Shown: positions 1 to 64,000 of the stretch, one piece after another
How the letters are laid out: the number at the start of each line of letters is the position of its first letter
Position numbering within the stretch: position 1 is the first letter of the stretch
Source: Brachybacterium tyrofermentans
GTDB lineage: Bacteria; Actinomycetota; Actinomycetes; Actinomycetales; Dermabacteraceae
Assembly: GCF_014897585.1 (NCBI RefSeq)
Contig: NZ_JABUXW010000010.1
Location: forward strand, 62,001-126,000
Direction of reading: 5' to 3'
DNA length: 64,000 nucleotides
Program-made: the position numbers and the translations under genes
The notes under the pieces: generated by a model
What the model saw: the letters and a program-made list of their open reading frames with translations, nothing else
Database searches by the model: none
Told to the model about the DNA's origin: nothing

Positions 1-2
1 TC

Positions 3-824
3 ACGGCGCGCACCGACCGTGACGCGCTGATCACCGGGGATGCTGTCCTCCTGGATCTGCGTCCGGCCTCCTTCGCGGCCCGCATGCTCTCCGCCGCGAT
101 CGACGGCGCGCTGCAGCTGGGCATCCTCATCGTCTGCACCGTCGCGGTGGCATGGACGGCGGCGCGCGCGGATCTCGACGAGGGGTTGATCGCCGCCGCG
201 ATCGTGGCCGTGTCCGTGGCCGCCTACGTCGGATACCCCGTGCTCTGCGAGATGCTGCTGCAGGGTCGTTCGGTGGGGCGAATCGCGATGGGCACGCGGG
301 TGGTGCGGGACGACGGCGGTCCCGTCCACGGGCGCCAGAGCCTGCTCCGTGCCGTGATGGCGATGCTGGAGATCTGGTCCACCGCCGGATCCATCGCGCT
401 GACCTGCGCGGTGATCGATCGCAAGTCTCGGCGACTGGGCGATCTGCTGGCCGGGACCCTCGTGATCCAGGAGCGCATGGCGGCACTCGAGCCGAGGCGC
501 ACCGAGGTGCCCGCGCGCCTGCAGGAGTGGGTGGCCGCCGCCGACGTGGGCCGGCTCCCGCTCACCCTCATGCAGGACATCCGCTCGTTCCTGCCGCGGG
601 CTGACCGGATCAATCCGGAGTCGCGCCGTCAGCTCTCCCGGGATCTGCTGCGTCGTACGCTGCCCCACGTCGCGCCAGCTCCGCCGCCCGGAACGGTGCC
701 CGAGGAGTTTCTGGCCGCGGTGATCGCGGAGCGGTCGCGCCGTGACGAGGAGCGGCTGCGTCGAGCGCAGGGGCGCCAGGAGGAGCTCGCCGCGGAGGTA
801 CGCGCAGTCCGCTTCTCCGCCTGA
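3..824 (+). CDS. RDD family membrane protein (5' end outside window)
   Basis: The reading frame is already open at the window edge, so the true start lies upstream and about 273 residues are visible. Two hydrophobic segments (about nt 100-165 and 190-255) are followed by the family signature: an R...ID pair at the first segment, the GRSVGRIAMGTRVVRDD turn, and RRLGDLLAGTLVI after a third hydrophobic stretch. These are hallmarks of the RDD family, integral membrane proteins of largely unknown role. The C-terminal 120 residues are hydrophilic and end in an Arg/Glu-rich, probably helical tail. In many actinobacteria an RDD gene sits near SpoIIM-like and MoxR genes, but those would be left of the window. 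It converges on manB. Confidence 0.85.
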   Translation, partial: TARTDRDALITGDAVLLDLRPASFAARMLSAAIDGALQLGILIVCTVAVAWTAARADLDEGLIAAAIVAVSVAAYVGYPVLCEMLLQGRSVGRIAMGTRVVRDDGGPVHGRQSLLRAVMAMLEIWSTAGSIALTCAVIDRKSRRLGDLLAGTLVIQERMAALEPRRTEVPARLQEWVAAADVGRLPLTLMQDIRSFLPRADRINPESRRQLSRDLLRRTLPHVAPAPPPGTVPEEFLAAVIAERSRRDEERLRRAQGRQEELAAEVRAVRFSA

Positions 825-826
825 GG

Positions 827-899
827 CGCTCTCCAGCAGAGCATTCCCGGTCGCTCTCCGGCAGAGCGTTCCCGGTCGCTCTCCGGCAGAGCATTCCCT
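827..899. repeat. Three tandem 25-bp hairpin repeats
   Basis: Three head-to-tail copies begin at 827, 852 and 877 (the last is truncated). Each contains GCTCTCCGGCAGAGC, or a variant with A at the ninth base, in which GCTCT pairs with AGAGC around a 5-nt loop, followed by a TTCCCGGT-type spacer. The array starts 3 nt after the RDD stop codon, between convergent genes. It could act as a bidirectional terminator or mRNA 3'-end stabiliser. The rest of the gap, to 1025, shows nothing further that I recognise. Confidence 0.75.
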
Positions 900-1025
900 C
901 ACCGCAGGCGCACGTGCGTCACCCGCAGCAGAGACTGTGGCCCTCAGCGGGAGCGGGGATTGGAGCTGGGCCCGGACCTGCGCCGGAGCCGGGGACTCTC
1001 CGTCTCCGGGTGTCCGTGCGTCGTC

Positions 1026-2732
1026 TCAGGCTGTCGGCACGTCGTGGCGCCCGGCGATCAGCACCGGGATCCCGCCCTCGACCGGGTGCCGACGGGCGCA
1101 GTCCGTGCACTGAAGAGCCGCCTCGACGTCCCGCAGCTCTCCGCCGCAGTCGGGACAGCGCAGGCGCGAGCGCACCCAGCTGGGAACATCGGCACCGCTG
1201 GCTCCGGCAGGAAGCTCGACGGCTTCTGCGCCCGGCCCCGCCTGATCGGCGTCGTCATCGTCCCGTGCGATGGCGAGGATCTCGTCCCGGATGCGGGCCA
1301 TGGTGGTCCTCTCTCCTGCTTCGACGTTCAGCCGCAGCAGCGGCTCGGTGTTCGAGGAGCGCAACGAGAACCACCAGCGGTCCTCGGGGTCGAGATCCTC
1401 GTCCCAGTGCACGACGGTCAGCCCGTCCAGCTCGTCGATCTGCGCGGCTCTCAGCGACGTCGACTGCTCGCGGACCCGGTCCAGAGCCGCCCCGGAGTCA
1501 CGCACCAGGGAGTTGATCTCCCCGCTGGAGGGATACGGATCATGCTCCGCGACCAGCGCGGAGAGCGGCCCGTCGGTCTCGGCGAGAGCTGCCAGCATAT
1601 GGAGCGCCGCGAGCATCCCGGAGTCCGCGGAGAAGAAGTCCCGGAAATAGTAGTGCGCAGAGTGCTCGCCGCCGAAGACGGCGTCGTGCTCGGCCATGAT
1701 CGCCTTGATCAGCGAGTGGCCCACGGGAGCGCGCACCACGTCTCCCCCGGCCTCGAGCACCGTCTCGGTGACGTGGCGGGAGGAGACCAGGTTCGCGACC
1801 ACCGCTGGCCGCTCCTCGCCGGCGGCACGAGCCCGGGCGACCTCGCGGCGCGCGATGAGCGCGGTCACCGCCGAGGGCGGGACCGGGGTGCCGGTCTCGT
1901 CGACCACCACGCAGCGGTCGGCGTCGCCGTCGAAGGCGAGCCCGAGATCGGCCCCCTCCCGGACGACTGCCGCCTGCAGATCGCGAAGCGTCTCGCGGTC
2001 CAGCGGGTCGGCACGATGGTTCGGGAAGGTGCCGTCGAGGTCGAAGTGGAGCGGGATCACCATCAGCTGCTCCAGGGCACCGAGCACGGCGGGGGCAGTC
2101 AGTCCGGCCATGGCGTTAGCCGCGTCCACGACGACCCGGAGAGGCCGACGGGTGGGGACGCCGACCAGTTCATGGAGGGTCCGGACATAATCCGGGAGGG
2201 TGTCCAGCGGCTCCGAGCGGCCGTCCCCGCGCTCCGGGATCTCGCCGGCCGCGAGGTAGGCCTCGGCACCGCGACGGATCTCCTCCAGACCGGTGTCCCG
2301 GCTGATCGGTCGCGCGCCCGGCAGGCACAGCTTCAGGCCGTTGTCCGGGGCCGGATTGTGGGAGGCGGTGATCATCACCCCGGCCGCGCGATGCAGCCCG
2401 GAGGCGCAGTACAGCTGGTCGGTCGAGGAGAGTCCGGCATCGGCGACGATCGCCCCGCGGCGCACCGCGCCCTCGATGACCGCACGAGAGAGCTCCGGGG
2501 AGCTGACGCGCATGTCATGGGCGACGATCAGCTCCTGGGACTCCAGGAAGTCCGCGAAGGCGGCTCCGAGGGCACGGGCGACGTCGACGCTCAGCTGGGT
2601 CCCGGCCGTGCCACGTACGTCGTAGGCCTTGACGATCGAGGCGAGGGACACGGAGGAGGCGGGAGAAGCATGGGAGTCCTGATCGACCGCAGCCGGGGCG
2701 GTGCCGTCGGAGGACGGCGCGGGATCAGTCAT
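1026..2732 (-). CDS. manB: Phosphomannomutase/phosphoglucomutase fused to a Trm112-like zinc ribbon
   Basis: This 568-residue protein belongs to the alpha-D-phosphohexomutase family and should interconvert mannose-6-P and mannose-1-P for GDP-mannose supply. The phosphoserine loop ITASHNP places the catalytic serine at residue 124, the metal loop FDGDADR lies at about 267-273, and the phosphate-binding RSSNTEP lies near the end of the catalytic part. From about residue 516 a separate domain follows with CPDC (526/529) and CTDC (542/545), the Trm112-type zinc ribbon usually encoded by a small adjacent gene. The ATG at 2732 is chosen because it overlaps the DUF3499 stop codon; the longer open frame upstream lacks family similarity. 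No manA/SIS gene follows, unlike Streptomyces as I recall it. Confidence 0.9.
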   Translation of the reverse strand: MTDPAPSSDGTAPAAVDQDSHASPASSVSLASIVKAYDVRGTAGTQLSVDVARALGAAFADFLESQELIVAHDMRVSSPELSRAVIEGAVRRGAIVADAGLSSTDQLYCASGLHRAAGVMITASHNPAPDNGLKLCLPGARPISRDTGLEEIRRGAEAYLAAGEIPERGDGRSEPLDTLPDYVRTLHELVGVPTRRPLRVVVDAANAMAGLTAPAVLGALEQLMVIPLHFDLDGTFPNHRADPLDRETLRDLQAAVVREGADLGLAFDGDADRCVVVDETGTPVPPSAVTALIARREVARARAAGEERPAVVANLVSSRHVTETVLEAGGDVVRAPVGHSLIKAIMAEHDAVFGGEHSAHYYFRDFFSADSGMLAALHMLAALAETDGPLSALVAEHDPYPSSGEINSLVRDSGAALDRVREQSTSLRAAQIDELDGLTVVHWDEDLDPEDRWWFSLRSSNTEPLLRLNVEAGERTTMARIRDEILAIARDDDDADQAGPGAEAVELPAGASGADVPSWVRSRLRCPDCGGELRDVEAALQCTDCARRHPVEGGIPVLIAGRHDVPTA

Positions 2733-3096
2733 TCGTGCTCCTGAGGACATGGAGGTGGCGGCCGGGCTCGGTGCCCTCGGGCCGACGGCTCGGTTCGCGG
2801 GACGAGGGCGGGCCCGGGCTGTGCCCGGTCGGCTCCGCCGGGGGCCGATGGGGGCGCACGGCATCGGCCAGAGCGACCAGATCGTCGCTGACCTCCTCGC
2901 TCCCGGCAACCCGCAGCAGCTCCCAGCCCCGTGGCGCGGTCATACCGCTCGCATGGTCGCGGCAGAGGTCATAGGCATGGGGCTCGCTGACCCGCGAGAG
3001 GGGGCCCAGCACAGCGGTGGAATCCGCATAGACGAAGGTCAACGAACTCACGGCCGGTCGCGAGCAGGCGGTTCTGGAGCATTCACGAGCTGGCAC
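2725..3096 (-). CDS. DUF3499 family protein
   Basis: A 123-residue protein whose first 60 residues match the actinobacterial DUF3499 pattern: CSRTACSRPAV, TFVYADSTAVLGPL, EPHAYDLC..H and TAPRGWE. Cys6, Cys11, Cys45 and His48 could form a zinc site. The C-terminal half is Pro/Arg-rich and probably disordered. Function is unknown. The gene lies immediately before the phosphomannomutase (8-nt overlap), as in mycobacteria (Rv3258c-Rv3257c). The GTG at 3096 fits a leaderless transcript, because a TACACT box ends 7 nt upstream and no Shine-Dalgarno sequence is present. Confidence 0.85.
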   Translation of the reverse strand: MPARECSRTACSRPAVSSLTFVYADSTAVLGPLSRVSEPHAYDLCRDHASGMTAPRGWELLRVAGSEEVSDDLVALADAVRPHRPPAEPTGHSPGPPSSREPSRRPEGTEPGRHLHVLRSTND

Positions 3097-3103
3097 GTCC
3101 AGC

Positions 3104-3109
3104 AGTGTA
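3104..3109 (-). promoter_or_regulatory. Candidate -10 box (TACACT) for the DUF3499-manB operon
   Basis: TACACT on the minus strand ends 7 nt before the GTG start at 3096, the spacing expected if transcription begins at the start codon. No convincing -35 element is seen. Confidence 0.5.
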
Positions 3110-3172
3110 CGCAGTCCCGCTGTCGGCCGGTCGACGGCGCGCCCTGACCGGCGAGGACGTGGCGCAGAACGC

Positions 3173-3178
3173 TACTGT
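3173..3178 (+). promoter_or_regulatory. Candidate -10 box (TACTGT), leaderless
   Basis: TACTGT ends 6 nt before the ATG at 3185. The intervening GGGGGC is not a canonical Shine-Dalgarno at useful spacing, so a leaderless mRNA is likely. Confidence 0.4.
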
Positions 3179-3184
3179 GGGGGC

Positions 3185-3643
3185 ATGGATGTCGAGCCGT
3201 CGTCTCTCCCCGGCGCACCCGGACCCCGCTCGGGACCCCGACGCCGTGATCGTCGCGGACGCGGCCGCCGCTGGGATCTGATCCCTCCGCATCTTCCGGG
3301 ATATCGCACGCGTCGGGAACAGTTCGACGACACCGTCGCCGATGCCGGCGCCGCCCTCGCCGAGCGCTTCCCGCGCCGTCTCGCCCACCTGCAGGTGCTG
3401 GTCGAGGAGGTCCCGCCCTCGGATCCTGCGCCCTGGGAGGACGTGACGGTGCTGCTGGGCCGGGTCCTGCCGCCCTCCCGGGACCATCCGGCACGGGTGA
3501 TCGTCTACCGTCGGCCGATCCAGACCCGGTGCGAGGGCGAGCAGGACACCGAGGAGCTGGTGCGCCAGGTGCTGGCCGAGCAGATCGGCTCCTTGCTGGG
3601 CATCGACCCGGAGGACGTCGACCCGGAGGCGTGGACCGCCTGA
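3185..3643 (+). CDS. Zincin-like metallopeptidase family protein lacking the HExxH motif
   Basis: This 152-residue protein resembles the small actinobacterial metallopeptidase family (minimal zincin, DUF1025; the Rv3259 position next to whiB2/manB). It keeps the core pattern: a basic N-terminus, FDDTVADA, a strand near VTVLLGRVL, VIVYRRPI, and the C-terminal helix VRQVLAEQIGSLLGIDPEDVDP. In active members this helix carries HExxH; here the equivalent positions 131-135 read AEQIG, so both zinc-binding histidines are gone. It is probably a pseudo-enzyme with a structural or binding role. The frame is intact and the GC3 pattern is normal, so it does not look like a decaying gene. Confidence 0.75.
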   Translation: MDVEPSSLPGAPGPRSGPRRRDRRGRGRRWDLIPPHLPGYRTRREQFDDTVADAGAALAERFPRRLAHLQVLVEEVPPSDPAPWEDVTVLLGRVLPPSRDHPARVIVYRRPIQTRCEGEQDTEELVRQVLAEQIGSLLGIDPEDVDPEAWTA

Positions 3644-3686
3644 TCAGGCCGGCCGGACCGCGCTCCACGCCTCCCGGACCAACGCC

Positions 3687-3725
3687 GTCAGTCCTGCGAT
3701 GTCAGTCCAGCTGCGTCAGTCCTGC
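3687..3725. repeat. Three 14-bp-spaced direct repeats across a convergent junction
   Basis: GTCAGTCC(T/A)GC occurs at 3687, 3701 and 3715, an exact 14-bp period. The third copy contains the stop codon of the minus-strand DUF5719 gene, so the repeat may be an expanded gene end. No strong hairpin is seen. Confidence 0.7.
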
Positions 3726-5362
3726 ACCCTGATCGTGAAGGGATCGCTGGTCTGCTGCGCCGTGGTGACCGGGAGCGAGGAGAGCAGGAGGCCGCCGGCG
3801 CCGTCGCTCTCCCGCTGCATCCATCCGGCGCGCACCGCGCCCGGCACGTCCGGGACCACGGAGAGCGCGCTCGGGCTGGCGCCGTCGATCGTCAGGGAGT
3901 CGGCCGCGACCGTGACCGATGCCCCCTCGGCGATATCCACCTCGACCGGCTTCCCCGCGCTGCCATCGGCGGCGAGGGGCACGATCGCCGCTCCGCTCGC
4001 CTCCGAGGCCGTCAGAGTCAGGCTTCCGGCGCCACCCTCGGCGGGCAGGGCCAGGACCCCGGCGCTGACGAGGGCGGGCGCGGGAGCGACGACCGTGAAG
4101 TCGACGGGTGCTCCGAGGGTGTCTCCGGGAAGGTCCGCCCCGGTGGCCGAGCTGCGGGTCACGGCATGCACCGGCTCCGGGGACCGCACGGAGACCGAAT
4201 AGGTGCCGTCCTGGAGCCCGTCCAGCGGGAGCGAGACCACCGCGCCGGCGGCGATCTCGACGTCCTCGAGCGAGGCCGCATCGAGGACCCCGTCAGGTCC
4301 GGAGACCTCGACCGACGCCGTGGTGTCCGTCCCCTGCGGGTTGGCCAGCACCAGCTGGGGCGCGGTCCCGGCGACGTCGACCCCGGGCATGGTCTGCTCG
4401 ACGGCCGCTCCGGACAGGGGCGTGAGGATCTCGGCGCCGCCCGGGGTGAGCCCGTCGCGCTCCGTGGTCTGGACGTGCATGGACAGCGGTGCACCGAGCA
4501 CCGATGCCCGCACGCCCACGGCGTCATGACCGCCGGCGACGGACTCGAGCAGAACCTGCTCCTCGGCACCCGGGGCGACGACGATCTGGCTGCGGCCCTC
4601 CATCGCGGCCGGTCCGTCCTCGGTCCAGACCTGGACCGAGGCGGTGGCGGGGCGCTCGGTCGGGTTGCGCAGCACGAGCGTGGAGCTGTCCCCGGTGGCC
4701 GTGGAGATCCCCAGGAAGGTGGCGTCCGTCATCGGGGCGCCGCAGCGCGTCAGCGCGAGCGACCGGTAGTCGCCGCTGGTCGTGGCGGTGGACTGCACCG
4801 AGTCCGTGACCGCCCTGCCGCCCTCGGAGGTCGCCGCCCGGACCACGGAGGACCCGTCGACCTCGGGGACGATCTGGGTTCCGACGCCGAGGTCCGCCGA
4901 GGCGGTGTCCGTGCTCAGGGCAGAGCCGTCGGCGGTCTCGGTGGCGAGCGACGGGGCGCGCACCTTCCCGTTCTCGTCCTGCAGGGTCTCGGAGCCGCTG
5001 ACCCGCCCGAAGAGCACCGAGGAGTCCTGCTCGAGGGCGACGCTGGACAGGCCCACCGTGGAGCTGGGCGGGGTGACCGAGAGGTCCTGATCCGCCGTCT
5101 CGACGAGCAGCTGATCAGGGACGTCGAGCGGGCCCGGGCACCACTGCGCGCTCGCCCCGGGCTGCGACTGGCTCTCCATGCGGGTGACCTGCGGGGGCTC
5201 GGGGGTCGGCGAGGTGACGATGATACCGATCGCAGCCGCGAGCGGGAGCAGGGAGGCCAGAGCCAGCACCGGGCGCACCGGTCCATGGCGCTCGCGGCGG
5301 GACAGCCGCGGGGGCTCCTGCTCCTGGGCATCGCGGGGATGCTGGGGATCGTGGTCAGCCAT
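3716..5362 (-). CDS. DUF5719 family envelope protein
   Basis: A 548-residue protein with a charged N-terminus and one membrane segment (about residues 31-50, PVLALASLLPLAAAIGII), followed by an all-beta-looking extracytoplasmic region rich in Ser, Thr, Val and Asp. It belongs to the actinobacterial DUF5719 family, which usually sits directly after a large membrane glycosyltransferase, as here (8-nt overlap). One cysteine lies just after the anchor (QWCPG) and another near residue 200 (LTRCGAP), and they could form a disulfide. The constant pairing suggests it assists or is modified by that glycosyltransferase in the cell envelope; this is inference. Confidence 0.8.
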   Translation of the reverse strand: MADHDPQHPRDAQEQEPPRLSRRERHGPVRPVLALASLLPLAAAIGIIVTSPTPEPPQVTRMESQSQPGASAQWCPGPLDVPDQLLVETADQDLSVTPPSSTVGLSSVALEQDSSVLFGRVSGSETLQDENGKVRAPSLATETADGSALSTDTASADLGVGTQIVPEVDGSSVVRAATSEGGRAVTDSVQSTATTSGDYRSLALTRCGAPMTDATFLGISTATGDSSTLVLRNPTERPATASVQVWTEDGPAAMEGRSQIVVAPGAEEQVLLESVAGGHDAVGVRASVLGAPLSMHVQTTERDGLTPGGAEILTPLSGAAVEQTMPGVDVAGTAPQLVLANPQGTDTTASVEVSGPDGVLDAASLEDVEIAAGAVVSLPLDGLQDGTYSVSVRSPEPVHAVTRSSATGADLPGDTLGAPVDFTVVAPAPALVSAGVLALPAEGGAGSLTLTASEASGAAIVPLAADGSAGKPVEVDIAEGASVTVAADSLTIDGASPSALSVVPDVPGAVRAGWMQRESDGAGGLLLSSLPVTTAQQTSDPFTIRVQD

Positions 5363-8300
5363 ACATCTCCTCCGCGTCCCGGGTGCGCAGGCGCCAGGGG
5401 ATCGAGATCACGATGGTCAGAGCGAGGACCGCGTACAGCAGGATCTGCCAGACCAGCCGGGCAGGCTGCTCACGGTGGATGTCGATCTCGCCATCGGCTC
5501 CGGACGGGATGGCGAAGCCCTGGGCCCAGTCGCCGACCACGACGGGTTCGAGCTCGGTCCCGTCCAGGGTCGCCCGCCACTGGCTGTCAGCGCGCTCGGA
5601 CAGCACCACGGTGCGCTCGCTGCTGTCCGCGGGGATCCGTCCGGTGGCGTCGATGACGCCGCTGGACAGCGCCACCGGGTCCGCGCCGCCGACGACCACG
5701 GCGCGGGGCGCGGTACCGAGCACACGCCACATGCCGCCCCGGGAGCCTTCGGTGACCTTCTCCAAGGTCGAGGAGGAGTCGAGCGCGCCCACGAGATCCA
5801 GCTGGTCGGCCGGGTCGCCCTCGACGACGACATAGGCGATCGCGAGGGACGCCGCCGCCTGCTCCGGGTCATCGGGCCCGGCGCCCTCCGTCCCGCTGGA
5901 CAGCATCGTGGCGACCGTCGCCCGCAGCGCGCCCTGAGCGGGGTCGTCGTCGACCATCTCGCCGGCGCGGACCGTGTCCACGGCGCGCGCATCGGTGATC
6001 GTGGCGTGCTGGATGACGGTGTCCCCGCCGTGGACGACGAGCCTCGCCTCGATCGTCCCGTCGTCCTGCTGCTCGAGCACGAGCACCCTCGCCCTCGCCT
6101 CGGTCCGGCCCTGATCCGCTGCGGCAGCAGGGACCGCACCACCTTCGACGCGGTCCAGACGGAGCTGGCCGGGGAGCGCCAGGGTCCAGCCGGCGACTGT
6201 CACGACGCAGACCACGGCGACCAGGGCACCTATCACCGTCGTGCCGGCTCGGCGCAGGCCGCCGTCCTCCTCCTCGCGGCGGGCCAGGGCGTCGAAGCTC
6301 GCGGCGGCACCGACCGAGAGGATCAGCAGGATCGCGCTCTGCAGGGCGTTCCAGGGCGCGGGCACCAGCTGGTCGCCGGCGACCGCGACGGCGGTGGAAC
6401 GGGTCAGGAAAAGGGTCATGAGGCCGACGGCGGCCAGAAGGATGCTGAACCGTCCCGCCCTGCCGGCGCTCCCGGCGAGCAGCGGGGAGATGACCGCGGC
6501 GATCACCACGGGTGCCACCGGGATCATCGGCACCAGCAGGGCGCCGGTCGTGCCCACCAGGGGGACGAGCAGCTCCTGCAGGCCGGGGGCGACCGGCCAC
6601 AGCGTGAGCAGGTCGAGCGTGTCGGCGCTGGGAGCCCGGGGCGGGACCCCGCTGACGGCCAGCAGCGTCTCGGGGTGGCCGAGGTAGACGGGGAGGTAGG
6701 GGACGTGCAGCGCGAGCGAGGGCAGCAGGATCCACAGCAGGCGCAGGCGCCGGCCGGGCACGACGACCGCGAGGAGTGCCAGGCCCAGCGCCGCCAGCAG
6801 CACCAGCACCGGGCTCACAGCGCCGATGATCAGGAGCAGGAGCCCGCCACCCGCTGCAGCGGACACGCTGGCCTGGGAGACCTTGTGGGGTAGGCCGATC
6901 GCACGGCCGATGCACAGGGCGAGCAGCGGCAGCAGGGCGTGGACCACCAGCAGGGGCCACGCACCGATCACGAGGGCGGAGATCAGGGGCGGCGCCAGCG
7001 CCCAGAGGGTCGCGAGGGTCAGGCGGGCGCCGACGGCGCGGGTGATCGCGCCGGCCGCCCACCAGGCGGCGAGCGCGCTGGCGGGGATGGCGGCGAAGAT
7101 GAGGACCTCGACGAGGGAGCCCCCGAACGGGAGATGCCCCAGCAGGCGCGTCAGGGGGTCCGCCGGGCCGCGTTCGCCGAGTCCGCCGGGGATCCAGCTG
7201 GACCAAGCTGCTGCCCAGGTTGCCGCCCAGCTCTCGGGCAGCGCGCGCAGGCCGGGGCCGGTCAGCTCGCCGCGGCCGAAGAGACCTCGCAGCGCGAACA
7301 GCCCCAGGACCGTCGAGGCCAGCGCCACGACGACCGTCCAGAGCACGTGGCGGCCGTAGTCGGCATCCTCCACGCCGTGATGGGTGCCGGCGATGCCCCA
7401 GGTCGTACGGCGGACGCGACGTCGGTGGTCGTCATCGGCGAACAGCCGGGTCCAGGTGTCCTCGAGCCAGCGCCGCATGCTGTCGCCGCGCGGCAGGTAC
7501 AGCGGCGCGAGCCGACCGCTCGGCACCCGCGCTCGGCGGCGTGCCGCCCGACTTCGCGAGAGCACACGACCCACGCGCGGCATCGCGGCGGCCCATGCCC
7601 GCAGCTCCATGACGGCACGCCGCGGCTGCGAGGCCGCCACGGAGCCGGCCATGCGCAGCAGCGTCGTCAGGGGCAGCAGGCAGAGCATCACCAGCGCCAT
7701 GACCAGGGACCGGTGCTTCAGCAGCACGAGGATCTGGCCGGTGCGCTGCTCCTGCAGCCGGTCCAGGAGCGGCCGGGTGGGATGGGGCGACACCACGCGT
7801 GCCGCCGACTGGACGGCGACCCGCTCCCCCGATCGCCAGATCCTCCGGCACAGGTCGATCTCCGCCCAGGGCTCGGGGAGGTCAGGATCCAGCCCGCCCA
7901 CATCGCGCAGGGTCTGCTCACGGATCAGCATGCCGGGCAGGGCGACCGCGAGGACGTCCTCGCGCCAATCGGCCTGACCCTGGTCGATCTCCCCGGGATC
8001 GACCCCGGTGATGATGCGCCCGCCGTGGGTCAGGGTGAGGCCGACGTCGACCAGCGCATCCGCGCTCTCCGCCGTCAGGAGGGCTGCATCGCCGGGCTCG
8101 CCGCCGTGCTCGACGGGACGCCCGATCTCGTCGTCGGACTGTTCCGCGCCGGTCGGCGCGGGGTCAGGAGCGGGACGGGTCCTCGGACGAACCCGCTTGG
8201 CGCCGACCACGCCGGTGTTCGGGGAGCTCGCCACCATCTCGAGCTCGCGCTCCAGGGCCGTCCGCCCGGGGGTCCCGGCGTCGGTGACGAACCACAGCCA

Positions 8301-8825
8301 GCTCTCCTCCGCCGCGCCAGCCATGCGACCGATGCGTCGACCGGAGCGCTGACGCTCCGTGCGCAGCCGTTCGGGGACCAGGGCCAGATCCTCGGCCTGC
8401 TGAGTACGACGTCGTTCCTCCGCCGCCGTGTCGATGGCCCGCGCACGCCGTCCCAGCGGCGCCTGCTTCGCGGGAGAGCCCGTGCCCGACAGGGCCGGGT
8501 CAGAGGAGTCATGCGCGGACGGGAGATCCGCAGCGGGATCGCCGTCACCCAGCTCACCGCCACTCTCGAGGAGATCCAGCGCCTCGTGCACTGCTCCGGC
8601 GCGTCCGACAGTGGACGACATGGTCCGGACGTCGTCGACGACCCCGTCGCCGAGGAGCTGATCGAGTCTGGCGAGGGAGTCGTCGGGAAGGTCCGCCCCG
8701 GCGACCACGACGAGGCGGTCGGCCGGTCGGGATTGTGAGAGGACTGCGTCGAACGTCGCGTTCCGCGAGCGCTCAGGGGTCGACCCGCTCAGCAGGACGA
8801 CAGCAGTGACATGGCGTTCGCTCAC
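5355..8825 (-). CDS. Very large GT2 glycosyltransferase with multi-pass membrane domain
   Basis: This 1,156-residue protein opens with a GT2-like nucleotide-sugar fold (AVVLLSGSTPERSRNATFDAVLSQS, then VVVAGADLPDD). The fold is interrupted by a long acidic, low-complexity insert (about residues 90-160) and continues through WLWFVTDAGTP, where the usual DxD is reduced to TDAG, to an IDLCRRIWRSGE element. After about residue 370 come roughly a dozen transmembrane helices, then an extracytoplasmic region that ends in a last helix and the RTRDAEEMYG tail. The architecture matches the actinobacterial GT2 found between whiB2 and DUF5719. Substrate is unknown. The GTG start at 8825 lies 12 nt after the whiB stop, so it is probably co-transcribed with whiB. 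Confidence 0.8.
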   Translation of the reverse strand: MSERHVTAVVLLSGSTPERSRNATFDAVLSQSRPADRLVVVAGADLPDDSLARLDQLLGDGVVDDVRTMSSTVGRAGAVHEALDLLESGGELGDGDPAADLPSAHDSSDPALSGTGSPAKQAPLGRRARAIDTAAEERRRTQQAEDLALVPERLRTERQRSGRRIGRMAGAAEESWLWFVTDAGTPGRTALERELEMVASSPNTGVVGAKRVRPRTRPAPDPAPTGAEQSDDEIGRPVEHGGEPGDAALLTAESADALVDVGLTLTHGGRIITGVDPGEIDQGQADWREDVLAVALPGMLIREQTLRDVGGLDPDLPEPWAEIDLCRRIWRSGERVAVQSAARVVSPHPTRPLLDRLQEQRTGQILVLLKHRSLVMALVMLCLLPLTTLLRMAGSVAASQPRRAVMELRAWAAAMPRVGRVLSRSRAARRRARVPSGRLAPLYLPRGDSMRRWLEDTWTRLFADDDHRRRVRRTTWGIAGTHHGVEDADYGRHVLWTVVVALASTVLGLFALRGLFGRGELTGPGLRALPESWAATWAAAWSSWIPGGLGERGPADPLTRLLGHLPFGGSLVEVLIFAAIPASALAAWWAAGAITRAVGARLTLATLWALAPPLISALVIGAWPLLVVHALLPLLALCIGRAIGLPHKVSQASVSAAAGGGLLLLIIGAVSPVLVLLAALGLALLAVVVPGRRLRLLWILLPSLALHVPYLPVYLGHPETLLAVSGVPPRAPSADTLDLLTLWPVAPGLQELLVPLVGTTGALLVPMIPVAPVVIAAVISPLLAGSAGRAGRFSILLAAVGLMTLFLTRSTAVAVAGDQLVPAPWNALQSAILLILSVGAAASFDALARREEEDGGLRRAGTTVIGALVAVVCVVTVAGWTLALPGQLRLDRVEGGAVPAAAADQGRTEARARVLVLEQQDDGTIEARLVVHGGDTVIQHATITDARAVDTVRAGEMVDDDPAQGALRATVATMLSSGTEGAGPDDPEQAAASLAIAYVVVEGDPADQLDLVGALDSSSTLEKVTEGSRGGMWRVLGTAPRAVVVGGADPVALSSGVIDATGRIPADSSERTVVLSERADSQWRATLDGTELEPVVVGDWAQGFAIPSGADGEIDIHREQPARLVWQILLYAVLALTIVISIPWRLRTRDAEEMYG

Positions 8826-8837
8826 CGGGAAATGATG

Positions 8838-9137
8838 TCAGACCACCCGGCGCTTGAGCTTACGGCGCTCGCGCTCCGACAGCCCGCCCCAGATCCCGAA
8901 GCGCTCATCGTTCTCGAGGGCGTACTCGAGACATTCAGCCCGGACATCGCAGGAGACGCAGACCTTCTTCGCCTCGCGGGTCGAGCCGCCCTTCTCCGGG
9001 AAGAATGCTTCCGGATCGGTCTGCGCGCACAGTGCGCGTTCCTGCCATGACATCTCGGCCTCGTCGGAGTCCTGCCCGGCGAAATCGAGCAGGGACAGCT
9101 CTGCACGCGCGTCGTCGTTGACTGTTTCCTCGTCCAT
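8838..9137 (-). CDS. whiB2: WhiB-family iron-sulfur transcription regulator (WhiB2/WhmD type)
   Basis: A 99-residue WhiB protein. The four [4Fe-4S] ligands are Cys37, Cys60, Cys63 and Cys69 (CxxC spacing in CVSC), followed by the GIWGG turn (81-85) and the basic DNA-binding tail ERERRKLKRR. The position beside the manB/DUF3499 block and cofE matches whiB2 (Rv3260c), a septation and cell-division regulator in mycobacteria and the Streptomyces WhiB orthologue. The ATG at 9137 is preferred over the in-frame GTG at 9155, because a GGAGAGG Shine-Dalgarno lies 5-11 nt before the ATG and inside the longer frame. Confidence 0.92.
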   Translation of the reverse strand: MDEETVNDDARAELSLLDFAGQDSDEAEMSWQERALCAQTDPEAFFPEKGGSTREAKKVCVSCDVRAECLEYALENDERFGIWGGLSERERRKLKRRVV

Positions 9138-9278
9138 AGCCACCTCTCCTTCCACTGCTGAGTGGCCACCGAAGGCCCGTTATCACCCTAAAATACACGC
9201 ATGTAGTTATGGCCCGTCAAGCGGGCCCGGCGCGTCGCCCCTGCTGAACGCCCCGAATCACAGACCCGGGAGGATCAC
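9138..9278. promoter_or_regulatory. Divergent promoter region between whiB2 and cofE
   Basis: This 141-bp gap has the most AT-rich stretch in the area (9181-9210), including a TAAAAT box (9189-9194) usable by cofE. A perfect 6-bp inverted repeat GGCCCG/CGGGCC (9211-9227, loop TCAAG) lies next to it, and GGCCCGT also occurs at 9174. These are plausible operator elements; the binding protein is unknown. Confidence 0.45.
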
Positions 9279-10508
9279 GTGACCACGTCACCGCATCGAC
9301 AGGCCTCCGCGGCGGCGGGCGAACAGTCGACCGTACAGCCGGCGACCTGGACGCCGTCCCGGCCGGTTCCCGGTCAGGTGAACATCCTCCCCGTGCTGGG
9401 GATCGGCGAGATCCGCGCCGGGGACGACCTCGCCGGCGTGCTGCTCCCCGCGCTGCAGGCGATGGATGTCCAGGACGGCGACGTGCTGTGCGTCTCGACC
9501 AAGATCGTCTCCAAGGCGCTGGGGCTCCGCGTCGATCCCGAGCACCGAGATACCGCCGTGGACTCGGCCGCCGTGCGCACCGTCGCGCGGCGACGGCATA
9601 CCCGCGTCGTCACCTCGGTGGTGCAGATCGCCTCGGGGCCCGTGATGGCGGCCGCCGGGGTGGACTCCTCCAACGCCCCCGACGGCCCGCTGCTGCTTCC
9701 CGAGGATCCCGACGCCTGCGCGCGTGACCTGCACCGATCCCTGTCCGATGTGCTCGGGATCCGGATCGGGGTGCTCCTGACGGACACCTCCTCGAGGATC
9801 TGGCGGGTGGGCGTGGGGGACATCGCCCTGGGAGCCGCCGGGGTCACCTCCCTGCAGGACCTGCGCGGCGGGGCGGACGCGGACGGACGGGCCTTGACCG
9901 TCACCGTGCGCAACCTCGCCGATGAGCTCGCCGCAGCGGCCGACCTCGTCAAGGGCAAAGCAAGCGGGGTGCCCGCCGCTCTCGTGCGCGGCGTGCACGC
10001 TGCGACGGACGGCGCAGTGCCCGCCCGGGAGCTCTCCCGCACCGGCGAGGACGACTGGTTCCGCCGTCCGAGCCTGGAATCCGTCTGGGTGGCGCTCGGC
10101 CTGGAACCGCATCAGGAGCCGATCGCCAGAATGTCCCCCGAGCCCGTGGCCGAACGGATAGACCGTGCCCTCGCGGTCGCCGCGATCCCTCGGCACGGCG
10201 ACCCGGGCCACCGTGCCGTCGCGCGCCTCGTGCCCGCCCCAGGCACCGCCTCCTCCGGTCCCGACCGATCGGACGGTCCGGGTGGTCCGGACGGGCTGGA
10301 GGATCTGGAGGGGCTGGGTGGTCCGGCCCTCTCCACCGACGCACGCATCGAGGTCGTCCCGGCCGGCCCCGATCCCGAGAACTGGATCGCGGCCGGCTCC
10401 CTCGCCGAGAGGATCCGCGTCGCTCTGGGCGCGGAGTCCCTCGGCGCCGCTCTGCCGACCCTGGCGATCGACATCGTCCGCCCCGAGATCCCGGAGGATC
10501 ACCGATGA
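9279..10508 (+). CDS. cofE: CofE-like coenzyme F420-0:L-glutamate ligase with C-terminal extension
   Basis: A 409-residue protein. Residues 30-280 match CofE/FbiB-N, which adds L-glutamate to F420-0 using GTP: VNILPVLGIGEIRAGDDL, VLCVSTKIVSKALG, the LLTDTSSRIWRVGVGDIALG core, and the DELAAAADLVKGK helix. The remaining 130 residues do not look like the nitroreductase domain of FbiB; they are partly low-complexity (Gly/Asp/Pro repeats at about nt 10256-10330) and end in a short conserved-looking segment. No cofD/fbiA lies beside it, although that gene normally comes between whiB2 and fbiB in mycobacteria. The GTG start has a GGGAGG site 5-11 nt upstream. The stop overlaps the next gene. Confidence 0.8.
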   Translation: MTTSPHRQASAAAGEQSTVQPATWTPSRPVPGQVNILPVLGIGEIRAGDDLAGVLLPALQAMDVQDGDVLCVSTKIVSKALGLRVDPEHRDTAVDSAAVRTVARRRHTRVVTSVVQIASGPVMAAAGVDSSNAPDGPLLLPEDPDACARDLHRSLSDVLGIRIGVLLTDTSSRIWRVGVGDIALGAAGVTSLQDLRGGADADGRALTVTVRNLADELAAAADLVKGKASGVPAALVRGVHAATDGAVPARELSRTGEDDWFRRPSLESVWVALGLEPHQEPIARMSPEPVAERIDRALAVAAIPRHGDPGHRAVARLVPAPGTASSGPDRSDGPGGPDGLEDLEGLGGPALSTDARIEVVPAGPDPENWIAAGSLAERIRVALGAESLGAALPTLAIDIVRPEIPEDHR

Positions 10509-11239
10509 GCACCGACCTGAACACCCAGCTGCTGTCGACTCTCGAGCGGAGCGGACCGAATCCGGCCCTCGCCTGGTACGGGGAGGCTGCCCGCATCGAG
10601 CTGTCCGGGCATGTGCTCGCCAACTGGGTGATCAAGACGATCGGGCACCTCCATGACGAGCTCGCCCTCGAGCCCGGGGACACGGTGGTGCTCGATCTCC
10701 CCGCCCACTGGAAGCGTCTGGTGCTGGCGATCGCGGCCTGGTCGCTCGGCGCCGAGGTCACGGTGCTCGATGGACGTGGCGCCGCGGTGTCGGCGGAGGC
10801 TGACCTCTCGGCGGAGCAACCCGCAGGAGCACCGGCAGCTGTCCCGCAGGAGCCCCGCGTGGTGGCCACCGATCGTCCGGAGTCACCGCTGGCCCAGTCC
10901 GCGGACGAGCTCCTCGTGCTCGAGCCCGTCTCCCTGACGCCCCGCTACAGCGGGCATCTGCCGGCGCTGGCCCACGACTGGGTGAGCGAGGTGCGTGCCC
11001 ATCCGGATCAGCTCGGCGTGATCCTGCCTGCCTGGAGCGGCCCGGCTCCCGAGCAGTCGACCTCCGAGCAGTCGGAGCCCGCCGCAGGGACGCCGCCGCG
11101 CCTGCTGGTCCCGGAGGACGGCTGCGGCTCGATGCCCGCCGTGCTGCGCGTTCTGCTCGCCGGGGGCGGGATCGTCAGCCCCTCGGCGATGGTGACCGAG
11201 CGTCAGGCGAGCGACGAGGCGGTCACGGGGACCGCCTGA
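10505..11239 (+). CDS. TIGR03089 family protein (AMP-ligase-like fragment)
   Basis: A 244-residue member of TIGR03089, an actinobacterial family resembling the N-terminal subdomain of acyl-adenylating enzymes but too short to be one. Visible family features are PALAWYG...RIELSGHVLANWVIKTIG, GDTVVLDLPAHWKRLVLAIAAWSLGAEV and the weakly conserved end ILPAWSGPAP. Function is unknown. The ATG overlaps the cofE stop by 4 nt, so the two are translationally coupled. An expanded acidic linker with repeated EQS units lies at about nt 11046-11085. In mycobacteria TIGR03089 (Rv3268) likewise sits beside cell-wall genes and an LCP gene. Confidence 0.8.
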   Translation: MSTDLNTQLLSTLERSGPNPALAWYGEAARIELSGHVLANWVIKTIGHLHDELALEPGDTVVLDLPAHWKRLVLAIAAWSLGAEVTVLDGRGAAVSAEADLSAEQPAGAPAAVPQEPRVVATDRPESPLAQSADELLVLEPVSLTPRYSGHLPALAHDWVSEVRAHPDQLGVILPAWSGPAPEQSTSEQSEPAAGTPPRLLVPEDGCGSMPAVLRVLLAGGGIVSPSAMVTERQASDEAVTGTA

Positions 11240-11295
11240 GCGCAGACGCGATGGGACGGGACGGGACGGCCTGAGCGCTGTCGCGACCCGGAGGA

Positions 11296-12066
11296 TCAGC
11301 TGGCGCGCAGGGTCGCGACGGCCTCGGTCGGGTCCCCGTCGTAGATGACCGTGCCCTTGCGCAGCACCACGATCCGGGTGCACAGCTTCTCGAGCATCTC
11401 GAGCTCGTGGGAGACCACCACCATGGTGCGGCCCGCGGCCTGCAGCTCCCTGATCCGCTCGAGGCACTTGCGCTGGAAGGGCTCGTCACCCACCGAGAGG
11501 ATCTCGTCGACCAAGAAGATGTCCGGCTCCGTGTGCACCGCGACGGAGAACGCGAGGCGCAGGAACATGCCCGAGCTGTAGTACTTCACGTCCGTGTCGA
11601 TGAACTCCTCGATCTCGCTGAACGCGACGATCTCGTCGAACCTCGCATCGATCTGCTCCCGGCTCATCCCGAGGATCGCCCCGTTGAGGTAGACGTTCTC
11701 ACGACCCGAGAGATCCGGATGGAAGCCGGCGCCCACCTCGATCAGACCGGCCACTCGTCCGCGCAGGATCACGCGGCCGTGATCGGGGAAGAGCACCCCG
11801 GAGATGGTCTTGAGCAGCGTGGACTTGCCGGACCCGTTGAAGCCGATCAGGCCCACGGTCTCGCCGGCGTGCACGGTCAGATCCACATCGTCCAGGGCCA
11901 GGAAGGTGTCGGAGAGCTTCTTCTTCTGCAGCGCGGAGAACACCAGCTCCTTGAACGAATGGTCATGACGCAGGGAGAACTCTTTGGTCACGTGCTGGAT
12001 GCGCACCATCTCGCGGTCCGTGGGGACGGCCGCGGATTCGGGGACATCCTGGATGTTCGGACTCAT
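11296..12066 (-). CDS. wzt: Polysaccharide ABC exporter, ATPase subunit (Wzt/galactan exporter type)
   Basis: A 256-residue ABC ATPase. It has Walker A GFNGSGKST (75-83), the polysaccharide-exporter stretch RVAGLIEVGAGFHPDLSGRENV, the signature YYSSGMFLRLAFSVAV and Walker B DIFLVDEILSVGD. The sequence type is that of O-antigen, teichoic acid and mycobacterial galactan exporters (Rv3781). It lacks a C-terminal carbohydrate-recognition domain, so chain length is probably not read by the ATPase. It is the last gene of the galactan operon, 13 nt after the permease, and should power flipping of polyprenyl-linked galactan across the membrane. The 11240-11295 gap to TIGR03089 contains a GGGAC pentamer repeat. 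Confidence 0.9.
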   Translation of the reverse strand: MSPNIQDVPESAAVPTDREMVRIQHVTKEFSLRHDHSFKELVFSALQKKKLSDTFLALDDVDLTVHAGETVGLIGFNGSGKSTLLKTISGVLFPDHGRVILRGRVAGLIEVGAGFHPDLSGRENVYLNGAILGMSREQIDARFDEIVAFSEIEEFIDTDVKYYSSGMFLRLAFSVAVHTEPDIFLVDEILSVGDEPFQRKCLERIRELQAAGRTMVVVSHELEMLEKLCTRIVVLRKGTVIYDGDPTEAVATLRAS

Positions 12067-12079
12067 CGCTCCGCTCCCC

Positions 12080-13015
12080 TCACAGTTCCTGGGCGAAGCG
12101 CCGCTTGGAGCGCTCGAACACGACGGTGCCGATGACGAAGGTGGCCACGGCGATGAGCAGACCGGCCCACCACAGACCGAACGGCTCCCCCGGTGTGGCG
12201 AGGGTCGGATCCATGGGCAGCTTGTCCACCACCGGACCGGAGTACCGCCAGAAGGCGACGTGGAAGAGCTCCACCACGATCGTCAGCGGGTTCAGCTGAT
12301 AGAGCCACCACCAGATCGTGCCGCCGATCGACTCCTCCACCATGGAGATGCGGTAGAGCACCGGCGAGAGCCAGGTCGCGACCATGACGATGAGGTCCAC
12401 GAAGTTCTCGACATCGCGGAACGCGGCGTTCAGCGCGGCGGCGAGCATGCCCAGCCCCATCGTGAACACCAGCAGGATCACCATGCCCAGCCCGAAGGCG
12501 ACCATCGAGGTCGGGGATGGCAGCCATCCCGACAGCAGCGCCCCCACCACGAGCACCAGCAGCTGCGGCAGGAAATGCACGAGCGCCACGATCATGCTCG
12601 ACCAGGGAAAGAGCTGGCTGGGCAGATAGATCTTCGCCACCAGCGCGCCGTTGCCCGTGATGGACCTCGTGGCATTGCCGAACACCTCGCCGAAGAGGTT
12701 GATCACGACGATGCCGCTGAAGAGGTAGACGGCGTAGCCGGGGGTCCCCTTGGACAGCTGCAGGAACACCCCGAGCGCGATGTAGAAGACGATGAACTGC
12801 ACCGCGGGCTTCACATAGCTCCACAGCATGCCGAGCATGCTGCCGCGGTAGCGCACACGCAGCTCCTTGCGCACCAGCAGGCGCAGCAGGAACCGTTCCC
12901 GGATCGGGTTCAGCCAGCCCGCGTCCTGCCCAGGTGCCCGCCATCCCTGCGCCTGCTCGGCGCGGGTGGGGACCAGGGGCAGAGACGCCCGGGGCTCGAC
13001 GGCCTCCGCGGTCAC
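12080..13015 (-). CDS. wzm: Polysaccharide ABC exporter, permease subunit (Wzm type)
   Basis: A 311-residue ABC-2 permease with an amphipathic N-terminus (FLLRLLVRKELRVRYRGSMLGMLWSYVKP, the typical entry of polysaccharide exporters) and about six membrane helices. It is the partner of the downstream ATPase and corresponds to the mycobacterial galactan permease Rv3783. The GTG start at 13015 overlaps the stop of the GlfT2-like gene (GTGA), which fixes the start inside a longer open frame and implies translational coupling. An internal stretch (about residues 215-255, WWWLYQLNPLTIVVELFHVAFWRYSG) is the family's periplasmic segment. Confidence 0.9.
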   Translation of the reverse strand: MTAEAVEPRASLPLVPTRAEQAQGWRAPGQDAGWLNPIRERFLLRLLVRKELRVRYRGSMLGMLWSYVKPAVQFIVFYIALGVFLQLSKGTPGYAVYLFSGIVVINLFGEVFGNATRSITGNGALVAKIYLPSQLFPWSSMIVALVHFLPQLLVLVVGALLSGWLPSPTSMVAFGLGMVILLVFTMGLGMLAAALNAAFRDVENFVDLIVMVATWLSPVLYRISMVEESIGGTIWWWLYQLNPLTIVVELFHVAFWRYSGPVVDKLPMDPTLATPGEPFGLWWAGLLIAVATFVIGTVVFERSKRRFAQEL

Positions 13016-15141
13016 GCCGGAGCGCTTCCCGTCGAGGAGGCGGCCTCGGGGCCGTGGTCCTGGGCGGCACGATCCTGTTCGCGCACCGGCGCAGGGTTCG
13101 CGGCGAAGGTCTTCTCCCACTCCGCGAAGGAGGTGATGTGCTGGGCGGCCTGCTGGTAGGAGCGCTGCAGCTCGGGCCAGCGTCGGTGCAGATCCAGGTG
13201 CGTTCGCACGGCCGCGCCGAGCATCGCCCTCACCCGGCGCGGATCGCGCTTGTACCAGGAGACCTGGGTCCCCTCCGCGTTCGAGACCAGGGCGCTGTCG
13301 TAGGCGGACAGCCGCCACCACTTCGCATCGAGGTGAGCGATCGCGGCCTGCGGGTGCTCCTCCGAGCGCGAGGTCGGCGTCTTCACCAGCTGCTTGGCCA
13401 GGACCTTCCCCGTCCACGCCGGCAGCTTCAGGGGCGTCGGCTCGGTGAACGGCTTCCCCTTGCGCGGAGGCTTGTCCAGATGGACCGACGGGAAGTGGTC
13501 CTGGTCCTTCTTCGAGGTCGCATCGTCGAACTGCGCGGCCATCGCCCGGATCTCGGGGAGCTTGGTGCCGATGGACGGATGCAGCGCCTCGGGGCCGTCG
13601 AGAACGTCGCGCTGCGCAAGCAGACGCCCGGCCTCGGTGAAGTACTGCATGGAGATCAGGTGCTTGATGTCCAGGAACTGCGACTCCTTGATCACTCGCC
13701 CGCCCCGCGCGTACGGCGAGTGCAGCAGCGCCGTGATGATCCGGTTGCGCTCGTGGAAGTAGGCCTGCCAGCCCACCAGATCGTCCTTGTCGACCCAGCT
13801 CATGTGCCAGACCCCGGCACCGGGCAGGGAGACCGTGGGATAGCCGGCCTTCTTCGCGCGCAGGCCGTATTCGGCGTCGTCCCACTTGATGAACACCGGC
13901 AGGCTGAGACCGACCGCCCGCACCGTCTCGGTGGGGATCAGGCAGCTCCACCAGCCGTTGTAGTCGACGTCGGCCCGGCGGTGCAGCCAGGGCGTGGACC
14001 GCAGCGGCTCCTGGGCGAAGTCATGCCCCATGGAGGCGCCCGGGTTCGCCAGCGACGGCTGGATCCTCCAGGGATCGACGACCTCGCCGAAGGTGTGCAG
14101 CACGCTGCGGTTGTTGAGATCGAACATGTGCGCGCCGACGATGGTCGGCTTCGTGGCGAAGTCCGCGAAGGTCGCCATCCGGATCAGGGACTCCGACTCC
14201 AGCACGATGTCGTCATCGCAGTTGACCACGTAGGTCGAGGTGCCGGTGGTGGCCGCCTCGTACATGCCGCGGGAGAACCCGCCGGACCCGCCGATGTTGC
14301 CCTGCTCGATGATCTGCAGCTGCTCGCCGAGGAGCTCCTGCAGCGGTGCCAGCTGCTCGGGGTGGTCGCGCAGCCGATCCGACCCCTGGTCGACGACGTA
14401 CATCACGTCCAGCAGCTCGCGCAGTGCCGGGTCCTCCGCGACGGTCCGGATGTTGTCGAGGCAGTACGGGACCTTGTTCATCGTCGTCATCCCGATGGAG
14501 AAGGTGCCCTCGGTGCGGGCGAGGTCGGCGTCCGCCGTCCACTCCGCGCCGAGGATCGTGAGGTCCTGACCGCCGGCGAAGGCATCGAACCAGTACCAGC
14601 CGCCGTCGCCGAAGGCCGTCAGCGGCAGATCGAAGACCTGCTCCGAGCGGCCCGCCGTCACCGTGCGCGACTCCTGGCGCTGGAGGGTGCCGCGAGCGGT
14701 GGACCGCATGATGATGAGGTGGCCCCGGCCTGCGGTGCGGATGGTGAGCCGCACTGAGCGGACGGGGGTCCAGCGTCGCCAGTAGCTGGCCGGGAAGGCG
14801 TTGAAGTACGTGCCGAAGGACCGCATCGAGCGTGCCGGGATCCGCACCGAGTGCCGATCGCTGAGCTCGCTGACGTCCACCGGGGCCTGCACCGCGCCGC
14901 GCGCCGCGGCGCCGGCATCCGCGGTGGCCTCGTTCGCCGGGGCCTCGCCCAGGCCGAAGGCACCTCCGGTGGCACCCGAGCGGGCATCCTCCGCCTCGAT
15001 GTACAGCGGAACGATGTCCGGGGAGGCCTCGTAGGGGAGGATCAGCCGTTGCAGCAGCCGCTGCGGGGCGCGCTCGGGGGTCGAGTCCTCAGCGGTGGAG
15101 TCCTGTGCGGACGGAGTCAGGGTGGGGGCGTTGGCGTTCAT
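13012..15141 (-). CDS. glfT2: GlfT2-like bifunctional galactofuranosyltransferase
   Basis: A 709-residue protein with a beta-rich N-terminal domain (residues to about 220) followed by a GT2 domain. The UDP/metal motif is NCDDD (Asp309-311), the acceptor motif is FIKWDDAEYG (Trp420, Asp421, Asp422), and a helical C-terminal domain ends in QQAAQHITSFAEWEKTF. This order matches GlfT2, which polymerises the beta-1,5/1,6 galactofuran chain in mycobacteria. It is about 70 residues longer than the mycobacterial enzyme because of extra N-terminal, Ala-rich sequence. An AGGAG site lies just before the ATG. It lies in an operon with glf and the exporter, consistent with galactan synthesis followed by export. 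Confidence 0.88.
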   Translation of the reverse strand: MNANAPTLTPSAQDSTAEDSTPERAPQRLLQRLILPYEASPDIVPLYIEAEDARSGATGGAFGLGEAPANEATADAGAAARGAVQAPVDVSELSDRHSVRIPARSMRSFGTYFNAFPASYWRRWTPVRSVRLTIRTAGRGHLIIMRSTARGTLQRQESRTVTAGRSEQVFDLPLTAFGDGGWYWFDAFAGGQDLTILGAEWTADADLARTEGTFSIGMTTMNKVPYCLDNIRTVAEDPALRELLDVMYVVDQGSDRLRDHPEQLAPLQELLGEQLQIIEQGNIGGSGGFSRGMYEAATTGTSTYVVNCDDDIVLESESLIRMATFADFATKPTIVGAHMFDLNNRSVLHTFGEVVDPWRIQPSLANPGASMGHDFAQEPLRSTPWLHRRADVDYNGWWSCLIPTETVRAVGLSLPVFIKWDDAEYGLRAKKAGYPTVSLPGAGVWHMSWVDKDDLVGWQAYFHERNRIITALLHSPYARGGRVIKESQFLDIKHLISMQYFTEAGRLLAQRDVLDGPEALHPSIGTKLPEIRAMAAQFDDATSKKDQDHFPSVHLDKPPRKGKPFTEPTPLKLPAWTGKVLAKQLVKTPTSRSEEHPQAAIAHLDAKWWRLSAYDSALVSNAEGTQVSWYKRDPRRVRAMLGAAVRTHLDLHRRWPELQRSYQQAAQHITSFAEWEKTFAANPAPVREQDRAAQDHGPEAASSTGSAPA

Positions 15142-15199
15142 GATGCTCCTCGTCGGCGATCGTCACGGGCCCCACGATCCTGACCGTGGGGCTCATAGG

Positions 15200-17392
<2,193 letters not shown>

Positions 17393-17396
<4 letters not shown>

Positions 17397-18400
17397 CGGC
17401 CGGCCGCCCGTTCGATGGCCCGCACGTCGGCCGCGACCTCGGCGTCCATCTGCAGCACCTGCACCGACGGGCGAGGCCCGCGGCGCAGCGCATCCATCAG
17501 CCCGCGCACTCCGACGCCCAGCAGGTCGCCACGGTGCCGCAGCAGCTGACCGGCCCAGCCGAGCAGCGTGCGACCGCCATGGAGCACCTTCTCGCCCGGG
17601 CTGAAGGAGGTGGTGCGCAGCAGCGCCCACAGGCGATTGCGCACGTCGTAGTAGAAGCGCGATCCCGGGTTGGTCTGGGCGTTGCTGAACAGGACGGTGC
17701 GGTGCTCCACGACCGAGGAGGGGACCTGCAGACCACGGCCGTGTCGGAGCAACCGCCCCGTGTGCTCGAAGTCGTCGGACCAGATGAAGTAGTCGGCATA
17801 GGGCAGCCCCAGCCGGCGCACGTCCTGTCCGTTGAGGAGGGCCGAGACATAGCTCGCAGTGCGGATCGGCCGCCCCCCGGCGCGGGCGGCATCCGCCTTC
17901 TCCTGCGCGTTCGCGTCCAGGCGGGTGCGCTGGGTGTTCATGGGATGGTCGCGACCATCGGTCCACACCGCGCGCGAGCTGAGGACGCTCAGCCGCACGG
18001 GCGAGGCCTCCAGAGCGTGCAGCAGTGCGGCGAGGGCACCGGGGCGCGGGACGGTGTCGTCGTCCATCACCCACACCCAGTCCGCGTCGTGCCGCACGAG
18101 GGCGCGCGCGATCCCGGCGGCGAAGCCCCCCGCCCCGCCCACGTTGCGGCGGAGATGGACGACGTCCGCCCCGATCCGGTGCTCGTCGGCCACGGTGCCG
18201 CTCGCGTCGCTGGAGGCGTTGTCGATGACCACGACGGCATCCGGGCGCCGCTCCTGGGAGTCGAGCGCGTCGAGGCACTCGCCGAGCAGCTGAGCACGGT
18301 TGTAGGTGACTACCACGGCGACTATCCGGGCGGTCGTCGCGTCGGGGTGCGCGGTCCCTGGGTGCGGCGTCGGGCCGACTGCGGGTGCGGAATGGGTCAC
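17393..18400 (-). CDS. glfT1: GlfT1-like GT2 transferase (galactan initiation)
   Basis: A 335-residue GT2 with VVVTYNRAQLLGECLDAL, VVIDNASSD, LRRNVGGAGGFAAGI, the metal motif VMDDDTVP, and YFIWSDDFEHTGR, an SDD-type acceptor motif seen in GlfT1 and rhamnosyl/galactofuranosyl transferases. GlfT1 adds the first galactofuranoses to the lipid-linked primer before GlfT2 extends it, and the operon context supports this. It is the first gene of the operon. The GTG start follows AGGAGG, and a TACACT box lies at 18446-18451. A rhamnosyltransferase is the main alternative. Confidence 0.75.
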
Positions 18401-18704
18401 AGCGCCTCCTGCGGGTGGTCGTGGCCGCGGAACGGCACGTCACCCAGTGTACGGAGGCCGCAGAATATCGAGGACCTCTGGGGATGACGACGCTGTGAAG
18501 GTTCCTAGGAGGTTCTGCTCATGCTGGACATTCCGACCGTGCCGAGCCCCGCCGTCGCCCCGCGGACCGCTACCCTGGCGAACGCCGTGCACATCGGGGA
18601 CGGCTTCGGACGGCCCCGGAACAGCACACCACGTGCACCCCGCACCCTCGAGACCCTCGAGACCCTCGAGACCTCAGAACATCCCGGCCGGGAAGGAGAC
18701 AGCT
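18401..18704. promoter_or_regulatory. Divergent promoter region between the galactan operon and the LCP gene
   Basis: This 304-bp gap has a TACACT box on the minus strand (18446-18451), which would start the galactan operon transcript about 40 nt before glfT1. On the plus strand a TACCCT box (18571-18576) could serve the LCP gene. A perfect AGGAGG (18507-18512) sits 8 nt before an ATG at 18521 that is out of frame with LCP (see findings). Confidence 0.45.
18644..18670. repeat. Three tandem ACCCTCGAG 9-mers upstream of the LCP gene
   Basis: Three exact copies of ACCCTCGAG at 18644, 18653 and 18662, followed by the partial ACCTCAG, within the untranslated leader of the LCP gene. Each copy holds the palindrome CTCGAG. 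Confidence 0.8.
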
Positions 18705-19910
18705 GTGAGCGATCACCAGCCCCCGCGCTCCTCGCGACCAGGAGGGCCGCGACGCCCCGCCGGGCACAGGGCCCGCGCCGGAGGCAGCGCCCGTCCGGTC
18801 CCGCGATCACCCCGTCAGGGACCCACCGCTGGTTCCACGCCCACCCGGGCGCTCCCGGTGTCCGAGGAGCCCGATGCCGGGATCCGCAGCGGATCGTCCA
18901 CGCGGGCTGAGGCCGGGCACGACCCGGTCGCTCCCCCGCCCCCAGGGCCCGCACGCAGCACCCGTCGCCGATCCCGGTTCCCGCGGCCCCTGCGGCTCGG
19001 GGCGACGCTCATGGTGCTGGTGCTCGTCGTCGTGGTGGGCTGGGTTGCCGGGCTGGTGCTGTGGGCTGACAGCCGCATCGAGCACGTCGACGCCCTCTCC
19101 GGGATCGAGAACACCGAGGGGACCACCTACCTGATCGCGGGCTCCGACCGGCGCGGCGGCGACGCCGTGGACGACGACGGGACCGAGGGCGCCCGGACCG
19201 ACACGATCATGCTCCTGCACAAGGCGCGCAACGGGAACAGCTACCTGATCTCCCTCCCCCGCGACACCCTCGTGGACATCCCCGGCCGCGGCGGCTACAA
19301 GCTCAACGCCGCCTATGCCTTCGGCGGTGCACCGCTCCTGGTCGAGACCGTCGAGGAGTTCACCGGCCTGACCATCGACCACTACGTGGAGATCGGCTTC
19401 GACGGCGTCTCGGGCATGGTCGACGCCGTGGACCATGTGAACCTGTGCATCGATCGGGACGTGGACGACAAGAAGTCCGGCCTGTCCATGACCGAGGGCT
19501 GCCACGACGTGGGCGGCGAACAGGCTCTGGCCTTCGTCCGAGCCCGCTACTTCGACCCCACCGCGGACATCGGGCGGCAGCAGCGCCAGCAGCAGTTCGT
19601 CAGCGCGCTCATGGACCGCGTCACCTCCCCGGCCGTCCTGCTGAACCCGTTCAGCCAGGTCAAGCTCGCCGGGGCCGGCTCGGACTCGCTCGTCACGAGC
19701 GAGGGCACCGGCATCTTCACGGTGGGCCGGATGGCTCTGACCGCCCGCAGCGCCATGAGCGCGGGAACGCTGACGATGCCCGTGGAGAATCCGGAGTTCC
19801 AGACCCAGAACTCCGGGGTCGCGATCCTCACCGACGACGCGGACATCGCCACCTTCTTCGACTCGGTCGAGGACGGCTCGGCCGAGGCCACCGCCGCGGA
19901 CGGTGCCTGA
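18705..19910 (+). CDS. LCP (LytR-CpsA-Psr) family glycopolymer transferase
   Basis: A 401-residue protein with a disordered, Pro/Arg-rich cytoplasmic N-terminus of about 98 residues, one membrane helix (99-120) and an extracellular LCP domain: TYLIAGSDRR, RTDTIMLLH, SLPRDTLVDIPGRGGYKLN (the Arg/Asp polyprenyl-phosphate site), YVEIGFDGVSGMVDAV, and the LAFVRAR...IGRQQRQQQF motif. LCP enzymes transfer lipid-linked glycopolymers to peptidoglycan. Divergent placement next to the galactan operon makes galactan the likely cargo. No LytR_C domain is present. The GTG at 18705 is preceded by GGAAGGAGA; the frame is open further upstream but has no matching features. Confidence 0.9.
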   Translation: MSDHQPPRSSRPGGPRRPAGHRARAGGSARPVPRSPRQGPTAGSTPTRALPVSEEPDAGIRSGSSTRAEAGHDPVAPPPPGPARSTRRRSRFPRPLRLGATLMVLVLVVVVGWVAGLVLWADSRIEHVDALSGIENTEGTTYLIAGSDRRGGDAVDDDGTEGARTDTIMLLHKARNGNSYLISLPRDTLVDIPGRGGYKLNAAYAFGGAPLLVETVEEFTGLTIDHYVEIGFDGVSGMVDAVDHVNLCIDRDVDDKKSGLSMTEGCHDVGGEQALAFVRARYFDPTADIGRQQRQQQFVSALMDRVTSPAVLLNPFSQVKLAGAGSDSLVTSEGTGIFTVGRMALTARSAMSAGTLTMPVENPEFQTQNSGVAILTDDADIATFFDSVEDGSAEATAADGA

Positions 19911-19962
19911 CCCGCTCCTGACCGTGTTCGTGAACCCGTGGGACATCGGCCGTCCCGCCGCC

Positions 19963-19968
19963 TAGGAT
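19963..19968 (+). promoter_or_regulatory. Candidate -10 box (TAGGAT) for the ankyrin gene
   Basis: TAGGAT lies 130 nt before the ankyrin-repeat gene start at 20098 and would give a leader of about 120 nt. The leader itself shows no strong hairpin. Confidence 0.35.
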
Positions 19969-20097
19969 GGATGGTGGCGAGCCGGTGGCGCCTCCCGCCC
20001 ACGGGAAGGGCACAGCCCGCACCGGACACGAGCACGAGGACGTCCGTCTCCCCTCCTGCCCGACCCAGTGGGCACCGGGCCCGGAGCGGAGGCCGCC

Positions 20098-21672
20098 ATG
20101 TCCCAGCTGAACCTGCCCGACCATCCCGATCTCTCCCACCTGCGCCGTCAGGCGAAGTCCCTGCGCGACCGCGTGCGACGCGGCGACCAGCAGGCGATCG
20201 ACCAGGTGAGCGACCACCATCCCGAAGCGCGGGCCCTCGTGCCCCTGCTGGGCGCGGAGGGCACCTCCCCGCCGTTCGCGCTGGCCGATGCACAGCTGAC
20301 CCTCTCCCGGGCGTACGGCTTCCCCTCCTGGCCCGCACTGCGGCGACACGTCGACGAGGTGCACCGTCTGACCCGTCGGCCCCATCTCGCCCCGCTCGGC
20401 ACCGGGGCGGACCGGCTGCTCCGGCTCGCCTGCTTGGACTACGGTTCGACGACCCGTGGCAGCTCAGCGGAGGCGGCCGTGCTCCTCGCCGCCGATCCCT
20501 CCCTCTCCCGCGCGAGCCTGGCCACGGCCGCCGCGACCGGGGATCTGCTCGCGGCTCGCGAGATCCTCGAGGCGGATCCCTCCGCCGTGCACCGCGAGGA
20601 CGGGCCATTCGGCTGGACGCCGCTGCTGTACCTGACCTATTCCCGGCTCGGCGGCGCACCGGGGCCGCTCACCGAGCGTCAGATCGATCACCTGGGCGTG
20701 GCCCGCCTCCTCCTCGCAGCCGGTGCCGATCCGAACGCGGGTTTCCTCTGGGACGGCCTGACCTCTCCGTTCACGGCCCTGACCGGGGCTTTCGGTGGCG
20801 GTGAGCAGGGGGCTCCCCCGCACCCCCAGGAGCTGGAGCTGGCTCGGCTGCTCCTCGAGGCAGGAGCATCGGCGAACGACAGCCAGACGATCTACAACCG
20901 CGGCGCGGGCGATGCCCATGCCCGGGACGACACCGAATACCTCGAACTGCTGCTGCAGGCCGGGCTGGGACGCGGTGACGGCGGGCCCTGGCACCGGCTG
21001 CTCGCTCCCCGGCATCCAGCTCCCCGCCAGCTCCTCGCCGAGGCGCTCCAGCACGCCGCCCATGCGGGGCTCCCCCGCCGGGTCCGACTGCTCCTGGACC
21101 ACGGCGCGGATCCCGACCTGCGCAGCACCCATCCTGTGTACTTCGGCCGCAGCCCCTACGAGGAGGCGGTGCTCCAGGGGAACCCTGGGGTCTCCGACCT
21201 GCTCGAGAGGGCCGGCGCCGCGACGTCCTCCGTCGGCGACCCGGAGCGAGTGGTCGGGGAGCTCCTGGCCCCGGCAGGGTCCGACGGAACCAGCACACGA
21301 TCGGACGGAGGACCAGCCGGAGGATCAGCAGGAAGGTCAGCAGGCTCTGGGGCCGACGCCGCGCTGCTGGACGTGGTGCGGCAACGTCACCCCGACCTCG
21401 TCGCACGCGCCGCGGCCGCCGGCCGGGCCGACGCGATCGAGCGCTGCCTCGGTCACGGCTTCGGGATCGACGCCCGAACCCCGGCCGGGCTCACGGCCCT
21501 GCACGAGGCCGCGGTGCGGGGAGACACCGGAATCGTCACGCTGCTGCTCTCCCGGGGTGCCGATCCGGAGCTGCGTGATCCCCAGCACGGGGCGACGCCG
21601 GGGGGATGGGCCGCGCACGGCGGGCACGACGAGCTCGCGGCGCTCCTGCACTCCGCCGCCGAGGACGGCTGA
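20098..21672 (+). CDS. Ankyrin-repeat protein
   Basis: A 524-residue soluble protein. The N-terminal 100 residues (LSHLRRQAKSLRDRVRRGD, then FALADAQLTLSRAYGFPSWPALRRHV) form the helical module found in a known class of bacterial ankyrin proteins. Several ankyrin units follow (for example VARLLLAAGADPN, LARLLLEAGASAN, RVRLLLDHGADPD, IVTLLLSRGADPELRD). A low-complexity Gly/Ser/Ala linker lies at about nt 21280-21350. The ATG at 20098 is chosen for the GGAGCGGAGG site before it. The cellular role is unknown and it does not obviously belong to the surrounding glycan genes. Confidence 0.85.
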   Translation: MSQLNLPDHPDLSHLRRQAKSLRDRVRRGDQQAIDQVSDHHPEARALVPLLGAEGTSPPFALADAQLTLSRAYGFPSWPALRRHVDEVHRLTRRPHLAPLGTGADRLLRLACLDYGSTTRGSSAEAAVLLAADPSLSRASLATAAATGDLLAAREILEADPSAVHREDGPFGWTPLLYLTYSRLGGAPGPLTERQIDHLGVARLLLAAGADPNAGFLWDGLTSPFTALTGAFGGGEQGAPPHPQELELARLLLEAGASANDSQTIYNRGAGDAHARDDTEYLELLLQAGLGRGDGGPWHRLLAPRHPAPRQLLAEALQHAAHAGLPRRVRLLLDHGADPDLRSTHPVYFGRSPYEEAVLQGNPGVSDLLERAGAATSSVGDPERVVGELLAPAGSDGTSTRSDGGPAGGSAGRSAGSGADAALLDVVRQRHPDLVARAAAAGRADAIERCLGHGFGIDARTPAGLTALHEAAVRGDTGIVTLLLSRGADPELRDPQHGATPGGWAAHGGHDELAALLHSAAEDG

Positions 21673-21675
21673 GAA

Positions 21676-21705
21676 CCGCTGGGCGCCGTGGGGCCGGCTC
21701 AGCGG
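21676..21705. terminator. Candidate bidirectional terminator hairpin
   Basis: CCGCTG (21676-21681) pairs with CAGCGG (21700-21705) around an 18-nt GC-rich loop that can pair further. It lies between two convergent stop codons. There is no T-run, as is usual in high-GC actinobacteria. Confidence 0.4.
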
Positions 21706-21725
21706 ACTCCGCGGACGTGGAGAAC

Positions 21726-22445
21726 TCAGCGGAAGAGCATGTCGATGACGATGTTGACCGAGTTCAGCATCGACTGGCCCTTCGAGCGGGAATAGTCGGT
21801 GTACAGGATGTGTACCGGGTGCTCCCGCACGGTGAACTTATGGCGACCGATCTCCTCGACGATCTCTGAGGCGTGGGCCATGCGGTTCTGCTCGATCGCG
21901 ATCTTCTCGCAGGCCTCGCGACCGATCACCCGCAGGCCGTTGTGCGCGTCGGTGAGCTTCACCCCGCTGGTGAGATTCGTGTACCAGACCGCACCGCGCA
22001 GAACGATGCGCTTGAGCAGGCCGGGCTTGGTCCGGGAGTCCAGGAAACGGGACCCCAGCACGATGTCCACGCCCTCCGCGTCACGCATTGCGATCATCGC
22101 GGCGGCGTCATCGACCTGATGCTGCCCGTCCGAGTCGAAGGTCACGATCTGCCGCATCCCCGGGTCGCGCAGTGCGTAGTCGATGCCGGTCTTCAGCGCG
22201 GCGCCCTGGCCCATGTTGAAGGGGTGGCGCACGACCGCGGCACCGGCGCGCGCGGCGATGGCCGCCGAGTCATCCTGGCTCCCGTCGTCGACCGCGACCA
22301 CGAGCGGATAGCGGGTGCGCAGGTCACGGATGACATCCCCCACCACCTGACCCTCGTTGAACAAGGGGACGACGAACCAGGTCGTGTCCGCTCCCGGGGA
22401 CGTCTCCTCGACGACTGCTTCGCGCGGGGGCTCGGGGGTGCTCAC
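21726..22445 (-). CDS. Polyprenyl-phosphate sugar synthase (DPM1-like GT2)
   Basis: A 239-residue soluble GT2 of the dolichol-phosphate mannose synthase group: VVPLFNEGQVVGDVI, VDDGSQDDSA, HPFNMGQGAALKTGI, the DxD-type FDSDGQH, VLGSRFL, and DAHNGLRVIGREAC. Such enzymes charge polyprenyl phosphate with a hexose that GT-C membrane transferases then use outside the cell. There is no C-terminal membrane domain, and the divergently transcribed DUF2304 protein may supply the membrane partner. The GTG at 22445 has an AAGGAG site and is preferred over the longer open frame. Confidence 0.85.
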   Translation of the reverse strand: MSTPEPPREAVVEETSPGADTTWFVVPLFNEGQVVGDVIRDLRTRYPLVVAVDDGSQDDSAAIAARAGAAVVRHPFNMGQGAALKTGIDYALRDPGMRQIVTFDSDGQHQVDDAAAMIAMRDAEGVDIVLGSRFLDSRTKPGLLKRIVLRGAVWYTNLTSGVKLTDAHNGLRVIGREACEKIAIEQNRMAHASEIVEEIGRHKFTVREHPVHILYTDYSRSKGQSMLNSVNIVIDMLFR

Positions 22446-22527
22446 GGGCTCTCCTTCTGGCTGACGACCGGGGCAGGGCACGATGTCGAGGCGTCGCAGG
22501 GCGACGCTCCGGAACGGTCGATGACGA

Positions 22528-22592
22528 TACTCTGTCACGGTGGACCGCTGATGACGGTCACCGTCGTGCATGCGACACCGATCCCGGTGTCG
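22528..22592 (+). promoter_or_regulatory. Promoter box and 5'-leader hairpin of the nucleotide-sugar dehydrogenase operon
   Basis: TACTCT (22528-22533) is a plausible -10 box. Downstream, CGACACCG (22573-22580) and CGGTGTCG (22585-22592) form a perfect 8-bp stem with loop ATCC. It ends only a few bases before the Shine-Dalgarno AGGAGG and 19 nt before the GTG at 22612. It could modulate translation or be an operator. Confidence 0.45.
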
Positions 22593-22611
22593 GACTAGGA
22601 GGAACCCCGCC

Positions 22612-23937
22612 GTGAAAACTGCTGTCGTCGCCCTGGGAAAGATCGGACTGCCGCTCGCCGTGCAGTTCGCCGATGCCGGCCATGAGGTGATCGGTGTCGA
22701 CACCAACCCCCGCCAGGTGGAGCTGATCAACCAGGCCACCGAACCGTTCCCCGGCGAAGCCCACCTCCAGGAGAAGCTCTCCGAGCTGGTCCCGGCCGGG
22801 AAGCTGACGGCCACCACCGACTACGCCGAGGCGATCCCCGGGGTGGACGCCGTGGTGATCGTGGTGCCGCTGTTCGTGAACGATGCGACCTGGGAGCCGG
22901 ACTTCGGCTGGATGGACGCCGCCACGAAGTCCCTCGCCGAGCACCTCACCCCCGGCACCCTGGTCTCCTACGAGACCACCCTCCCGGTGGGCACGCTGCG
23001 CACCCGGTTCGTGCCGATGATCGAGGAGATCTCCGGGCTGAAGGAATCGACGGATTTCTTCGCCGTGTTCTCCCCCGAGCGGGTCCTGACCGGACGCGTG
23101 TTCGAGGACCTGCGCAAGTACCCCAAGCTGATCGGCGCTCTGACCGAGGCGGGCACGCAGCGGGCCCGCGAGTTCTACGAGTCCGCGCTCCAGTTCGATG
23201 AGCGCCCCGATCTGAACAAGCCCAACGGGGTGTGGGACCTGGGGTCACCGGAGGCCTCGGAGCTGGCGAAGCTCGCCGAGACCACCTACCGCGATGTGAA
23301 CATCGGCCTCGCCAACGAGTTCGCGCTGTTCGCACAGGACAACGGCATCGACGTGTACAAGGTCATCGAGGCGTCGAACTCGCAGCCCTACTCCCACATC
23401 CACCAGCCCGGCATCGCGGTGGGCGGGCACTGCATCCCCGTCTACCCGCGCCTGTACCTCTCGACCGATCCGCGGGCCGAGACGGTGCGCACCGCCCGCA
23501 CGCTGAACGCGTCGGTCCCCGCGAAGCTCGTCGAGCGGGCCTCGGGCCTGCTCGGTGAGCTGAAGGGCCTCAAGGCCGTGGTGCTCGGCGCCTCGTACCG
23601 CACCGGGGTGAAGGAGACCGCGTTCTCCGGCGTGTTCCCCGTGGTCGAGGCGCTGCGTGAGCATGGCGCCGAGGTCGCGGTCCACGACACGTACTACGAC
23701 GATGCCGAGCTCGAGGGCTTCGGCTGGGCCCCGTACCACGTGGGCGAGGCCGCGGACCTGGTGATCGTGCAGACCAACCACGCCGAGTACAAGGACCTCA
23801 CCGCCGCGGACGTGCCCGGGGTGAAGCTCATCGTGGACGGCCGCAACATCACCACCGCCGAGAACTGGACGGGCACGCCCCGCCTCGTCCTCGGCGACGG
23901 CTCCGCCTCCACCCACCAGCAGGCCGAGGAGGCCTGA
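22612..23937 (+). CDS. wbpA: Nucleotide-sugar (UDP-HexNAc) 6-dehydrogenase, WbpA-like
   Basis: A 441-residue member of the UDP-glucose/UDP-HexNAc dehydrogenase family, which oxidises C6 to a uronic acid with two NAD+. The N-terminal Rossmann start reads VVALGKIGLPLAVQFA, the SYETTLPVGT and FFAVFSPERVLTGR elements follow, and GGHCIPV holds the catalytic Cys274. SYRTGVKETAFS near the C-terminus belongs to the third domain. UDP-GlcNAc is the substrate I favour because the window also encodes the other Wbp-type steps; UDP-glucose or UDP-ManNAc cannot be excluded. It is the first gene of a four-gene operon, with a strong AGGAGG site. Confidence 0.7.
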   Translation: MKTAVVALGKIGLPLAVQFADAGHEVIGVDTNPRQVELINQATEPFPGEAHLQEKLSELVPAGKLTATTDYAEAIPGVDAVVIVVPLFVNDATWEPDFGWMDAATKSLAEHLTPGTLVSYETTLPVGTLRTRFVPMIEEISGLKESTDFFAVFSPERVLTGRVFEDLRKYPKLIGALTEAGTQRAREFYESALQFDERPDLNKPNGVWDLGSPEASELAKLAETTYRDVNIGLANEFALFAQDNGIDVYKVIEASNSQPYSHIHQPGIAVGGHCIPVYPRLYLSTDPRAETVRTARTLNASVPAKLVERASGLLGELKGLKAVVLGASYRTGVKETAFSGVFPVVEALREHGAEVAVHDTYYDDAELEGFGWAPYHVGEAADLVIVQTNHAEYKDLTAADVPGVKLIVDGRNITTAENWTGTPRLVLGDGSASTHQQAEEA

Positions 23938-23941
23938 CCTC

Positions 23942-24367
23942 GTGGGTGAGCACGAGCTGATCCTCGCCCTGGTCCCCGCGCTCGACGTGGGCAGCCGCAC
24001 CTTCATCATCCAGCTCCTGCTGGTGCTCGGGATCGTGGCGATCATCGCGTGGCTGTTCATCAAGCGCGGTGCGAAGCAGCTGGCCGTGCGCCGGCTGCTG
24101 GTCATCGCCTTCGCGGCCTTCGCCGTGCTGACCGTGATGTTCCCCGGGATGCTGAGCCGGGTGGCGAACCTGGTCGGGGTTGGCCGTGGTGCCGACCTGC
24201 TGCTGTACGCGACCGTGCTCGTCCTGCTGGGCTTCCTCGCCCTGCAGGAGGCACGCACCAAGGCAGCGGAGAAGCGCACCACGTACCTGGCCCGTCGGCT
24301 CGCCCTCGACGAGGCGGTGCCCCCGTCGCAGTACCGCGCAGAGGCGCTGCCCCGATCCGATAGGTGA
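23942..24367 (+). CDS. DUF2304 small membrane protein
   Basis: A 141-residue protein with three predicted membrane helices (about 20-42, 50-70 and 80-102) and a short basic cytoplasmic tail carrying ARTKAAEKRTTYLARRLA, the DUF2304 pattern. DUF2304 genes are commonly next to DPM1-like GT2 genes, and here one lies 1.5 kb away across a divergent promoter. It probably anchors or assists that synthase; this is inference. It starts with GTG 4 nt after the dehydrogenase stop, and its own stop overlaps the next start (GTGA). Confidence 0.8.
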   Translation: MGEHELILALVPALDVGSRTFIIQLLLVLGIVAIIAWLFIKRGAKQLAVRRLLVIAFAAFAVLTVMFPGMLSRVANLVGVGRGADLLLYATVLVLLGFLALQEARTKAAEKRTTYLARRLALDEAVPPSQYRAEALPRSDR

Positions 24368-26316
24368 CCCCGCTGCTCTCCCTGCTCCTGACCATCCTGG
24401 TCGTCCTCGCCGCGGCATACCTTCCGGGGTATGTCGCGGTGAGGGCGCTCGACGGGTCGCGCCTGCTCGCCCTGGCGCTCGCTCCGGCACTGGCCGCGGC
24501 GATCGCCGGGATCAGCGCGGTGGCCGCGTCCGTCCTGGCATGGCACTGGTCGATGCTGCCGTTCCTTCTCGGCGCGGCCGTCCTCCTCGCCGTGGCCTTC
24601 GGGCTGCGCCGACTGGGCGTTCGCCTGCCGTCCACCATCCTGGACGGTGCGCTGTCACCGCGCCGTGCGGTCCCGGGCGGGGCCCTGTGGATGATCGGCG
24701 CTCTTGCCGTCTCGCTCGTGCCGATCGCGATCCGGGCCGGGCGGCCCGACGCGATCCTCGAGCGCTGGGACACCCTGTACCACCTCTCGGCCCTGCAGCG
24801 GATCCGGGAGACGGGGGACGCCTCCTCCCTGCACGTCGGCTCCGTCTCGAACTCCGCGGGCGATCCCACCTTCTACCCCGCAGCCTTCCACGCCCTCGCC
24901 GCGGTGGTCCCCGGGGTCACCACGCCCACCCTGCTCAACGGCACGGTCCTGGCCCTGGCGGTCGTGCCCTGGATCCTGGGCATCGCCCTGCTGGCCCGTG
25001 CCCTGTTCCCCACCACCGGATGGGCACCGTTCGCCGCTGCGATCACGGCCGCGCTGATCCCTGCCAGCCCCGTGGACCTGTGGATGCACCTCTCCCCCGT
25101 CCCGAACCTGTCCGGCTTCGCCGCGCTGCCCGGGGTGATCGCTGCGGCGGCCGCCCTCTGGGGCGCCCTGCTCCCCCGGTTCACGCTGCGGCCCGTCGTG
25201 GCATCGCTCCTCGTGCTGGGCCTCGCCGGGGCTGGCCTGGGGCTCATGCATCCGAACGTCGCGGTCACCGCCCTGATCCTGCTCACCGCGCTCACCGCGG
25301 TGACCGGCGCCTCGTCCTGGCGGCGGCGTCCCTGGCTGGTCGTGGTGCCGGTGCTCACCCTGCTCCCGGTGGTCCTGCTCTCGTACACCCCGCTCGGGTC
25401 CCAGGTGACCGGGTTCAACGGCGGGCTGGTGGTGCAGTGGTGGCTCGCCCTCGGCGAAGTCGCTCTGGGCCTGCTGACGGTGTGGCCGATGGCGCTCGGC
25501 GTCGTCCTGGCGGTGCTGTGGTGGCCGGGCCTGATCTCGGCGTTCCGCACAGCCACCTGGCGCTGGCTCGCCGTCGCCTGGGTGGTGATCGCGGTGATCT
25601 ACCTCGATGCGGCGCTCGACTCCCCGCTGAACCTGTCGACCCTGTACTACCGCGGCCAGGACCGGGTCTCGATGCCGCTCGCGATGCTCTCCGCCGTGCT
25701 CGTGGTGCCCGGCCTCCAGGCCTGGGCGAGGCTGCTGGTTCGCTCGCGGGGCGAGGCCCGCACTCCGGGCGCCGCTCGCGCTGATCTCCGACCGGCTCGG
25801 ACGGTGACGGTGATCCTCGTGATCGCCGCAGTCGCCGCGGCCCTCTCGTCGGTGCCCAGCCGCTCCGACAACGCCGCCAAGAACCTCGCCGCCGACTATC
25901 CCGGCCGGGGCCGGTTCCTCCAGGCCGACGAGCGTGCGCTGTTCGAGCAGTACGTGCCGGAGATGGATCAGGACGGCACCCTGCTCGCCAGCCCGTTCTC
26001 CGGCGGCGCGCACCTGTACGCCATGTTCGGTCAGGATGTGCGCCTGCCCGTGGCCGGGATGGCCTATACGGACCTGGACCGGCAGCTCATCTACGCGACC
26101 GAGGATGCCGCGACGGATCCGGCGTCGTGCCGGGTGCTCGAGGAGAACGGGATCCACTACGTGTACCAGGAACGGATGCCATACAACCGTCACACCACGT
26201 CCGACTCCCTGAACGTCGCCGGCCCCGACCTGGGCATCGTGCTCTTCGAGACGGATCACTCGCGGATGATCCAGATCGACTGCGATCCCGGGGACGGGAG
26301 CTATGACCCTGCCTGA
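24364..26316 (+). CDS. DUF6541 multi-pass membrane protein, probable GT-C transferase (copy 1)
   Basis: A 650-residue protein with about a dozen membrane helices. The first extracytoplasmic loop has RWDTLYHLSALQRIRETGD and DPTFYPAAFHALAAVVPG; an Asp in this loop is typical of GT-C enzymes that use polyprenyl-phosphate sugars. A soluble C-terminal domain (about 525-650) contains ADYPGRGRFL, SPFSGGAHLYAMFGQDV and the end EENGIHYVYQERM. A second gene (37763-39715) encodes a protein of identical length and the same layout. With the DPM-like synthase and DUF2304 nearby, it may transfer the charged sugar to a surface glycan. Confidence 0.75.
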   Translation: MTPLLSLLLTILVVLAAAYLPGYVAVRALDGSRLLALALAPALAAAIAGISAVAASVLAWHWSMLPFLLGAAVLLAVAFGLRRLGVRLPSTILDGALSPRRAVPGGALWMIGALAVSLVPIAIRAGRPDAILERWDTLYHLSALQRIRETGDASSLHVGSVSNSAGDPTFYPAAFHALAAVVPGVTTPTLLNGTVLALAVVPWILGIALLARALFPTTGWAPFAAAITAALIPASPVDLWMHLSPVPNLSGFAALPGVIAAAAALWGALLPRFTLRPVVASLLVLGLAGAGLGLMHPNVAVTALILLTALTAVTGASSWRRRPWLVVVPVLTLLPVVLLSYTPLGSQVTGFNGGLVVQWWLALGEVALGLLTVWPMALGVVLAVLWWPGLISAFRTATWRWLAVAWVVIAVIYLDAALDSPLNLSTLYYRGQDRVSMPLAMLSAVLVVPGLQAWARLLVRSRGEARTPGAARADLRPARTVTVILVIAAVAAALSSVPSRSDNAAKNLAADYPGRGRFLQADERALFEQYVPEMDQDGTLLASPFSGGAHLYAMFGQDVRLPVAGMAYTDLDRQLIYATEDAATDPASCRVLEENGIHYVYQERMPYNRHTTSDSLNVAGPDLGIVLFETDHSRMIQIDCDPGDGSYDPA

Positions 26317-27442
26317 GAAGGCCGGTCAGCAGAACCGACCTGCGGCGGAACCGCACGTCCCGGTCTCGCCCCCCGCCGAGGCTGTCCCCGCTGTGCCCAG
26401 TTCGCCCGCAGTGCGCCGCTATGCGCCGGTGCTGGACCTGATCCGGATCCTCGCGGTGCTCGGCGTCGTGTGCGTGCACGTCCTCGCCGACCATCTCGAG
26501 CCGAGCTCGCCGATCGTCCTGCACATGCTGCGATCCCTGCTGTCGACCGCCGTGCCCACCTTCCTCATGATCTCCGGCGCGCTGAACCTCGCTCCCGCCG
26601 CCCTGCGGCACGGCTCGGGCCGGTTCCTCGGCCGGCGACTGCGCCGGCTCCTGCCCGCCACCGTGGTGTGGACGGCGTTCTATCTGCTGGTGATGAACGT
26701 GCTGGTCCCCGTCGGCCCCGTGGACTGGCGGGAGCAGGCCTCCTTGCTGGTCACCGCCGAGACCTATCCCCACCTGTACTTCCTGCCCCTGATCATCGGC
26801 CTGACCCTCATCTCCCCGGTCCTGGCCACCTATGTCGGGGACTCGGGCCGACGCGCCTGGGTCACCGGGGCGGTGTGCGCGCTGTGGGCCCTGGTGGTGA
26901 TCGCGCTCCCGTTCCTCACCGAGGGTCTGCTCGGGGAGGCGGTGGTGCCGCTCCCGCTGGGGTCGATGACGTACTTCCTGCCGTACATCGGCTACTACGT
27001 CCTGGGCCGCGCCGCCTGGGCCGCGCCGGTGTCCCGCCGGACCTCGATGCTCCTGCTGCTGATCGCGGTGCCGGCTCTCACCGCGGCGACCACCTGGGCC
27101 TACCGATCCCCCGTGACGCAGACCCCTCCGGGCCAGGCACTTCTGCCCACCTATCTGACGCCGACGGTGATGCTGCTCGCTCTGGCCCTCGTCATCGCCG
27201 TCATGGCACTGGGCCGGGGCTGGAGAGCCTCCGCAGGCATGGAGTCGGCACTGCGCACCCTCGGCGACGCGACCTTCGGCGTGTTCCTGGCGCACTTCGC
27301 GATCCTGGTGGCGCTGCGCGGCGCCGGGTTCCCCGAGGGGTCGCCGCTCGCGGTGCTCGCCCTGATCGTCGTGGTGGCCATGCTCTCCACCGGCTTCACC
27401 CTGATGGGGAAGCGGATCCCGGGACTGCGCACGATCCTGTGA
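26303..27442 (+). CDS. Acyltransferase-3 family membrane protein (O-acetyltransferase)
   Basis: A 379-residue integral membrane acyltransferase with about ten helices. It has the family start LDLIRILAVLGVVCVHVL (the His of the H...R pair), TFLMISGALN, a basic RFLGRRLRRLLPATV segment and TFGVFLAHFAIL near the end. Such proteins move acetyl or other acyl groups onto extracellular polysaccharides. Its start overlaps the DUF6541 gene by 14 nt, so it is likely to modify the same glycan. No fused SGNH domain is present. The stop lies 19 nt from the convergent GT4 stop. Confidence 0.85.
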   Translation: MTLPEKAGQQNRPAAEPHVPVSPPAEAVPAVPSSPAVRRYAPVLDLIRILAVLGVVCVHVLADHLEPSSPIVLHMLRSLLSTAVPTFLMISGALNLAPAALRHGSGRFLGRRLRRLLPATVVWTAFYLLVMNVLVPVGPVDWREQASLLVTAETYPHLYFLPLIIGLTLISPVLATYVGDSGRRAWVTGAVCALWALVVIALPFLTEGLLGEAVVPLPLGSMTYFLPYIGYYVLGRAAWAAPVSRRTSMLLLLIAVPALTAATTWAYRSPVTQTPPGQALLPTYLTPTVMLLALALVIAVMALGRGWRASAGMESALRTLGDATFGVFLAHFAILVALRGAGFPEGSPLAVLALIVVVAMLSTGFTLMGKRIPGLRTIL

Positions 27443-27461
27443 GGAAGGATCCCGCGGTTTC

Positions 27462-28685
27462 TCAGCCGTCCCGGGTGCTGCGCTCCTCGAGGCTCGCGAG
27501 CACCTGCTCGGCGCCCTGCATCGCGCAGCCGCCGAGCGAGGCGTTCTCGAGCGTCCAGCGGCGCAGGTGCTGCGGATCCGCCCCGCCCTCGCCGTGGCCC
27601 TCACCCTCGAGCGCCGCACGCATCGCCTCGGCGACGTGCTCGGCATCGTGGTCGCAGGCCCAGCCCAGCGCATTGTCCCGGATCCGGTCGTGGGCGGCGC
27701 CCTCGCCGGCGTGGATCACGGGGGTCCCGGTCGACGTCGCGGCGTAGATCTTGGTGGGCAGGGCGAACTCGTAGCCCTGGCCGGGAGTGATCGAGGACAG
27801 CCCGGCGGCGGCCCCCCGCAGGTGCGCGGCGACCTGGGCGGGCGGGATCTTGTCGCGGAACTCGATCCCCTCGATGCCCTCCGCGCGCACCCGTGCCTCG
27901 AGCGCATCGCGGCCGGAGCCCTCGGAGAAGAACAGCAGCCGCGCCGTGGGGTGGGTGGCGCGCACCCGGGCGAAGGCGTCGACGAACACGCCCGCGCCCT
28001 GCCACTCGGAGACGGTCCCGGCATAGACGAAGTAGGGGCCCTGCTCGCCGCCGGTCCCGCCCTGATCGCTGAAGGTGTCGGTGTCGATGCCGTTGCCGAC
28101 CATCACCAGGCTCGGTCGGGAGCCGATGAGCTCCTCGAGCCGGTGCTGGACCCCCGGGGAGATCGTCAGCACGCGCGCCGCCCGCTTCCACACGGTCTTC
28201 TCGGCCCAGCGCACGACGGTGCGCACGAGCGTCGGCACGCCGTCGACGCTCTCGGTCGCATCGGACCAGACGTCGGCCGCGTAGAAGGTGTACGGGACCC
28301 GACGGATCGCCGCCGCGACCATCCCGACCATGCCCGTGGTGGGCGGCGGCTCGAGCACGAGCGCATCCATCGGGCGCTGCAGCAGCAGGCGCAGCGCGAG
28401 CGGGAGGTCGAAGCTCAGGTACGAGACGTAGCCGCGCACCTGGCCCTGCGAGTCGCGCTTGACCGGCCAGCGGGACACCTTCCGGGCCCGCGAGCGGACG
28501 CTCCCTGCACCGGGCGCGGTGGTGGTCAGCACCGTGACCTCTGCGCCGGCCCGTTCGAGCGCGAGCACGAGCGCCTCCTGCCGGAACGCGGCCGCGACCG
28601 GCTCCGGGGTGTAGACGCGGGTCGCGACGACGACGTGCGGGGGCCTGGTGCGGCCGCGCCGGCGGGCGGTGCGCGAGCGGGCCAT
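27462..28685 (-). CDS. GT4 glycosyltransferase (WcaI/WbuB-like)
   Basis: A 407-residue GT-B enzyme. A basic N-terminus leads into VVVATRVYTPEPVAAAFRQEAL, the usual acceptor-domain entry of the WcaI/WbuB-like group; VYTFYAADVWSDATESV-type and VLTISPGVQHRLEEL elements follow, then the donor-domain YAGTVSEWQGAGVFVDAF, RLLFFSEGSG and SSITPGQGYEFALPTKIYAATSTGTPVI with the sugar-nucleotide-binding Glu. WbuB-type enzymes often use UDP-N-acetylfucosamine or similar, but the donor is undetermined here. The ATG overlaps the stop of the epimerase gene (TGATG). It is the last gene of a four-gene operon. Confidence 0.82.
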   Translation of the reverse strand: MARSRTARRRGRTRPPHVVVATRVYTPEPVAAAFRQEALVLALERAGAEVTVLTTTAPGAGSVRSRARKVSRWPVKRDSQGQVRGYVSYLSFDLPLALRLLLQRPMDALVLEPPPTTGMVGMVAAAIRRVPYTFYAADVWSDATESVDGVPTLVRTVVRWAEKTVWKRAARVLTISPGVQHRLEELIGSRPSLVMVGNGIDTDTFSDQGGTGGEQGPYFVYAGTVSEWQGAGVFVDAFARVRATHPTARLLFFSEGSGRDALEARVRAEGIEGIEFRDKIPPAQVAAHLRGAAAGLSSITPGQGYEFALPTKIYAATSTGTPVIHAGEGAAHDRIRDNALGWACDHDAEHVAEAMRAALEGEGHGEGGADPQHLRRWTLENASLGGCAMQGAEQVLASLEERSTRDG

Positions 28686-29749
28686 CAGGCGCGCTCGCGG
28701 AGGGCGTCGATGCTGCGCAGGGAGGCGTGGCCGTCGCCGTAGTGGGCTGGGCGGTCCGCTGTGGGGCGGGGGCGCATCACGGCGGCGGTGAGGTCGGCGG
28801 GTTCGGGCACGAGGCGGTTCCAGTCGTTCTCGAGGGTCTCGACCCATTCGGTCTCGGTGCGCACGGTGGAGCCGGGGGTGCCCAGGAGGTAGGCCTCCTT
28901 CTGGAGGCCGCCGGAGTCGGTGACCACGGCGCGTGCGTGCTGCACGGCGTTGATCAGGTCGGGGTAGGCGACGGGGGCGCCGACGTGGACGGCGCCGCCG
29001 GCGAGCTCGATGCCGGCGTCCTTCGCCTTGGCGACGAGGCGGGGGTGGGCGAACAGGGCCAGGGGCATGTCGAGGGCCTGGAGGGCCTCGATGATGCCGC
29101 GCAGCCGGGCCGGGTCGTCGGTGTTGTCGGCGCGGTGGATGGTCGCGACGGCGTAGTCCGCGGCGGGGTCGATGCCCTCGGGCAGTGCGACCGGGGTGTC
29201 CTCGAGGGAGGCGGCGACGCGCAGGCACACGTCGGTCATGACGTCGCCGGTGACGACGGTGCGGTCGGTGAGCCCCTCGGCGGCGAGGTGCGCGCGGGCG
29301 ACCTCGGTGGGCGCCAGGAGGAGGTCCGCGGCGTGGTCGGTGATGACGCGGTTGTGCTCCTCGGGCATGCGGCGGTTGAAGGAGCGCAGGCCGGCTTCGA
29401 GGTGGGCGACCTTGAGGTGCATCTTCACGGCGGAGAGGGTGCCGGCGAGGGTGGAGTTGGTGTCTCCGTAGACGAGGGTCCAGTCGGGCTGGTGCTCCTC
29501 GAGGACCTCGTCCATGCCGGCGAGCATGGCGCCGGTCTGGCGGCCGTGGGAGCCGGAGCCGATGGCGAGGTTCACGTCGGGCGCCGGGATCCGCAGGTCG
29601 GCGAAGAACACGTCGCTCATGGCGGCGTCGTAGTGCTGTCCGGTGTGGACGATGATGTGCTCGACGTCGTCGCGCTGGGCGGCGGCGTCCGCGATCGCGG
29701 CGAGCTTGACGAACTGCGGGCGGGCGCCCACGACGGACAGGATCTTCAC
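28685..29749 (-). CDS. wbpI: UDP-HexNAc 2-epimerase of the WbpI subgroup
   Basis: A 354-residue non-hydrolysing 2-epimerase: ILSVVGARPQFVKLAAI, VHTGQHYDAAMSDVFF, GSHGRQTGAML, VYGDTNSTLAGTLSAVK, VAHLEAGLRSFNRRMPEEHNR, VTDSGGLQKEAYLLGTP. The LRSFNRRMPEE stretch and SHGxxTGxML are what I associate with WbpI-type epimerases acting on UDP-GlcNAc(3NAc)A, while WecB-type enzymes for UDP-GlcNAc carry a different sequence there. With the wbpA, B, E and D homologues in this window, the likely product is the manno-configured diacetamido-uronic acid nucleotide. The GTG start has a GGAAGGA site. Confidence 0.78.
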   Translation of the reverse strand: MKILSVVGARPQFVKLAAIADAAAQRDDVEHIIVHTGQHYDAAMSDVFFADLRIPAPDVNLAIGSGSHGRQTGAMLAGMDEVLEEHQPDWTLVYGDTNSTLAGTLSAVKMHLKVAHLEAGLRSFNRRMPEEHNRVITDHAADLLLAPTEVARAHLAAEGLTDRTVVTGDVMTDVCLRVAASLEDTPVALPEGIDPAADYAVATIHRADNTDDPARLRGIIEALQALDMPLALFAHPRLVAKAKDAGIELAGGAVHVGAPVAYPDLINAVQHARAVVTDSGGLQKEAYLLGTPGSTVRTETEWVETLENDWNRLVPEPADLTAAVMRPRPTADRPAHYGDGHASLRSIDALRERA

Positions 29750-29776
29750 AGCTTCGGGTTCCTTCCGGGTACGGGT

Positions 29777-29792
29777 CCCCCGGTGCCGGGGG
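29777..29792 (-). terminator. Small GC hairpin between a glycosyltransferase gene and wbpI
   Basis: CCCCCGG and CCGGGGG abut with a 2-nt centre in the 103-bp gap between two co-directional genes. It could attenuate transcription into wbpI; there is no T-run. The gap also holds imperfect GGGCTCTG repeats up to the stop codon at 29853. Confidence 0.3.
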
Positions 29793-29852
29793 TTGTCTCG
29801 AGGGTCGGCCCCAGGGCTCGAGCCGCTGGGCCCTGAGGTCGGGGCTCTGGAG

Positions 29853-31034
29853 TCAGGGCTCTGAGGTGCTGCTTCCGGGGGCCAGCAGGCGGCGCACGGC
29901 GTCGGTCCAGGGGATGGAGAGCCGGTCGCTGCCGAGCTCGGCGGCCGCACGGTCCGCCGCGGCCTTCATGGCATCGATCCGTGCTGGCGTCAGATCCAGC
30001 AGCTCGTCGGCGACCGTCTCCACCTCGAAGTCCGCGGTCACGGACCCCAGGTCGTACGACTCGACGTATCGGCGCATGTCCGGGCTGGGACCGATCACGA
30101 TGCCCAGCCGGGCCTGGACGAACTCGAACAGCTTGTTGGGCACGGTGTGCTCGAGGTTGAAGGTGGTGGGCGGGCACACGAACAGGCCGACGTCGTATCC
30201 CGTGAGGGTCGGCACGATCTGGTCGAAGGGGACCGGGTCCAGGACCGTGATCGCGGGGTCCCCGAGGTCCTCGACGCGTCGGGTCAGCTCCGCGATGTAG
30301 GCGCTGTCACCGGGCATCAGGTAGAGGTCCAGGGTCAGGGAACCTGGCCGCCGCGCGTTCGCGGCGGCCACCGCGTCGATCATGATCTCCAGCCGACGGG
30401 CACGACCGGCGGCCCCGGTGTGGACCAGACGGATCGGGCCCTCTCGGGGGGTCTCGCGCACAGAGATGTCCGCCCGATGCCGGGCGGCGTTGGGCACCAC
30501 GTCGGCAGCGATCCCGAACTCCTGGCCGTAGGCTTCGGCGAGACCCGGTGAGACCGTGGTCACGCTGTCGACGCGGGTCAGGTGCTCCGTGACGATCCAG
30601 CGCACGACGGGGCGCTGGTAGCGCTCCCAGAGCGCATCACCCTCGCGCTGACGGGTCGCGTACTCGTGCATGTCGGCGTGGACCCCCCGACGGGGCGCGA
30701 GCTCCCGAGCGAGCGGGACCGACGGAGCGTCGTTCGCGACGACGACGTCGTGGCTGCCCGGGGCGATCTTCCCTCGCAGGAAGCGCACCCAGGGTGCGTT
30801 GTCATAGAGACGGCGGAACTGCCTGGTCAGCACCAGGGCGTAGAAGCGCCGGTAGTCCGAGCGCCAGTTCCCGAGCTCCTCGGGGACCTGCACGTGGGAG
30901 GCGACCCCGGCAGGGGCCGCCCCGTACCCGGCCGTGTGGACATCGCCGAGCTCGCTGAGCAGAGCGATCTGGCGCAGCACGCGCGGGTCCCGTTCGATCG
31001 GGGACAGGGACAGAACCAGGATCGAGGGGCTCAT
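29853..31034 (-). CDS. GT4-like glycosyltransferase, paralogue A
   Basis: A 393-residue GT-B protein. It has a short N-terminus (ILVLSLSPIERDPRVLRQIALL), HDVVVANDAPSVPLA, GVHADMHEYATRQREGDALW and DSVTTVSPGLAEAYGQEF in the acceptor domain. The donor domain has IRLVHTGAAGRARRLEIMIDA, VGLFVCPPTTFNLEHTVPNK and LFEFVQARLGIVIGPSPDM; the Asn/Lys/Glu cluster in the last segments is the probable nucleotide-sugar site. Two close paralogues lie at 31144 and 34775. The ATG at 31034 follows GAGGACGAG. Donor and acceptor are unknown. Confidence 0.78.
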   Translation of the reverse strand: MSPSILVLSLSPIERDPRVLRQIALLSELGDVHTAGYGAAPAGVASHVQVPEELGNWRSDYRRFYALVLTRQFRRLYDNAPWVRFLRGKIAPGSHDVVVANDAPSVPLARELAPRRGVHADMHEYATRQREGDALWERYQRPVVRWIVTEHLTRVDSVTTVSPGLAEAYGQEFGIAADVVPNAARHRADISVRETPREGPIRLVHTGAAGRARRLEIMIDAVAAANARRPGSLTLDLYLMPGDSAYIAELTRRVEDLGDPAITVLDPVPFDQIVPTLTGYDVGLFVCPPTTFNLEHTVPNKLFEFVQARLGIVIGPSPDMRRYVESYDLGSVTADFEVETVADELLDLTPARIDAMKAAADRAAAELGSDRLSIPWTDAVRRLLAPGSSTSEP

Positions 31035-31143
31035 CGGGCTCGTCCTCGGCATCGGAGTTCGCACATCACGAGCTGATCCTCGCACGCCGCGGCCGGTGCC
31101 CCCGGCGACCTTCCGGGCACGGGCGTGTCCATTCTGTGACCTT

Positions 31144-32349
31144 TCATCGACGGTCCGACGGATCCGAGGACTCCGGGCCGGCGACCGGGTTCGTGGAGCT
31201 GACGAGGGCGGCGACCGCCTCCCGCCACGGCTCGGAGGTGACCTCCGCGCTGAGCGACTGCGCCCGTGCATCGGCGGCGGCTTTCCACTGCGTGATCTGC
31301 TCCGCGTCGACGGCGAGCAGCGCGGTGCGGATCTGCTCGGCGGTCGCCTCGTCGACGGCGGTGCCGATCCCGTGCTCCTGGACCATCTCCCGCATGTCGA
31401 CCCCGGGGCCGACGATCACGCCGAGCCGTGCCTGGACGTACTCGAAGAGCTTGTTCGGCAGCGCATGGACGATGTTGAAGTTCGTCGGCGGGTAGATGAT
31501 CAGGCCCAGGTCGTAGCCCGCCAGGGTCGGAACGATCTGCGCGAAGGGGACGGGGTCGCAGATCCGCACACCGGCGTCGGGATGCGCCGCGACGAGCTCG
31601 CCGAGCTCGCGATGGTAGGAGGCGTCGCCGCCCTTGAGGTACAGGTCCAGCGTGAGGCGGCCGGGGGCCTCGGCGGCGGCCTCGATCACCGCACCCACCA
31701 TCTCGGCGATGCCGCGACCGCGCACGGCGGAGCCCATATGGACCAGGCGCACCGGGGAGCCGACGGTCGAGGGCTCGATGTCCCCGCGGAACGGGGAGGC
31801 GTTCGGGACCACCCTCGCGGTGACCCCGTACTCGGCGGCGTACTGCGCGGCGAGTCCGGGCGAGACGGTCGTCACCGAGTCCGCGAGGGTCACATGGCGA
31901 CGCACCATCCAGCCCTGGAACGGCCCCACCAGCGTGCGCCACCAGCGCTCGTCCTCGCGCTGACGCGGTGCGTACTCGTGGAGGTCCGCGTGGACACCGA
32001 GCCGCGGCCGCAGCGCGAGCGCCAGGGGGACGGCATTGACGTCGTTGGCGATGATCACGTCGACGCTGTGCGGAGCCACCCGGTCCAGGACGAATCTCGT
32101 GCGTCGGGCCCCGAAATAGGCGCGCCGATAGCGGCGTGCGGCGTACAGGACCATCAGGTGCCGGAAGCTCGGACGCAAGGAGTCCAGATGGGCGGGCACC
32201 TCGACGTGCTCCGTGACACCGGCCGGGGCGCCGCCGTAGCCGACGGTCACCAGCTCGTAGTCGTCCTTGAACATCTCGATCTGCCGCAGCACCCGGGGAT
32301 CCCCCGTCAGCACCGAGAACGACATGATCAGAAGACGTGCACGTGGCAT
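31144..32349 (-). CDS. GT4-like glycosyltransferase, paralogue B
   Basis: A 401-residue GT-B protein, paralogous to its downstream neighbour: LLIMSFSVLTGDPRVLRQIEMF, VDVIIANDVNAVPLALALRPR, GVHADLHEYAPRQREDERWW, DSVTTVSPGLAAQYAAEYGV, VHMGSAVRGRGIAEMV, and NFNIVHALPNKLFEYVQARL followed by GVIVGPGVDM. It is the first gene of the minus-strand operon that also holds paralogue A, wbpI and a GT4. The 109-bp spacer to paralogue A has no evident hairpin. The ATG at 32349 is supported by a GAGGGAG sequence upstream; the frame extends further but without similarity. Role: probably successive sugar additions to one lipid-linked chain. Confidence 0.78.
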   Translation of the reverse strand: MPRARLLIMSFSVLTGDPRVLRQIEMFKDDYELVTVGYGGAPAGVTEHVEVPAHLDSLRPSFRHLMVLYAARRYRRAYFGARRTRFVLDRVAPHSVDVIIANDVNAVPLALALRPRLGVHADLHEYAPRQREDERWWRTLVGPFQGWMVRRHVTLADSVTTVSPGLAAQYAAEYGVTARVVPNASPFRGDIEPSTVGSPVRLVHMGSAVRGRGIAEMVGAVIEAAAEAPGRLTLDLYLKGGDASYHRELGELVAAHPDAGVRICDPVPFAQIVPTLAGYDLGLIIYPPTNFNIVHALPNKLFEYVQARLGVIVGPGVDMREMVQEHGIGTAVDEATAEQIRTALLAVDAEQITQWKAAADARAQSLSAEVTSEPWREAVAALVSSTNPVAGPESSDPSDRR

Positions 32350-32412
32350 GCTCGAAGTGCTCCCTCGGGGATCGTGGATCGGCCGTGGCCGCAGGCCCTG
32401 CGGGCCACCCAC

Positions 32413-32472
32413 ATGGTACGCGGGGACGAGCGCGCTCCGACGCATGCCGTGGTCATGGGACCATGACGTCAT
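32413..32472. promoter_or_regulatory. Divergent promoter with overlapping palindromes
   Basis: In the 156-bp divergent gap, GTCATGGGACCATGAC (32452-32467) is a perfect 7-bp inverted repeat with a 2-bp centre. It overlaps the perfect palindrome ATGACGTCAT (32463-32472). A TACCAT box on the minus strand (32413-32418) could be the -10 of paralogue B. This looks like an operator shared by both glycan operons. Confidence 0.5.
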
Positions 32473-32505
32473 CCATGGTTCATCCCCCGTCCTGAAGGGA
32501 CCTTC

Positions 32506-34788
32506 GTGCGCATCACGGTCATCACAACCTGGTTCCCCACCGATGTGGCCCCGTCCCGGGGATCCTTCGTGGTCCGCGACACCCTGGCGATCGCCCGGCA
32601 TGCCGACGTCCGGCTGATCCACCTCGTGCCGCCGGCCGACGATGACGGCAGCCGCCGTCTCGTCCACGACGGGATCGACGTGCTGCGCATCCCGATGGAC
32701 CCCAAGCGGCCGGACCAGGTCCTCCGAGCATCTCGCGCCCTGGAGCACGCGGTGCGCGGCGCCGACGCCGTGCACTCGATGGCGTTCTCCTCGCTACTCC
32801 CCCTCGCGCTGCGCCGCCCGGACGTGCCGTGGATCCATACCGAGCACTGGTCCGCGCTGACCACCCCGGCCACGCTCCCCCGGCCCGCCCAGCTCGGGCT
32901 CCCCGTGCTCCGTCACCTGCTGTCGCTGCCCGACCGGGTGACCGCCGTCTGCGACTTCCTCGCCGCGCCGATCCGCGAGGTGCGCGCCGCGCGACCCACC
33001 GCGATCGTCCCCTGCATCGTCGAGCCCGGCGAGGTCGTCCCGCGCCGCGACCGACGTGACGGCTCCCTGCGCCTGGTCTCCACCGGCGGGCTCATCGATC
33101 GCAAGGACCCGCTGCTGGCCGTCGACGTGCTCGCCCGTCTCGTCGAGCGCGGGGTCGACGCGCGGCTCGAGTGGCTCGGGGACGGGCCGCTGCGGGAGGA
33201 CACCGTGCGCCGCGCGGCGGAGCGAGGTGTCTCCGAGCGCCTGGTCCTGGCCGGCAGCGTTCCCGGCGACGAGGTGCGTGCGGCACTCGCCCGCGCCGAT
33301 CTGTTCTTCGGCCCCACCAAGGCGGACAACTTCTTCGTCTCCGCCGCGGAGGCGATCGTCGCCGGCCGCCCCGTGGTGCTCGGCGCCACCGGCGGACAGG
33401 GCGAGTATGTCCAGCCGCAGGTCGGAGCCCTGGTCGCCGAGCAGGACGCCGATGCCTATGCCGACGCCGTGCTCGAGGTCGATGCGCGGACCCGGAACCT
33501 CGGGGCCCAGGAGATCGCCGACACCATCGGCGACAGCTTCTCGACCCGGACCGTCGCAGCCGGTTACCGCGATCAGTACGAGCTCCTGCTCCACGGCAGC
33601 AGCGACCACCACGCCGCAGGGTCGACGGGTGCCGCACGGGCAGCAGGTGCCCCGGGCACCGATGGCGCAGGAGACCCGACTGCCGGCCCGGTCGTCGATG
33701 TGATCATCGCCTGCCACACCCCGGAGCGTCCCGTGGGCCGCGCCGTCGCCTCGGTCCTGGACGGGAACGGCGAGCTGGCAGGCGTCACCGTGGTCTGCCA
33801 CAACATCGCGGCCGCCGAGATCGCCGCAGTGATCCGCCCGGAGCACCGCGACCGGGTGCGACTGATGGAGCATCACGACTCCTACCGTTCGGCCTCGGGG
33901 CCGTTCAACGCCGGGATCCGGGCCAGCAGGAGCGAGTTCGTCGCGATCCTCGGGTCCGACGACACCCTCGCTCCCGGGGCGGTCCGCTCATGGCTCGCGG
34001 TCCAGGAGAGCACCCGGGCGGACTTCGTGATCACCCGCCTGGCACTCGGATCGGCCACCGCCGGGGTCCCGACGCCGGCGGTGCGAGCATACCGTCGGGG
34101 ACTGGTGGACCTCGTCGCCGATCGCCTGAGCTACCGGTCCGCACCGCTGGGCCTGATGCGCCGTTCGCTGCTCGAGTCCACCGGGATCGAGCTCGTCGAA
34201 GGGGCGACCATCGGAGGCGACGTCGCGATGGTCACGCGCCTCATGGCGACCTGGCGCACCGCCTACGACCGGGGTGGTCCTGCCTACGTGATCGGGGAGG
34301 ACGCCGGTGACCGCGTCACCTATGTGGTGCGGCCGATGCAGGAGCAGCTCGGATTCTTCCCGGACCTGCTCGACGCCGGATGGTTCGCGGCGCTGCCTGC
34401 GGCGGCTCGCCGCTCGATCGGGACGAAGCTGCTGCGCATCCACGTCTTCGGGGCGGTGTTCTACCGCGAGGATCCGGCCATCTGGACCTCGCGGGAGCGC
34501 ACCGATCTGGCGGCCATCACGGCCGAGGTGATCGCTCGGGCGCCCGGCTGCCTGGAGCCGCTGTCCCGTGCGGATCGTCGACTCGTCGACGCCTGCCTGA
34601 ACCCCGAGGTCCCGGCGACCGAGCTCATCGCCGCGGCGCAGGATCGCCGCCATCACGGGCGACCGGCGACCCTCATCCCGCGTGAACCGCGGTTCGTGCT
34701 GGACCGCGAGGCCCCGCTGCGCTTCATGGCGGCGTCCCTCGCGGTGCGTCACCTGCCCCGCCTGCAGGGAGCGGTCAGCGGGCGCTGA
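32506..34788 (+). CDS. Fused GT4-GT2 glycosyltransferase
   Basis: A 760-residue protein with two glycosyltransferase domains. Residues 1-370 form a GT4 (ITVITTWFPTDVAPSRGSFV, HTEHWSALT, STGGLIDRKDPLLAVDVLA, FFGPTKADNFFVSAAEAIVA). After an Ala/Gly/Thr linker (about 370-395) a GT2 starts (VDVIIACHTPERPVGRAVASVL, FNAGIRASRSEFVAILGSDDT, where SDD replaces DxD) and runs to about 640, with a helical tail. Two consecutive sugar transfers by one chain are likely. The GTG start has an AAGGGA site. It is alone on the plus strand and its 3' end overlaps paralogue C by 14 nt in antisense. Confidence 0.8.
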   Translation: MRITVITTWFPTDVAPSRGSFVVRDTLAIARHADVRLIHLVPPADDDGSRRLVHDGIDVLRIPMDPKRPDQVLRASRALEHAVRGADAVHSMAFSSLLPLALRRPDVPWIHTEHWSALTTPATLPRPAQLGLPVLRHLLSLPDRVTAVCDFLAAPIREVRAARPTAIVPCIVEPGEVVPRRDRRDGSLRLVSTGGLIDRKDPLLAVDVLARLVERGVDARLEWLGDGPLREDTVRRAAERGVSERLVLAGSVPGDEVRAALARADLFFGPTKADNFFVSAAEAIVAGRPVVLGATGGQGEYVQPQVGALVAEQDADAYADAVLEVDARTRNLGAQEIADTIGDSFSTRTVAAGYRDQYELLLHGSSDHHAAGSTGAARAAGAPGTDGAGDPTAGPVVDVIIACHTPERPVGRAVASVLDGNGELAGVTVVCHNIAAAEIAAVIRPEHRDRVRLMEHHDSYRSASGPFNAGIRASRSEFVAILGSDDTLAPGAVRSWLAVQESTRADFVITRLALGSATAGVPTPAVRAYRRGLVDLVADRLSYRSAPLGLMRRSLLESTGIELVEGATIGGDVAMVTRLMATWRTAYDRGGPAYVIGEDAGDRVTYVVRPMQEQLGFFPDLLDAGWFAALPAAARRSIGTKLLRIHVFGAVFYREDPAIWTSRERTDLAAITAEVIARAPGCLEPLSRADRRLVDACLNPEVPATELIAAAQDRRHHGRPATLIPREPRFVLDREAPLRFMAASLAVRHLPRLQGAVSGR

Positions 34789-35899
34789 TCCGCTCCAGAG
34801 CACGCGCCCACGCCTCGATCTGGACCTCGGCCGAGAGCGCCGAGGCCGAGGCGTCCGCCGCCTGCTTGAAGCGGTCGATCCGCGACGCGTCCAGGCTGTG
34901 CAGGACAGCGCCCAGCGACTCCGCATCGGGCCCGGGCAGCACGTCGCCGATCCCGTGCTCGCGCACCAGGTCCGCCATGTCCGGCGACGGTCCGACCAGC
35001 ACGCCCACCCGGGCCTGCACCGCCTCGAAGAGCTTGTTGGGCAGGCTGTGCTCGAGGTTGAAGGTGGTGGGCGGGAACACGACGATGGACAGGTCGTACT
35101 CGGCGACGGCGTCCACCAGCTCGGTGTAGGGAACGGGATCACGGAAGCGGACCGCCGGGAGGTCCCGTGCACGTTCCTGCAGGGCCTCGATGTAGCCGGG
35201 CTCGCTGGGCACCAGCATGAAGTCGAGCGTCATGCCCTCAGGGGCTCCGCGCATCGCGTCGACCATGGACTCCAGCCGACGGTTCGCGCGCGCGACCCCC
35301 GTGTGCAGGAGCCGGATCCGCTGCCCCGTGGGGCGCGGCGCCCGGTCCTCGTAGGCGGCGGCGTTCGTGACGACCTCAGGCACCACGCCGAACTCCCGCT
35401 CGTACTCGGCGGCGAGCCCTGGGGACACGGTGGTCACGGAGTCCACCCGGGGCAGGCAGGTGCGGCAGATCCACCGCTGGTACGGCGCGATGAACCAGCG
35501 CCAGGTGCGCACGTGCTCCTTCTCGCGGGGCGCGTACTCATGGAGGTCGGCGTGAATGCCCTGGCGGGGGGCGAGCCACAGGGCGAGCGGCAGGGTGTTC
35601 ACGTCGTTCGCGAGCACGATATCCGCCTGGCCGACGTGGGCCTCGAGGGCGGTGCGCGCGGCCCGAACGGCGCTCATGTCCCAGTAGGCGTGGCCGAAGC
35701 GACGGGTGAGCAGGTACTTCTTGCTGCTCGGCCAGGCCCGGGTGTTCTCGGGCAGCTCGATGTGGCGCACGGCGGGGTGCGGCGTCGGTCCGAACCCGAC
35801 GGTCGTGACCTCGTACTCCTGCGCGAAGCGGTCGATCTGGCGCTGGACGCGGGGGTCCCGTGCGAGCGTCGAGAACGAGACGATGGTCAGCGAGGTCAT
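34775..35899 (-). CDS. GT4-like glycosyltransferase, paralogue C
   Basis: A 374-residue GT-B protein with the same motif series as paralogues A and B: IVSFSTLARDPRVQRQIDRF, ADIVLANDVNTLPLALWLAP, GIHADLHEYAPREKEHVRTW, DSVTTVSPGLAAEYEREF, LLHTGVARANRRLESMVDAM, and FPPTTFNLEHSLPNKLFEAV followed by QARVGVLVGPSPDM. It lacks any membrane segment. Its ATG overlaps the stop of the ABC flippase (ATGA), so it is the last gene of the seven-gene wbpD operon. Sequence similarity suggests the three paralogues arose by duplication and diverged in donor or acceptor. Confidence 0.78.
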   Translation of the reverse strand: MTSLTIVSFSTLARDPRVQRQIDRFAQEYEVTTVGFGPTPHPAVRHIELPENTRAWPSSKKYLLTRRFGHAYWDMSAVRAARTALEAHVGQADIVLANDVNTLPLALWLAPRQGIHADLHEYAPREKEHVRTWRWFIAPYQRWICRTCLPRVDSVTTVSPGLAAEYEREFGVVPEVVTNAAAYEDRAPRPTGQRIRLLHTGVARANRRLESMVDAMRGAPEGMTLDFMLVPSEPGYIEALQERARDLPAVRFRDPVPYTELVDAVAEYDLSIVVFPPTTFNLEHSLPNKLFEAVQARVGVLVGPSPDMADLVREHGIGDVLPGPDAESLGAVLHSLDASRIDRFKQAADASASALSAEVQIEAWARALERISAR

Positions 35900-37740
35900 T
35901 CCGCGTCCTCCTCGGGCACCGCCACGGCGCCGCGCGAGCGGCCCAGCCCTGCCAGTGCGGCCTGCTCGGCGAAGGCGGGCACGGCGGCGACGACCTCGTC
36001 GAAGGTCCCCGAGGCGGCGATCTCGCCCTCGGACATGTAGAAGACGATGTCGCAATGCTGGATCGTCGCGAGGCGGTGCGCGACGGTGATCGTGGTGACG
36101 TCCCCGCCGAGGTTGCGGATCGCAGCGGTCACCGCGGCCTCGGTCTTGGTGTCCAGGGCGCTGGTGGCCTCGTCGAGAACCAGCACCGATGGCTCCGCGT
36201 ACAGGCCACGGGCGATCCCCATCCGCTGGCGCTGGCCGCCGGAGAGGGTCATCCCCCGCTCGCCCAGCCGTCCCTGGGTGCCTCCCGGGCGGTCCTCGAT
36301 CACGCCGAGCATCTGCGCCCGGGACAGGGCAGTGCTCACGCGTTCCTCGTCGACGTCGGACGGGTCCCAGGTCAGTGCGACGTTCTCCCCCACGGTGACG
36401 TCGAAGAGGGCGACCTCCTGGGGCACATAGCCGACGGTCGAGCGCCACTGGCGCAGCACCGTGGTGATGTCGGTGCCGTCGACCAGGATCGTGCCGCTGC
36501 TGGGAGTGAGCAGTCCGAGGAGCAGGTCCACGAGCGTCGACTTGCCGGCTCCGGAGGTGCCCACGAAGGCGACCGCGGATCCGGCGGGGATGCGCAGGGA
36601 GACCCCGCGGATCGCCGGCTCCTCCCGGCTGGGGTAGGTGAAGGTGACGTCGTCGAAGACGATGTCGTGGAGGCCGCTGTCCAGGGTCGCGGTGTCCGGG
36701 GCGTCCTGGCGCTCGACGGCGGTGCGGGCGAACTCGATGTCGTCGATGATGTAGTCCGCGAAGGCCGCGTTGGTCAGGATGCGGTTCTGGGTCGCTTGGA
36801 AGCGCGTCAGGGAGGGCACCAGGCGGAAGCCGGCCACGGCGAAGAGCGCGACCGAGGTCATCGCGGACGCCGCCCCGTTGTCCGGGAGCCCGGCCAGGTA
36901 GCCGGCTCCGCCGACCACGACGAACCCGCCCACGAGCCCGGCATCGAGCACGAAACGCGGCATCTGGTTGTAGTACTGCGCGAAGGCGCGGGTGCGTGCC
37001 GCCGCCGAACGACGGTCGGCGACGATGTCCGTCACCTGCTTCTCGTTGCCCTTGAGGGTGAGCTCCTTGAGGGCCGCGAGCACCTCGCCGAGCAGCCGGA
37101 CCACCGCGATCGAGTTGTCCCGGTTGGCGGCGCCGTTGCTCACCGCGAGCGGGCTGATCACCCGCGAGAGGACCAGCGCGATCAGGCCCAGGTAGGCGAA
37201 GGTCGCCAGGGCGGTCTGCCAGTCCAGGAGCAGCAGCCCCACGCCGATCACCGTGATCGTCGCGAACTCGGCGACCACCGTCATCGACGGCATCAGCACA
37301 TTGGCGACCACGGCGGCGACGCCGGAATCGACCATGCGGATGATCTCCTGCGTGGACTTCGACGTCCGGTCCACCCACGAGGCGGACATGTACGAGCGGA
37401 AGAGCGTCTGTCCGATCGAGACCTCGTGCTGCGCGAAGCGCTGGGTGGCGATCCGGATCGTGAGCAGGTTCAGGAAGCTCTTGACGATGATGAGGACGAC
37501 GAACACCCCGACCAGCCACATCATCTCCTCGAAGGAGTGCAGCTCCCAGCCGACGACCGGGATCGTCACCGACTGGTCAGGGCTGGTCAGTCCAGGGATG
37601 ACGATGGCGATCGCGCCGAGCGCCACGACGTCGAGCAGGGCCAGCAGGCTCATCACGATGCCGAAGGTCACCAGGAACCGTCGGGAGTTCGCCGGCAGCA
37701 CCGAGAGGGTGCGCCGCACGATCCTGAGCGTCTGCTTCAC
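35896..37740 (-). CDS. ABC transporter with fused membrane and ATPase domains (PglK-like flippase)
   Basis: A 614-residue half-transporter. Six membrane helices (LRIVRRTLSVLPANSRRFLV entry, helices to about 330) precede an ATPase with FVGTSGAGKST (Walker A), VGYVPQEVALF (Q-loop), MTLSGGQRQRMGIAR (signature), SVLVLDEATSALD (Walker B) and TITVAHRLATI (His switch). The membrane-domain entry and length resemble PglK/WlaB lipid-linked oligosaccharide flippases more than drug exporters. Between glycosyltransferase genes it probably flips a completed lipid-linked oligosaccharide, independent of Wzm/Wzt. The GTG at 37740 follows AGAGGA. Confidence 0.82.
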   Translation of the reverse strand: MKQTLRIVRRTLSVLPANSRRFLVTFGIVMSLLALLDVVALGAIAIVIPGLTSPDQSVTIPVVGWELHSFEEMMWLVGVFVVLIIVKSFLNLLTIRIATQRFAQHEVSIGQTLFRSYMSASWVDRTSKSTQEIIRMVDSGVAAVVANVLMPSMTVVAEFATITVIGVGLLLLDWQTALATFAYLGLIALVLSRVISPLAVSNGAANRDNSIAVVRLLGEVLAALKELTLKGNEKQVTDIVADRRSAAARTRAFAQYYNQMPRFVLDAGLVGGFVVVGGAGYLAGLPDNGAASAMTSVALFAVAGFRLVPSLTRFQATQNRILTNAAFADYIIDDIEFARTAVERQDAPDTATLDSGLHDIVFDDVTFTYPSREEPAIRGVSLRIPAGSAVAFVGTSGAGKSTLVDLLLGLLTPSSGTILVDGTDITTVLRQWRSTVGYVPQEVALFDVTVGENVALTWDPSDVDEERVSTALSRAQMLGVIEDRPGGTQGRLGERGMTLSGGQRQRMGIARGLYAEPSVLVLDEATSALDTKTEAAVTAAIRNLGGDVTTITVAHRLATIQHCDIVFYMSEGEIAASGTFDEVVAAVPAFAEQAALAGLGRSRGAVAVPEEDAE

Positions 37741-37762
37741 AGCTCGTCCTCTTCCGGTCGGG

Positions 37763-39715
37763 TCAGCATGGAGCCTCCAGTTCGTACAGGGCATAGGGTC
37801 CCTCGCCGGCGACGGGCGTCAGCAGGGAGTCGGGGATCTCGCGGAGCCCGTCCCACGGTGCCGAGGCCTCCGGGTTCAGGGCGACGCCGGAGTGCTCCGA
37901 GGTGTCACGGTACAGGTGGGTGGGGTGGAGTCGCTGATAGGCGGCGCAGACCCGTTCGTCCTCGTCGGCACTCATGTACCAGGCCGCCAGCATCCGGCTG
38001 TCGCTGGTCTGCGGGGTCGCGAGGGTCGGGAACACCGTGGTGACACCGCCGATGGACCAGTAGAGCGTCGCGCCGTCGCGCGGGTCCGCGAGGACGACCG
38101 CGTCCGCCGGGAGCTCGGCCGCCGTGCGTTCGATGAAGTCCCGCTCCTGCTGGGTGTCGTACGGGGCGAGGTGCACGCCGTACGCCGTGTAGGCGAGGGA
38201 CCCCATCAGAGGCAGCCGCTGCGGGACGATCAGTGCGACGGCCACGGTGACCAGCAGAGCGCCGAGGGCGAGGGGCGCCAGGATCGCCTGGGCGCGTCGG
38301 CGTCGGGCCCTCGACAGGGCGACGACCGCGAGCACACCGCGGGCGGCCAGGATCACGAGCATGCACATGAGCAGCGGGGCGATCCGCTCGCGAGCCCCGT
38401 ACCAGGGGTTGACCAGAGCCGCGCTGAGCGCGCCGGGCAGTTCGGTGGCCAGGGAGAGGCCGAGGCAGACCAGCGTGCCGACGCCGGCGGTCAGCGTCGT
38501 CGGCTCACGGTGCCGGGCGCCCGCGACGGCTCCGATCACCGCGAGCAGCATCACCACGGCGACTGGCCAGATCGGATCACCGATCACCGGGATCCGGGGA
38601 GAGTCCACGAGGATCTGCCGCAGGACGTCGCGCAGCGGCAGCGGGCTCGGTCCGGTCATATTCATCCCGTTGAGCATCGTCGCGGAGAGGGCGACTGCCG
38701 CGCAGGCCGAGAGCAGTGCCAGGGTCAGCTGGACGATTCCCCGGCGCACGTCGTCGCGCTGGACGATCCGCTGCGACCCGCGGACCAGCAGGGCCATACC
38801 CGCTGCCACCGCGACGGAGAAGAACACCGCCGGGTGAGCGAGGGCGGCCCCGACGATCACGGCGAGGTGGCCCAGCGCCGGCCAGACACCCACGGTGCGG
38901 CGGGGGTCGTCCGCGAGGTGGAGGGCGGAGGCGAGGGCGACGGGCAGGCAGAGGACCCCGAGGACGGTCGGCCACAGGCCCATGACCAGGGCCATCGCGG
39001 GAGTACTGAGGAACAGCGTGGAGGCAAGAGCACCAGCGGTCACCGCGACCGGGAGCGCACGGTGCGGCCCGAGAACGCTCGCGACCATCGCGGCGACCGC
39101 GGCCGGCAGGGCGGCGAGCACCGCGAGGACCATGGCGTTCGCGCTCGTCACCGTGCTGAACGGCAGGAGGGCGGCGAGGGCGTCGAACATCACCGGATAG
39201 AAGGTGGGCTCACCGTAGATCGGGGTCAGGGCGGTGGTGAGTCCGGCATCGCCGGAATCCCGGATGAAGGCGATCGCGGAGAGGTGGAAGAAGGCGTCGT
39301 AGCCGCCCTGGAGGGTCTCGATGCCTCCCATCCGGCGTGAGGACGAGGCGACGACGGCCAGCCCGGCGAGCACCACGCCCCCGCTGGTGACCACGTGCGC
39401 TGTGGGGTTCCGGAGCGGGTCGCCCGTCCGAGGCGGCTGGCCGCTGCGGTGCTGTCCGGGCTGACGGCGCCGATGCAGGCGTCGGAGCAGGACCGCCACG
39501 GCCGCGAGGATCGTCACGCAGGCCACGACGGTCAGAGGATGCCACGGGATGCCGAACAGGGAGAAGAACGTGCTCAGCAGCACAGCGAGGATCACGGTCA
39601 CGGCGGGTGCCCAGCCCCAGCGCAGGGAGACCTGCACATCGAGCGCCCGCAGCATCACATATCCCGGCAGGGCGAGGAACGCCCAGGCGACCAGCACCGG
39701 GAGGATCCAGCTCAT
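37763..39715 (-). CDS. DUF6541 multi-pass membrane protein, probable GT-C transferase (copy 2)
   Basis: Exactly 650 residues, like copy 1 at 24364, and with the same plan: ILPVLVAWAFLALPGYVMLRALD at the N-terminus, GYDAFFHLSAIAFIRDSGDAG and GEPTFYPVMFDALAALLP in the first outer loop, about a dozen helices, then a soluble C-terminal domain with VVLADPRDGATLYW and MLAAWYMSADEDERVC. Sequence identity to copy 1 is modest apart from the loop motifs, so this is an old duplication. It sits 22 nt before the flippase gene. Function as a polyprenyl-phosphate-sugar-dependent transferase is inferred from topology and context. Confidence 0.72.
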   Translation of the reverse strand: MSWILPVLVAWAFLALPGYVMLRALDVQVSLRWGWAPAVTVILAVLLSTFFSLFGIPWHPLTVVACVTILAAVAVLLRRLHRRRQPGQHRSGQPPRTGDPLRNPTAHVVTSGGVVLAGLAVVASSSRRMGGIETLQGGYDAFFHLSAIAFIRDSGDAGLTTALTPIYGEPTFYPVMFDALAALLPFSTVTSANAMVLAVLAALPAAVAAMVASVLGPHRALPVAVTAGALASTLFLSTPAMALVMGLWPTVLGVLCLPVALASALHLADDPRRTVGVWPALGHLAVIVGAALAHPAVFFSVAVAAGMALLVRGSQRIVQRDDVRRGIVQLTLALLSACAAVALSATMLNGMNMTGPSPLPLRDVLRQILVDSPRIPVIGDPIWPVAVVMLLAVIGAVAGARHREPTTLTAGVGTLVCLGLSLATELPGALSAALVNPWYGARERIAPLLMCMLVILAARGVLAVVALSRARRRRAQAILAPLALGALLVTVAVALIVPQRLPLMGSLAYTAYGVHLAPYDTQQERDFIERTAAELPADAVVLADPRDGATLYWSIGGVTTVFPTLATPQTSDSRMLAAWYMSADEDERVCAAYQRLHPTHLYRDTSEHSGVALNPEASAPWDGLREIPDSLLTPVAGEGPYALYELEAPC

Positions 39716-39755
39716 CGTCCCGCCCCTCGGGGCCCCGCACAGCGGTGGTGCGTCA

Positions 39756-41255
39756 TCAGCACCTCGAGGCGCGGAGCGCGTGGTCGTAGTCGTCGACCAC
39801 ACGCTCGGGGCTGCGATGCAGGACAGCCCACTCGCGGGCGGCCACAGACTCCTCGGCGTAGCGTCCCGGGTCCTGGAGCTCCCGGATGCGCTGCGCGGCG
39901 GTCTCCACGTCGGGCACCACCCACTGCTCCCGGTAGATCGAGGACGCACCTCCGTAGTCGCGGGCATGCGGCCAGTCGCGCACCACGGCGGGGCAGCCGG
40001 TCGCCAGTCCCTCCATCACGGATTCGTGCGTCCCCTCACCGAAGGAGGACGAGAGCACGACCCCGGCCGCGGCGAAGATCTCGGGGACGTCCCGGCGCAC
40101 GCCGAGCTGCTCGACCACCCCGGAGGGCAGGGCGGCGAGCCTCTGGCGCACCCTGCTCTGGTACGGGGTGTCCTCGGCCGGCAGATCCGGGAGCCCGGGG
40201 CCGACGAGCTTGAGGCGGTAGGCCGGATCCTCCCGGTGCAGGCGCTCGATGAGGTCGAGGGAGAACAGCACGTCCTTGATCTCGCGGTTCCAGCCCACCT
40301 GGACGATGACCCGGGTGTCCCGGGGCGCGTCGGAGACGGCGCCCAGACCGCGGCTGAGCAGGTTGCCCACGATGTCTGTGGGGACTGACGTGGACTCGGG
40401 CGCGATCGCGGTGACGAGCCCTCGGATCGGCGGGGACACGTGCAGCAGGTGATCGATCACGGAGTGGTCGTGCAGCAGGGGGAACGGCGTGAACGCCTCG
40501 AAGCGGTGATAGCGGGCGACGAGGCGGCGAGGGGCCATATCCAGCATCGTGATCCAGCTGAGGATGTGATGGCCCCACTCGACGAAGGCGACGTCGGCCC
40601 ATTCGTAGGCCTCGACCAATCGCTCAGGGGTCGGGATCCTGCGGCCCTCGGTGACCAGGTCGTAGCGGGCGCGCAGGATGCGCTCCCGGTCGGGCCGGTC
40701 CGTCTCGGGCAGACCGTCGACCTCGAACTCGAGGATCTCGAAGCGGCCCGTCTCGCGCAGGGCGTCGAGCAGCGGGCGCAGGAACGTCCAGTTCTGCTGC
40801 GCGATCACCAGCAGATGGACCACCTGCTCCCCGTCTCCGCTCGCCCCCTCGCCGGAGCGCGGTCCCGGTCGCCGGGGGGCCGTGCCCTCGGGGATCGGTG
40901 ACTCCAGCAGGACCTGACCGGTCCGGGAGGCGCGCAGGGGGCGCAGGAACGCCTCCGGGTCCTCGACCAGCGGCGACTCGGCGCCCATGTGGAGGGTCGG
41001 GTGGTAGGCGACGCGCAGGGCCTTGTCGAACCACCGCACGGCCGACGTGATACGTCGGCGCTCCAGGGCCCGATCCGCTCGCGTGATCAGGATCTTCTCG
41101 TCACGCCTCCAGTCGTGGCTCTCCTGACCGGCCGCGAGCTCGTCGAGGGCGACGAAATACGTCCCCAGGCCGCCGACCGCCCCGGGGACGTGCCGCACGG
41201 CCCGTGATCCGGCGAGGATCAGGTCCTGGGTCAGCCGTCCGACGTCAGCGCTCAC
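39756..41255 (-). CDS. GT4-like glycosyltransferase with N-terminal helical extension
   Basis: A 499-residue protein. About 150 N-terminal residues (helical, with a charged linker near 130-145) precede a GT-B fold: [57 protein letters not shown], then the donor domain [40 protein letters not shown] with [16 protein letters not shown], the E-x7-E-like site of GT4 enzymes. It is co-transcribed with wbpB (11-nt overlap), so it may use the diacetamido-uronic acid donor, but this is only positional. The GTG at 41255 is chosen; an ATG at 41261 is possible. Confidence 0.75.
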
Positions 41256-42264
41256 CGGCGGGTCCATCCAAGGACACGACCGTGCCCTCGCGTGCGCTCT
41301 CCAGCACAGCCTCGACGGTGCGGACGGTGTGCAGCCCCTCGCGCATGGTGACGATGTTGGAGGCGTCCCCGTTGATCGCATCGCGGAACGCCTGATGCTC
41401 GGTGGCCAGGGGCTCCTGCCGCTGCAGGGAGTAGGTGATCGAGTCGCCCTCGCTCACCCCGCGGAAGGAGGCCATCGACTCCCACAGGTTCGTGGTCGCC
41501 TCCCCGTTGGCGTGGAAGGTGAGGTCCGCGTTCAGGGTGTCGGCGATCAGGGCGCCCTTCTCGCCGGTGACGACGGTGACGCGCTCCTTGAACGGGGACA
41601 GCCAGTTCACGAGATGGTTGGTGATGGTGCCGTCCTCGAGGCGGCCGGTCACGGAGACCATGTCCTCGTCCTCGCGGCCGCTGCGACGGGTCGAGGTCGC
41701 CCCGACCGAGGCGTACGGCGACTGGGCGACCCAGGCCGTCAGATCCAGATCGTGCGTCGCGAGGTCCTTGACGACGCCGACGTCGGCGATCCGGGCGGGG
41801 AACCCGCCCTGGCGGCGGGTGACGATCTGGTAGATCTCGCCCAGCTGGCCGTCGGCGATGCGCTTGCGCATGGCCTGCAGCGCCGGGTTGTACCGCTCGA
41901 TATAGCCCACCGCGCCCACCAGGCCGGCCTGCTCGTACGCGGTCGCGATCTCCTCGGCCTCGCCGATGTCGAACGCGAGCGGCTTCTCCACCAGGGTGTG
42001 CACCCCGGCCTTCGCCAGCGTCATCGCCACATCCCGATGGAACTGGGTGGGCACCGCCACGACCGCATAGTCGATGCCCGCCGCGATCAGCGCCTCCACA
42101 TCCGGCAGCACCTCCAGATCCGGCGCCGCCCCATGCGGATCGCCATAGGCATCCGCCACCGCCACCAGGTCGACGCCCTCCAGAGCCTGCAGATTACGGG
42201 CGTGATGGCGACCCATCATGCCCAGACCGATCAGACCGGCCCGCAGATTCTTCCCCATGCTCAC
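41245..42264 (-). CDS. wbpB: Gfo/Idh/MocA dehydrogenase, WbpB-like (UDP-GlcNAcA 3-dehydrogenase)
   Basis: A 339-residue NAD-dependent oxidoreductase: the Rossmann motif AGLIGLGMMGRHHARNLQAL, the AVVAVPTQFHRDVA strand, the catalytic VHTLVEKPLAFD (EKP), and GVVKDLATHDLDLTAWV with the His/Asp pair. The position directly after the WbpE-like aminotransferase gene, and the WbpD acetyltransferase before that, fits WbpB/WlbA, which oxidises C3 of UDP-GlcNAcA before transamination. The start codon GTG at 42264 overlaps the aminotransferase stop; ATG at 42258 is the alternative. Confidence 0.75.
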   Translation of the reverse strand: MSMGKNLRAGLIGLGMMGRHHARNLQALEGVDLVAVADAYGDPHGAAPDLEVLPDVEALIAAGIDYAVVAVPTQFHRDVAMTLAKAGVHTLVEKPLAFDIGEAEEIATAYEQAGLVGAVGYIERYNPALQAMRKRIADGQLGEIYQIVTRRQGGFPARIADVGVVKDLATHDLDLTAWVAQSPYASVGATSTRRSGREDEDMVSVTGRLEDGTITNHLVNWLSPFKERVTVVTGEKGALIADTLNADLTFHANGEATTNLWESMASFRGVSEGDSITYSLQRQEPLATEHQAFRDAINGDASNIVTMREGLHTVRTVEAVLESAREGTVVSLDGPAGER

Positions 42265-43370
42265 GCACCCGCCTTCGCCACAGTGTTCACAGCCGCCACG
42301 ATCCGATCCCGATCCTGCTCCGTGATGCTCGGATGCACCGGCAACGACAGCACCTCACGCGCCAGCATCTCCGTCACCGGCAGATCCACCTCCGTCAGGA
42401 ACGTCGCCAAGCGGTGCACCGGCGTGGGGTAATACACCCCGCACCCCACCTGATGCTCCTCCCGCAGAGCGGTCGCGAACGCATCCCGCTCCGCCGCCGA
42501 CGCGCCCTCGATCCGGATCGTGTACTGGTGGTAGACGTGCGAGGCACCCTCACGCACCACCGGCGTCACCACCCCGGCCAGATTCGCATCGAAGAACGCC
42601 GCATTCTCCTGCCGCGTCGCCGTCCATGCCGGCAGCTTGCCCAGCTGGACCCGACCGATCGCCGCATGGATATCGGTCATCCGGTTGTTGAACCCGGCGA
42701 CCTCGTTCGCATACTGCTTCTCCATGCCCTGGTTGCGCAGCAGCCGCACCTGACGCGCGAGCTCCGGGGTCGAGCACGAGACCATCCCGCCCTCACCCGA
42801 GGTCATGTTCTTCGTGGGATACAGCGAGAACATGCCGCCCTGCCCGAAGGTGCCCACCTGGGCGCCCTGCCACGTCGCACCATGCGCCTGCGCTGCATCC
42901 TCGAACACCCACAGCTCATGCTTCGCCGCGATCGCCATGATCTGATCCATCGGTGCCGGATGGCCATACAGATGCACCGGCTGGATACCCACCGTGCGCT
43001 CCGTGATCGCAGCCTCGATCGCCGCAGGATCCACCGTGAACGTCTCGGGATCGACATCCACGAACACCGGCGTCGCCCCACACACAGCCACCGTGTTCGC
43101 CGTCGCTGCGAAGGTGAACGACGGCACGATGACCTCATCACCCGCACCCAGACCCAGCGCCAGCATCCCCAGATGCTGACCCGAGGTCCCCGAGTTCACC
43201 GCCACGACCTCCCGGCCACCGGCCAGCGCCGTCGAGAACTCCCCCTCGAACGCCACCACCTCCGGACCCTGCGCCACCATGCCCGACGCCAGGACACGAT
43301 CCACCGCGTCCCGCTCCTCCTGGCCGATGATCGGCTTCGCCGGCGGAATCATCGTGAGTTCGCTGTTCAT
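42261..43370 (-). CDS. wbpE: DegT/DnrJ/EryC1/StrS aminotransferase, WbpE-like
   Basis: A 369-residue PLP-dependent sugar aminotransferase. AVNSGTSGQHLGMLALGLG is the cofactor phosphate-binding region, FEDAAQAHGATW holds the PLP-pairing Asp, and SLYPTKNMTSGEGG holds the Schiff-base Lys187; HVYHQYTIRI and GVYYPTPVHRLATF line the sugar site. In the Wbp pathway WbpE aminates the 3-keto sugar with glutamate to give UDP-GlcNAc3NA. Overlaps with both neighbours (4 nt each) show tight coupling to wbpD and wbpB. Nucleotide composition is slightly less G-rich on the coding strand than its neighbours, but nothing suggests recent transfer. Confidence 0.8.
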   Translation of the reverse strand: MNSELTMIPPAKPIIGQEERDAVDRVLASGMVAQGPEVVAFEGEFSTALAGGREVVAVNSGTSGQHLGMLALGLGAGDEVIVPSFTFAATANTVAVCGATPVFVDVDPETFTVDPAAIEAAITERTVGIQPVHLYGHPAPMDQIMAIAAKHELWVFEDAAQAHGATWQGAQVGTFGQGGMFSLYPTKNMTSGEGGMVSCSTPELARQVRLLRNQGMEKQYANEVAGFNNRMTDIHAAIGRVQLGKLPAWTATRQENAAFFDANLAGVVTPVVREGASHVYHQYTIRIEGASAAERDAFATALREEHQVGCGVYYPTPVHRLATFLTEVDLPVTEMLAREVLSLPVHPSITEQDRDRIVAAVNTVAKAGA

Positions 43371-44053
43371 GCGGGGAGTCCATCCTGTCCATCGGGATCG
43401 GTGAGGGGGGCCGGGCGCGGGGCGTCGGCAAGGGGTGAGGAGGCGAGCAGCAGCCCGCCCGTGGAGTCATCGGGGATGTACCACTCGCCGGTGGTGGGGC
43501 ACACCCAGGCGTCGGTGCCGTCCGAGGTGGGGACCAGCTTCTCCCCGGAGCGTCCAACCCAGGCGAGGCGCTTGGCGGGCACCCCGGCGACGAGGGCGTG
43601 CGGCGGGACGTCCTTGACCACGGTGGCGCCGGCGGCGACCATCGCCCAGGCACCGATGGTCACGGGGGCCACGCAGACGGCGCGGGCGCCGATCGAGGCG
43701 CCTGTCTCGCAGGTGACTCCCACCGGCTCCCAGTCCGAGGCGGACTTCGGGGTGAGGTCGGGATTGACCGCTCGCGGGAAGTGGTCGTTGGTGAAGACGG
43801 CCGCGGGGCCGACGAAGACGCCGTCGGCCAGCACGGCGGGCTCGTAGACCAGCGCGTAGTTCTGGACCTTGCAGCCATCACCCATCTGCACGCCGCTGCC
43901 GATATAGGCGCCGCGGCCGATCACGCAGTCCGTGCCGAGCCGGGCACCCTCGCGCACCTGCGCGAGGTGCCAGACGGAGCTGCCGTCGCCGATCGTCGCA
44001 TCATCCGAGATGTCGGCCCCCGGGGCGACCCGGTAGGCGGGTGTGTCATTCAT
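43367..44053 (-). CDS. wbpD: Left-handed beta-helix N-acetyltransferase, WbpD-like
   Basis: A 228-residue hexapeptide-repeat acyltransferase. Repeats begin near residue 14 (DISDDATIGDGSSVWHLAQV) and continue through CVIGRGAYIGSGVQMGDGCKVQN; FTNDHFPRAVNPD supplies the active-site His loop, and ASIGARAVCVAPVTIGAWAM ends the helix. The C-terminal 65 residues are an added hydrophilic segment (CPTTGEWYIPDD and a Pro-rich tail). WbpD uses acetyl-CoA to acetylate the 3-amino group. It is the first gene of the seven-gene operon 44053-34775. The ATG lacks a Shine-Dalgarno, and a TATCGT box sits 7 nt upstream, which suggests a leaderless mRNA. Confidence 0.8.
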   Translation of the reverse strand: MNDTPAYRVAPGADISDDATIGDGSSVWHLAQVREGARLGTDCVIGRGAYIGSGVQMGDGCKVQNYALVYEPAVLADGVFVGPAAVFTNDHFPRAVNPDLTPKSASDWEPVGVTCETGASIGARAVCVAPVTIGAWAMVAAGATVVKDVPPHALVAGVPAKRLAWVGRSGEKLVPTSDGTDAWVCPTTGEWYIPDDSTGGLLLASSPLADAPRPAPLTDPDGQDGLPA

Positions 44054-44060
44054 GGGTTCG

Positions 44061-44066
44061 ACGATA
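44061..44066 (-). promoter_or_regulatory. Candidate -10 box (TATCGT) for the wbpD operon, leaderless
   Basis: TATCGT on the minus strand ends 7 nt before the wbpD ATG (44053). The rest of the 204-bp gap to purE (44054-44257) holds irregular GTCGCTGTCGG-like repeats at about 44163-44235 and no gene. Confidence 0.45.
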
Positions 44067-44257
44067 CCGCGAGGACCCCGCCGGGACCTGGAGCAGCTCG
44101 TCGGTCTCGACGAGCTGTTGTTCATATCGCCGTGCGAGTTCACCGGAACGACACCGGACCTTCTCTCCGTCGGCATCTCCTCGTCGGTGTCCTGTCGCTG
44201 GCGGTGTCCTGACGCTGTCGCTGTCGGCCGATGTCAGTGACTCGGTGGGTCAGCGAC

Positions 44258-44776
44258 TCAGCGTGAGGAGCGCAGGGTCTCGCCCTTGCGGACCGCGATC
44301 TCCCGCAGCTCGGACTGGAAGTCGACCATCTTCTCGCGCAGCGCCACGGCCTCCACATCGCTGCCGGCACCCAAAATCCGGGCCGCCAGCAGTCCCGCGT
44401 TGCGTGCCCCGCCGATCGAGACCGTCGCCACCGGAACCCCGGCGGGCATCTGCACGATCGACAGCAGCGAGTCCATGCCGTCGAGGTGCTTGAGCGGCAC
44501 GGGGACTCCGATCACCGGCAGCGGGGTGAGCGAGGCGAGCATGCCGGGCAGGTGCGCCGCGCCGCCGGCGCCGGCGATCACCACGCGCAGCCCGCGCTCG
44601 GCGGCGGAGCGGCCCCAGGTGATCATGTCCTCGGGCATGCGGTGGGCGGAGAGCACATCGACCTCGACGGCGATCCCGAACTCGGCGAGGGCCTCCTCGG
44701 CGGCCTTCATGACCGGGTAGTCGGAGTCGGATCCCATGACGATGCCCACCAGGGGGCGGGGCGTGGTCTCGGTCAT
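44258..44776 (-). CDS. purE: N5-carboxyaminoimidazole ribonucleotide mutase
   Basis: A 172-residue class I PurE, which converts N5-CAIR to CAIR in purine synthesis. It has [20 protein letters not shown] (phosphate-binding SDSD), SAHRMPEDM with the catalytic His, [20 protein letters not shown], and [14 protein letters not shown]. Length and motifs are standard for the octameric bacterial enzyme. Its ATG overlaps the purK stop by 4 nt, so the two steps are translationally coupled. Confidence 0.96.
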
Positions 44777-46098
44777 CGGGTCTCCTTCGTCGGTGCTGCA
44801 GGGTCTGCGGATGCGGATGCGGATGAGGATGCGGATGCGGATGCGGATGCGGATGCGGATGCGGATGCGTCGATGATGAGGTGCTCGGCGCGGTGGGCAC
44901 GCTCGAGGAGCTCCTCGACGTCCTGGCCGACCACCGTGACATGGCCGATCTTCCGGCCGGGACGCACCGACTTCCCGTACAGATGGACCTTCAGCTCCGG
45001 ATCGGCGGCGAGTGCGGCGTGGACCCCGGGGGCGAGATCGGTGGCGGTCCCGCCGAGCAGATTCACCATCACCGCGACCGGGGCGACCGGGGCGGTCGAA
45101 CCCAGGGGGAGGTCGGCGACAGCCCGCAGGTGCTGTTCGAACTGGCCGGTCACCGCGCCGTCCATGGACCAGTGCCCGGTGTTGTGGGGGCGCATGGCGA
45201 GCTCGTTGACGCTGATCGCGCCGTCCGCCGTCTCGAACAGCTCGACCGCGAGCATGCCCACCACGTCGAGGTCCTCGGCGATCGCGAGGGCGAGAGCCTG
45301 GATGCGCTCCTGGTCTGCTGACTCGAGGCCGGCGGCGGGCGCCACGACCTCGTAGCAGACCCCGTCCTTCTGGACCGAGTGCACGACGGGATAGGCGACG
45401 GCCTCTCCCCCGGGCCGGCGGGCCACCTGGGCGGAGAGCTCCCGGGTGAAGGGCACGAGCTCCTCGGCGAGGAGGTCGCCGTGCTCCTCGAACCAGTCCG
45501 CGACCTGAGCGGCATCGTCGACGACCCGCACCCCATGGGCGTCGTATCCGCCGCGCGGGGTCTTGACCACGAGGCGGCCCCCGGCATCGCCGAGCGCGGC
45601 GGAGAGCTCTTCCGGGGAACGGACCCGCCACCAGCGCGGGCAGGGATGGCCCAGCGCGGTGAGGCGCTCGCGCATGACCAGCTTGTCCTGGGCGTGGACG
45701 AGGGCCGCAGGGCCGGGACGCACGGCGGCGCGACCGTCGCCGAGGATCGTCTGGAGGATCTCGGCAGGCACATGCTCGTGGTCGAAGGTGACCACGTCGA
45801 CCTCGTCGGCGAGGGCCTGGACGGCCTCCGCGTCATCGTGACGGCCCAGCAGCACCTGCCCGGCGACCGCCGCGGCGCTCTCCGCGGGATCGGTGGCGAG
45901 CACCGGCGTGGCCAGTCCCAGCTCGATCGCGGGGCCCAGCATCATGCGGGCCAGCTGGCCCGCCCCGACGATGCCGACGCGGCGTGCCCCAGAGGGCTGA
46001 TCCGCCCCGGGGGACTGATTCACCCCGTGCGACCGGTCCGCCTCGTGGGGCAGACCGGAGGAGGCAGAAGGAGGGAGGGGCTGAGGAGTCTCGGACAC
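44773..46098 (-). CDS. purK: N5-carboxyaminoimidazole ribonucleotide synthase
   Basis: A 441-residue ATP-grasp enzyme that makes N5-CAIR from AIR, bicarbonate and ATP. A disordered 38-residue N-terminus precedes [50 protein letters not shown] (ATP-grasp loop), [15 protein letters not shown] and [18 protein letters not shown] follow. The C-terminus ends in a Ser-Ala repeat tail encoded by a hexanucleotide array (44806-44865), absent from ordinary PurK. The GTG start at 46098 has no Shine-Dalgarno, and a TACACT box lies 7 nt before it, so it is probably leaderless. Confidence 0.95.
44806..44865. repeat. Hexanucleotide microsatellite (TGCGGA), 10 units, in the purK 3' end
   Basis: Ten contiguous 6-bp units from 44806 to 44865. 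All read TGCGGA on the plus strand except the fourth (TGAGGA). On the coding strand they encode alternating Ser and Ala near the PurK C-terminus (one SS from the variant). Changes in copy number would keep the frame. Confidence 0.9.
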
Positions 46099-46105
46099 GG
46101 CGGCC

Positions 46106-46111
46106 AGTGTA
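46106..46111 (-). promoter_or_regulatory. Candidate -10 box (TACACT) for purK-purE, leaderless
   Basis: TACACT on the minus strand ends 7 nt before the purK GTG. It lies in the 19-bp gap after the histidine kinase stop and so gives purKE its own promoter inside a run of co-directional genes. Confidence 0.5.
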
Positions 46112-46117
46112 CGAGGA

Positions 46118-47473
46118 TCAGGCGCGCGAGCGCGGACGGCGCCGCACCACGGACCCCTGGGGCAGCGTCTCGAGATCGCCAACGTTCCCGGCGGACCCGT
46201 CCTGCTCGCCCGGGCTGTCCTCGCCGGGCGCGGTGATCAGGAAGACGCCGAACTTCGCGGGGGTCTCGGTGAGCAGTTCGAGCCGCCCGCCGTCGTCCTC
46301 GACGAGGGTGCGTGCCAGCGCGAGCCCCACGCCGGTGCCTGAGGAGCTGCGACCGGACACGGACCGCTCGAAGACGCGGGTGCCGAGATCGGGGTCGATC
46401 CCGCCTCCCTCGTCGGTGACCTCGATGACGGTGGAGTGGTCGTTCCGGCGCACCTTCACGGTGGTGCGGCCGTCACCGTGCATGAGGGCGTTCTCGATGA
46501 GCGTGGCGATGACCTGGGTGAGGGGTCCGATCGATCCCCAGACGGCGGCGCTGCGCGGCACCTGGATGCGCAGCTCGCGCTGGGCCCGGCGGTAGGCCGG
46601 GGACCATTCCTCGCTCTGCTGCGTGAGCACGGCGCGCAGCTCGACCACGCCGGGCGTACGACGCGAGGACGAGCGCGGGGCATTGATGAGGTCATGGACC
46701 ACCTCGGTGAGGCGGTCGATCTGCTCGAGGGAGATGCGGGCCTCCTCGCGCACCCACTCCTCGGAGCTGGTCGCGAGGATCTCGTACAGGCGCATCGAGA
46801 GCGCGGTCAGGGGCGTGCGCAGCTGGTGCGAGGCGTCCGACGCCAGCTGGCTCTCGGCCTCCAGGCGCTCGGTGAGCATCGCGCCGGAGCGGATGAGCTC
46901 CTCGGCGACGTCGTCGATCTCGGAGATCCCCGAGGTGTTCCACGGCCCGCGGGCCCGGCCCGAGCCCATCTCCTCGGCGCGCCGGTTCAACCGGGCCAGG
47001 GGCATGGAGATCCGTTGGGCCTGCCAGAGGGCGACGGACGCCCCGATCGACAGGGCGGCGAGGCCGGCGACGACGAGCAGCACCCAGGCACTGGCCGTAT
47101 GGGCGCGTACATCGGACTTCGGGATGTTGACGACGATCTGCTGCTGCTCGGAGCCGTAGGCCGTGACGAACAGCGGATCTGGACCGGGTGGCTCCCCGGC
47201 GGTGACGACGTCACCATCGTCGAGAGTCACGACGATCTGGATGTCCAGATCCGTCTGCTGGTCGACGATGGCCTGCAGCATCGCCTCGTCGAGCGGCCGA
47301 TCATCCGCAAGCTGGGTCTCGGTGACGACCCGCGCCTCGTCCAGGACTCCGTTGGCCTGTGCGGAGAGCCTCTGCTCAGCGAGCTGCAGCCAGGACCAGC
47401 CCAGCGGGATGCCCAGCAGCAGCACGACGAGGACCACGGTGATGATCGTGGCCTGCAGCACCCGTTGCCACAC
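46118..47473 (-). CDS. Sensor histidine kinase
   Basis: A 451-residue membrane kinase. Two helices (about 8-29 and 128-150) flank a roughly 100-residue extracytoplasmic sensor. A HAMP-like region follows, then the dimerisation helix with SDASHQLRTPLTAL (phospho-His216), and the ATPase boxes ATLIENALMHG (N), VTDEGGGIDPD (G1) and GTGVGLALARTLVEDDGG (G2). It pairs with the response regulator 3 nt upstream. In this position (next to purK) such pairs are common in Micrococcales. The signal is unknown. The C-terminal tail of 40 residues is disordered and basic. Confidence 0.88.
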   Translation of the reverse strand: MWQRVLQATIITVVLVVLLLGIPLGWSWLQLAEQRLSAQANGVLDEARVVTETQLADDRPLDEAMLQAIVDQQTDLDIQIVVTLDDGDVVTAGEPPGPDPLFVTAYGSEQQQIVVNIPKSDVRAHTASAWVLLVVAGLAALSIGASVALWQAQRISMPLARLNRRAEEMGSGRARGPWNTSGISEIDDVAEELIRSGAMLTERLEAESQLASDASHQLRTPLTALSMRLYEILATSSEEWVREEARISLEQIDRLTEVVHDLINAPRSSSRRTPGVVELRAVLTQQSEEWSPAYRRAQRELRIQVPRSAAVWGSIGPLTQVIATLIENALMHGDGRTTVKVRRNDHSTVIEVTDEGGGIDPDLGTRVFERSVSGRSSSGTGVGLALARTLVEDDGGRLELLTETPAKFGVFLITAPGEDSPGEQDGSAGNVGDLETLPQGSVVRRRPRSRA

Positions 47474-47476
47474 GCG

Positions 47477-48172
47477 TCAGTTCTCCGCGCCGGTCTCGAA
47501 ACGGAAACCGACACCCCTCACGGTGGTGATGCGACGCGGGTTCGTGGCGTCGTCGCCGAGCTTCCGGCGCAGCCACGAGATGTGCATGTCCAAGGTCTTC
47601 GTGGAGCCCCACCATTCAGCGCCCCAGACCTCGCGCATGAGGTCGTCGCGGGTGACGACGCTGCCCGACTCGCGCACCAGCACGGTCAGCAGGTCATACT
47701 CCTTGGCAGAGAGGCTCAGCTCCTCGCCGTCGACGTAGGCGCGGCGGGCCGAGACGTCCAGGGAGACTCCGTTGACGTCGAAGGCGTCGCCGGATTCCTC
47801 CACCGCCTGCGAGCGCCGCATGAGGGCCCGGATGCGGGCCTGCAGCTCCCCGAGGCGGAACGGCTTGGTGACGTAGTCGTCGGCTCCGGCATCGAGTCCC
47901 ACCACGGCGTCGACCTCGTCGGCCCGTGCGGTGAGGATCAGGATCGGCGATTCGAGCCCGCCCTTGCGCAGGCGCCGAGCCACCTCGAGGCCGTCCAGAT
48001 CGGGCAGCCCGAGATCCAGGATGACCATGTCGATCGGGTCGGGCCCGGCGGCGATCGCGAGCGCGTCCATGCCCCGCGATGCCCGCGTGACGGTGTAGCC
48101 CTCCCGGTCCAGTGCCCGGGAGAGTGGTTCAGCGATGGCCGAGTCGTCCTCGACGAGAAGCAGTCGTGTCAC
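47477..48172 (-). CDS. OmpR/PhoB-type response regulator
   Basis: A 231-residue regulator. The receiver domain has VEDD (acidic pocket), phospho-acceptor Asp53 in VILDLGLPDLDG, and Lys103 in YVTKPF. A winged-helix domain follows (LSAKEYDLLTVLVRESGSVV, HISWLRRKLG, TVRGVGFRFE). The start is placed at GTG 48172, not the longer ATG at 48181: a TAGGAT -10 box (48180-48185) overlaps that ATG and ends 7 nt before the GTG, and VTRLLLVEDD is the usual N-terminus. It controls targets in response to the downstream kinase, probably including its own operon. Confidence 0.9.
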   Translation of the reverse strand: MTRLLLVEDDSAIAEPLSRALDREGYTVTRASRGMDALAIAAGPDPIDMVILDLGLPDLDGLEVARRLRKGGLESPILILTARADEVDAVVGLDAGADDYVTKPFRLGELQARIRALMRRSQAVEESGDAFDVNGVSLDVSARRAYVDGEELSLSAKEYDLLTVLVRESGSVVTRDDLMREVWGAEWWGSTKTLDMHISWLRRKLGDDATNPRRITTVRGVGFRFETGAEN

Positions 48173-48179
48173 GAGTTCC

Positions 48180-48185
48180 ATCCTA
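48180..48185 (-). promoter_or_regulatory. Candidate -10 box (TAGGAT) for the two-component operon, leaderless
   Basis: TAGGAT on the minus strand ends 7 nt before GTG 48172 and overlaps the alternative ATG, which it therefore argues against. The gap up to the cyclase stop (48221) is short. Confidence 0.5.
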
Positions 48186-48220
48186 CGTCGCGATGGGTGG
48201 CGGGCCGGTCGGCCCTCTCC

Positions 48221-49387
48221 TCACAGTCCCAGATCGAGCGGCGCCGAACGGTCACGGCGCATCTCCTGCACCCTCACCGATCCGATGCCGTGCAGATCCA
48301 CGTCCTCACCCTCCGAGATGCTGAAGCCGCCCGGCAGTGCGAGGCCGATGGCGGCGGCGGTCTCGGAGTCGACCATCACGGAGCCGGGGCGGGCCACGGA
48401 TTCCATGCGGGCGGCGAGATTGACCTTGGGACCGAAGACATCACCGTACCGGGAGAACATGGAACCCCAGGACAGACCCACCCGCACCGGAGGGAGGCCC
48501 TGGTCGGAGCAGATGTTCTCGGCGAGGCTGACGGCGATCTGCGCGCCGTCCTCGGGAGTGTCCGCCAGGAACATGATCTCGTCACCGACCGTCTTCACCA
48601 CGCGACCCCCGCCCACGGAGATGATGTCGCGGCCCACGGCTTCGAACCGCCCGACCACGTCGGCGAGCTCGGCGCCGGAGAGGTCCTGGGCGAGGCGGGT
48701 GAACTGGACCAGGTCGGCGAAGCCGACGGCGCGCTGCAGCGGGAACAGCTCATCGGTGTCCTGGTGGAGCACCTCGGAGCCGGCCCGGGCCGCATAGGCC
48801 GCCAGCTGCCTGCGGAACGCGAACATGACCTGCGATTCGAGGGTCTCGAGAAGTTCGGGGACGGAGTCGAGCATCTGCTGGCGGGCGTCCGCGTCGTCCG
48901 CGCCGTCGGCATGCTTCGCCTCGTCGACAAGTGCCTCGGTGATCCACATGGCGAGCCGTCCCATGTGGAAGCCCAGGCCACGGGTGATGCTCGCGAAGGC
49001 CCGCTCGGAGAGCACGCCGTCCTCGACGATGGCCGCGAGGTCGCCGATGGAGTAGGCATCCTCCTCGGTGAACACGACCGTGTCCTCGTCCACCGGGGTG
49101 AAGCCGAGCGAGCGCCAGTAGACCGAGGTCAGGCGCTCGGGAATGTCCTGCTGCTGGGCCAGGTCGCGCCGCGAGTACTTCCGCGGACCCTGCAGCAGCA
49201 CCTTCTCGAGGGCGCCGACGCTGCGTCGCACCTCGGCGAAGCGCCGGTTCAGCTCCAGGATCTCGCGATCGTCGAGAGGGGTCTGCACGAGGTCGGGCGA
49301 CTCCTCCAGCGGCACACCGGACTGCCCGGCCGGGGGATTCCCGTCCGCGGACGTCGTGCGCTCCAGGTCTTCGGTACCGCCGGTCAC
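48221..49387 (-). CDS. Class III adenylate cyclase with N-terminal regulatory domain
   Basis: A 388-residue soluble cyclase. After a disordered start, a helical domain (about 40-200: LNRRFAEVRRSVGALEKVLL, YSRRDLAQQQDIPERLTSVY, YSIGDLAAIVEDGVLSERAF) resembles the autoinhibitory domain of Rv1264-type pH-responsive cyclases. The catalytic domain has metal-binding Asp in FADLVQFT and VGDEIMF, and DVFGPKVNLAARMESVA with the conserved Asn and Arg, so it should be active. The GTG start overlaps the birA stop, a linkage that recurs in actinobacteria. The product cAMP would act through CRP-type regulators outside the window. Confidence 0.85.
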   Translation of the reverse strand: MTGGTEDLERTTSADGNPPAGQSGVPLEESPDLVQTPLDDREILELNRRFAEVRRSVGALEKVLLQGPRKYSRRDLAQQQDIPERLTSVYWRSLGFTPVDEDTVVFTEEDAYSIGDLAAIVEDGVLSERAFASITRGLGFHMGRLAMWITEALVDEAKHADGADDADARQQMLDSVPELLETLESQVMFAFRRQLAAYAARAGSEVLHQDTDELFPLQRAVGFADLVQFTRLAQDLSGAELADVVGRFEAVGRDIISVGGGRVVKTVGDEIMFLADTPEDGAQIAVSLAENICSDQGLPPVRVGLSWGSMFSRYGDVFGPKVNLAARMESVARPGSVMVDSETAAAIGLALPGGFSISEGEDVDLHGIGSVRVQEMRRDRSAPLDLGL

Positions 49388-50499
49388 GTGCTGTGATCCT
49401 CCTGTTCGACGCCGCGATCGGCGTCTCTCGTCAGCCGAGCGGGTCCGCCCGGCCTCACATGCTTCACATCGCCGACGTCGACGGCCACCGGCCCCTCGGC
49501 GAGAGGATCGACCGGGTCGACCATCAATCTGCCACGGTCGTCGATCGCCACGGCGGTTCCGACCAGCGCCGGGAGCGGCGCACCGTGCGCACCCCCACCA
49601 CCCAGCGGATCGACCCGCACCAGCTGCCCAATTGTGAGGCACGTCATAGTGTAACGGTGCGCAGAGCCTGCCGTCACCGCGTCCCCGCCCATGGACTCCA
49701 GGGCCGCCAGCTCCGCCCCGAGGGACAGGACGATCGCCGTCGCGATCCGGTCCCCCAGCTCCTCGTTCTGCTCCGGGCGCTGCGTGCCGCCAGGGGGTGA
49801 TGCCGCGACGGGAGCTGCCGCGGCGGGCACCGAATCGCCTGGCGCCGACTCGGCGCCGTCCCGGATCCCGGCCTCGCCGAGCAGCCAGGCCGCTCCGGGC
49901 ACGACGGTGCCGTCGCCGTCGCGCACGGGTCCGTGGAGATTGATCCCGATTCCGATCAGCACCCCGTGCGCTCCTCGGCCTTCGACGAGGATCCCGCCGA
50001 GCTTGCGGCCGTCCGCCGTCTGCAGGTCGTTGGGCCATTTGAGGCCGATCCGGACCCCGCTCGCCCCGGCGACCTCATCCACCGCGGAGACTGCGGCCAG
50101 GCCGGCCACGAGCGGCATCCAGGTGCGCTGCGAGGGCGCGAGCCGGGTGGAATGGGCATAGGTGAGGTAGACGTTGCCGCCGTCGGGGCTGACGAACCGT
50201 CGGCCCAGCCGACCGCGACCGGCCTGCTGCCGCCGCGCGGTGACCGCGAAGGGAGCCTGCTCGCCGGCGTCGAGCCGCCTCGCGGCCTCGTCCTGCGTGG
50301 AGCTGACCTCGCCCGACCGGTGGATCGGCGGAGACTGCAGGCCCGCCGGGAGCCGGGCGGCCGACGGGGAGGATGGGGCGGAGCCCGCCAGGGGGTGCGT
50401 CGCGACAGCGGGCCGGGGGTCGATATCCACCGTGTCCGCTGGGTCCGCTGAGTCTGCACGGCCCCCTGAGTCACCTGAGCCCTCTGGGTCGTCTGGCAC
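49384..50499 (-). CDS. birA: Biotin--[acetyl-CoA-carboxylase] ligase
   Basis: A 371-residue group I biotin ligase (no N-terminal HTH). [10 protein letters not shown], then the biotinyl-AMP loop [40 protein letters not shown] and LIGIGINLH are all present. It would biotinylate the carrier domain encoded at 55084. The first 55 residues and the stretch at about 215-245 are low-complexity Ala/Asp/Ser/Pro insertions. A GTG start follows AGGAGGG. It is divergent from the carboxylase beta gene. Confidence 0.93.
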
Positions 50500-50605
50500 G
50501 CGTGGTCTCCCTCCTGGGGCCGATGTCCGATGCCGCTGTGCCGTCCGCGACGGGACATGTCACTCCATGCCGGGTCAGGTCGGCCCTCGTCGGCATGTCG
50601 TAGCG

Positions 50606-50636
50606 TAGTATCCCGGTGTTCATCTCCCCGTATTCT
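50606..50636 (+). promoter_or_regulatory. Two candidate -10 boxes upstream of the carboxylase beta gene
   Basis: TAGTAT (50606-50611) and TATTCT (50631-50636) lie 57 and 32 nt before the GTG at 50668, in an unusually AT-rich stretch of the divergent birA/accD gap. AGGAGG precedes the start codon. Confidence 0.4.
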
Positions 50637-50667
50637 TGGCGGCCTGACGGCCGTCGCAGGAGGCTCC

Positions 50668-52257
50668 GTGACCGACGCCCCGCGGCCGCTCACCACCGCT
50701 CAGCGACTTGACGACCTTCGCGAGCGCGACGCCGCGGCGGTCTCCGCAGCGGACGAGATCGCCGTCCAGAAGCAGCATGCGCGTGGGAAGAAGACTGCTC
50801 GCGAGCGCATCACCGACCTCCTCGACGACGGCTCCTTCGTGGAGACCGATCGCTTCGTGAAGCACCAGGCACGCAGCTTCGGCATCGACAGCAAGCGGCC
50901 CGCCGGCGACGGCCTCGTCACCGGGCACGGCACGATCGACGGCCGCCAGGTGTGCATCTACTCCCAGGACTTCACGGTCTTCGGCGGCTCCCTCGGCGAG
51001 GCCCACGGCCGCAAGATCCAGAAGATCCAGGATCTCGCGCTGAGCACCGGCGTGCCGATCATCGGGATCCTCGACGGCGGCGGCGCCCGCATCCAGGAGG
51101 GCGTGGCCTCGCTGGCCATGTTCGCCGGGATCTTCAAGCGCAACACCCGCGCCTCGGGCGTCATCCCCCAGATCTCCCTGATCATGGGCCCGGCCGCCGG
51201 CGGCGCCGTCTACTCCCCCGCGCTGACGGACATCATCGTGATGGTCGAGAAGACCTCCCACATGTTCATCACCGGCCCGGACGTGATCCGCACCGTGACC
51301 GGCGAGGACGTCGGCTTCGAGGAGCTCGGCGGCGCCCGCACGCATTCGACCCGCTCCGGGGTGGCCCATTACATGGCCCCCGACGAGGGCGAGGCCATCG
51401 AGTACGTCAAGGACCTGCTGAGCTACCTGCCGGCGAACACGCTGAGCCCGGCGCCGTCCTTCCCGGTGCTCCTCGAGGAGGGCCGGACGCCGCAGGACAC
51501 GGCGCTGGACACTCTCGTACCGGACTCCCCGAACCAGCCCTACGACATGCTCACGGTGCTGCGCACGGTCCTGGACGATGAGGAGTTCCTCGAGGTCCAG
51601 CCGCTGTTCGCCCGCAACATCCTGGTGGGCTTCGGCCGGGTCGAGGGCCACAGCGTCGGCATCATCGCCAATCAGCCCTCCCATCTCGCGGGCACCCTCG
51701 ACATCGACGCCTCCGAGAAGGCGGCCCGGTTCGTGCGGCTGTGCGACGCCAACAACATCCCGGTCCTGACCTTCGTGGACGTCCCCGGCTTCCTGCCCGG
51801 CACCGACCAGGAGTTCGGCGGCATCATCCGTCGCGGCGCCAAGCTGCTGTACGCCTACGCCGAGGCGACCGTGCCGCTGGTCACCGTCATCACCCGCAAG
51901 GCCTACGGCGGCGCCTACATCGTCATGGGCTCCAAGGAGCTCGGCGCGGACATCAACCTCGCCTGGCCCACCGCGCAGATCGCGGTGATGGGCTCCCAGG
52001 GCGCGGTCAACATCCTGCACCGCGGGGACCTGCGCCAGGTCGCCGAGCAGGGTGGGGACGTCGCGGCCGAGCGCAGCAGGTTCGAGGCCGAGTACGAGGA
52101 GCAGTTCGCGACCCCGTACACCGCGGCGGAGCGCGGCTGGATCGACGGCGTGATCCAGCCGGCCGATACCCGCATCGAGGTGGCCCGGGCGCTGCGCGCG
52201 CTGCGCACCAAGCGGGACACCCTGCCCACCAAGAAGCACGGGAACATCCCGCTGTGA
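50668..52257 (+). CDS. accD: Acyl-CoA carboxylase beta subunit (carboxyltransferase)
   Basis: A 529-residue carboxyltransferase of the PccB/AccD5 group, which moves CO2 from carboxybiotin to acetyl- or propionyl-CoA. It shows [12 protein letters not shown] near the start, [15 protein letters not shown], the first oxyanion site [48 protein letters not shown], and the second site [19 protein letters not shown]. Both halves of the crotonase-like duplication are complete. It is followed by an epsilon subunit in a 4-nt overlap, as in mycobacterial accD5-accE5. The GTG at 50668 has AGGAGG; the longer open frame is rejected. Confidence 0.93.
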
Positions 52258-52499
52258 GCATGCCGCACACCGACGTCAAGCTCGTCCAGGGCCGCCTCGC
52301 GGCGGACGAGCTCGCCGCGATCGCCGTGGTGGTCTCGACGATGAGCGTCACCAGCCGCCTGGAGGCCGACGAGCGCGCCCTCGCGGAGGGTCGCGGCGGC
52401 GGGCCCAGCGCCTGGAACGGCCCCGTGCACAGCCATCCCCGGGCGCATGCCCTGCGCGGGCACGCCTCCCCCACGGCCTGGCAGTTCGCCGACCGCTGA
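52254..52499 (+). CDS. accE: Acyl-CoA carboxylase epsilon subunit
   Basis: An 81-residue protein with the AccE pattern: [20 protein letters not shown] near the start and a C-terminal Trp (TAWQFADR) after a Gly/Pro-rich linker ([10 protein letters not shown]). Epsilon subunits bind and stabilise actinobacterial carboxylase complexes. The GTG overlaps the beta-subunit stop; an ATG 6 nt later is equally possible. Confidence 0.82.
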
Positions 52500-52560
52500 G
52501 CGCGCAGCTCACCGAGCGTCGAGCGCCGTGCCGGGACCGGCCCAGCACCTCGTGCGGCAC

Positions 52561-52566
52561 TAGACT
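52561..52566 (+). promoter_or_regulatory. Candidate -10 box (TAGACT), leaderless
   Basis: TAGACT ends 7 nt before the DUF885 ATG at 52574, with no Shine-Dalgarno in between. Confidence 0.5.
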
Positions 52567-52573
52567 CGCGGAC

Positions 52574-54253
52574 ATGCCCGAGACCCCCTCACCCCAGCCC
52601 GCGCGCACGGCGTCCGCCCTGGACCGCCTCGCCGACGACTACGTCGATCTCAGCGTCCGCCTGGATCCGTTCCTGGCCACCGAGCTCGGCATCGCCGGGC
52701 ACGACACCGAGGTCACCGACTACTCCCCCGGGGCCGTGTCGGAGCGGACCGAGGCGGCGCGCGGCCTGCTGGCGAGCCTCGCGAGGGTCCCGGATAAGGA
52801 CGCCACCGACGCGGTCACCCGCGCCGCCCTGACCGAGCGCCTCGGCCTCGAGATCGAGCGCGCCGAGCGGCGCCTGGACATCGCCACCGTCAACAACCTC
52901 GCCTCCCCGCTGCAGTCCCGCGATGTGCTCGATCAGATGCCCACCGACACCGCCGAGGACTGGCAGGTGATCGCCCAGCGTCTAGACGCGATGCCCCGAT
53001 CCCTGTCCAGCTGGGCGCAGTCGCTCCGAGAGGCGGCGGACCACGGCGTGGTCTCGGCTCGCCGCCAGCTCCTGCTCGGCGCGGAGCAGGCCCGCGGCTT
53101 CGCCGCGAAGGACGGCTTCTTCGCCGAGTTCGCCGCGCAGGCCCAGGGGGACGACGCCCAGCGCACCCGGGTAGCCGAGGCTGCGCGCACCGCGGCCGAC
53201 GGCTATCTCGCGCTCGCCGAGGAGCTGACCGCCCTGGTCCCGCACGCCCCGGAGGCCGACGCGGTGGGCCGCGACGCCTACCTGCTGTCCTCGCGCACCT
53301 TCCTGGGCACCGAGATCGATCTCGACGAGACCTACGCCTGGGGCATCGAGGGGCTCCGCTCGGTGGTCGCCGAGCAGGAGGAGGTCGCCCGCCGGATCAA
53401 CGACCGCCACGGCAACGGCGGCGGGAGCTCGGTCGAGGCGGCGAAGGCGAGCCTGAACAGCGATCCGGCCCGGATCCTGCACGGCACCGAGGCGCTTCGC
53501 AGCTGGATGCAGGACCTCAGCGATCGCGCCATCGAGGAGCTCGCCGGCACCCACTTCGACATCCCCGATCCGCTGCGGCGCCTGGAGTGCCGCATCGCCC
53601 GGACCGGGTCCGGCGGCATCTACTACACCGGCCCCAGCGAGGACCTCACCCGGCCCGGCCGCATGTGGTGGGACGTCCCGGCGTCCACCACCGAGTTCCA
53701 CACCTGGCTGGAGACCACCACGGTCTACCACGAGGGCGTCCCCGGCCATCATCTGCAGGTCGGCACCCAGACCATGCAGGCCTCCACCCTGAACCGCTGG
53801 CGCGCGATGATGTGCTGGGTCTCGGGGCACGGCGAGGGCTGGGCCCTGTACGCCGAGCGCCTGATGGACCAGCTCGGATACCTCTCCGACGACGGGGACC
53901 GGCTCGGCATGCTCGACGCGCAGCGCCTGCGAGCCGGTCGCGTCGTGCTCGACATCGGTCTCCACGTCGGCCTGTCGATGCCGGAGGATCTCGCCGGATC
54001 CGCCGGCGGCGACTGGACCTACGACACGGCCTGGGACTTCATGAGCGCCCATTGGGGAGTCACCGAGGCGGAGCAGCGTTTCGAGCTGAACCGCTACCTG
54101 GGCTGGCCCGGACAGGCGCCGTCCTACAAGATCGGCCAGCGGGTCTGGGAGCAGCTGCGCGCGCAGTCCGCCCTGCCCGCCCGCGATTTCCACCGTCAGG
54201 CCCTCGAGCTGGGGAGCCTGCCGCTGTCCGTCCTCGAAGGAGCCCTGTCATGA
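52574..54253 (+). CDS. DUF885 family putative metallopeptidase
   Basis: A 559-residue protein of the DUF885 family, mostly alpha-helical. The zinc-binding signature YHEGVPGHHLQVGTQ lies at about 385-400, and the downstream GHGEGWALYAERLMDQLGY supplies the third ligand Glu. IYYTGPSED and TYDTAWDFMSAHWGV are further conserved segments. No signal peptide is seen, so it is probably cytoplasmic. The natural substrate is unknown. It is inserted between carboxylase genes and maf; its stop overlaps the maf ATG. Confidence 0.85.
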   Translation: MPETPSPQPARTASALDRLADDYVDLSVRLDPFLATELGIAGHDTEVTDYSPGAVSERTEAARGLLASLARVPDKDATDAVTRAALTERLGLEIERAERRLDIATVNNLASPLQSRDVLDQMPTDTAEDWQVIAQRLDAMPRSLSSWAQSLREAADHGVVSARRQLLLGAEQARGFAAKDGFFAEFAAQAQGDDAQRTRVAEAARTAADGYLALAEELTALVPHAPEADAVGRDAYLLSSRTFLGTEIDLDETYAWGIEGLRSVVAEQEEVARRINDRHGNGGGSSVEAAKASLNSDPARILHGTEALRSWMQDLSDRAIEELAGTHFDIPDPLRRLECRIARTGSGGIYYTGPSEDLTRPGRMWWDVPASTTEFHTWLETTTVYHEGVPGHHLQVGTQTMQASTLNRWRAMMCWVSGHGEGWALYAERLMDQLGYLSDDGDRLGMLDAQRLRAGRVVLDIGLHVGLSMPEDLAGSAGGDWTYDTAWDFMSAHWGVTEAEQRFELNRYLGWPGQAPSYKIGQRVWEQLRAQSALPARDFHRQALELGSLPLSVLEGALS

Positions 54254-55029
54254 CGACCCCGGATCAGACCACCCCAGAGCAGGCGTCCCCGGAGCAGTTG
54301 ACCCCCGACCATGATCCGTTGCTCCTGCTCGCCTCCGCCTCGGCCGGGCGCCGCGCCACGCTGCGCGCCGCCCGGATCGAGCACGGCACCCTGCCTGTGG
54401 ACCTCGACGAGGAGGCGATCCTCGAGGCCGCGCGTGAGCGGGCCGCCGCGACCGGGGAGCCGGAGGACGCGCTGACCCCGGCGGACGAGGTGCTGCTGCT
54501 GGCCCGTGAGAAGGCCGTGGCGGCGACCTCCCGCAGCGATGGCGGCTATGTGGTGCTCGGCTGCGACTCGATGCTCGAGCTCGACGGCGAGGTCATCGGC
54601 AAGCCGCGCACGGCCGAGCGGGCCACCGCCCGCTGGCAGGCGATGCGCGGGCGCACCGGCATCCTGCACTCCGGTCACTGGCTGGTCGACGACCGCGATG
54701 AGGAGGACGGCGGCACCGGGGCCACCTTCGGCGCCACGGCGAGCTGCGAGGTCACCTTCGCCCAGCTGTCCGACGAGGAGATCGAGGCGTACGTCGCCAC
54801 CGGCGAACCGCTCGGCGTGGCCGGCGGATTCACGATCGACGGCCTGGGCGGCCCCTTCCTCGAGGGCGTCTCCGGGGACCCCCATGCGGTGGTCGGGCTG
54901 TCCCTGCCGCTGCTGCGCCGTCTGCTCGCGGAGATCGGGATCGGCATCCACGAGCTGTGGGACTCCGCACTGCCCGCACCGGCGACGGCCGATTCACCAG
55001 GCACCACGCCCCGCCCTGCGTCCGCCTGA
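54250..55029 (+). CDS. maf: Maf family nucleoside triphosphate pyrophosphatase
   Basis: A 259-residue Maf protein, a house-cleaning pyrophosphatase for non-canonical nucleotides. LLLLASASAGRRATLRAARI is the phosphate loop, LAREKAVAA and VLGCDSMLELDGEVIGKPRT hold the catalytic Asp and Lys, and GRTGILHSGHWLV and GGFTIDGLGGPFLEGVSGD complete the core. The N-terminal 20 residues are a repeated PEQ-type low-complexity lead-in and the last 25 are disordered. In mycobacteria maf also lies between accE5 and accA3. Confidence 0.92.
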   Translation: MTTPDQTTPEQASPEQLTPDHDPLLLLASASAGRRATLRAARIEHGTLPVDLDEEAILEAARERAAATGEPEDALTPADEVLLLAREKAVAATSRSDGGYVVLGCDSMLELDGEVIGKPRTAERATARWQAMRGRTGILHSGHWLVDDRDEEDGGTGATFGATASCEVTFAQLSDEEIEAYVATGEPLGVAGGFTIDGLGGPFLEGVSGDPHAVVGLSLPLLRRLLAEIGIGIHELWDSALPAPATADSPGTTPRPASA

Positions 55030-55042
55030 GCGCTCTCGGTAC

Positions 55043-55048
55043 TAGACT
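55043..55048 (+). promoter_or_regulatory. Candidate -10 box (TAGACT) for the carboxylase alpha gene
   Basis: TAGACT lies 35 nt before the ATG at 55084, which has a GGAAGGA site. This is the same box as at 52561 but with a normal leader. Confidence 0.5.
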
Positions 55049-55083
55049 CGGCCACTGCTGACTCCCGGAAGGAACCCTCCCCC

Positions 55084-56862
<1,779 letters not shown>

Positions 56863-56873
56863 CGGGCGACGCC

Positions 56874-58352
56874 TCAGTCGGTGCCGGCCTGGCTCGCCCG
56901 TCGCGCCACCTCGGCCAGGGACCCCGTGAGCGAGGGGTACACCGTGAACGTCCCGGAGACCTGCTCCGCGGTGAGCCGGTGGGCGACCGCGAGCGTGTAC
57001 GGCAGGATCAGCTCGCTCGCCCGTGGGGCCACCACCACGGCCCCCATCACGGTGTGCGACCCGGAGCGCACGATCAGCTTCACGAAGCCCTCGCTCAGTC
57101 CCTGCATCTTGGCGCGCGGGTTCGTGTCCAGGCCCAGCACGAGCACCTCGCCGGCGAGGACCCCGTCGGCGACGTCCTGCTCGCTCACGCCCACCACCGC
57201 GATCTCCGGGCTGGTGAAGATCGCTGAGGACACCTGCGTGGAGATCAGCGGGGAGACCGCATCGCCCAGGGCGTGATGCATGGCGATGCGTCCCTGCATC
57301 GCGGCCACCGAGGCGAGCGGGTACACCCCGGTGCAGTCGCCGGCGGCGTAGATGCCCCGCACGCTGGTGCGGGAGACGCGGTCGGTGTCGATATGGCCGC
57401 TGTCCTTCACGCGCACCCCGGCCTGCTCGAGGCCGAGCTCGCCCGTCCAGGGGATTCCGCCGAGTGCCATCAGCACGTGGCTGCCGGCGATCTCCTCCCC
57501 CGAGGTGAGCGTGACCACCACCCCGTTCTCGGTGCGGTGCGCGGACGCGGCACGGGTTCGTGAGCGCACGGTGACACCGCGGCGGGCGAAGGCGTCCTCG
57601 AGCACGTCGGCGGCGTCCCCGTCGGTGCCGGGCAGCACCTTCTCCCGGGAGGAGACCAGGGTGACCTCGCTGCCGAGGGCGCGATAGGCGCTCGCGAACT
57701 CGGCGCCGGTGACCCCGGAGCCGACGACGATCAGGTGCTCGGGCAGCTCCTCGAGGGTGTACAGCTGGGTCCAGTTCAGGATCCGCTCGCCGTCGCAGGG
57801 GGCGGAGTCCAGCTCGCGGGGACGGGCACCGACGGCGAGCAGGATCACGTCCGCCTCGCAGGCGGGCTCGAGCACCGCGGCGTCCTCCCCCGCGCCGTCC
57901 CGGATCTCGACGGTGGCCGGTCCCAGCAGCCGGCCGCGGCCCTCGATCACGCGGACCCCGGCCTCGCGCAGGGAGATGCGGACGTCCTCGGACTGCGCGG
58001 TCGCGAGCCGCTGGACGCGAGCGTTCACCGCCGCGAGGTCCACGGTCAGGGCCCCGGTCCCCGGGGCGGAGCCGTCGTCGGCCTGGCGGATGCCGAGCTC
58101 CTGGGAGGTGGCCACCTGGTCGAGCACGTCGGCGGTGGCGATGAGGGTCTTGGAGGGGACCACATCGGTGATCACTGCGGCCCCGCCGAGCCCACGGTCC
58201 TCGATGAGCACCGTATCGGCGCCGTGCCGGGCGGCGGTGAGCGCGGCCTCGTAGCCGCCCGGTCCGCCGCCGATGATCACGACCCGCGTGCGGTCACCGG
58301 AACGGGTCACTCGATGGGGGTCGGACGGAAGGGCAGTGCTGGGATCGCTCAC
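56874..58352 (-). CDS. lpdA: LpdA-type NAD(P)H quinone reductase/flavoprotein
   Basis: A 492-residue member of the flavoprotein disulfide reductase family. The FAD motif VVIIGGGPGGYEAALTAARH is intact, but the redox CxxxxC segment reads GGAAVITDVVPSKTLI, with both cysteines replaced, and the C-terminal HPTxxE is VYPSLTGSLAE. This matches LpdA (Rv3303c), a quinone reductase rather than a dihydrolipoamide dehydrogenase. NAD-binding VVGSGVTGAEFASAYRALG and MALGGIPWT are present. The GTG start follows GGAGA. It is divergent from the nucleoside phosphorylase gene. Confidence 0.88.
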   Translation of the reverse strand: MSDPSTALPSDPHRVTRSGDRTRVVIIGGGPGGYEAALTAARHGADTVLIEDRGLGGAAVITDVVPSKTLIATADVLDQVATSQELGIRQADDGSAPGTGALTVDLAAVNARVQRLATAQSEDVRISLREAGVRVIEGRGRLLGPATVEIRDGAGEDAAVLEPACEADVILLAVGARPRELDSAPCDGERILNWTQLYTLEELPEHLIVVGSGVTGAEFASAYRALGSEVTLVSSREKVLPGTDGDAADVLEDAFARRGVTVRSRTRAASAHRTENGVVVTLTSGEEIAGSHVLMALGGIPWTGELGLEQAGVRVKDSGHIDTDRVSRTSVRGIYAAGDCTGVYPLASVAAMQGRIAMHHALGDAVSPLISTQVSSAIFTSPEIAVVGVSEQDVADGVLAGEVLVLGLDTNPRAKMQGLSEGFVKLIVRSGSHTVMGAVVVAPRASELILPYTLAVAHRLTAEQVSGTFTVYPSLTGSLAEVARRASQAGTD

Positions 58353-58419
58353 GTCTCCATTGTGTCTCAGAAGGCTCGACAGGGGCCCGGTTCCGGTGTT
58401 GTGCGGGGCGTGGCTGCGT

Positions 58420-58425
58420 TACCTT
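58420..58425 (+). promoter_or_regulatory. Candidate -10 box (TACCTT), leaderless
   Basis: TACCTT ends 6 nt before the ATG at 58432; no Shine-Dalgarno is present in between. Confidence 0.4.
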
Positions 58426-58431
58426 CGATCC

Positions 58432-59304
58432 ATGACTGAAACCGCCTCTGACCCGTACCTGCTCGCCCGCGACGCCGCTGCCGCGATCGCCGAGGCCAGC
58501 GGGGTGGCCTCCCATGATCTCGCCCTGGTCCTGGGGTCCGGCTGGGCCGGTGCCGCGGACCTGCTCGGGGAGACCGTGTGGCAGGCCGACGCCACCACCA
58601 TCCCGGGCTTCCGCCCGCCGGCCGTCGCCGGCCACATCGGGACACTCCGCTCGATCCGTGTCGAGGGCAGCGATGCCCGTGCACTGGTGCTCGGTGCCCG
58701 CACCCACTTCTACGAAGGGGCCGGGGTCGGCGCCGTGGTGCACGGCGTGCGCACCGCCGCGGCCACGGGGGCCCGCACGATGGTGCTGACCAACGGCTGC
58801 GGCGGCATCGACCCGTCCTGGACCCCGGGCACTCCGGTGCTGATCAGCGACCAGATCAACTTCACGGGTGCCACTCCCCTGTCCGGGGCGAACTTCGTGG
58901 ACCTCACTGATCTGTACACCCCGGCGCTGCGCGACATCGCCCGGGAGGTCGATTCCTCGCTCGACGAGGGCGTCTACATGCAGTTCCAGGGGCCGACGTA
59001 CGAGACCCCCGCCGAGGTGCAGATGGCCCGGACCATCGGAGCGCACCTGGTGGGCATGTCCACCGCGCTCGAGGCGATCGCCGCCCGCGAGGCCGGGATG
59101 GACGTGCTCGGGATCTCCCTGGTCACGAACCTCGCCGCGGGCATCAGCGCCCAGGCGCTCAGCCACGAGGAGGTGCTCGAGGCGGGGCGGGACGCCGGTC
59201 CGCGGATCTCGGCGCTGCTCGCCGAGACGGTCCGTCGCATCACCGGGGGCGCACCGTCCTCGGCCGCTTCCACCTCCACCTCCACCTCCGGGGAGCAGTC
59301 GTGA
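58432..59304 (+). CDS. punA: Purine-nucleoside phosphorylase (trimeric type)
   Basis: A 290-residue PNP that splits inosine and guanosine with phosphate to base and ribose-1-P. It has the phosphate loop VLGSGWAG, LGARTHFYEGAG, NGCGGIDPSWTPGTPVLISD, YMQFQGPTYETPAEVQMART and GMSTALEAIAAREAGMDVLG. The motifs are those of the trimeric family. A Ser/Thr-rich tail (SSAASTSTSTS) ends the protein. The stop overlaps the phosphohexomutase start, which links ribose-1-P release to its mutase. Confidence 0.94.
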   Translation: MTETASDPYLLARDAAAAIAEASGVASHDLALVLGSGWAGAADLLGETVWQADATTIPGFRPPAVAGHIGTLRSIRVEGSDARALVLGARTHFYEGAGVGAVVHGVRTAAATGARTMVLTNGCGGIDPSWTPGTPVLISDQINFTGATPLSGANFVDLTDLYTPALRDIAREVDSSLDEGVYMQFQGPTYETPAEVQMARTIGAHLVGMSTALEAIAAREAGMDVLGISLVTNLAAGISAQALSHEEVLEAGRDAGPRISALLAETVRRITGGAPSSAASTSTSTSGEQS

Positions 59305-61022
59305 TGACCGCGCTGGACCAGGCCCTGCGCAGGCGCTCCGAGGCCTGGCTCGCGGACGATCCCGATCCGGCCACGCGCTCCGCTCTCAGCTCGCTGCTCG
59401 AGCAGGCCGTCTCCGGCGGAGAGGCCGCGATCGACGAGATCGCCGATGCCTTCTCCGGTGACCTCGAGTTCGGCACGGCCGGTCTGCGGGGCCGGATGGG
59501 TCCCGGCCCGAACCGGATGAACCTCGCGGTGGTCTCCCGCGCCGCCCGTGGTCTCGCCGACCATCTGCTGGGCGATCTCGAGCTCGCGGCGCCCCTGGTG
59601 GTGATCGGGTACGACGCCCGCTACAACTCGCAGGACTTCGCGCTGCGCTCCGCCGCGATCATGACGGCGGCCGGCTGCCGCGTGCAGCTGCTGGAGCGCT
59701 TCGGCCCCACACCGCTGGTCGCCTTCGGCGTGCGCCAGCTGGGCGCCGACGCGGGCATCGTGGTCACGGCGAGCCACAACCCGCCGGCCGACAACGGCTA
59801 CAAGGTGTATCTCGGAGGCCGGGCCCAGGAGTCCGACGGACAGGGCGTCCAGATCGTGCCACCCTCGGACGGGCAGATCGCCGCTCGCATCGCCGCCGTC
59901 GGCCCCGTGCTGGACATCCCGGTGGCCGACGCCGGCTGGGAGCTGCTGGGGGAGCAGCTGCGCGAGGACTATCTCGCGGCTATCTGCGCCCTTCCCGATC
60001 TCCAGGGGCCCCGCGACGTGCGGATCGTGCACACGGCGATGCATGGCGTGGGCACCGAGACGGCGCTCGCGGCGCTGCACCGCAGCGGCTTCGCCGAGGT
60101 GCACACGGTCGCCAAGCAGGCCGACCCTGATCCGGACTTCCCCACGGTCGCCTTCCCCAACCCCGAGGAGCCCGGAGCGATCGATCTGGCGCTCGAGCTG
60201 GCCCGCACGGTCGAGGCCGACGTCGTGATCGCGAACGACCCCGACGCCGATCGCTGTGCCGCAGCCGTGCTCGACCCGCATCTGGGCGACTGGCGGATGC
60301 TCACCGGTGACGAGCTGGGAGTTCTGCTCGGCGACCATCTGATCCGTCGGCACGGCTATCGCGGGGCCTTCGCCCGCTCGATCGTCTCCAGCCGCTGGCT
60401 GGGAAAGATCGCCGAGGCCGTCGGGGTGGACTCCCCCACCACGCTGACGGGCTTCAAGTGGATCGCCCGTGCCCCCGGCATCGTCTTCGGCTACGAGGAG
60501 GCGATCGGCTACTGCGTGCTGCCCGAGGTGGTGCGGGACAAGGACGGCCTCTCCGCAGGGCTGATGGTCGCGGAGATGGCGGCTCTCGCGAAGGCGGAGG
60601 GCACCACGCTGATCGGCCGGCTCGATGAGCTCGCCGCGGCGCACGGTCTGTTCGCCACCTCGCAGCTGTCCATCCGGGTGGAGGACCTCGCGCAGATCCC
60701 CGCCATGATGCAGCAGCTGCGCTCCGCCCCGCCCACCGCGCTGCTGGGCTCCGAGGTGGTCACCACCCAGGACCTGTCCCAGGGCTCGGTCGAGTCGACG
60801 GGCCTGCCGCCCACCGAGGGGATGCTGCTGCTCAGCGCCGAGGACACCCGCGTGGTGGTGCGCCCCTCGGGCACCGAGCCGAAGCTCAAGTGCTATCTGG
60901 AGGTCGTCCAGGACGTTCCCGCGGGAACGTCCGCGCCGGAGATGGCAACGATCCGCCAGCATGCCGGCGAGCGCCTGGCGCAGCTGAAGGACGAGCTGCG
61001 CGGGGTGCTCGGTCAGGCCTGA
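59301..61022 (+). CDS. Phosphohexomutase/phosphopentomutase (PgcA/PmmB type)
   Basis: A 573-residue alpha-D-phosphohexomutase: LEFGTAGLRGRMGPGPNRMN, the catalytic serine loop VVTASHNPPADNGYKVYLGG, metal site IANDPDADRCAAAV, sugar loop FGYEEAIGYCV and phosphate-binding RPSGTEPKLKCYLEV. Its place after PNP and before deoC suggests that it converts (deoxy)ribose-1-P to the 5-phosphate, besides glucose phosphates. The mycobacterial counterpart is Rv3308 (pmmB). GTG 59301 or ATG 59304 may start translation. It is distinct from manB at 1026. Confidence 0.9.
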   Translation: MMTALDQALRRRSEAWLADDPDPATRSALSSLLEQAVSGGEAAIDEIADAFSGDLEFGTAGLRGRMGPGPNRMNLAVVSRAARGLADHLLGDLELAAPLVVIGYDARYNSQDFALRSAAIMTAAGCRVQLLERFGPTPLVAFGVRQLGADAGIVVTASHNPPADNGYKVYLGGRAQESDGQGVQIVPPSDGQIAARIAAVGPVLDIPVADAGWELLGEQLREDYLAAICALPDLQGPRDVRIVHTAMHGVGTETALAALHRSGFAEVHTVAKQADPDPDFPTVAFPNPEEPGAIDLALELARTVEADVVIANDPDADRCAAAVLDPHLGDWRMLTGDELGVLLGDHLIRRHGYRGAFARSIVSSRWLGKIAEAVGVDSPTTLTGFKWIARAPGIVFGYEEAIGYCVLPEVVRDKDGLSAGLMVAEMAALAKAEGTTLIGRLDELAAAHGLFATSQLSIRVEDLAQIPAMMQQLRSAPPTALLGSEVVTTQDLSQGSVESTGLPPTEGMLLLSAEDTRVVVRPSGTEPKLKCYLEVVQDVPAGTSAPEMATIRQHAGERLAQLKDELRGVLGQA

Positions 61023-61070
61023 GGGCGCTCGCGCAGGTCTGAGGGCACAGACTCGGCACCGAGGTCGCCT

Positions 61071-61100
61071 CCGGAGCGCTCCTGACGCTGAGCGCTCCGG
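61071..61100. terminator. Bidirectional terminator hairpin, 10-bp perfect stem
   Basis: CCGGAGCGCT (61071-61080) and AGCGCTCCGG (61091-61100) are perfect reverse complements around a 10-nt loop, between convergent stop codons at 61022 and 61172. Confidence 0.75.
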
Positions 61101-61113
61101 GGACGAGACCTGA

Positions 61114-61150
61114 CGGGGAGCCTGTCCGCACTGCGCTGACGGGCTCCCCG
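61114..61150. terminator. Second terminator hairpin, 9-bp perfect stem
   Basis: CGGGGAGCC (61114-61122) pairs with GGCTCCCCG (61142-61150) around a 19-nt loop, 13 nt after the first hairpin. Tandem hairpins probably insulate the two convergent operons. Confidence 0.65.
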
Positions 61151-61171
61151 GGGCACTCGGGCTCCCGGAGA

Positions 61172-61837
61172 TCAGTACCCGGTGCCGGTGCCGCCGTCGA
61201 GGATGGCCTTCGAGGAGGACAGGCCCAGGCGGCTCGCACCGGCGGCGACCATCGCCTCGGCTGCCTCGCGGGTTCGGATACCGCCGGAGGCCTTCACGCC
61301 GAGTCGGTCGCCCACGGTGGCGCGCATCAGCTGCACGGCGTGCTCGCTCGCGCCCCCGGCGGGGTGGAAGCCCGTGGAGGTCTTCACGAAGTCGGCGCCG
61401 GCGCGCTCCGCGGCCTCGCACACGCCGACGATCTGCTCGTCCTCCAGCGCGGCGGATTCGATGATCACCTTCAGCACGACGGGCGTCGGAGCGGCGTCGC
61501 GCACGGCGCGGATCTCGGCCTCGACGGCGGCGAAGTCCCCGGAGCGGGCGAGGCCCACGTTGAGGACCATGTCGACCTCGTCGGCGCCCTTGGCCACGGA
61601 GTCCGCGGCCTCGGCGGCCTTGATCGCCGGGGCGTGCTGGCCGGACGGGAAGCCACACACGGTGGCGACCTTGACCGTGGTCTCCACGGGCAGCATCGAC
61701 GGGGAGACGCAGATCGAGTAGGTGCCGAGCTGCTCGGCCTCGCGGGCGAGCGCGTCGACATCCGCGCGGGTCGCCTCGGGCTTCAGGAGGGTGTGATCGA
61801 TGAGGGGTGCGAGCTGTGCGCGATCGAGAGTGGTCAT
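61172..61837 (-). CDS. deoC: Deoxyribose-phosphate aldolase
   Basis: A 221-residue class I aldolase that cleaves deoxyribose-5-P to acetaldehyde and glyceraldehyde-3-P. It has [58 protein letters not shown], the Schiff-base segment [16 protein letters not shown] and [20 protein letters not shown]. Length and motifs are complete. The ATG at 61837 is chosen by family alignment. It completes the nucleoside breakdown route with the PNP, mutase and thymidine phosphorylase genes nearby. Confidence 0.95.
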
Positions 61838-61929
61838 AGGGAGATCTTCCCATGAGCGACGCTCTGAGGAGGCCATCACAGGTGCGCCCCGATGCCCGTG
61901 AGGCCGCCCTCCGCGCTCCCCCGAGCGCC

Positions 61930-61935
61930 TAGAAT
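61930..61935 (+). promoter_or_regulatory. Candidate -10 box (TAGAAT), leaderless
   Basis: TAGAAT ends 8 nt before the GTG at 61944, with no Shine-Dalgarno in between. Confidence 0.5.
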
Positions 61936-61943
61936 CGGCGGTC

Positions 61944-63005
61944 GTGACCACTGCTCCCGCCCCCTCCCGCGCGCCCCGCCGCATCGTCCTGCTCGCCGGC
62001 CCGTCAGGGAGCGGCAAGGGTGTCATGTCACGACGATCCGGGCTTCCGGTCCTGGGGCTCGACGACTTCTATCGCGAGCACGACGATCCCGGCCTCCCCC
62101 GCCGCTTCGGCATCGTCGACTGGGACGATCCCGCCTCATGGAACGCCGGCGCCGCTCTCGAGGCGCTGACGGCTCTCGCCCATGACGGCGCCGCCGAAGT
62201 CCCGGAGTACTCGATCTCCGCCTCGCGCCGCACCGGGACCACGCAGGTCGTGGCCGGGGACGCGCCGCTGATCATCGCCGAGGGAATCTTCGCCGCCGAG
62301 CTGATCGCCCCGCTCGCGGCGGCCGGCCTCCTGGCCGACGCCATCGTGCTGCACCGCCCCACCCCCGTCGTGTTCGCTCTGCGGCTCGTGAGGGATCTGC
62401 GCCAGAACCGCAAGCCTCCCCTGACCCTGCTGCGCCGGGGATGGGGCCTGGCTCGGGACCAGCGCGCCGATCTCGAGGGCTGGAGCCGAGCCGGGATGCG
62501 TCCCGAAGGACTGCACGCCGGGACCCGCTGGCTGCATCGGCTCACCGGCGTCGCGGACTGCGAGCAGCGGCACGCGCACGCCGCACGCGCCGGGGACGTC
62601 CTGCGGATCACGGCGGTGTGCTTCCTGCGCGAGGGGACGCACGGCACCGAGGTGCTGGCGGTGCGCAAGCGCGGCACCGGCTCCTATATGCAGGTCGGCG
62701 GCAAGCTCGAGGCCGACGAGAGCGCTCAGGAGGCGGCGATCCGCGAGGTCGCCGAGGAGATCGGCGTGACGCTGGCTCCCGAGGACCTCGCGCCGCTGGG
62801 CGACTTCGAGGCGGTCGCCGCGAACGAGCCGAACACGATGGTGTGCTCGACGGTGTTCATCTGTCGCACGCCGCTGCCGGAGCCGATCATCGTGCAGGCC
62901 GAGCTCGCCGATCACCGCTGGGTGCAGATCGGCGAGCCCGGCACCGGCGCCCGGCTGGCGCCGCTCATGGTCGAGCACATCCTGCCGGCGCTGCGGGCGC
63001 TGTAG
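61944..63005 (+). CDS. Uridine-kinase-like P-loop domain fused to a Nudix hydrolase
   Basis: A 353-residue single frame with two domains. Residues 1-215 resemble the uridine kinase-like proteins of actinobacteria: [42 protein letters not shown] and [20 protein letters not shown]. The P-loop reads GPSGSGKG (19-26), so the Ser/Thr that normally binds Mg-nucleotide is Gly26. Residues 225-350 form a Nudix hydrolase: its box runs from Gly253 through the REVAEEIGV end, with all conserved Glu residues. The neighbouring deoA, deoC and PNP genes suggest nucleoside or nucleotide metabolism. The Nudix half looks active; kinase activity is doubtful. Confidence 0.82.
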
Positions 63006-63054
63006 GCCCCGGGACCCAGGGCTCAGGATCCAGGACCCGGGCCCAGTTCCCGGC

Positions 63055-63104
63055 GCTCAGCACTCAGCACTCAGCACTCAGGCAATGCGGTCAGACGGAT
63101 GCGG
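63055..63104. repeat. Tandem CACTCAG heptamers and ATGCGGTCAG repeats at a convergent junction
   Basis: CACTCAG occurs at 63061, 63068 and 63075 (after a partial copy at 63055), followed by ATGCGGTCAG-type units at about 63085 and 63099 that run into the stop codon of the thymidine phosphorylase gene at 63105. A CCCGGG pair (63008/63036) before the repeats may form a terminator stem. Confidence 0.75.
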
Positions 63105-64000
63105 TCAGGCGATGCGGTCCATCACGATCTTCCGCGCGCGGACCGTGGTGCCGGGGGCGGCGAGGGTCCAGGACCCGTCGATCGACTCGAGCGCCCGGGG
63201 CATCCGCTCCGGGGTGTCGGTGTGCAGGCGGGCCAGGACGTCGCCGGCCTTCACCTCGTCGCCGATGTGCGCTTCGATCTCCACGCCGGCGGCGGCCTGC
63301 ACGGCCTCCCCCGGGCGGGAGCGGCCGGCCCCCAGACGCCAGGCGGCCACGCCCACGCCCATCGCGTCGAGACCGGTGACGACACCGTCCTCGGTGGCCC
63401 GGAGATCCTCGACGTGCTTCGCGACCGGCAGCGGGGCGTCGACGTCCCCGCCCTGGGCGGAGATCATCGCGCGCCAGGAGTCCATCGCCCGACCGTCGGC
63501 CAGTGCGGCCTCCACGTCGGCATCGTGCACCCCGGCCGCATCCAGCATCTCGCGGGCCAGTGCGCAGGTGAGCTCCACGATGTCCGCCGGGCCGCCGCCG
63601 GCGAGCACCTCGAGGGATTCGCGCACCTCGAGGCCGTTGCCCGCGGTGCGTCCCAGCGGTGCGGACATGTCGGTCAGCAGCGCGACGGTGTGCACCCCGG
63701 CGTCGGTGCCGAGCTCCACCATGGTGCGGGCGAGCTCGCGCGCATCCGCCTCGTCCTTCATGAAGGCACCGGCTCCGGTCTTCACGTCCAGAGTCAGCGC
63801 GGCTGTGCCCTCGGCGATCTTCTTGGACATGATGGAGCTGGCGATCAGCGGGATCGCCTCGACGGTCCCGGTGATGTCGCGCAGGGCGTAGAGCTTCTTG
63901 TCGGCCGGGGCGAGGCCCGAGCCGGCGGCGCAGATCACGGCGCCGGCGCTCTCGAGCTGAGCCATCATCTCGGCGTTGCTGAGGTCCGCGCGCCACCCGG
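63105..64000 (-). CDS. deoA: Thymidine phosphorylase (N-terminus outside window)
   Basis: The C-terminal 298 residues of a pyrimidine nucleoside phosphorylase; the frame runs off the window edge. GLAPADKKLYALRDITGTVE is the family signature; IASSIMSKKIAEGTAALTLD holds the catalytic Ser and Lys, and LDVKTGAGAFMKD follows. The C-terminal domain has GMGVGVAAWRLGAGRSRPGE and a swivelling hammerhead-like end (AHIGDEVKAGDVLARLH). It splits thymidine to thymine and deoxyribose-1-P, feeding the mutase and deoC. The nearest internal Met is not the start, because conserved sequence (RADLSNAEMM) continues upstream. Confidence 0.93.
   Translation of the reverse strand, partial: GWRADLSNAEMMAQLESAGAVICAAGSGLAPADKKLYALRDITGTVEAIPLIASSIMSKKIAEGTAALTLDVKTGAGAFMKDEADARELARTMVELGTDAGVHTVALLTDMSAPLGRTAGNGLEVRESLEVLAGGGPADIVELTCALAREMLDAAGVHDADVEAALADGRAMDSWRAMISAQGGDVDAPLPVAKHVEDLRATEDGVVTGLDAMGVGVAAWRLGAGRSRPGEAVQAAAGVEIEAHIGDEVKAGDVLARLHTDTPERMPRALESIDGSWTLAAPGTTVRARKIVMDRIA

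Follow-up and report, generated by a model that had tools for sequence, protein, structure and literature searches.

The window analysed here is a stretch of 64,000 nucleotides from Brachybacterium tyrofermentans, and its last part holds a purine nucleoside phosphorylase family protein (PF01048; 58423..59304, plus strand), a phosphohexomutase/pentomutase-type protein (PGM_PMM; 59301..61022, plus strand), the deoxyribose-phosphate aldolase DeoC (61172..61837, minus strand; TIGR00126, 219.6 bits), a fusion gene that joins a uridine-kinase-like domain to a Nudix domain (61944..63005, plus strand), and the thymidine phosphorylase DeoA (63105..64000, minus strand; NF004490, 370 bits). DeoC is the divergent neighbour of the fusion gene, separated from it by an intergenic region of 106 bp (61838–61943), and DeoA is its convergent neighbour, which runs past the end of the window and has a full length of 442 aa at locus L135. 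Further along the contig, past the window end, lie an ORF which we take from its motifs to be cytidine-deaminase (Cdd)-like, two BPD_transp_2 permeases, and an ABC ATPase. In the gap between the fusion gene and DeoA, the 7-base unit cactcag is repeated three times in tandem (63061–63081).

The fusion gene is one uninterrupted ORF of 353 aa with a GTG start, as the preliminary description had stated. Its N-terminal part is a P-loop uridine-cytidine-kinase-like domain (residues 10–207; 61971..62564, plus strand), assigned from the predicted structure and its comparison with the PDB, as well as from the profile match of unfused relatives to UCK1/2 and Thermus thermophilus UCK; its C-terminal part is a Nudix domain (residues 217–353; 62592..63002, plus strand), assigned from Pfam, the predicted structure, and PDB comparison. 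The AlphaFold2 model, built on an alignment of 45 rows (the window protein, 22 fused loci, and 22 of 57 unfused loci, with L113 excluded because of a stop in its matched range), has a mean pLDDT of 90.3 and a pTM of 0.62, so that both domains are confidently predicted and their relative placement less so. In this model, residues ≈ 10–209 match the folds of human UCK1/2 and of T. thermophilus UCK with Z scores of 17–19 and an rmsd of about 3 Å, the match spanning the whole kinase domain (≈ 190 residues) at 14–21% identity, and residues 217–353 superpose on MutT/Nudix proteins with Z up to 17.6. The NUDIX family of Pfam (PF00293) matches residues 221–332 (E 9.9e-13; 48.7 bits against a gathering cut-off of 21.1), and this match together with the confident predicted fold led us to reject a chance ORF.

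The fusion is a feature of the family Dermabacteraceae. A match was found in 45 of the 47 genomes searched from the same family, and 44 of them have the two halves within a single open frame; in four of the 44 that frame is covered by two separate matches, and identity to the window fusion is 48–82% in the 39 other genomes with one alignment across both halves. The named records carrying the fusion belong to Brachybacterium, Dermabacter, and Helcobacillus, plus one Actinomycetales bin. A genome of the same genus, G026, has only the kinase half, with the sequence GKG kept in its P-loop: the frame stops shortly past the kinase domain, and behind it lies only a short match to the C-terminus of the Nudix domain (38 columns, E 4.8e-5), which suggests that an internal deletion has removed most of that domain (L136, about 6250–6957). 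Two genomes, G024 and G066, gave no match. The G024 contig stops ≈ 300 bases upstream of DeoC, and a tblastn search of these bases revealed no kinase start (the best local match, E 0.064, lies elsewhere); the gene may thus be truly missing or may fall in a gap. G066 (L154), the sole genome of its genus in the family set, has DeoC and lacks a match to the fusion.

Outside the family the picture is different. In a class-wide sample of 394 genomes, with five candidates scored per genome, 133 had a match, and no listed match outside Dermabacteraceae spans both halves; some of these genomes have, among the matches listed, one to the kinase and one to the Nudix half that lie far apart. The unfused actinobacterial relatives of the kinase half (Isoptericola, Myceligenerans, Nocardioides, Streptomyces, and others) belong to the same tree family and are 39–61% identical in the best segment, and each is a separate gene. 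We also looked for a neighbouring Nudix gene that might predate the fusion, and a Nudix ORF related to that of the window was found beside the unfused kinase in none of 65 loci (E 1e-3, flanks of up to 4 kb, one place having been fetched twice). The refuting condition set in the preliminary description, that homologues are two separate genes, holds outside the family only. For the comparisons below, 37 distinct rows represent the 57 fused-clade loci, and 64 represent the 65 unfused ones; loci added later brought the fused clade to 45 distinct rows, 44 fused and one kinase-only.

The genes beside the fusion are also conserved. Of the 27 fused-clade loci with wide flanks (three places fetched twice included), 24 have DeoC together with DeoA, and the other three have one of the two. 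A purine nucleoside phosphorylase, phosphomutase, DeoC, or DeoA lies nearby at 32 of the 65 unfused loci (which count one place twice), and DeoC or DeoA at 29; all of these are raw counts of matches to the window proteins at E 1e-10 within the fetched flanks. Since nucleoside genes also lie beside unfused loci, the link to nucleosides appears to be older than the fusion, and in G036 an unfused kinase and DeoC lie close together on opposite strands, so this arrangement, too, may predate the fusion.

In the C-terminal half, the Nudix box (GX5EX7REUXEEXG, residues 253–274; 62700..62765, plus strand) is complete, extending in the window protein to the full GX5EX7REUXEEXGU pattern, and the preliminary description was right to call its residues intact. 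The RE..EE core is kept in 44/44 distinct fused rows and the final glycine in 31/44. The last glycine is replaced by aspartate, asparagine, or histidine, with RE..EE intact, in the other 13/44 rows (L006, L019, L021, L022, L026, L029, L030, L033, L034, L066, L067, L146, and L148).

The kinase half, by comparison with curated profiles, is a distant member of its class: Pfam PRK/uridine kinase matches the fusion protein below threshold (17.2 bits, cut-off 22), and NCBIfam udk (TIGR00235) reaches 28.3 bits against a curated cut-off of 220.3, so that “uridine-kinase-like” is apt and “uridine kinase” too strong. A Udk scoring over the curated cut-off was found in 0/36 genomes of the same genus. Two other P-loop proteins of the B. 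tyrofermentans genome are touched by the udk profile; one belongs to a nucleoside/nucleotide kinase family (over its cut-off), and the second has no match over any cut-off.

The active-site residues are conserved nevertheless when aligned with UCK2. Asp40 (62061..62063, plus strand), invariant in fused and unfused rows, aligns with the aspartate of the UCK2 DsFY motif, which we take to be the catalytic base; DWD (residues 59–61; 62118..62126, plus strand), likewise invariant, aligns with the UCK2 FDHP region; and in the LID segment (residues 147–157; 62382..62414, plus strand) Arg147, Arg150, Asp151, Arg156, and Lys157 do not vary. The profile alignment further pairs E113 with the EG-motif glutamate of UCK2, and R147/R150 as well as R156/K157 with basic residues of its LID, positions that presumably act as the second acid and as the basic residues of the LID. 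The catalytic aspartate, the EG acid, and the LID basic residues expected of UCK/PRK-like kinases are therefore all present, and D40, E113, R147, R150, R156, and K157 are identical in every one of the 37 distinct rows of the fused clade and in no fewer than 62 of the 64 unfused ones. Agreement on one residue across 95% or more of the rows, in the fused-clade set (37) as well as in the unfused set (64), extends to, among others, G19, S21, G22, G24, and K25 in the P-loop, as well as L39, D40, F42, Y43, P52, D59, W60, D61, W66, P87, Y89, A112, E113, G114, F116, R147, R150, D151, R156, K157, and L162.

Fused and unfused clades differ at other positions, for example 90, 135, 143, 170, and 185. Residue 90, near the acceptor motif PxY, changes from Asp/Glu to Ser with the fused clade. 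Ser94 aligns with a histidine of UCK2 which we take to be the base reader, and the 64 unfused rows have Ser (46), Asn (15), or Asp (3) there; the whole family hence departs from UCK2 at this site, and uridine is not established as the substrate. The restriction of T. thermophilus UCK to cytidine reportedly rests on a single amino acid.

A further departure from known uridine-cytidine kinases lies in the Walker A motif, which reads GPSGSGKG (residues 19–26; 61998..62021, plus strand), with Gly26 (codon GGT) in place of the Ser/Thr of the canonical Udk pattern GxxxxGK[S/T]. The preliminary description had pointed to this change, and it is not an error; GKG is found in every copy examined from the same genus. 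Nor is GKG specific to the B. tyrofermentans genome, an idea that we rejected since it is lineage-wide in the fused rows: aligned across homologues, it is found in 42 of the 44 fused genomes of the family (GKS in the other two) and in 43 of the 45 distinct fused-clade rows (GKS in two), while all 64 distinct unfused rows have GKS (48) or GKT (16). Close relatives keep GKS only in the sense that one other fused genus of the family does so (L142 and L143, from genomes G067 and G068). Its serine codon, AGT, is one step from the glycine codon GGT, and the unfused serine codons are TCN in 45/48.

A glycine after the Walker lysine is not foreign to P-loop kinases. In the same genome, adenylate kinase reads GPPGAGKGTQ and Cmk reads GPAGSGKST. 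The fusion protein does not have the GKGT motif of the GKG nucleotide monophosphate kinases, however: its residue 27 is valine, the clade mostly has Val, Glu, Leu, or Met there, and threonine is absent from the common states. Excerpts from PMC9599734 give glycines in several NMP-kinase families as the commonest exceptions to Ser/Thr after the Walker lysine, with water as the fourth magnesium ligand in such families, and explain these exceptions by acceptors requiring no deprotonation; the same excerpts mention loss of activity on replacement of the Ser/Thr. Taken together, the loss of activity and the argument from the acceptor mean that GKG could cripple the phosphorylation of a nucleoside. 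We looked for a compensating Ser/Thr elsewhere, among the positions with the greatest differences between the clades, and rejected positions 32 and 90, which are serine in most GKG rows yet do not track Gly26, as position 90 is also serine in the GKS fused genus and position 32 is leucine in L149, a GKG row. Position 143 is not coupled to Gly26 either, being threonine in L149 and valine in the other 42 GKG rows.

In the trees the fused rows fall into a single clade, with support of 100/98 for the kinase half and 99/98 with the Nudix columns included, and in the kinase-half tree (midpoint root) this clade adjoins 24 unfused rows holding most Cellulomonadaceae and Promicromonosporaceae. When the Walker residue is left in, the kinase-half tree has L149 branching first and the GKS genus second (99/89); when it is masked, in a tree of both halves that took in 20 of the 64 unfused rows, L149 and the GKS genus come out side by side, though weakly supported (77/42). 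Placing every GKG row in a single clade gives a tree that was not rejected (AU p 0.40). Because the basal order of L149 and the GKS genus varies, the trees do not show an origin of GKG together with the fusion in a single event, and the GKS genus may keep the older state or may have returned to serine. On this basis one loss, a loss followed by a return to Ser, and two losses are all possible.

Selection on the fused kinase half resembles selection on its unfused relatives. In pairs hand-picked as close pairs, dN/dS of the kinase half ranges from 0.05 to 0.37 in 19 fused pairs (median 0.13) and from 0.09 to 0.18 in seven unfused pairs (median 0.12), with 5/19 fused values above the unfused maximum. 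In 16 of 18 fused pairs, dN/dS is lower for the kinase half than for its Nudix partner, the Nudix half of L142/L143 having been left out. The GKG kinase half that stands without most of its Nudix partner, in G026, has a dN/dS of 0.14 to its nearest fused relative and 0.36 to a farther one.

As the rest of the active site is intact, the fusion is probably a working double enzyme, not a dead remnant, despite the usual loss of the magnesium-binding residue. We favour the reading, with a probability of roughly 55%, that it is a bifunctional nucleotide-salvage enzyme of Dermabacteraceae in which both halves are catalytic, serving the nucleoside uptake and catabolism locus in which it lies. The N-terminal half would be a phosphotransferase of the uridine-cytidine-kinase fold that still binds MgATP by means of its P-loop with Lys25. 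For want of the protein hydroxyl that normally contacts magnesium, a water molecule would probably take its place, as in the glycine-bearing nucleotide monophosphate kinases. The chemistry would be carried out by Asp40, Glu113, and the LID arginines and lysine, probably on a nucleoside (nucleoside + ATP to NMP). The C-terminal half would be a Nudix pyrophosphohydrolase, probably producing the monophosphate from an NDP, an NTP, or an NDP-X, so that both halves would yield NMP within a locus of nucleoside uptake and breakdown. The fusion and its conservation, the conserved residues, the selection, and the locus are what we observed; that both halves are catalysts, what they act on, and any coupling between them we infer. 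The fold alone is no proof of activity, as the excerpts of PMC10248530 describe a multidomain uridine-kinase-like protein of Thermotoga maritima without NMP-forming activity.

That protein is also a possible precedent for the proposal, made in the preliminary description, that the P-loop domain has been left with ligand binding alone. The P-loop half would then be a pseudokinase, binding ATP, a nucleoside, or a nucleotide and regulating or targeting the Nudix half, and a second possible precedent is found in plant TTM1/2, described as having a uridine kinase domain beside a pyrophosphatase domain. The magnesium-coordinating Ser/Thr is indeed gone in 42/44 fused genomes and several clade-specific changes accompany its loss, but we do not favour a pseudokinase: the residues aligned with the base, the second acid, and the LID show no decay, and the median dN/dS is close to that of the unfused relatives (0.13 vs 0.12). 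Furthermore, G026 has kept its GKG half after the apparent loss of most of the Nudix half, and one fused genus has serine at the position in question, encoded by a codon one step from glycine, possibly as a return and possibly as the ancestral state. GKG is also found in working nucleotide kinases (excerpts of PMC9599734), as well as in the adenylate kinase motif of the same genome.

Less probable still is a switch of acceptor, in which the loss of Ser/Thr would mark a change from a hydroxyl to a phosphate, that is, from nucleoside to NMP, with the Nudix half supplying the monophosphate. It would fit the glycine following the lysine in several NMP-kinase families, whose acceptor requires no deprotonation (excerpts of PMC9599734), and the change of residue 90 near PxY to serine; against it, Asp40, which a phosphate acceptor would not need, is invariant, DWD and PxY are unchanged, and residue 90 is serine in the GKS fused genus as well and so does not follow Gly26. 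Finally, a local frameshift, sequencing error, misassembly, or chance joining can be discounted almost entirely, because one open frame is found in 44 of the 47 genomes of the family and the same join recurs in Brachybacterium, Dermabacter, and Helcobacillus records.

Each half of the putative double enzyme belongs to a known fold family, and the combination is new relative to the literature searched: in agreement with the preliminary description, which knew of no such protein, we found no description of a kinase/Nudix combination among the matches listed in open-licence PMC papers, and the main text of a Nudix-clan review (PMC5389931) has no occurrence of “kinase”. The nearest architectures are those of plant TTM1/TTM2 and the NadM-Nudix proteins. 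TTM1/TTM2 likewise join a uridine-kinase domain to a pyrophosphate-cleaving domain (a sequence match to TTM1 was seen), but they are eukaryotic and the partner is a triphosphate-tunnel domain, not a Nudix domain. The NadM-type NMN adenylyltransferase/Nudix fusions (2qjt, 2r5w, and 2qjo in the fold search) have an enzyme of nucleotide metabolism and a Nudix domain in one chain, the partner being, by the entry titles, an adenylyltransferase and not a P-loop kinase.

If the proposed double function is true, the fusion would be an unusual wiring of nucleoside salvage to nucleotide clean-up in a single polypeptide. It is possible, though we hold this tentatively, that a lineage of hydroxyl-phosphorylating P-loop kinases has come to do without the nearly universal Walker A Ser/Thr, either by holding magnesium through water or by moving from a nucleoside to a nucleotide acceptor, and has been coupled to a Nudix domain that makes its product or its substrate. 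The role of this Ser/Thr is a question raised in the excerpts of PMC9599734, where glycine at the position is described for NMP kinases, and the fusion is thus a natural test of it: one fused enzyme exists in a GKG and a GKS version, a natural pair for telling whether the residue takes part in catalysis or only holds magnesium.

Compared with its closest known systems, the fusion shares with human UCK1/2 and T. thermophilus UCK the fold and the aligned Asp, acceptor, EG, and LID motifs, and differs from them in the glycine at the Walker Ser/Thr, in Ser94 for the UCK2 histidine, and in its Nudix partner. With adenylate kinase and other GKG nucleotide monophosphate kinases, which are a different family, it shares the glycine after the Walker lysine, and only there is that glycine followed by threonine. 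The C-terminal half shares its fold and a complete Nudix box with MutT-type Nudix hydrolases, and its nearest separate Nudix relatives, among those listed, are about 40–51% identical to it.
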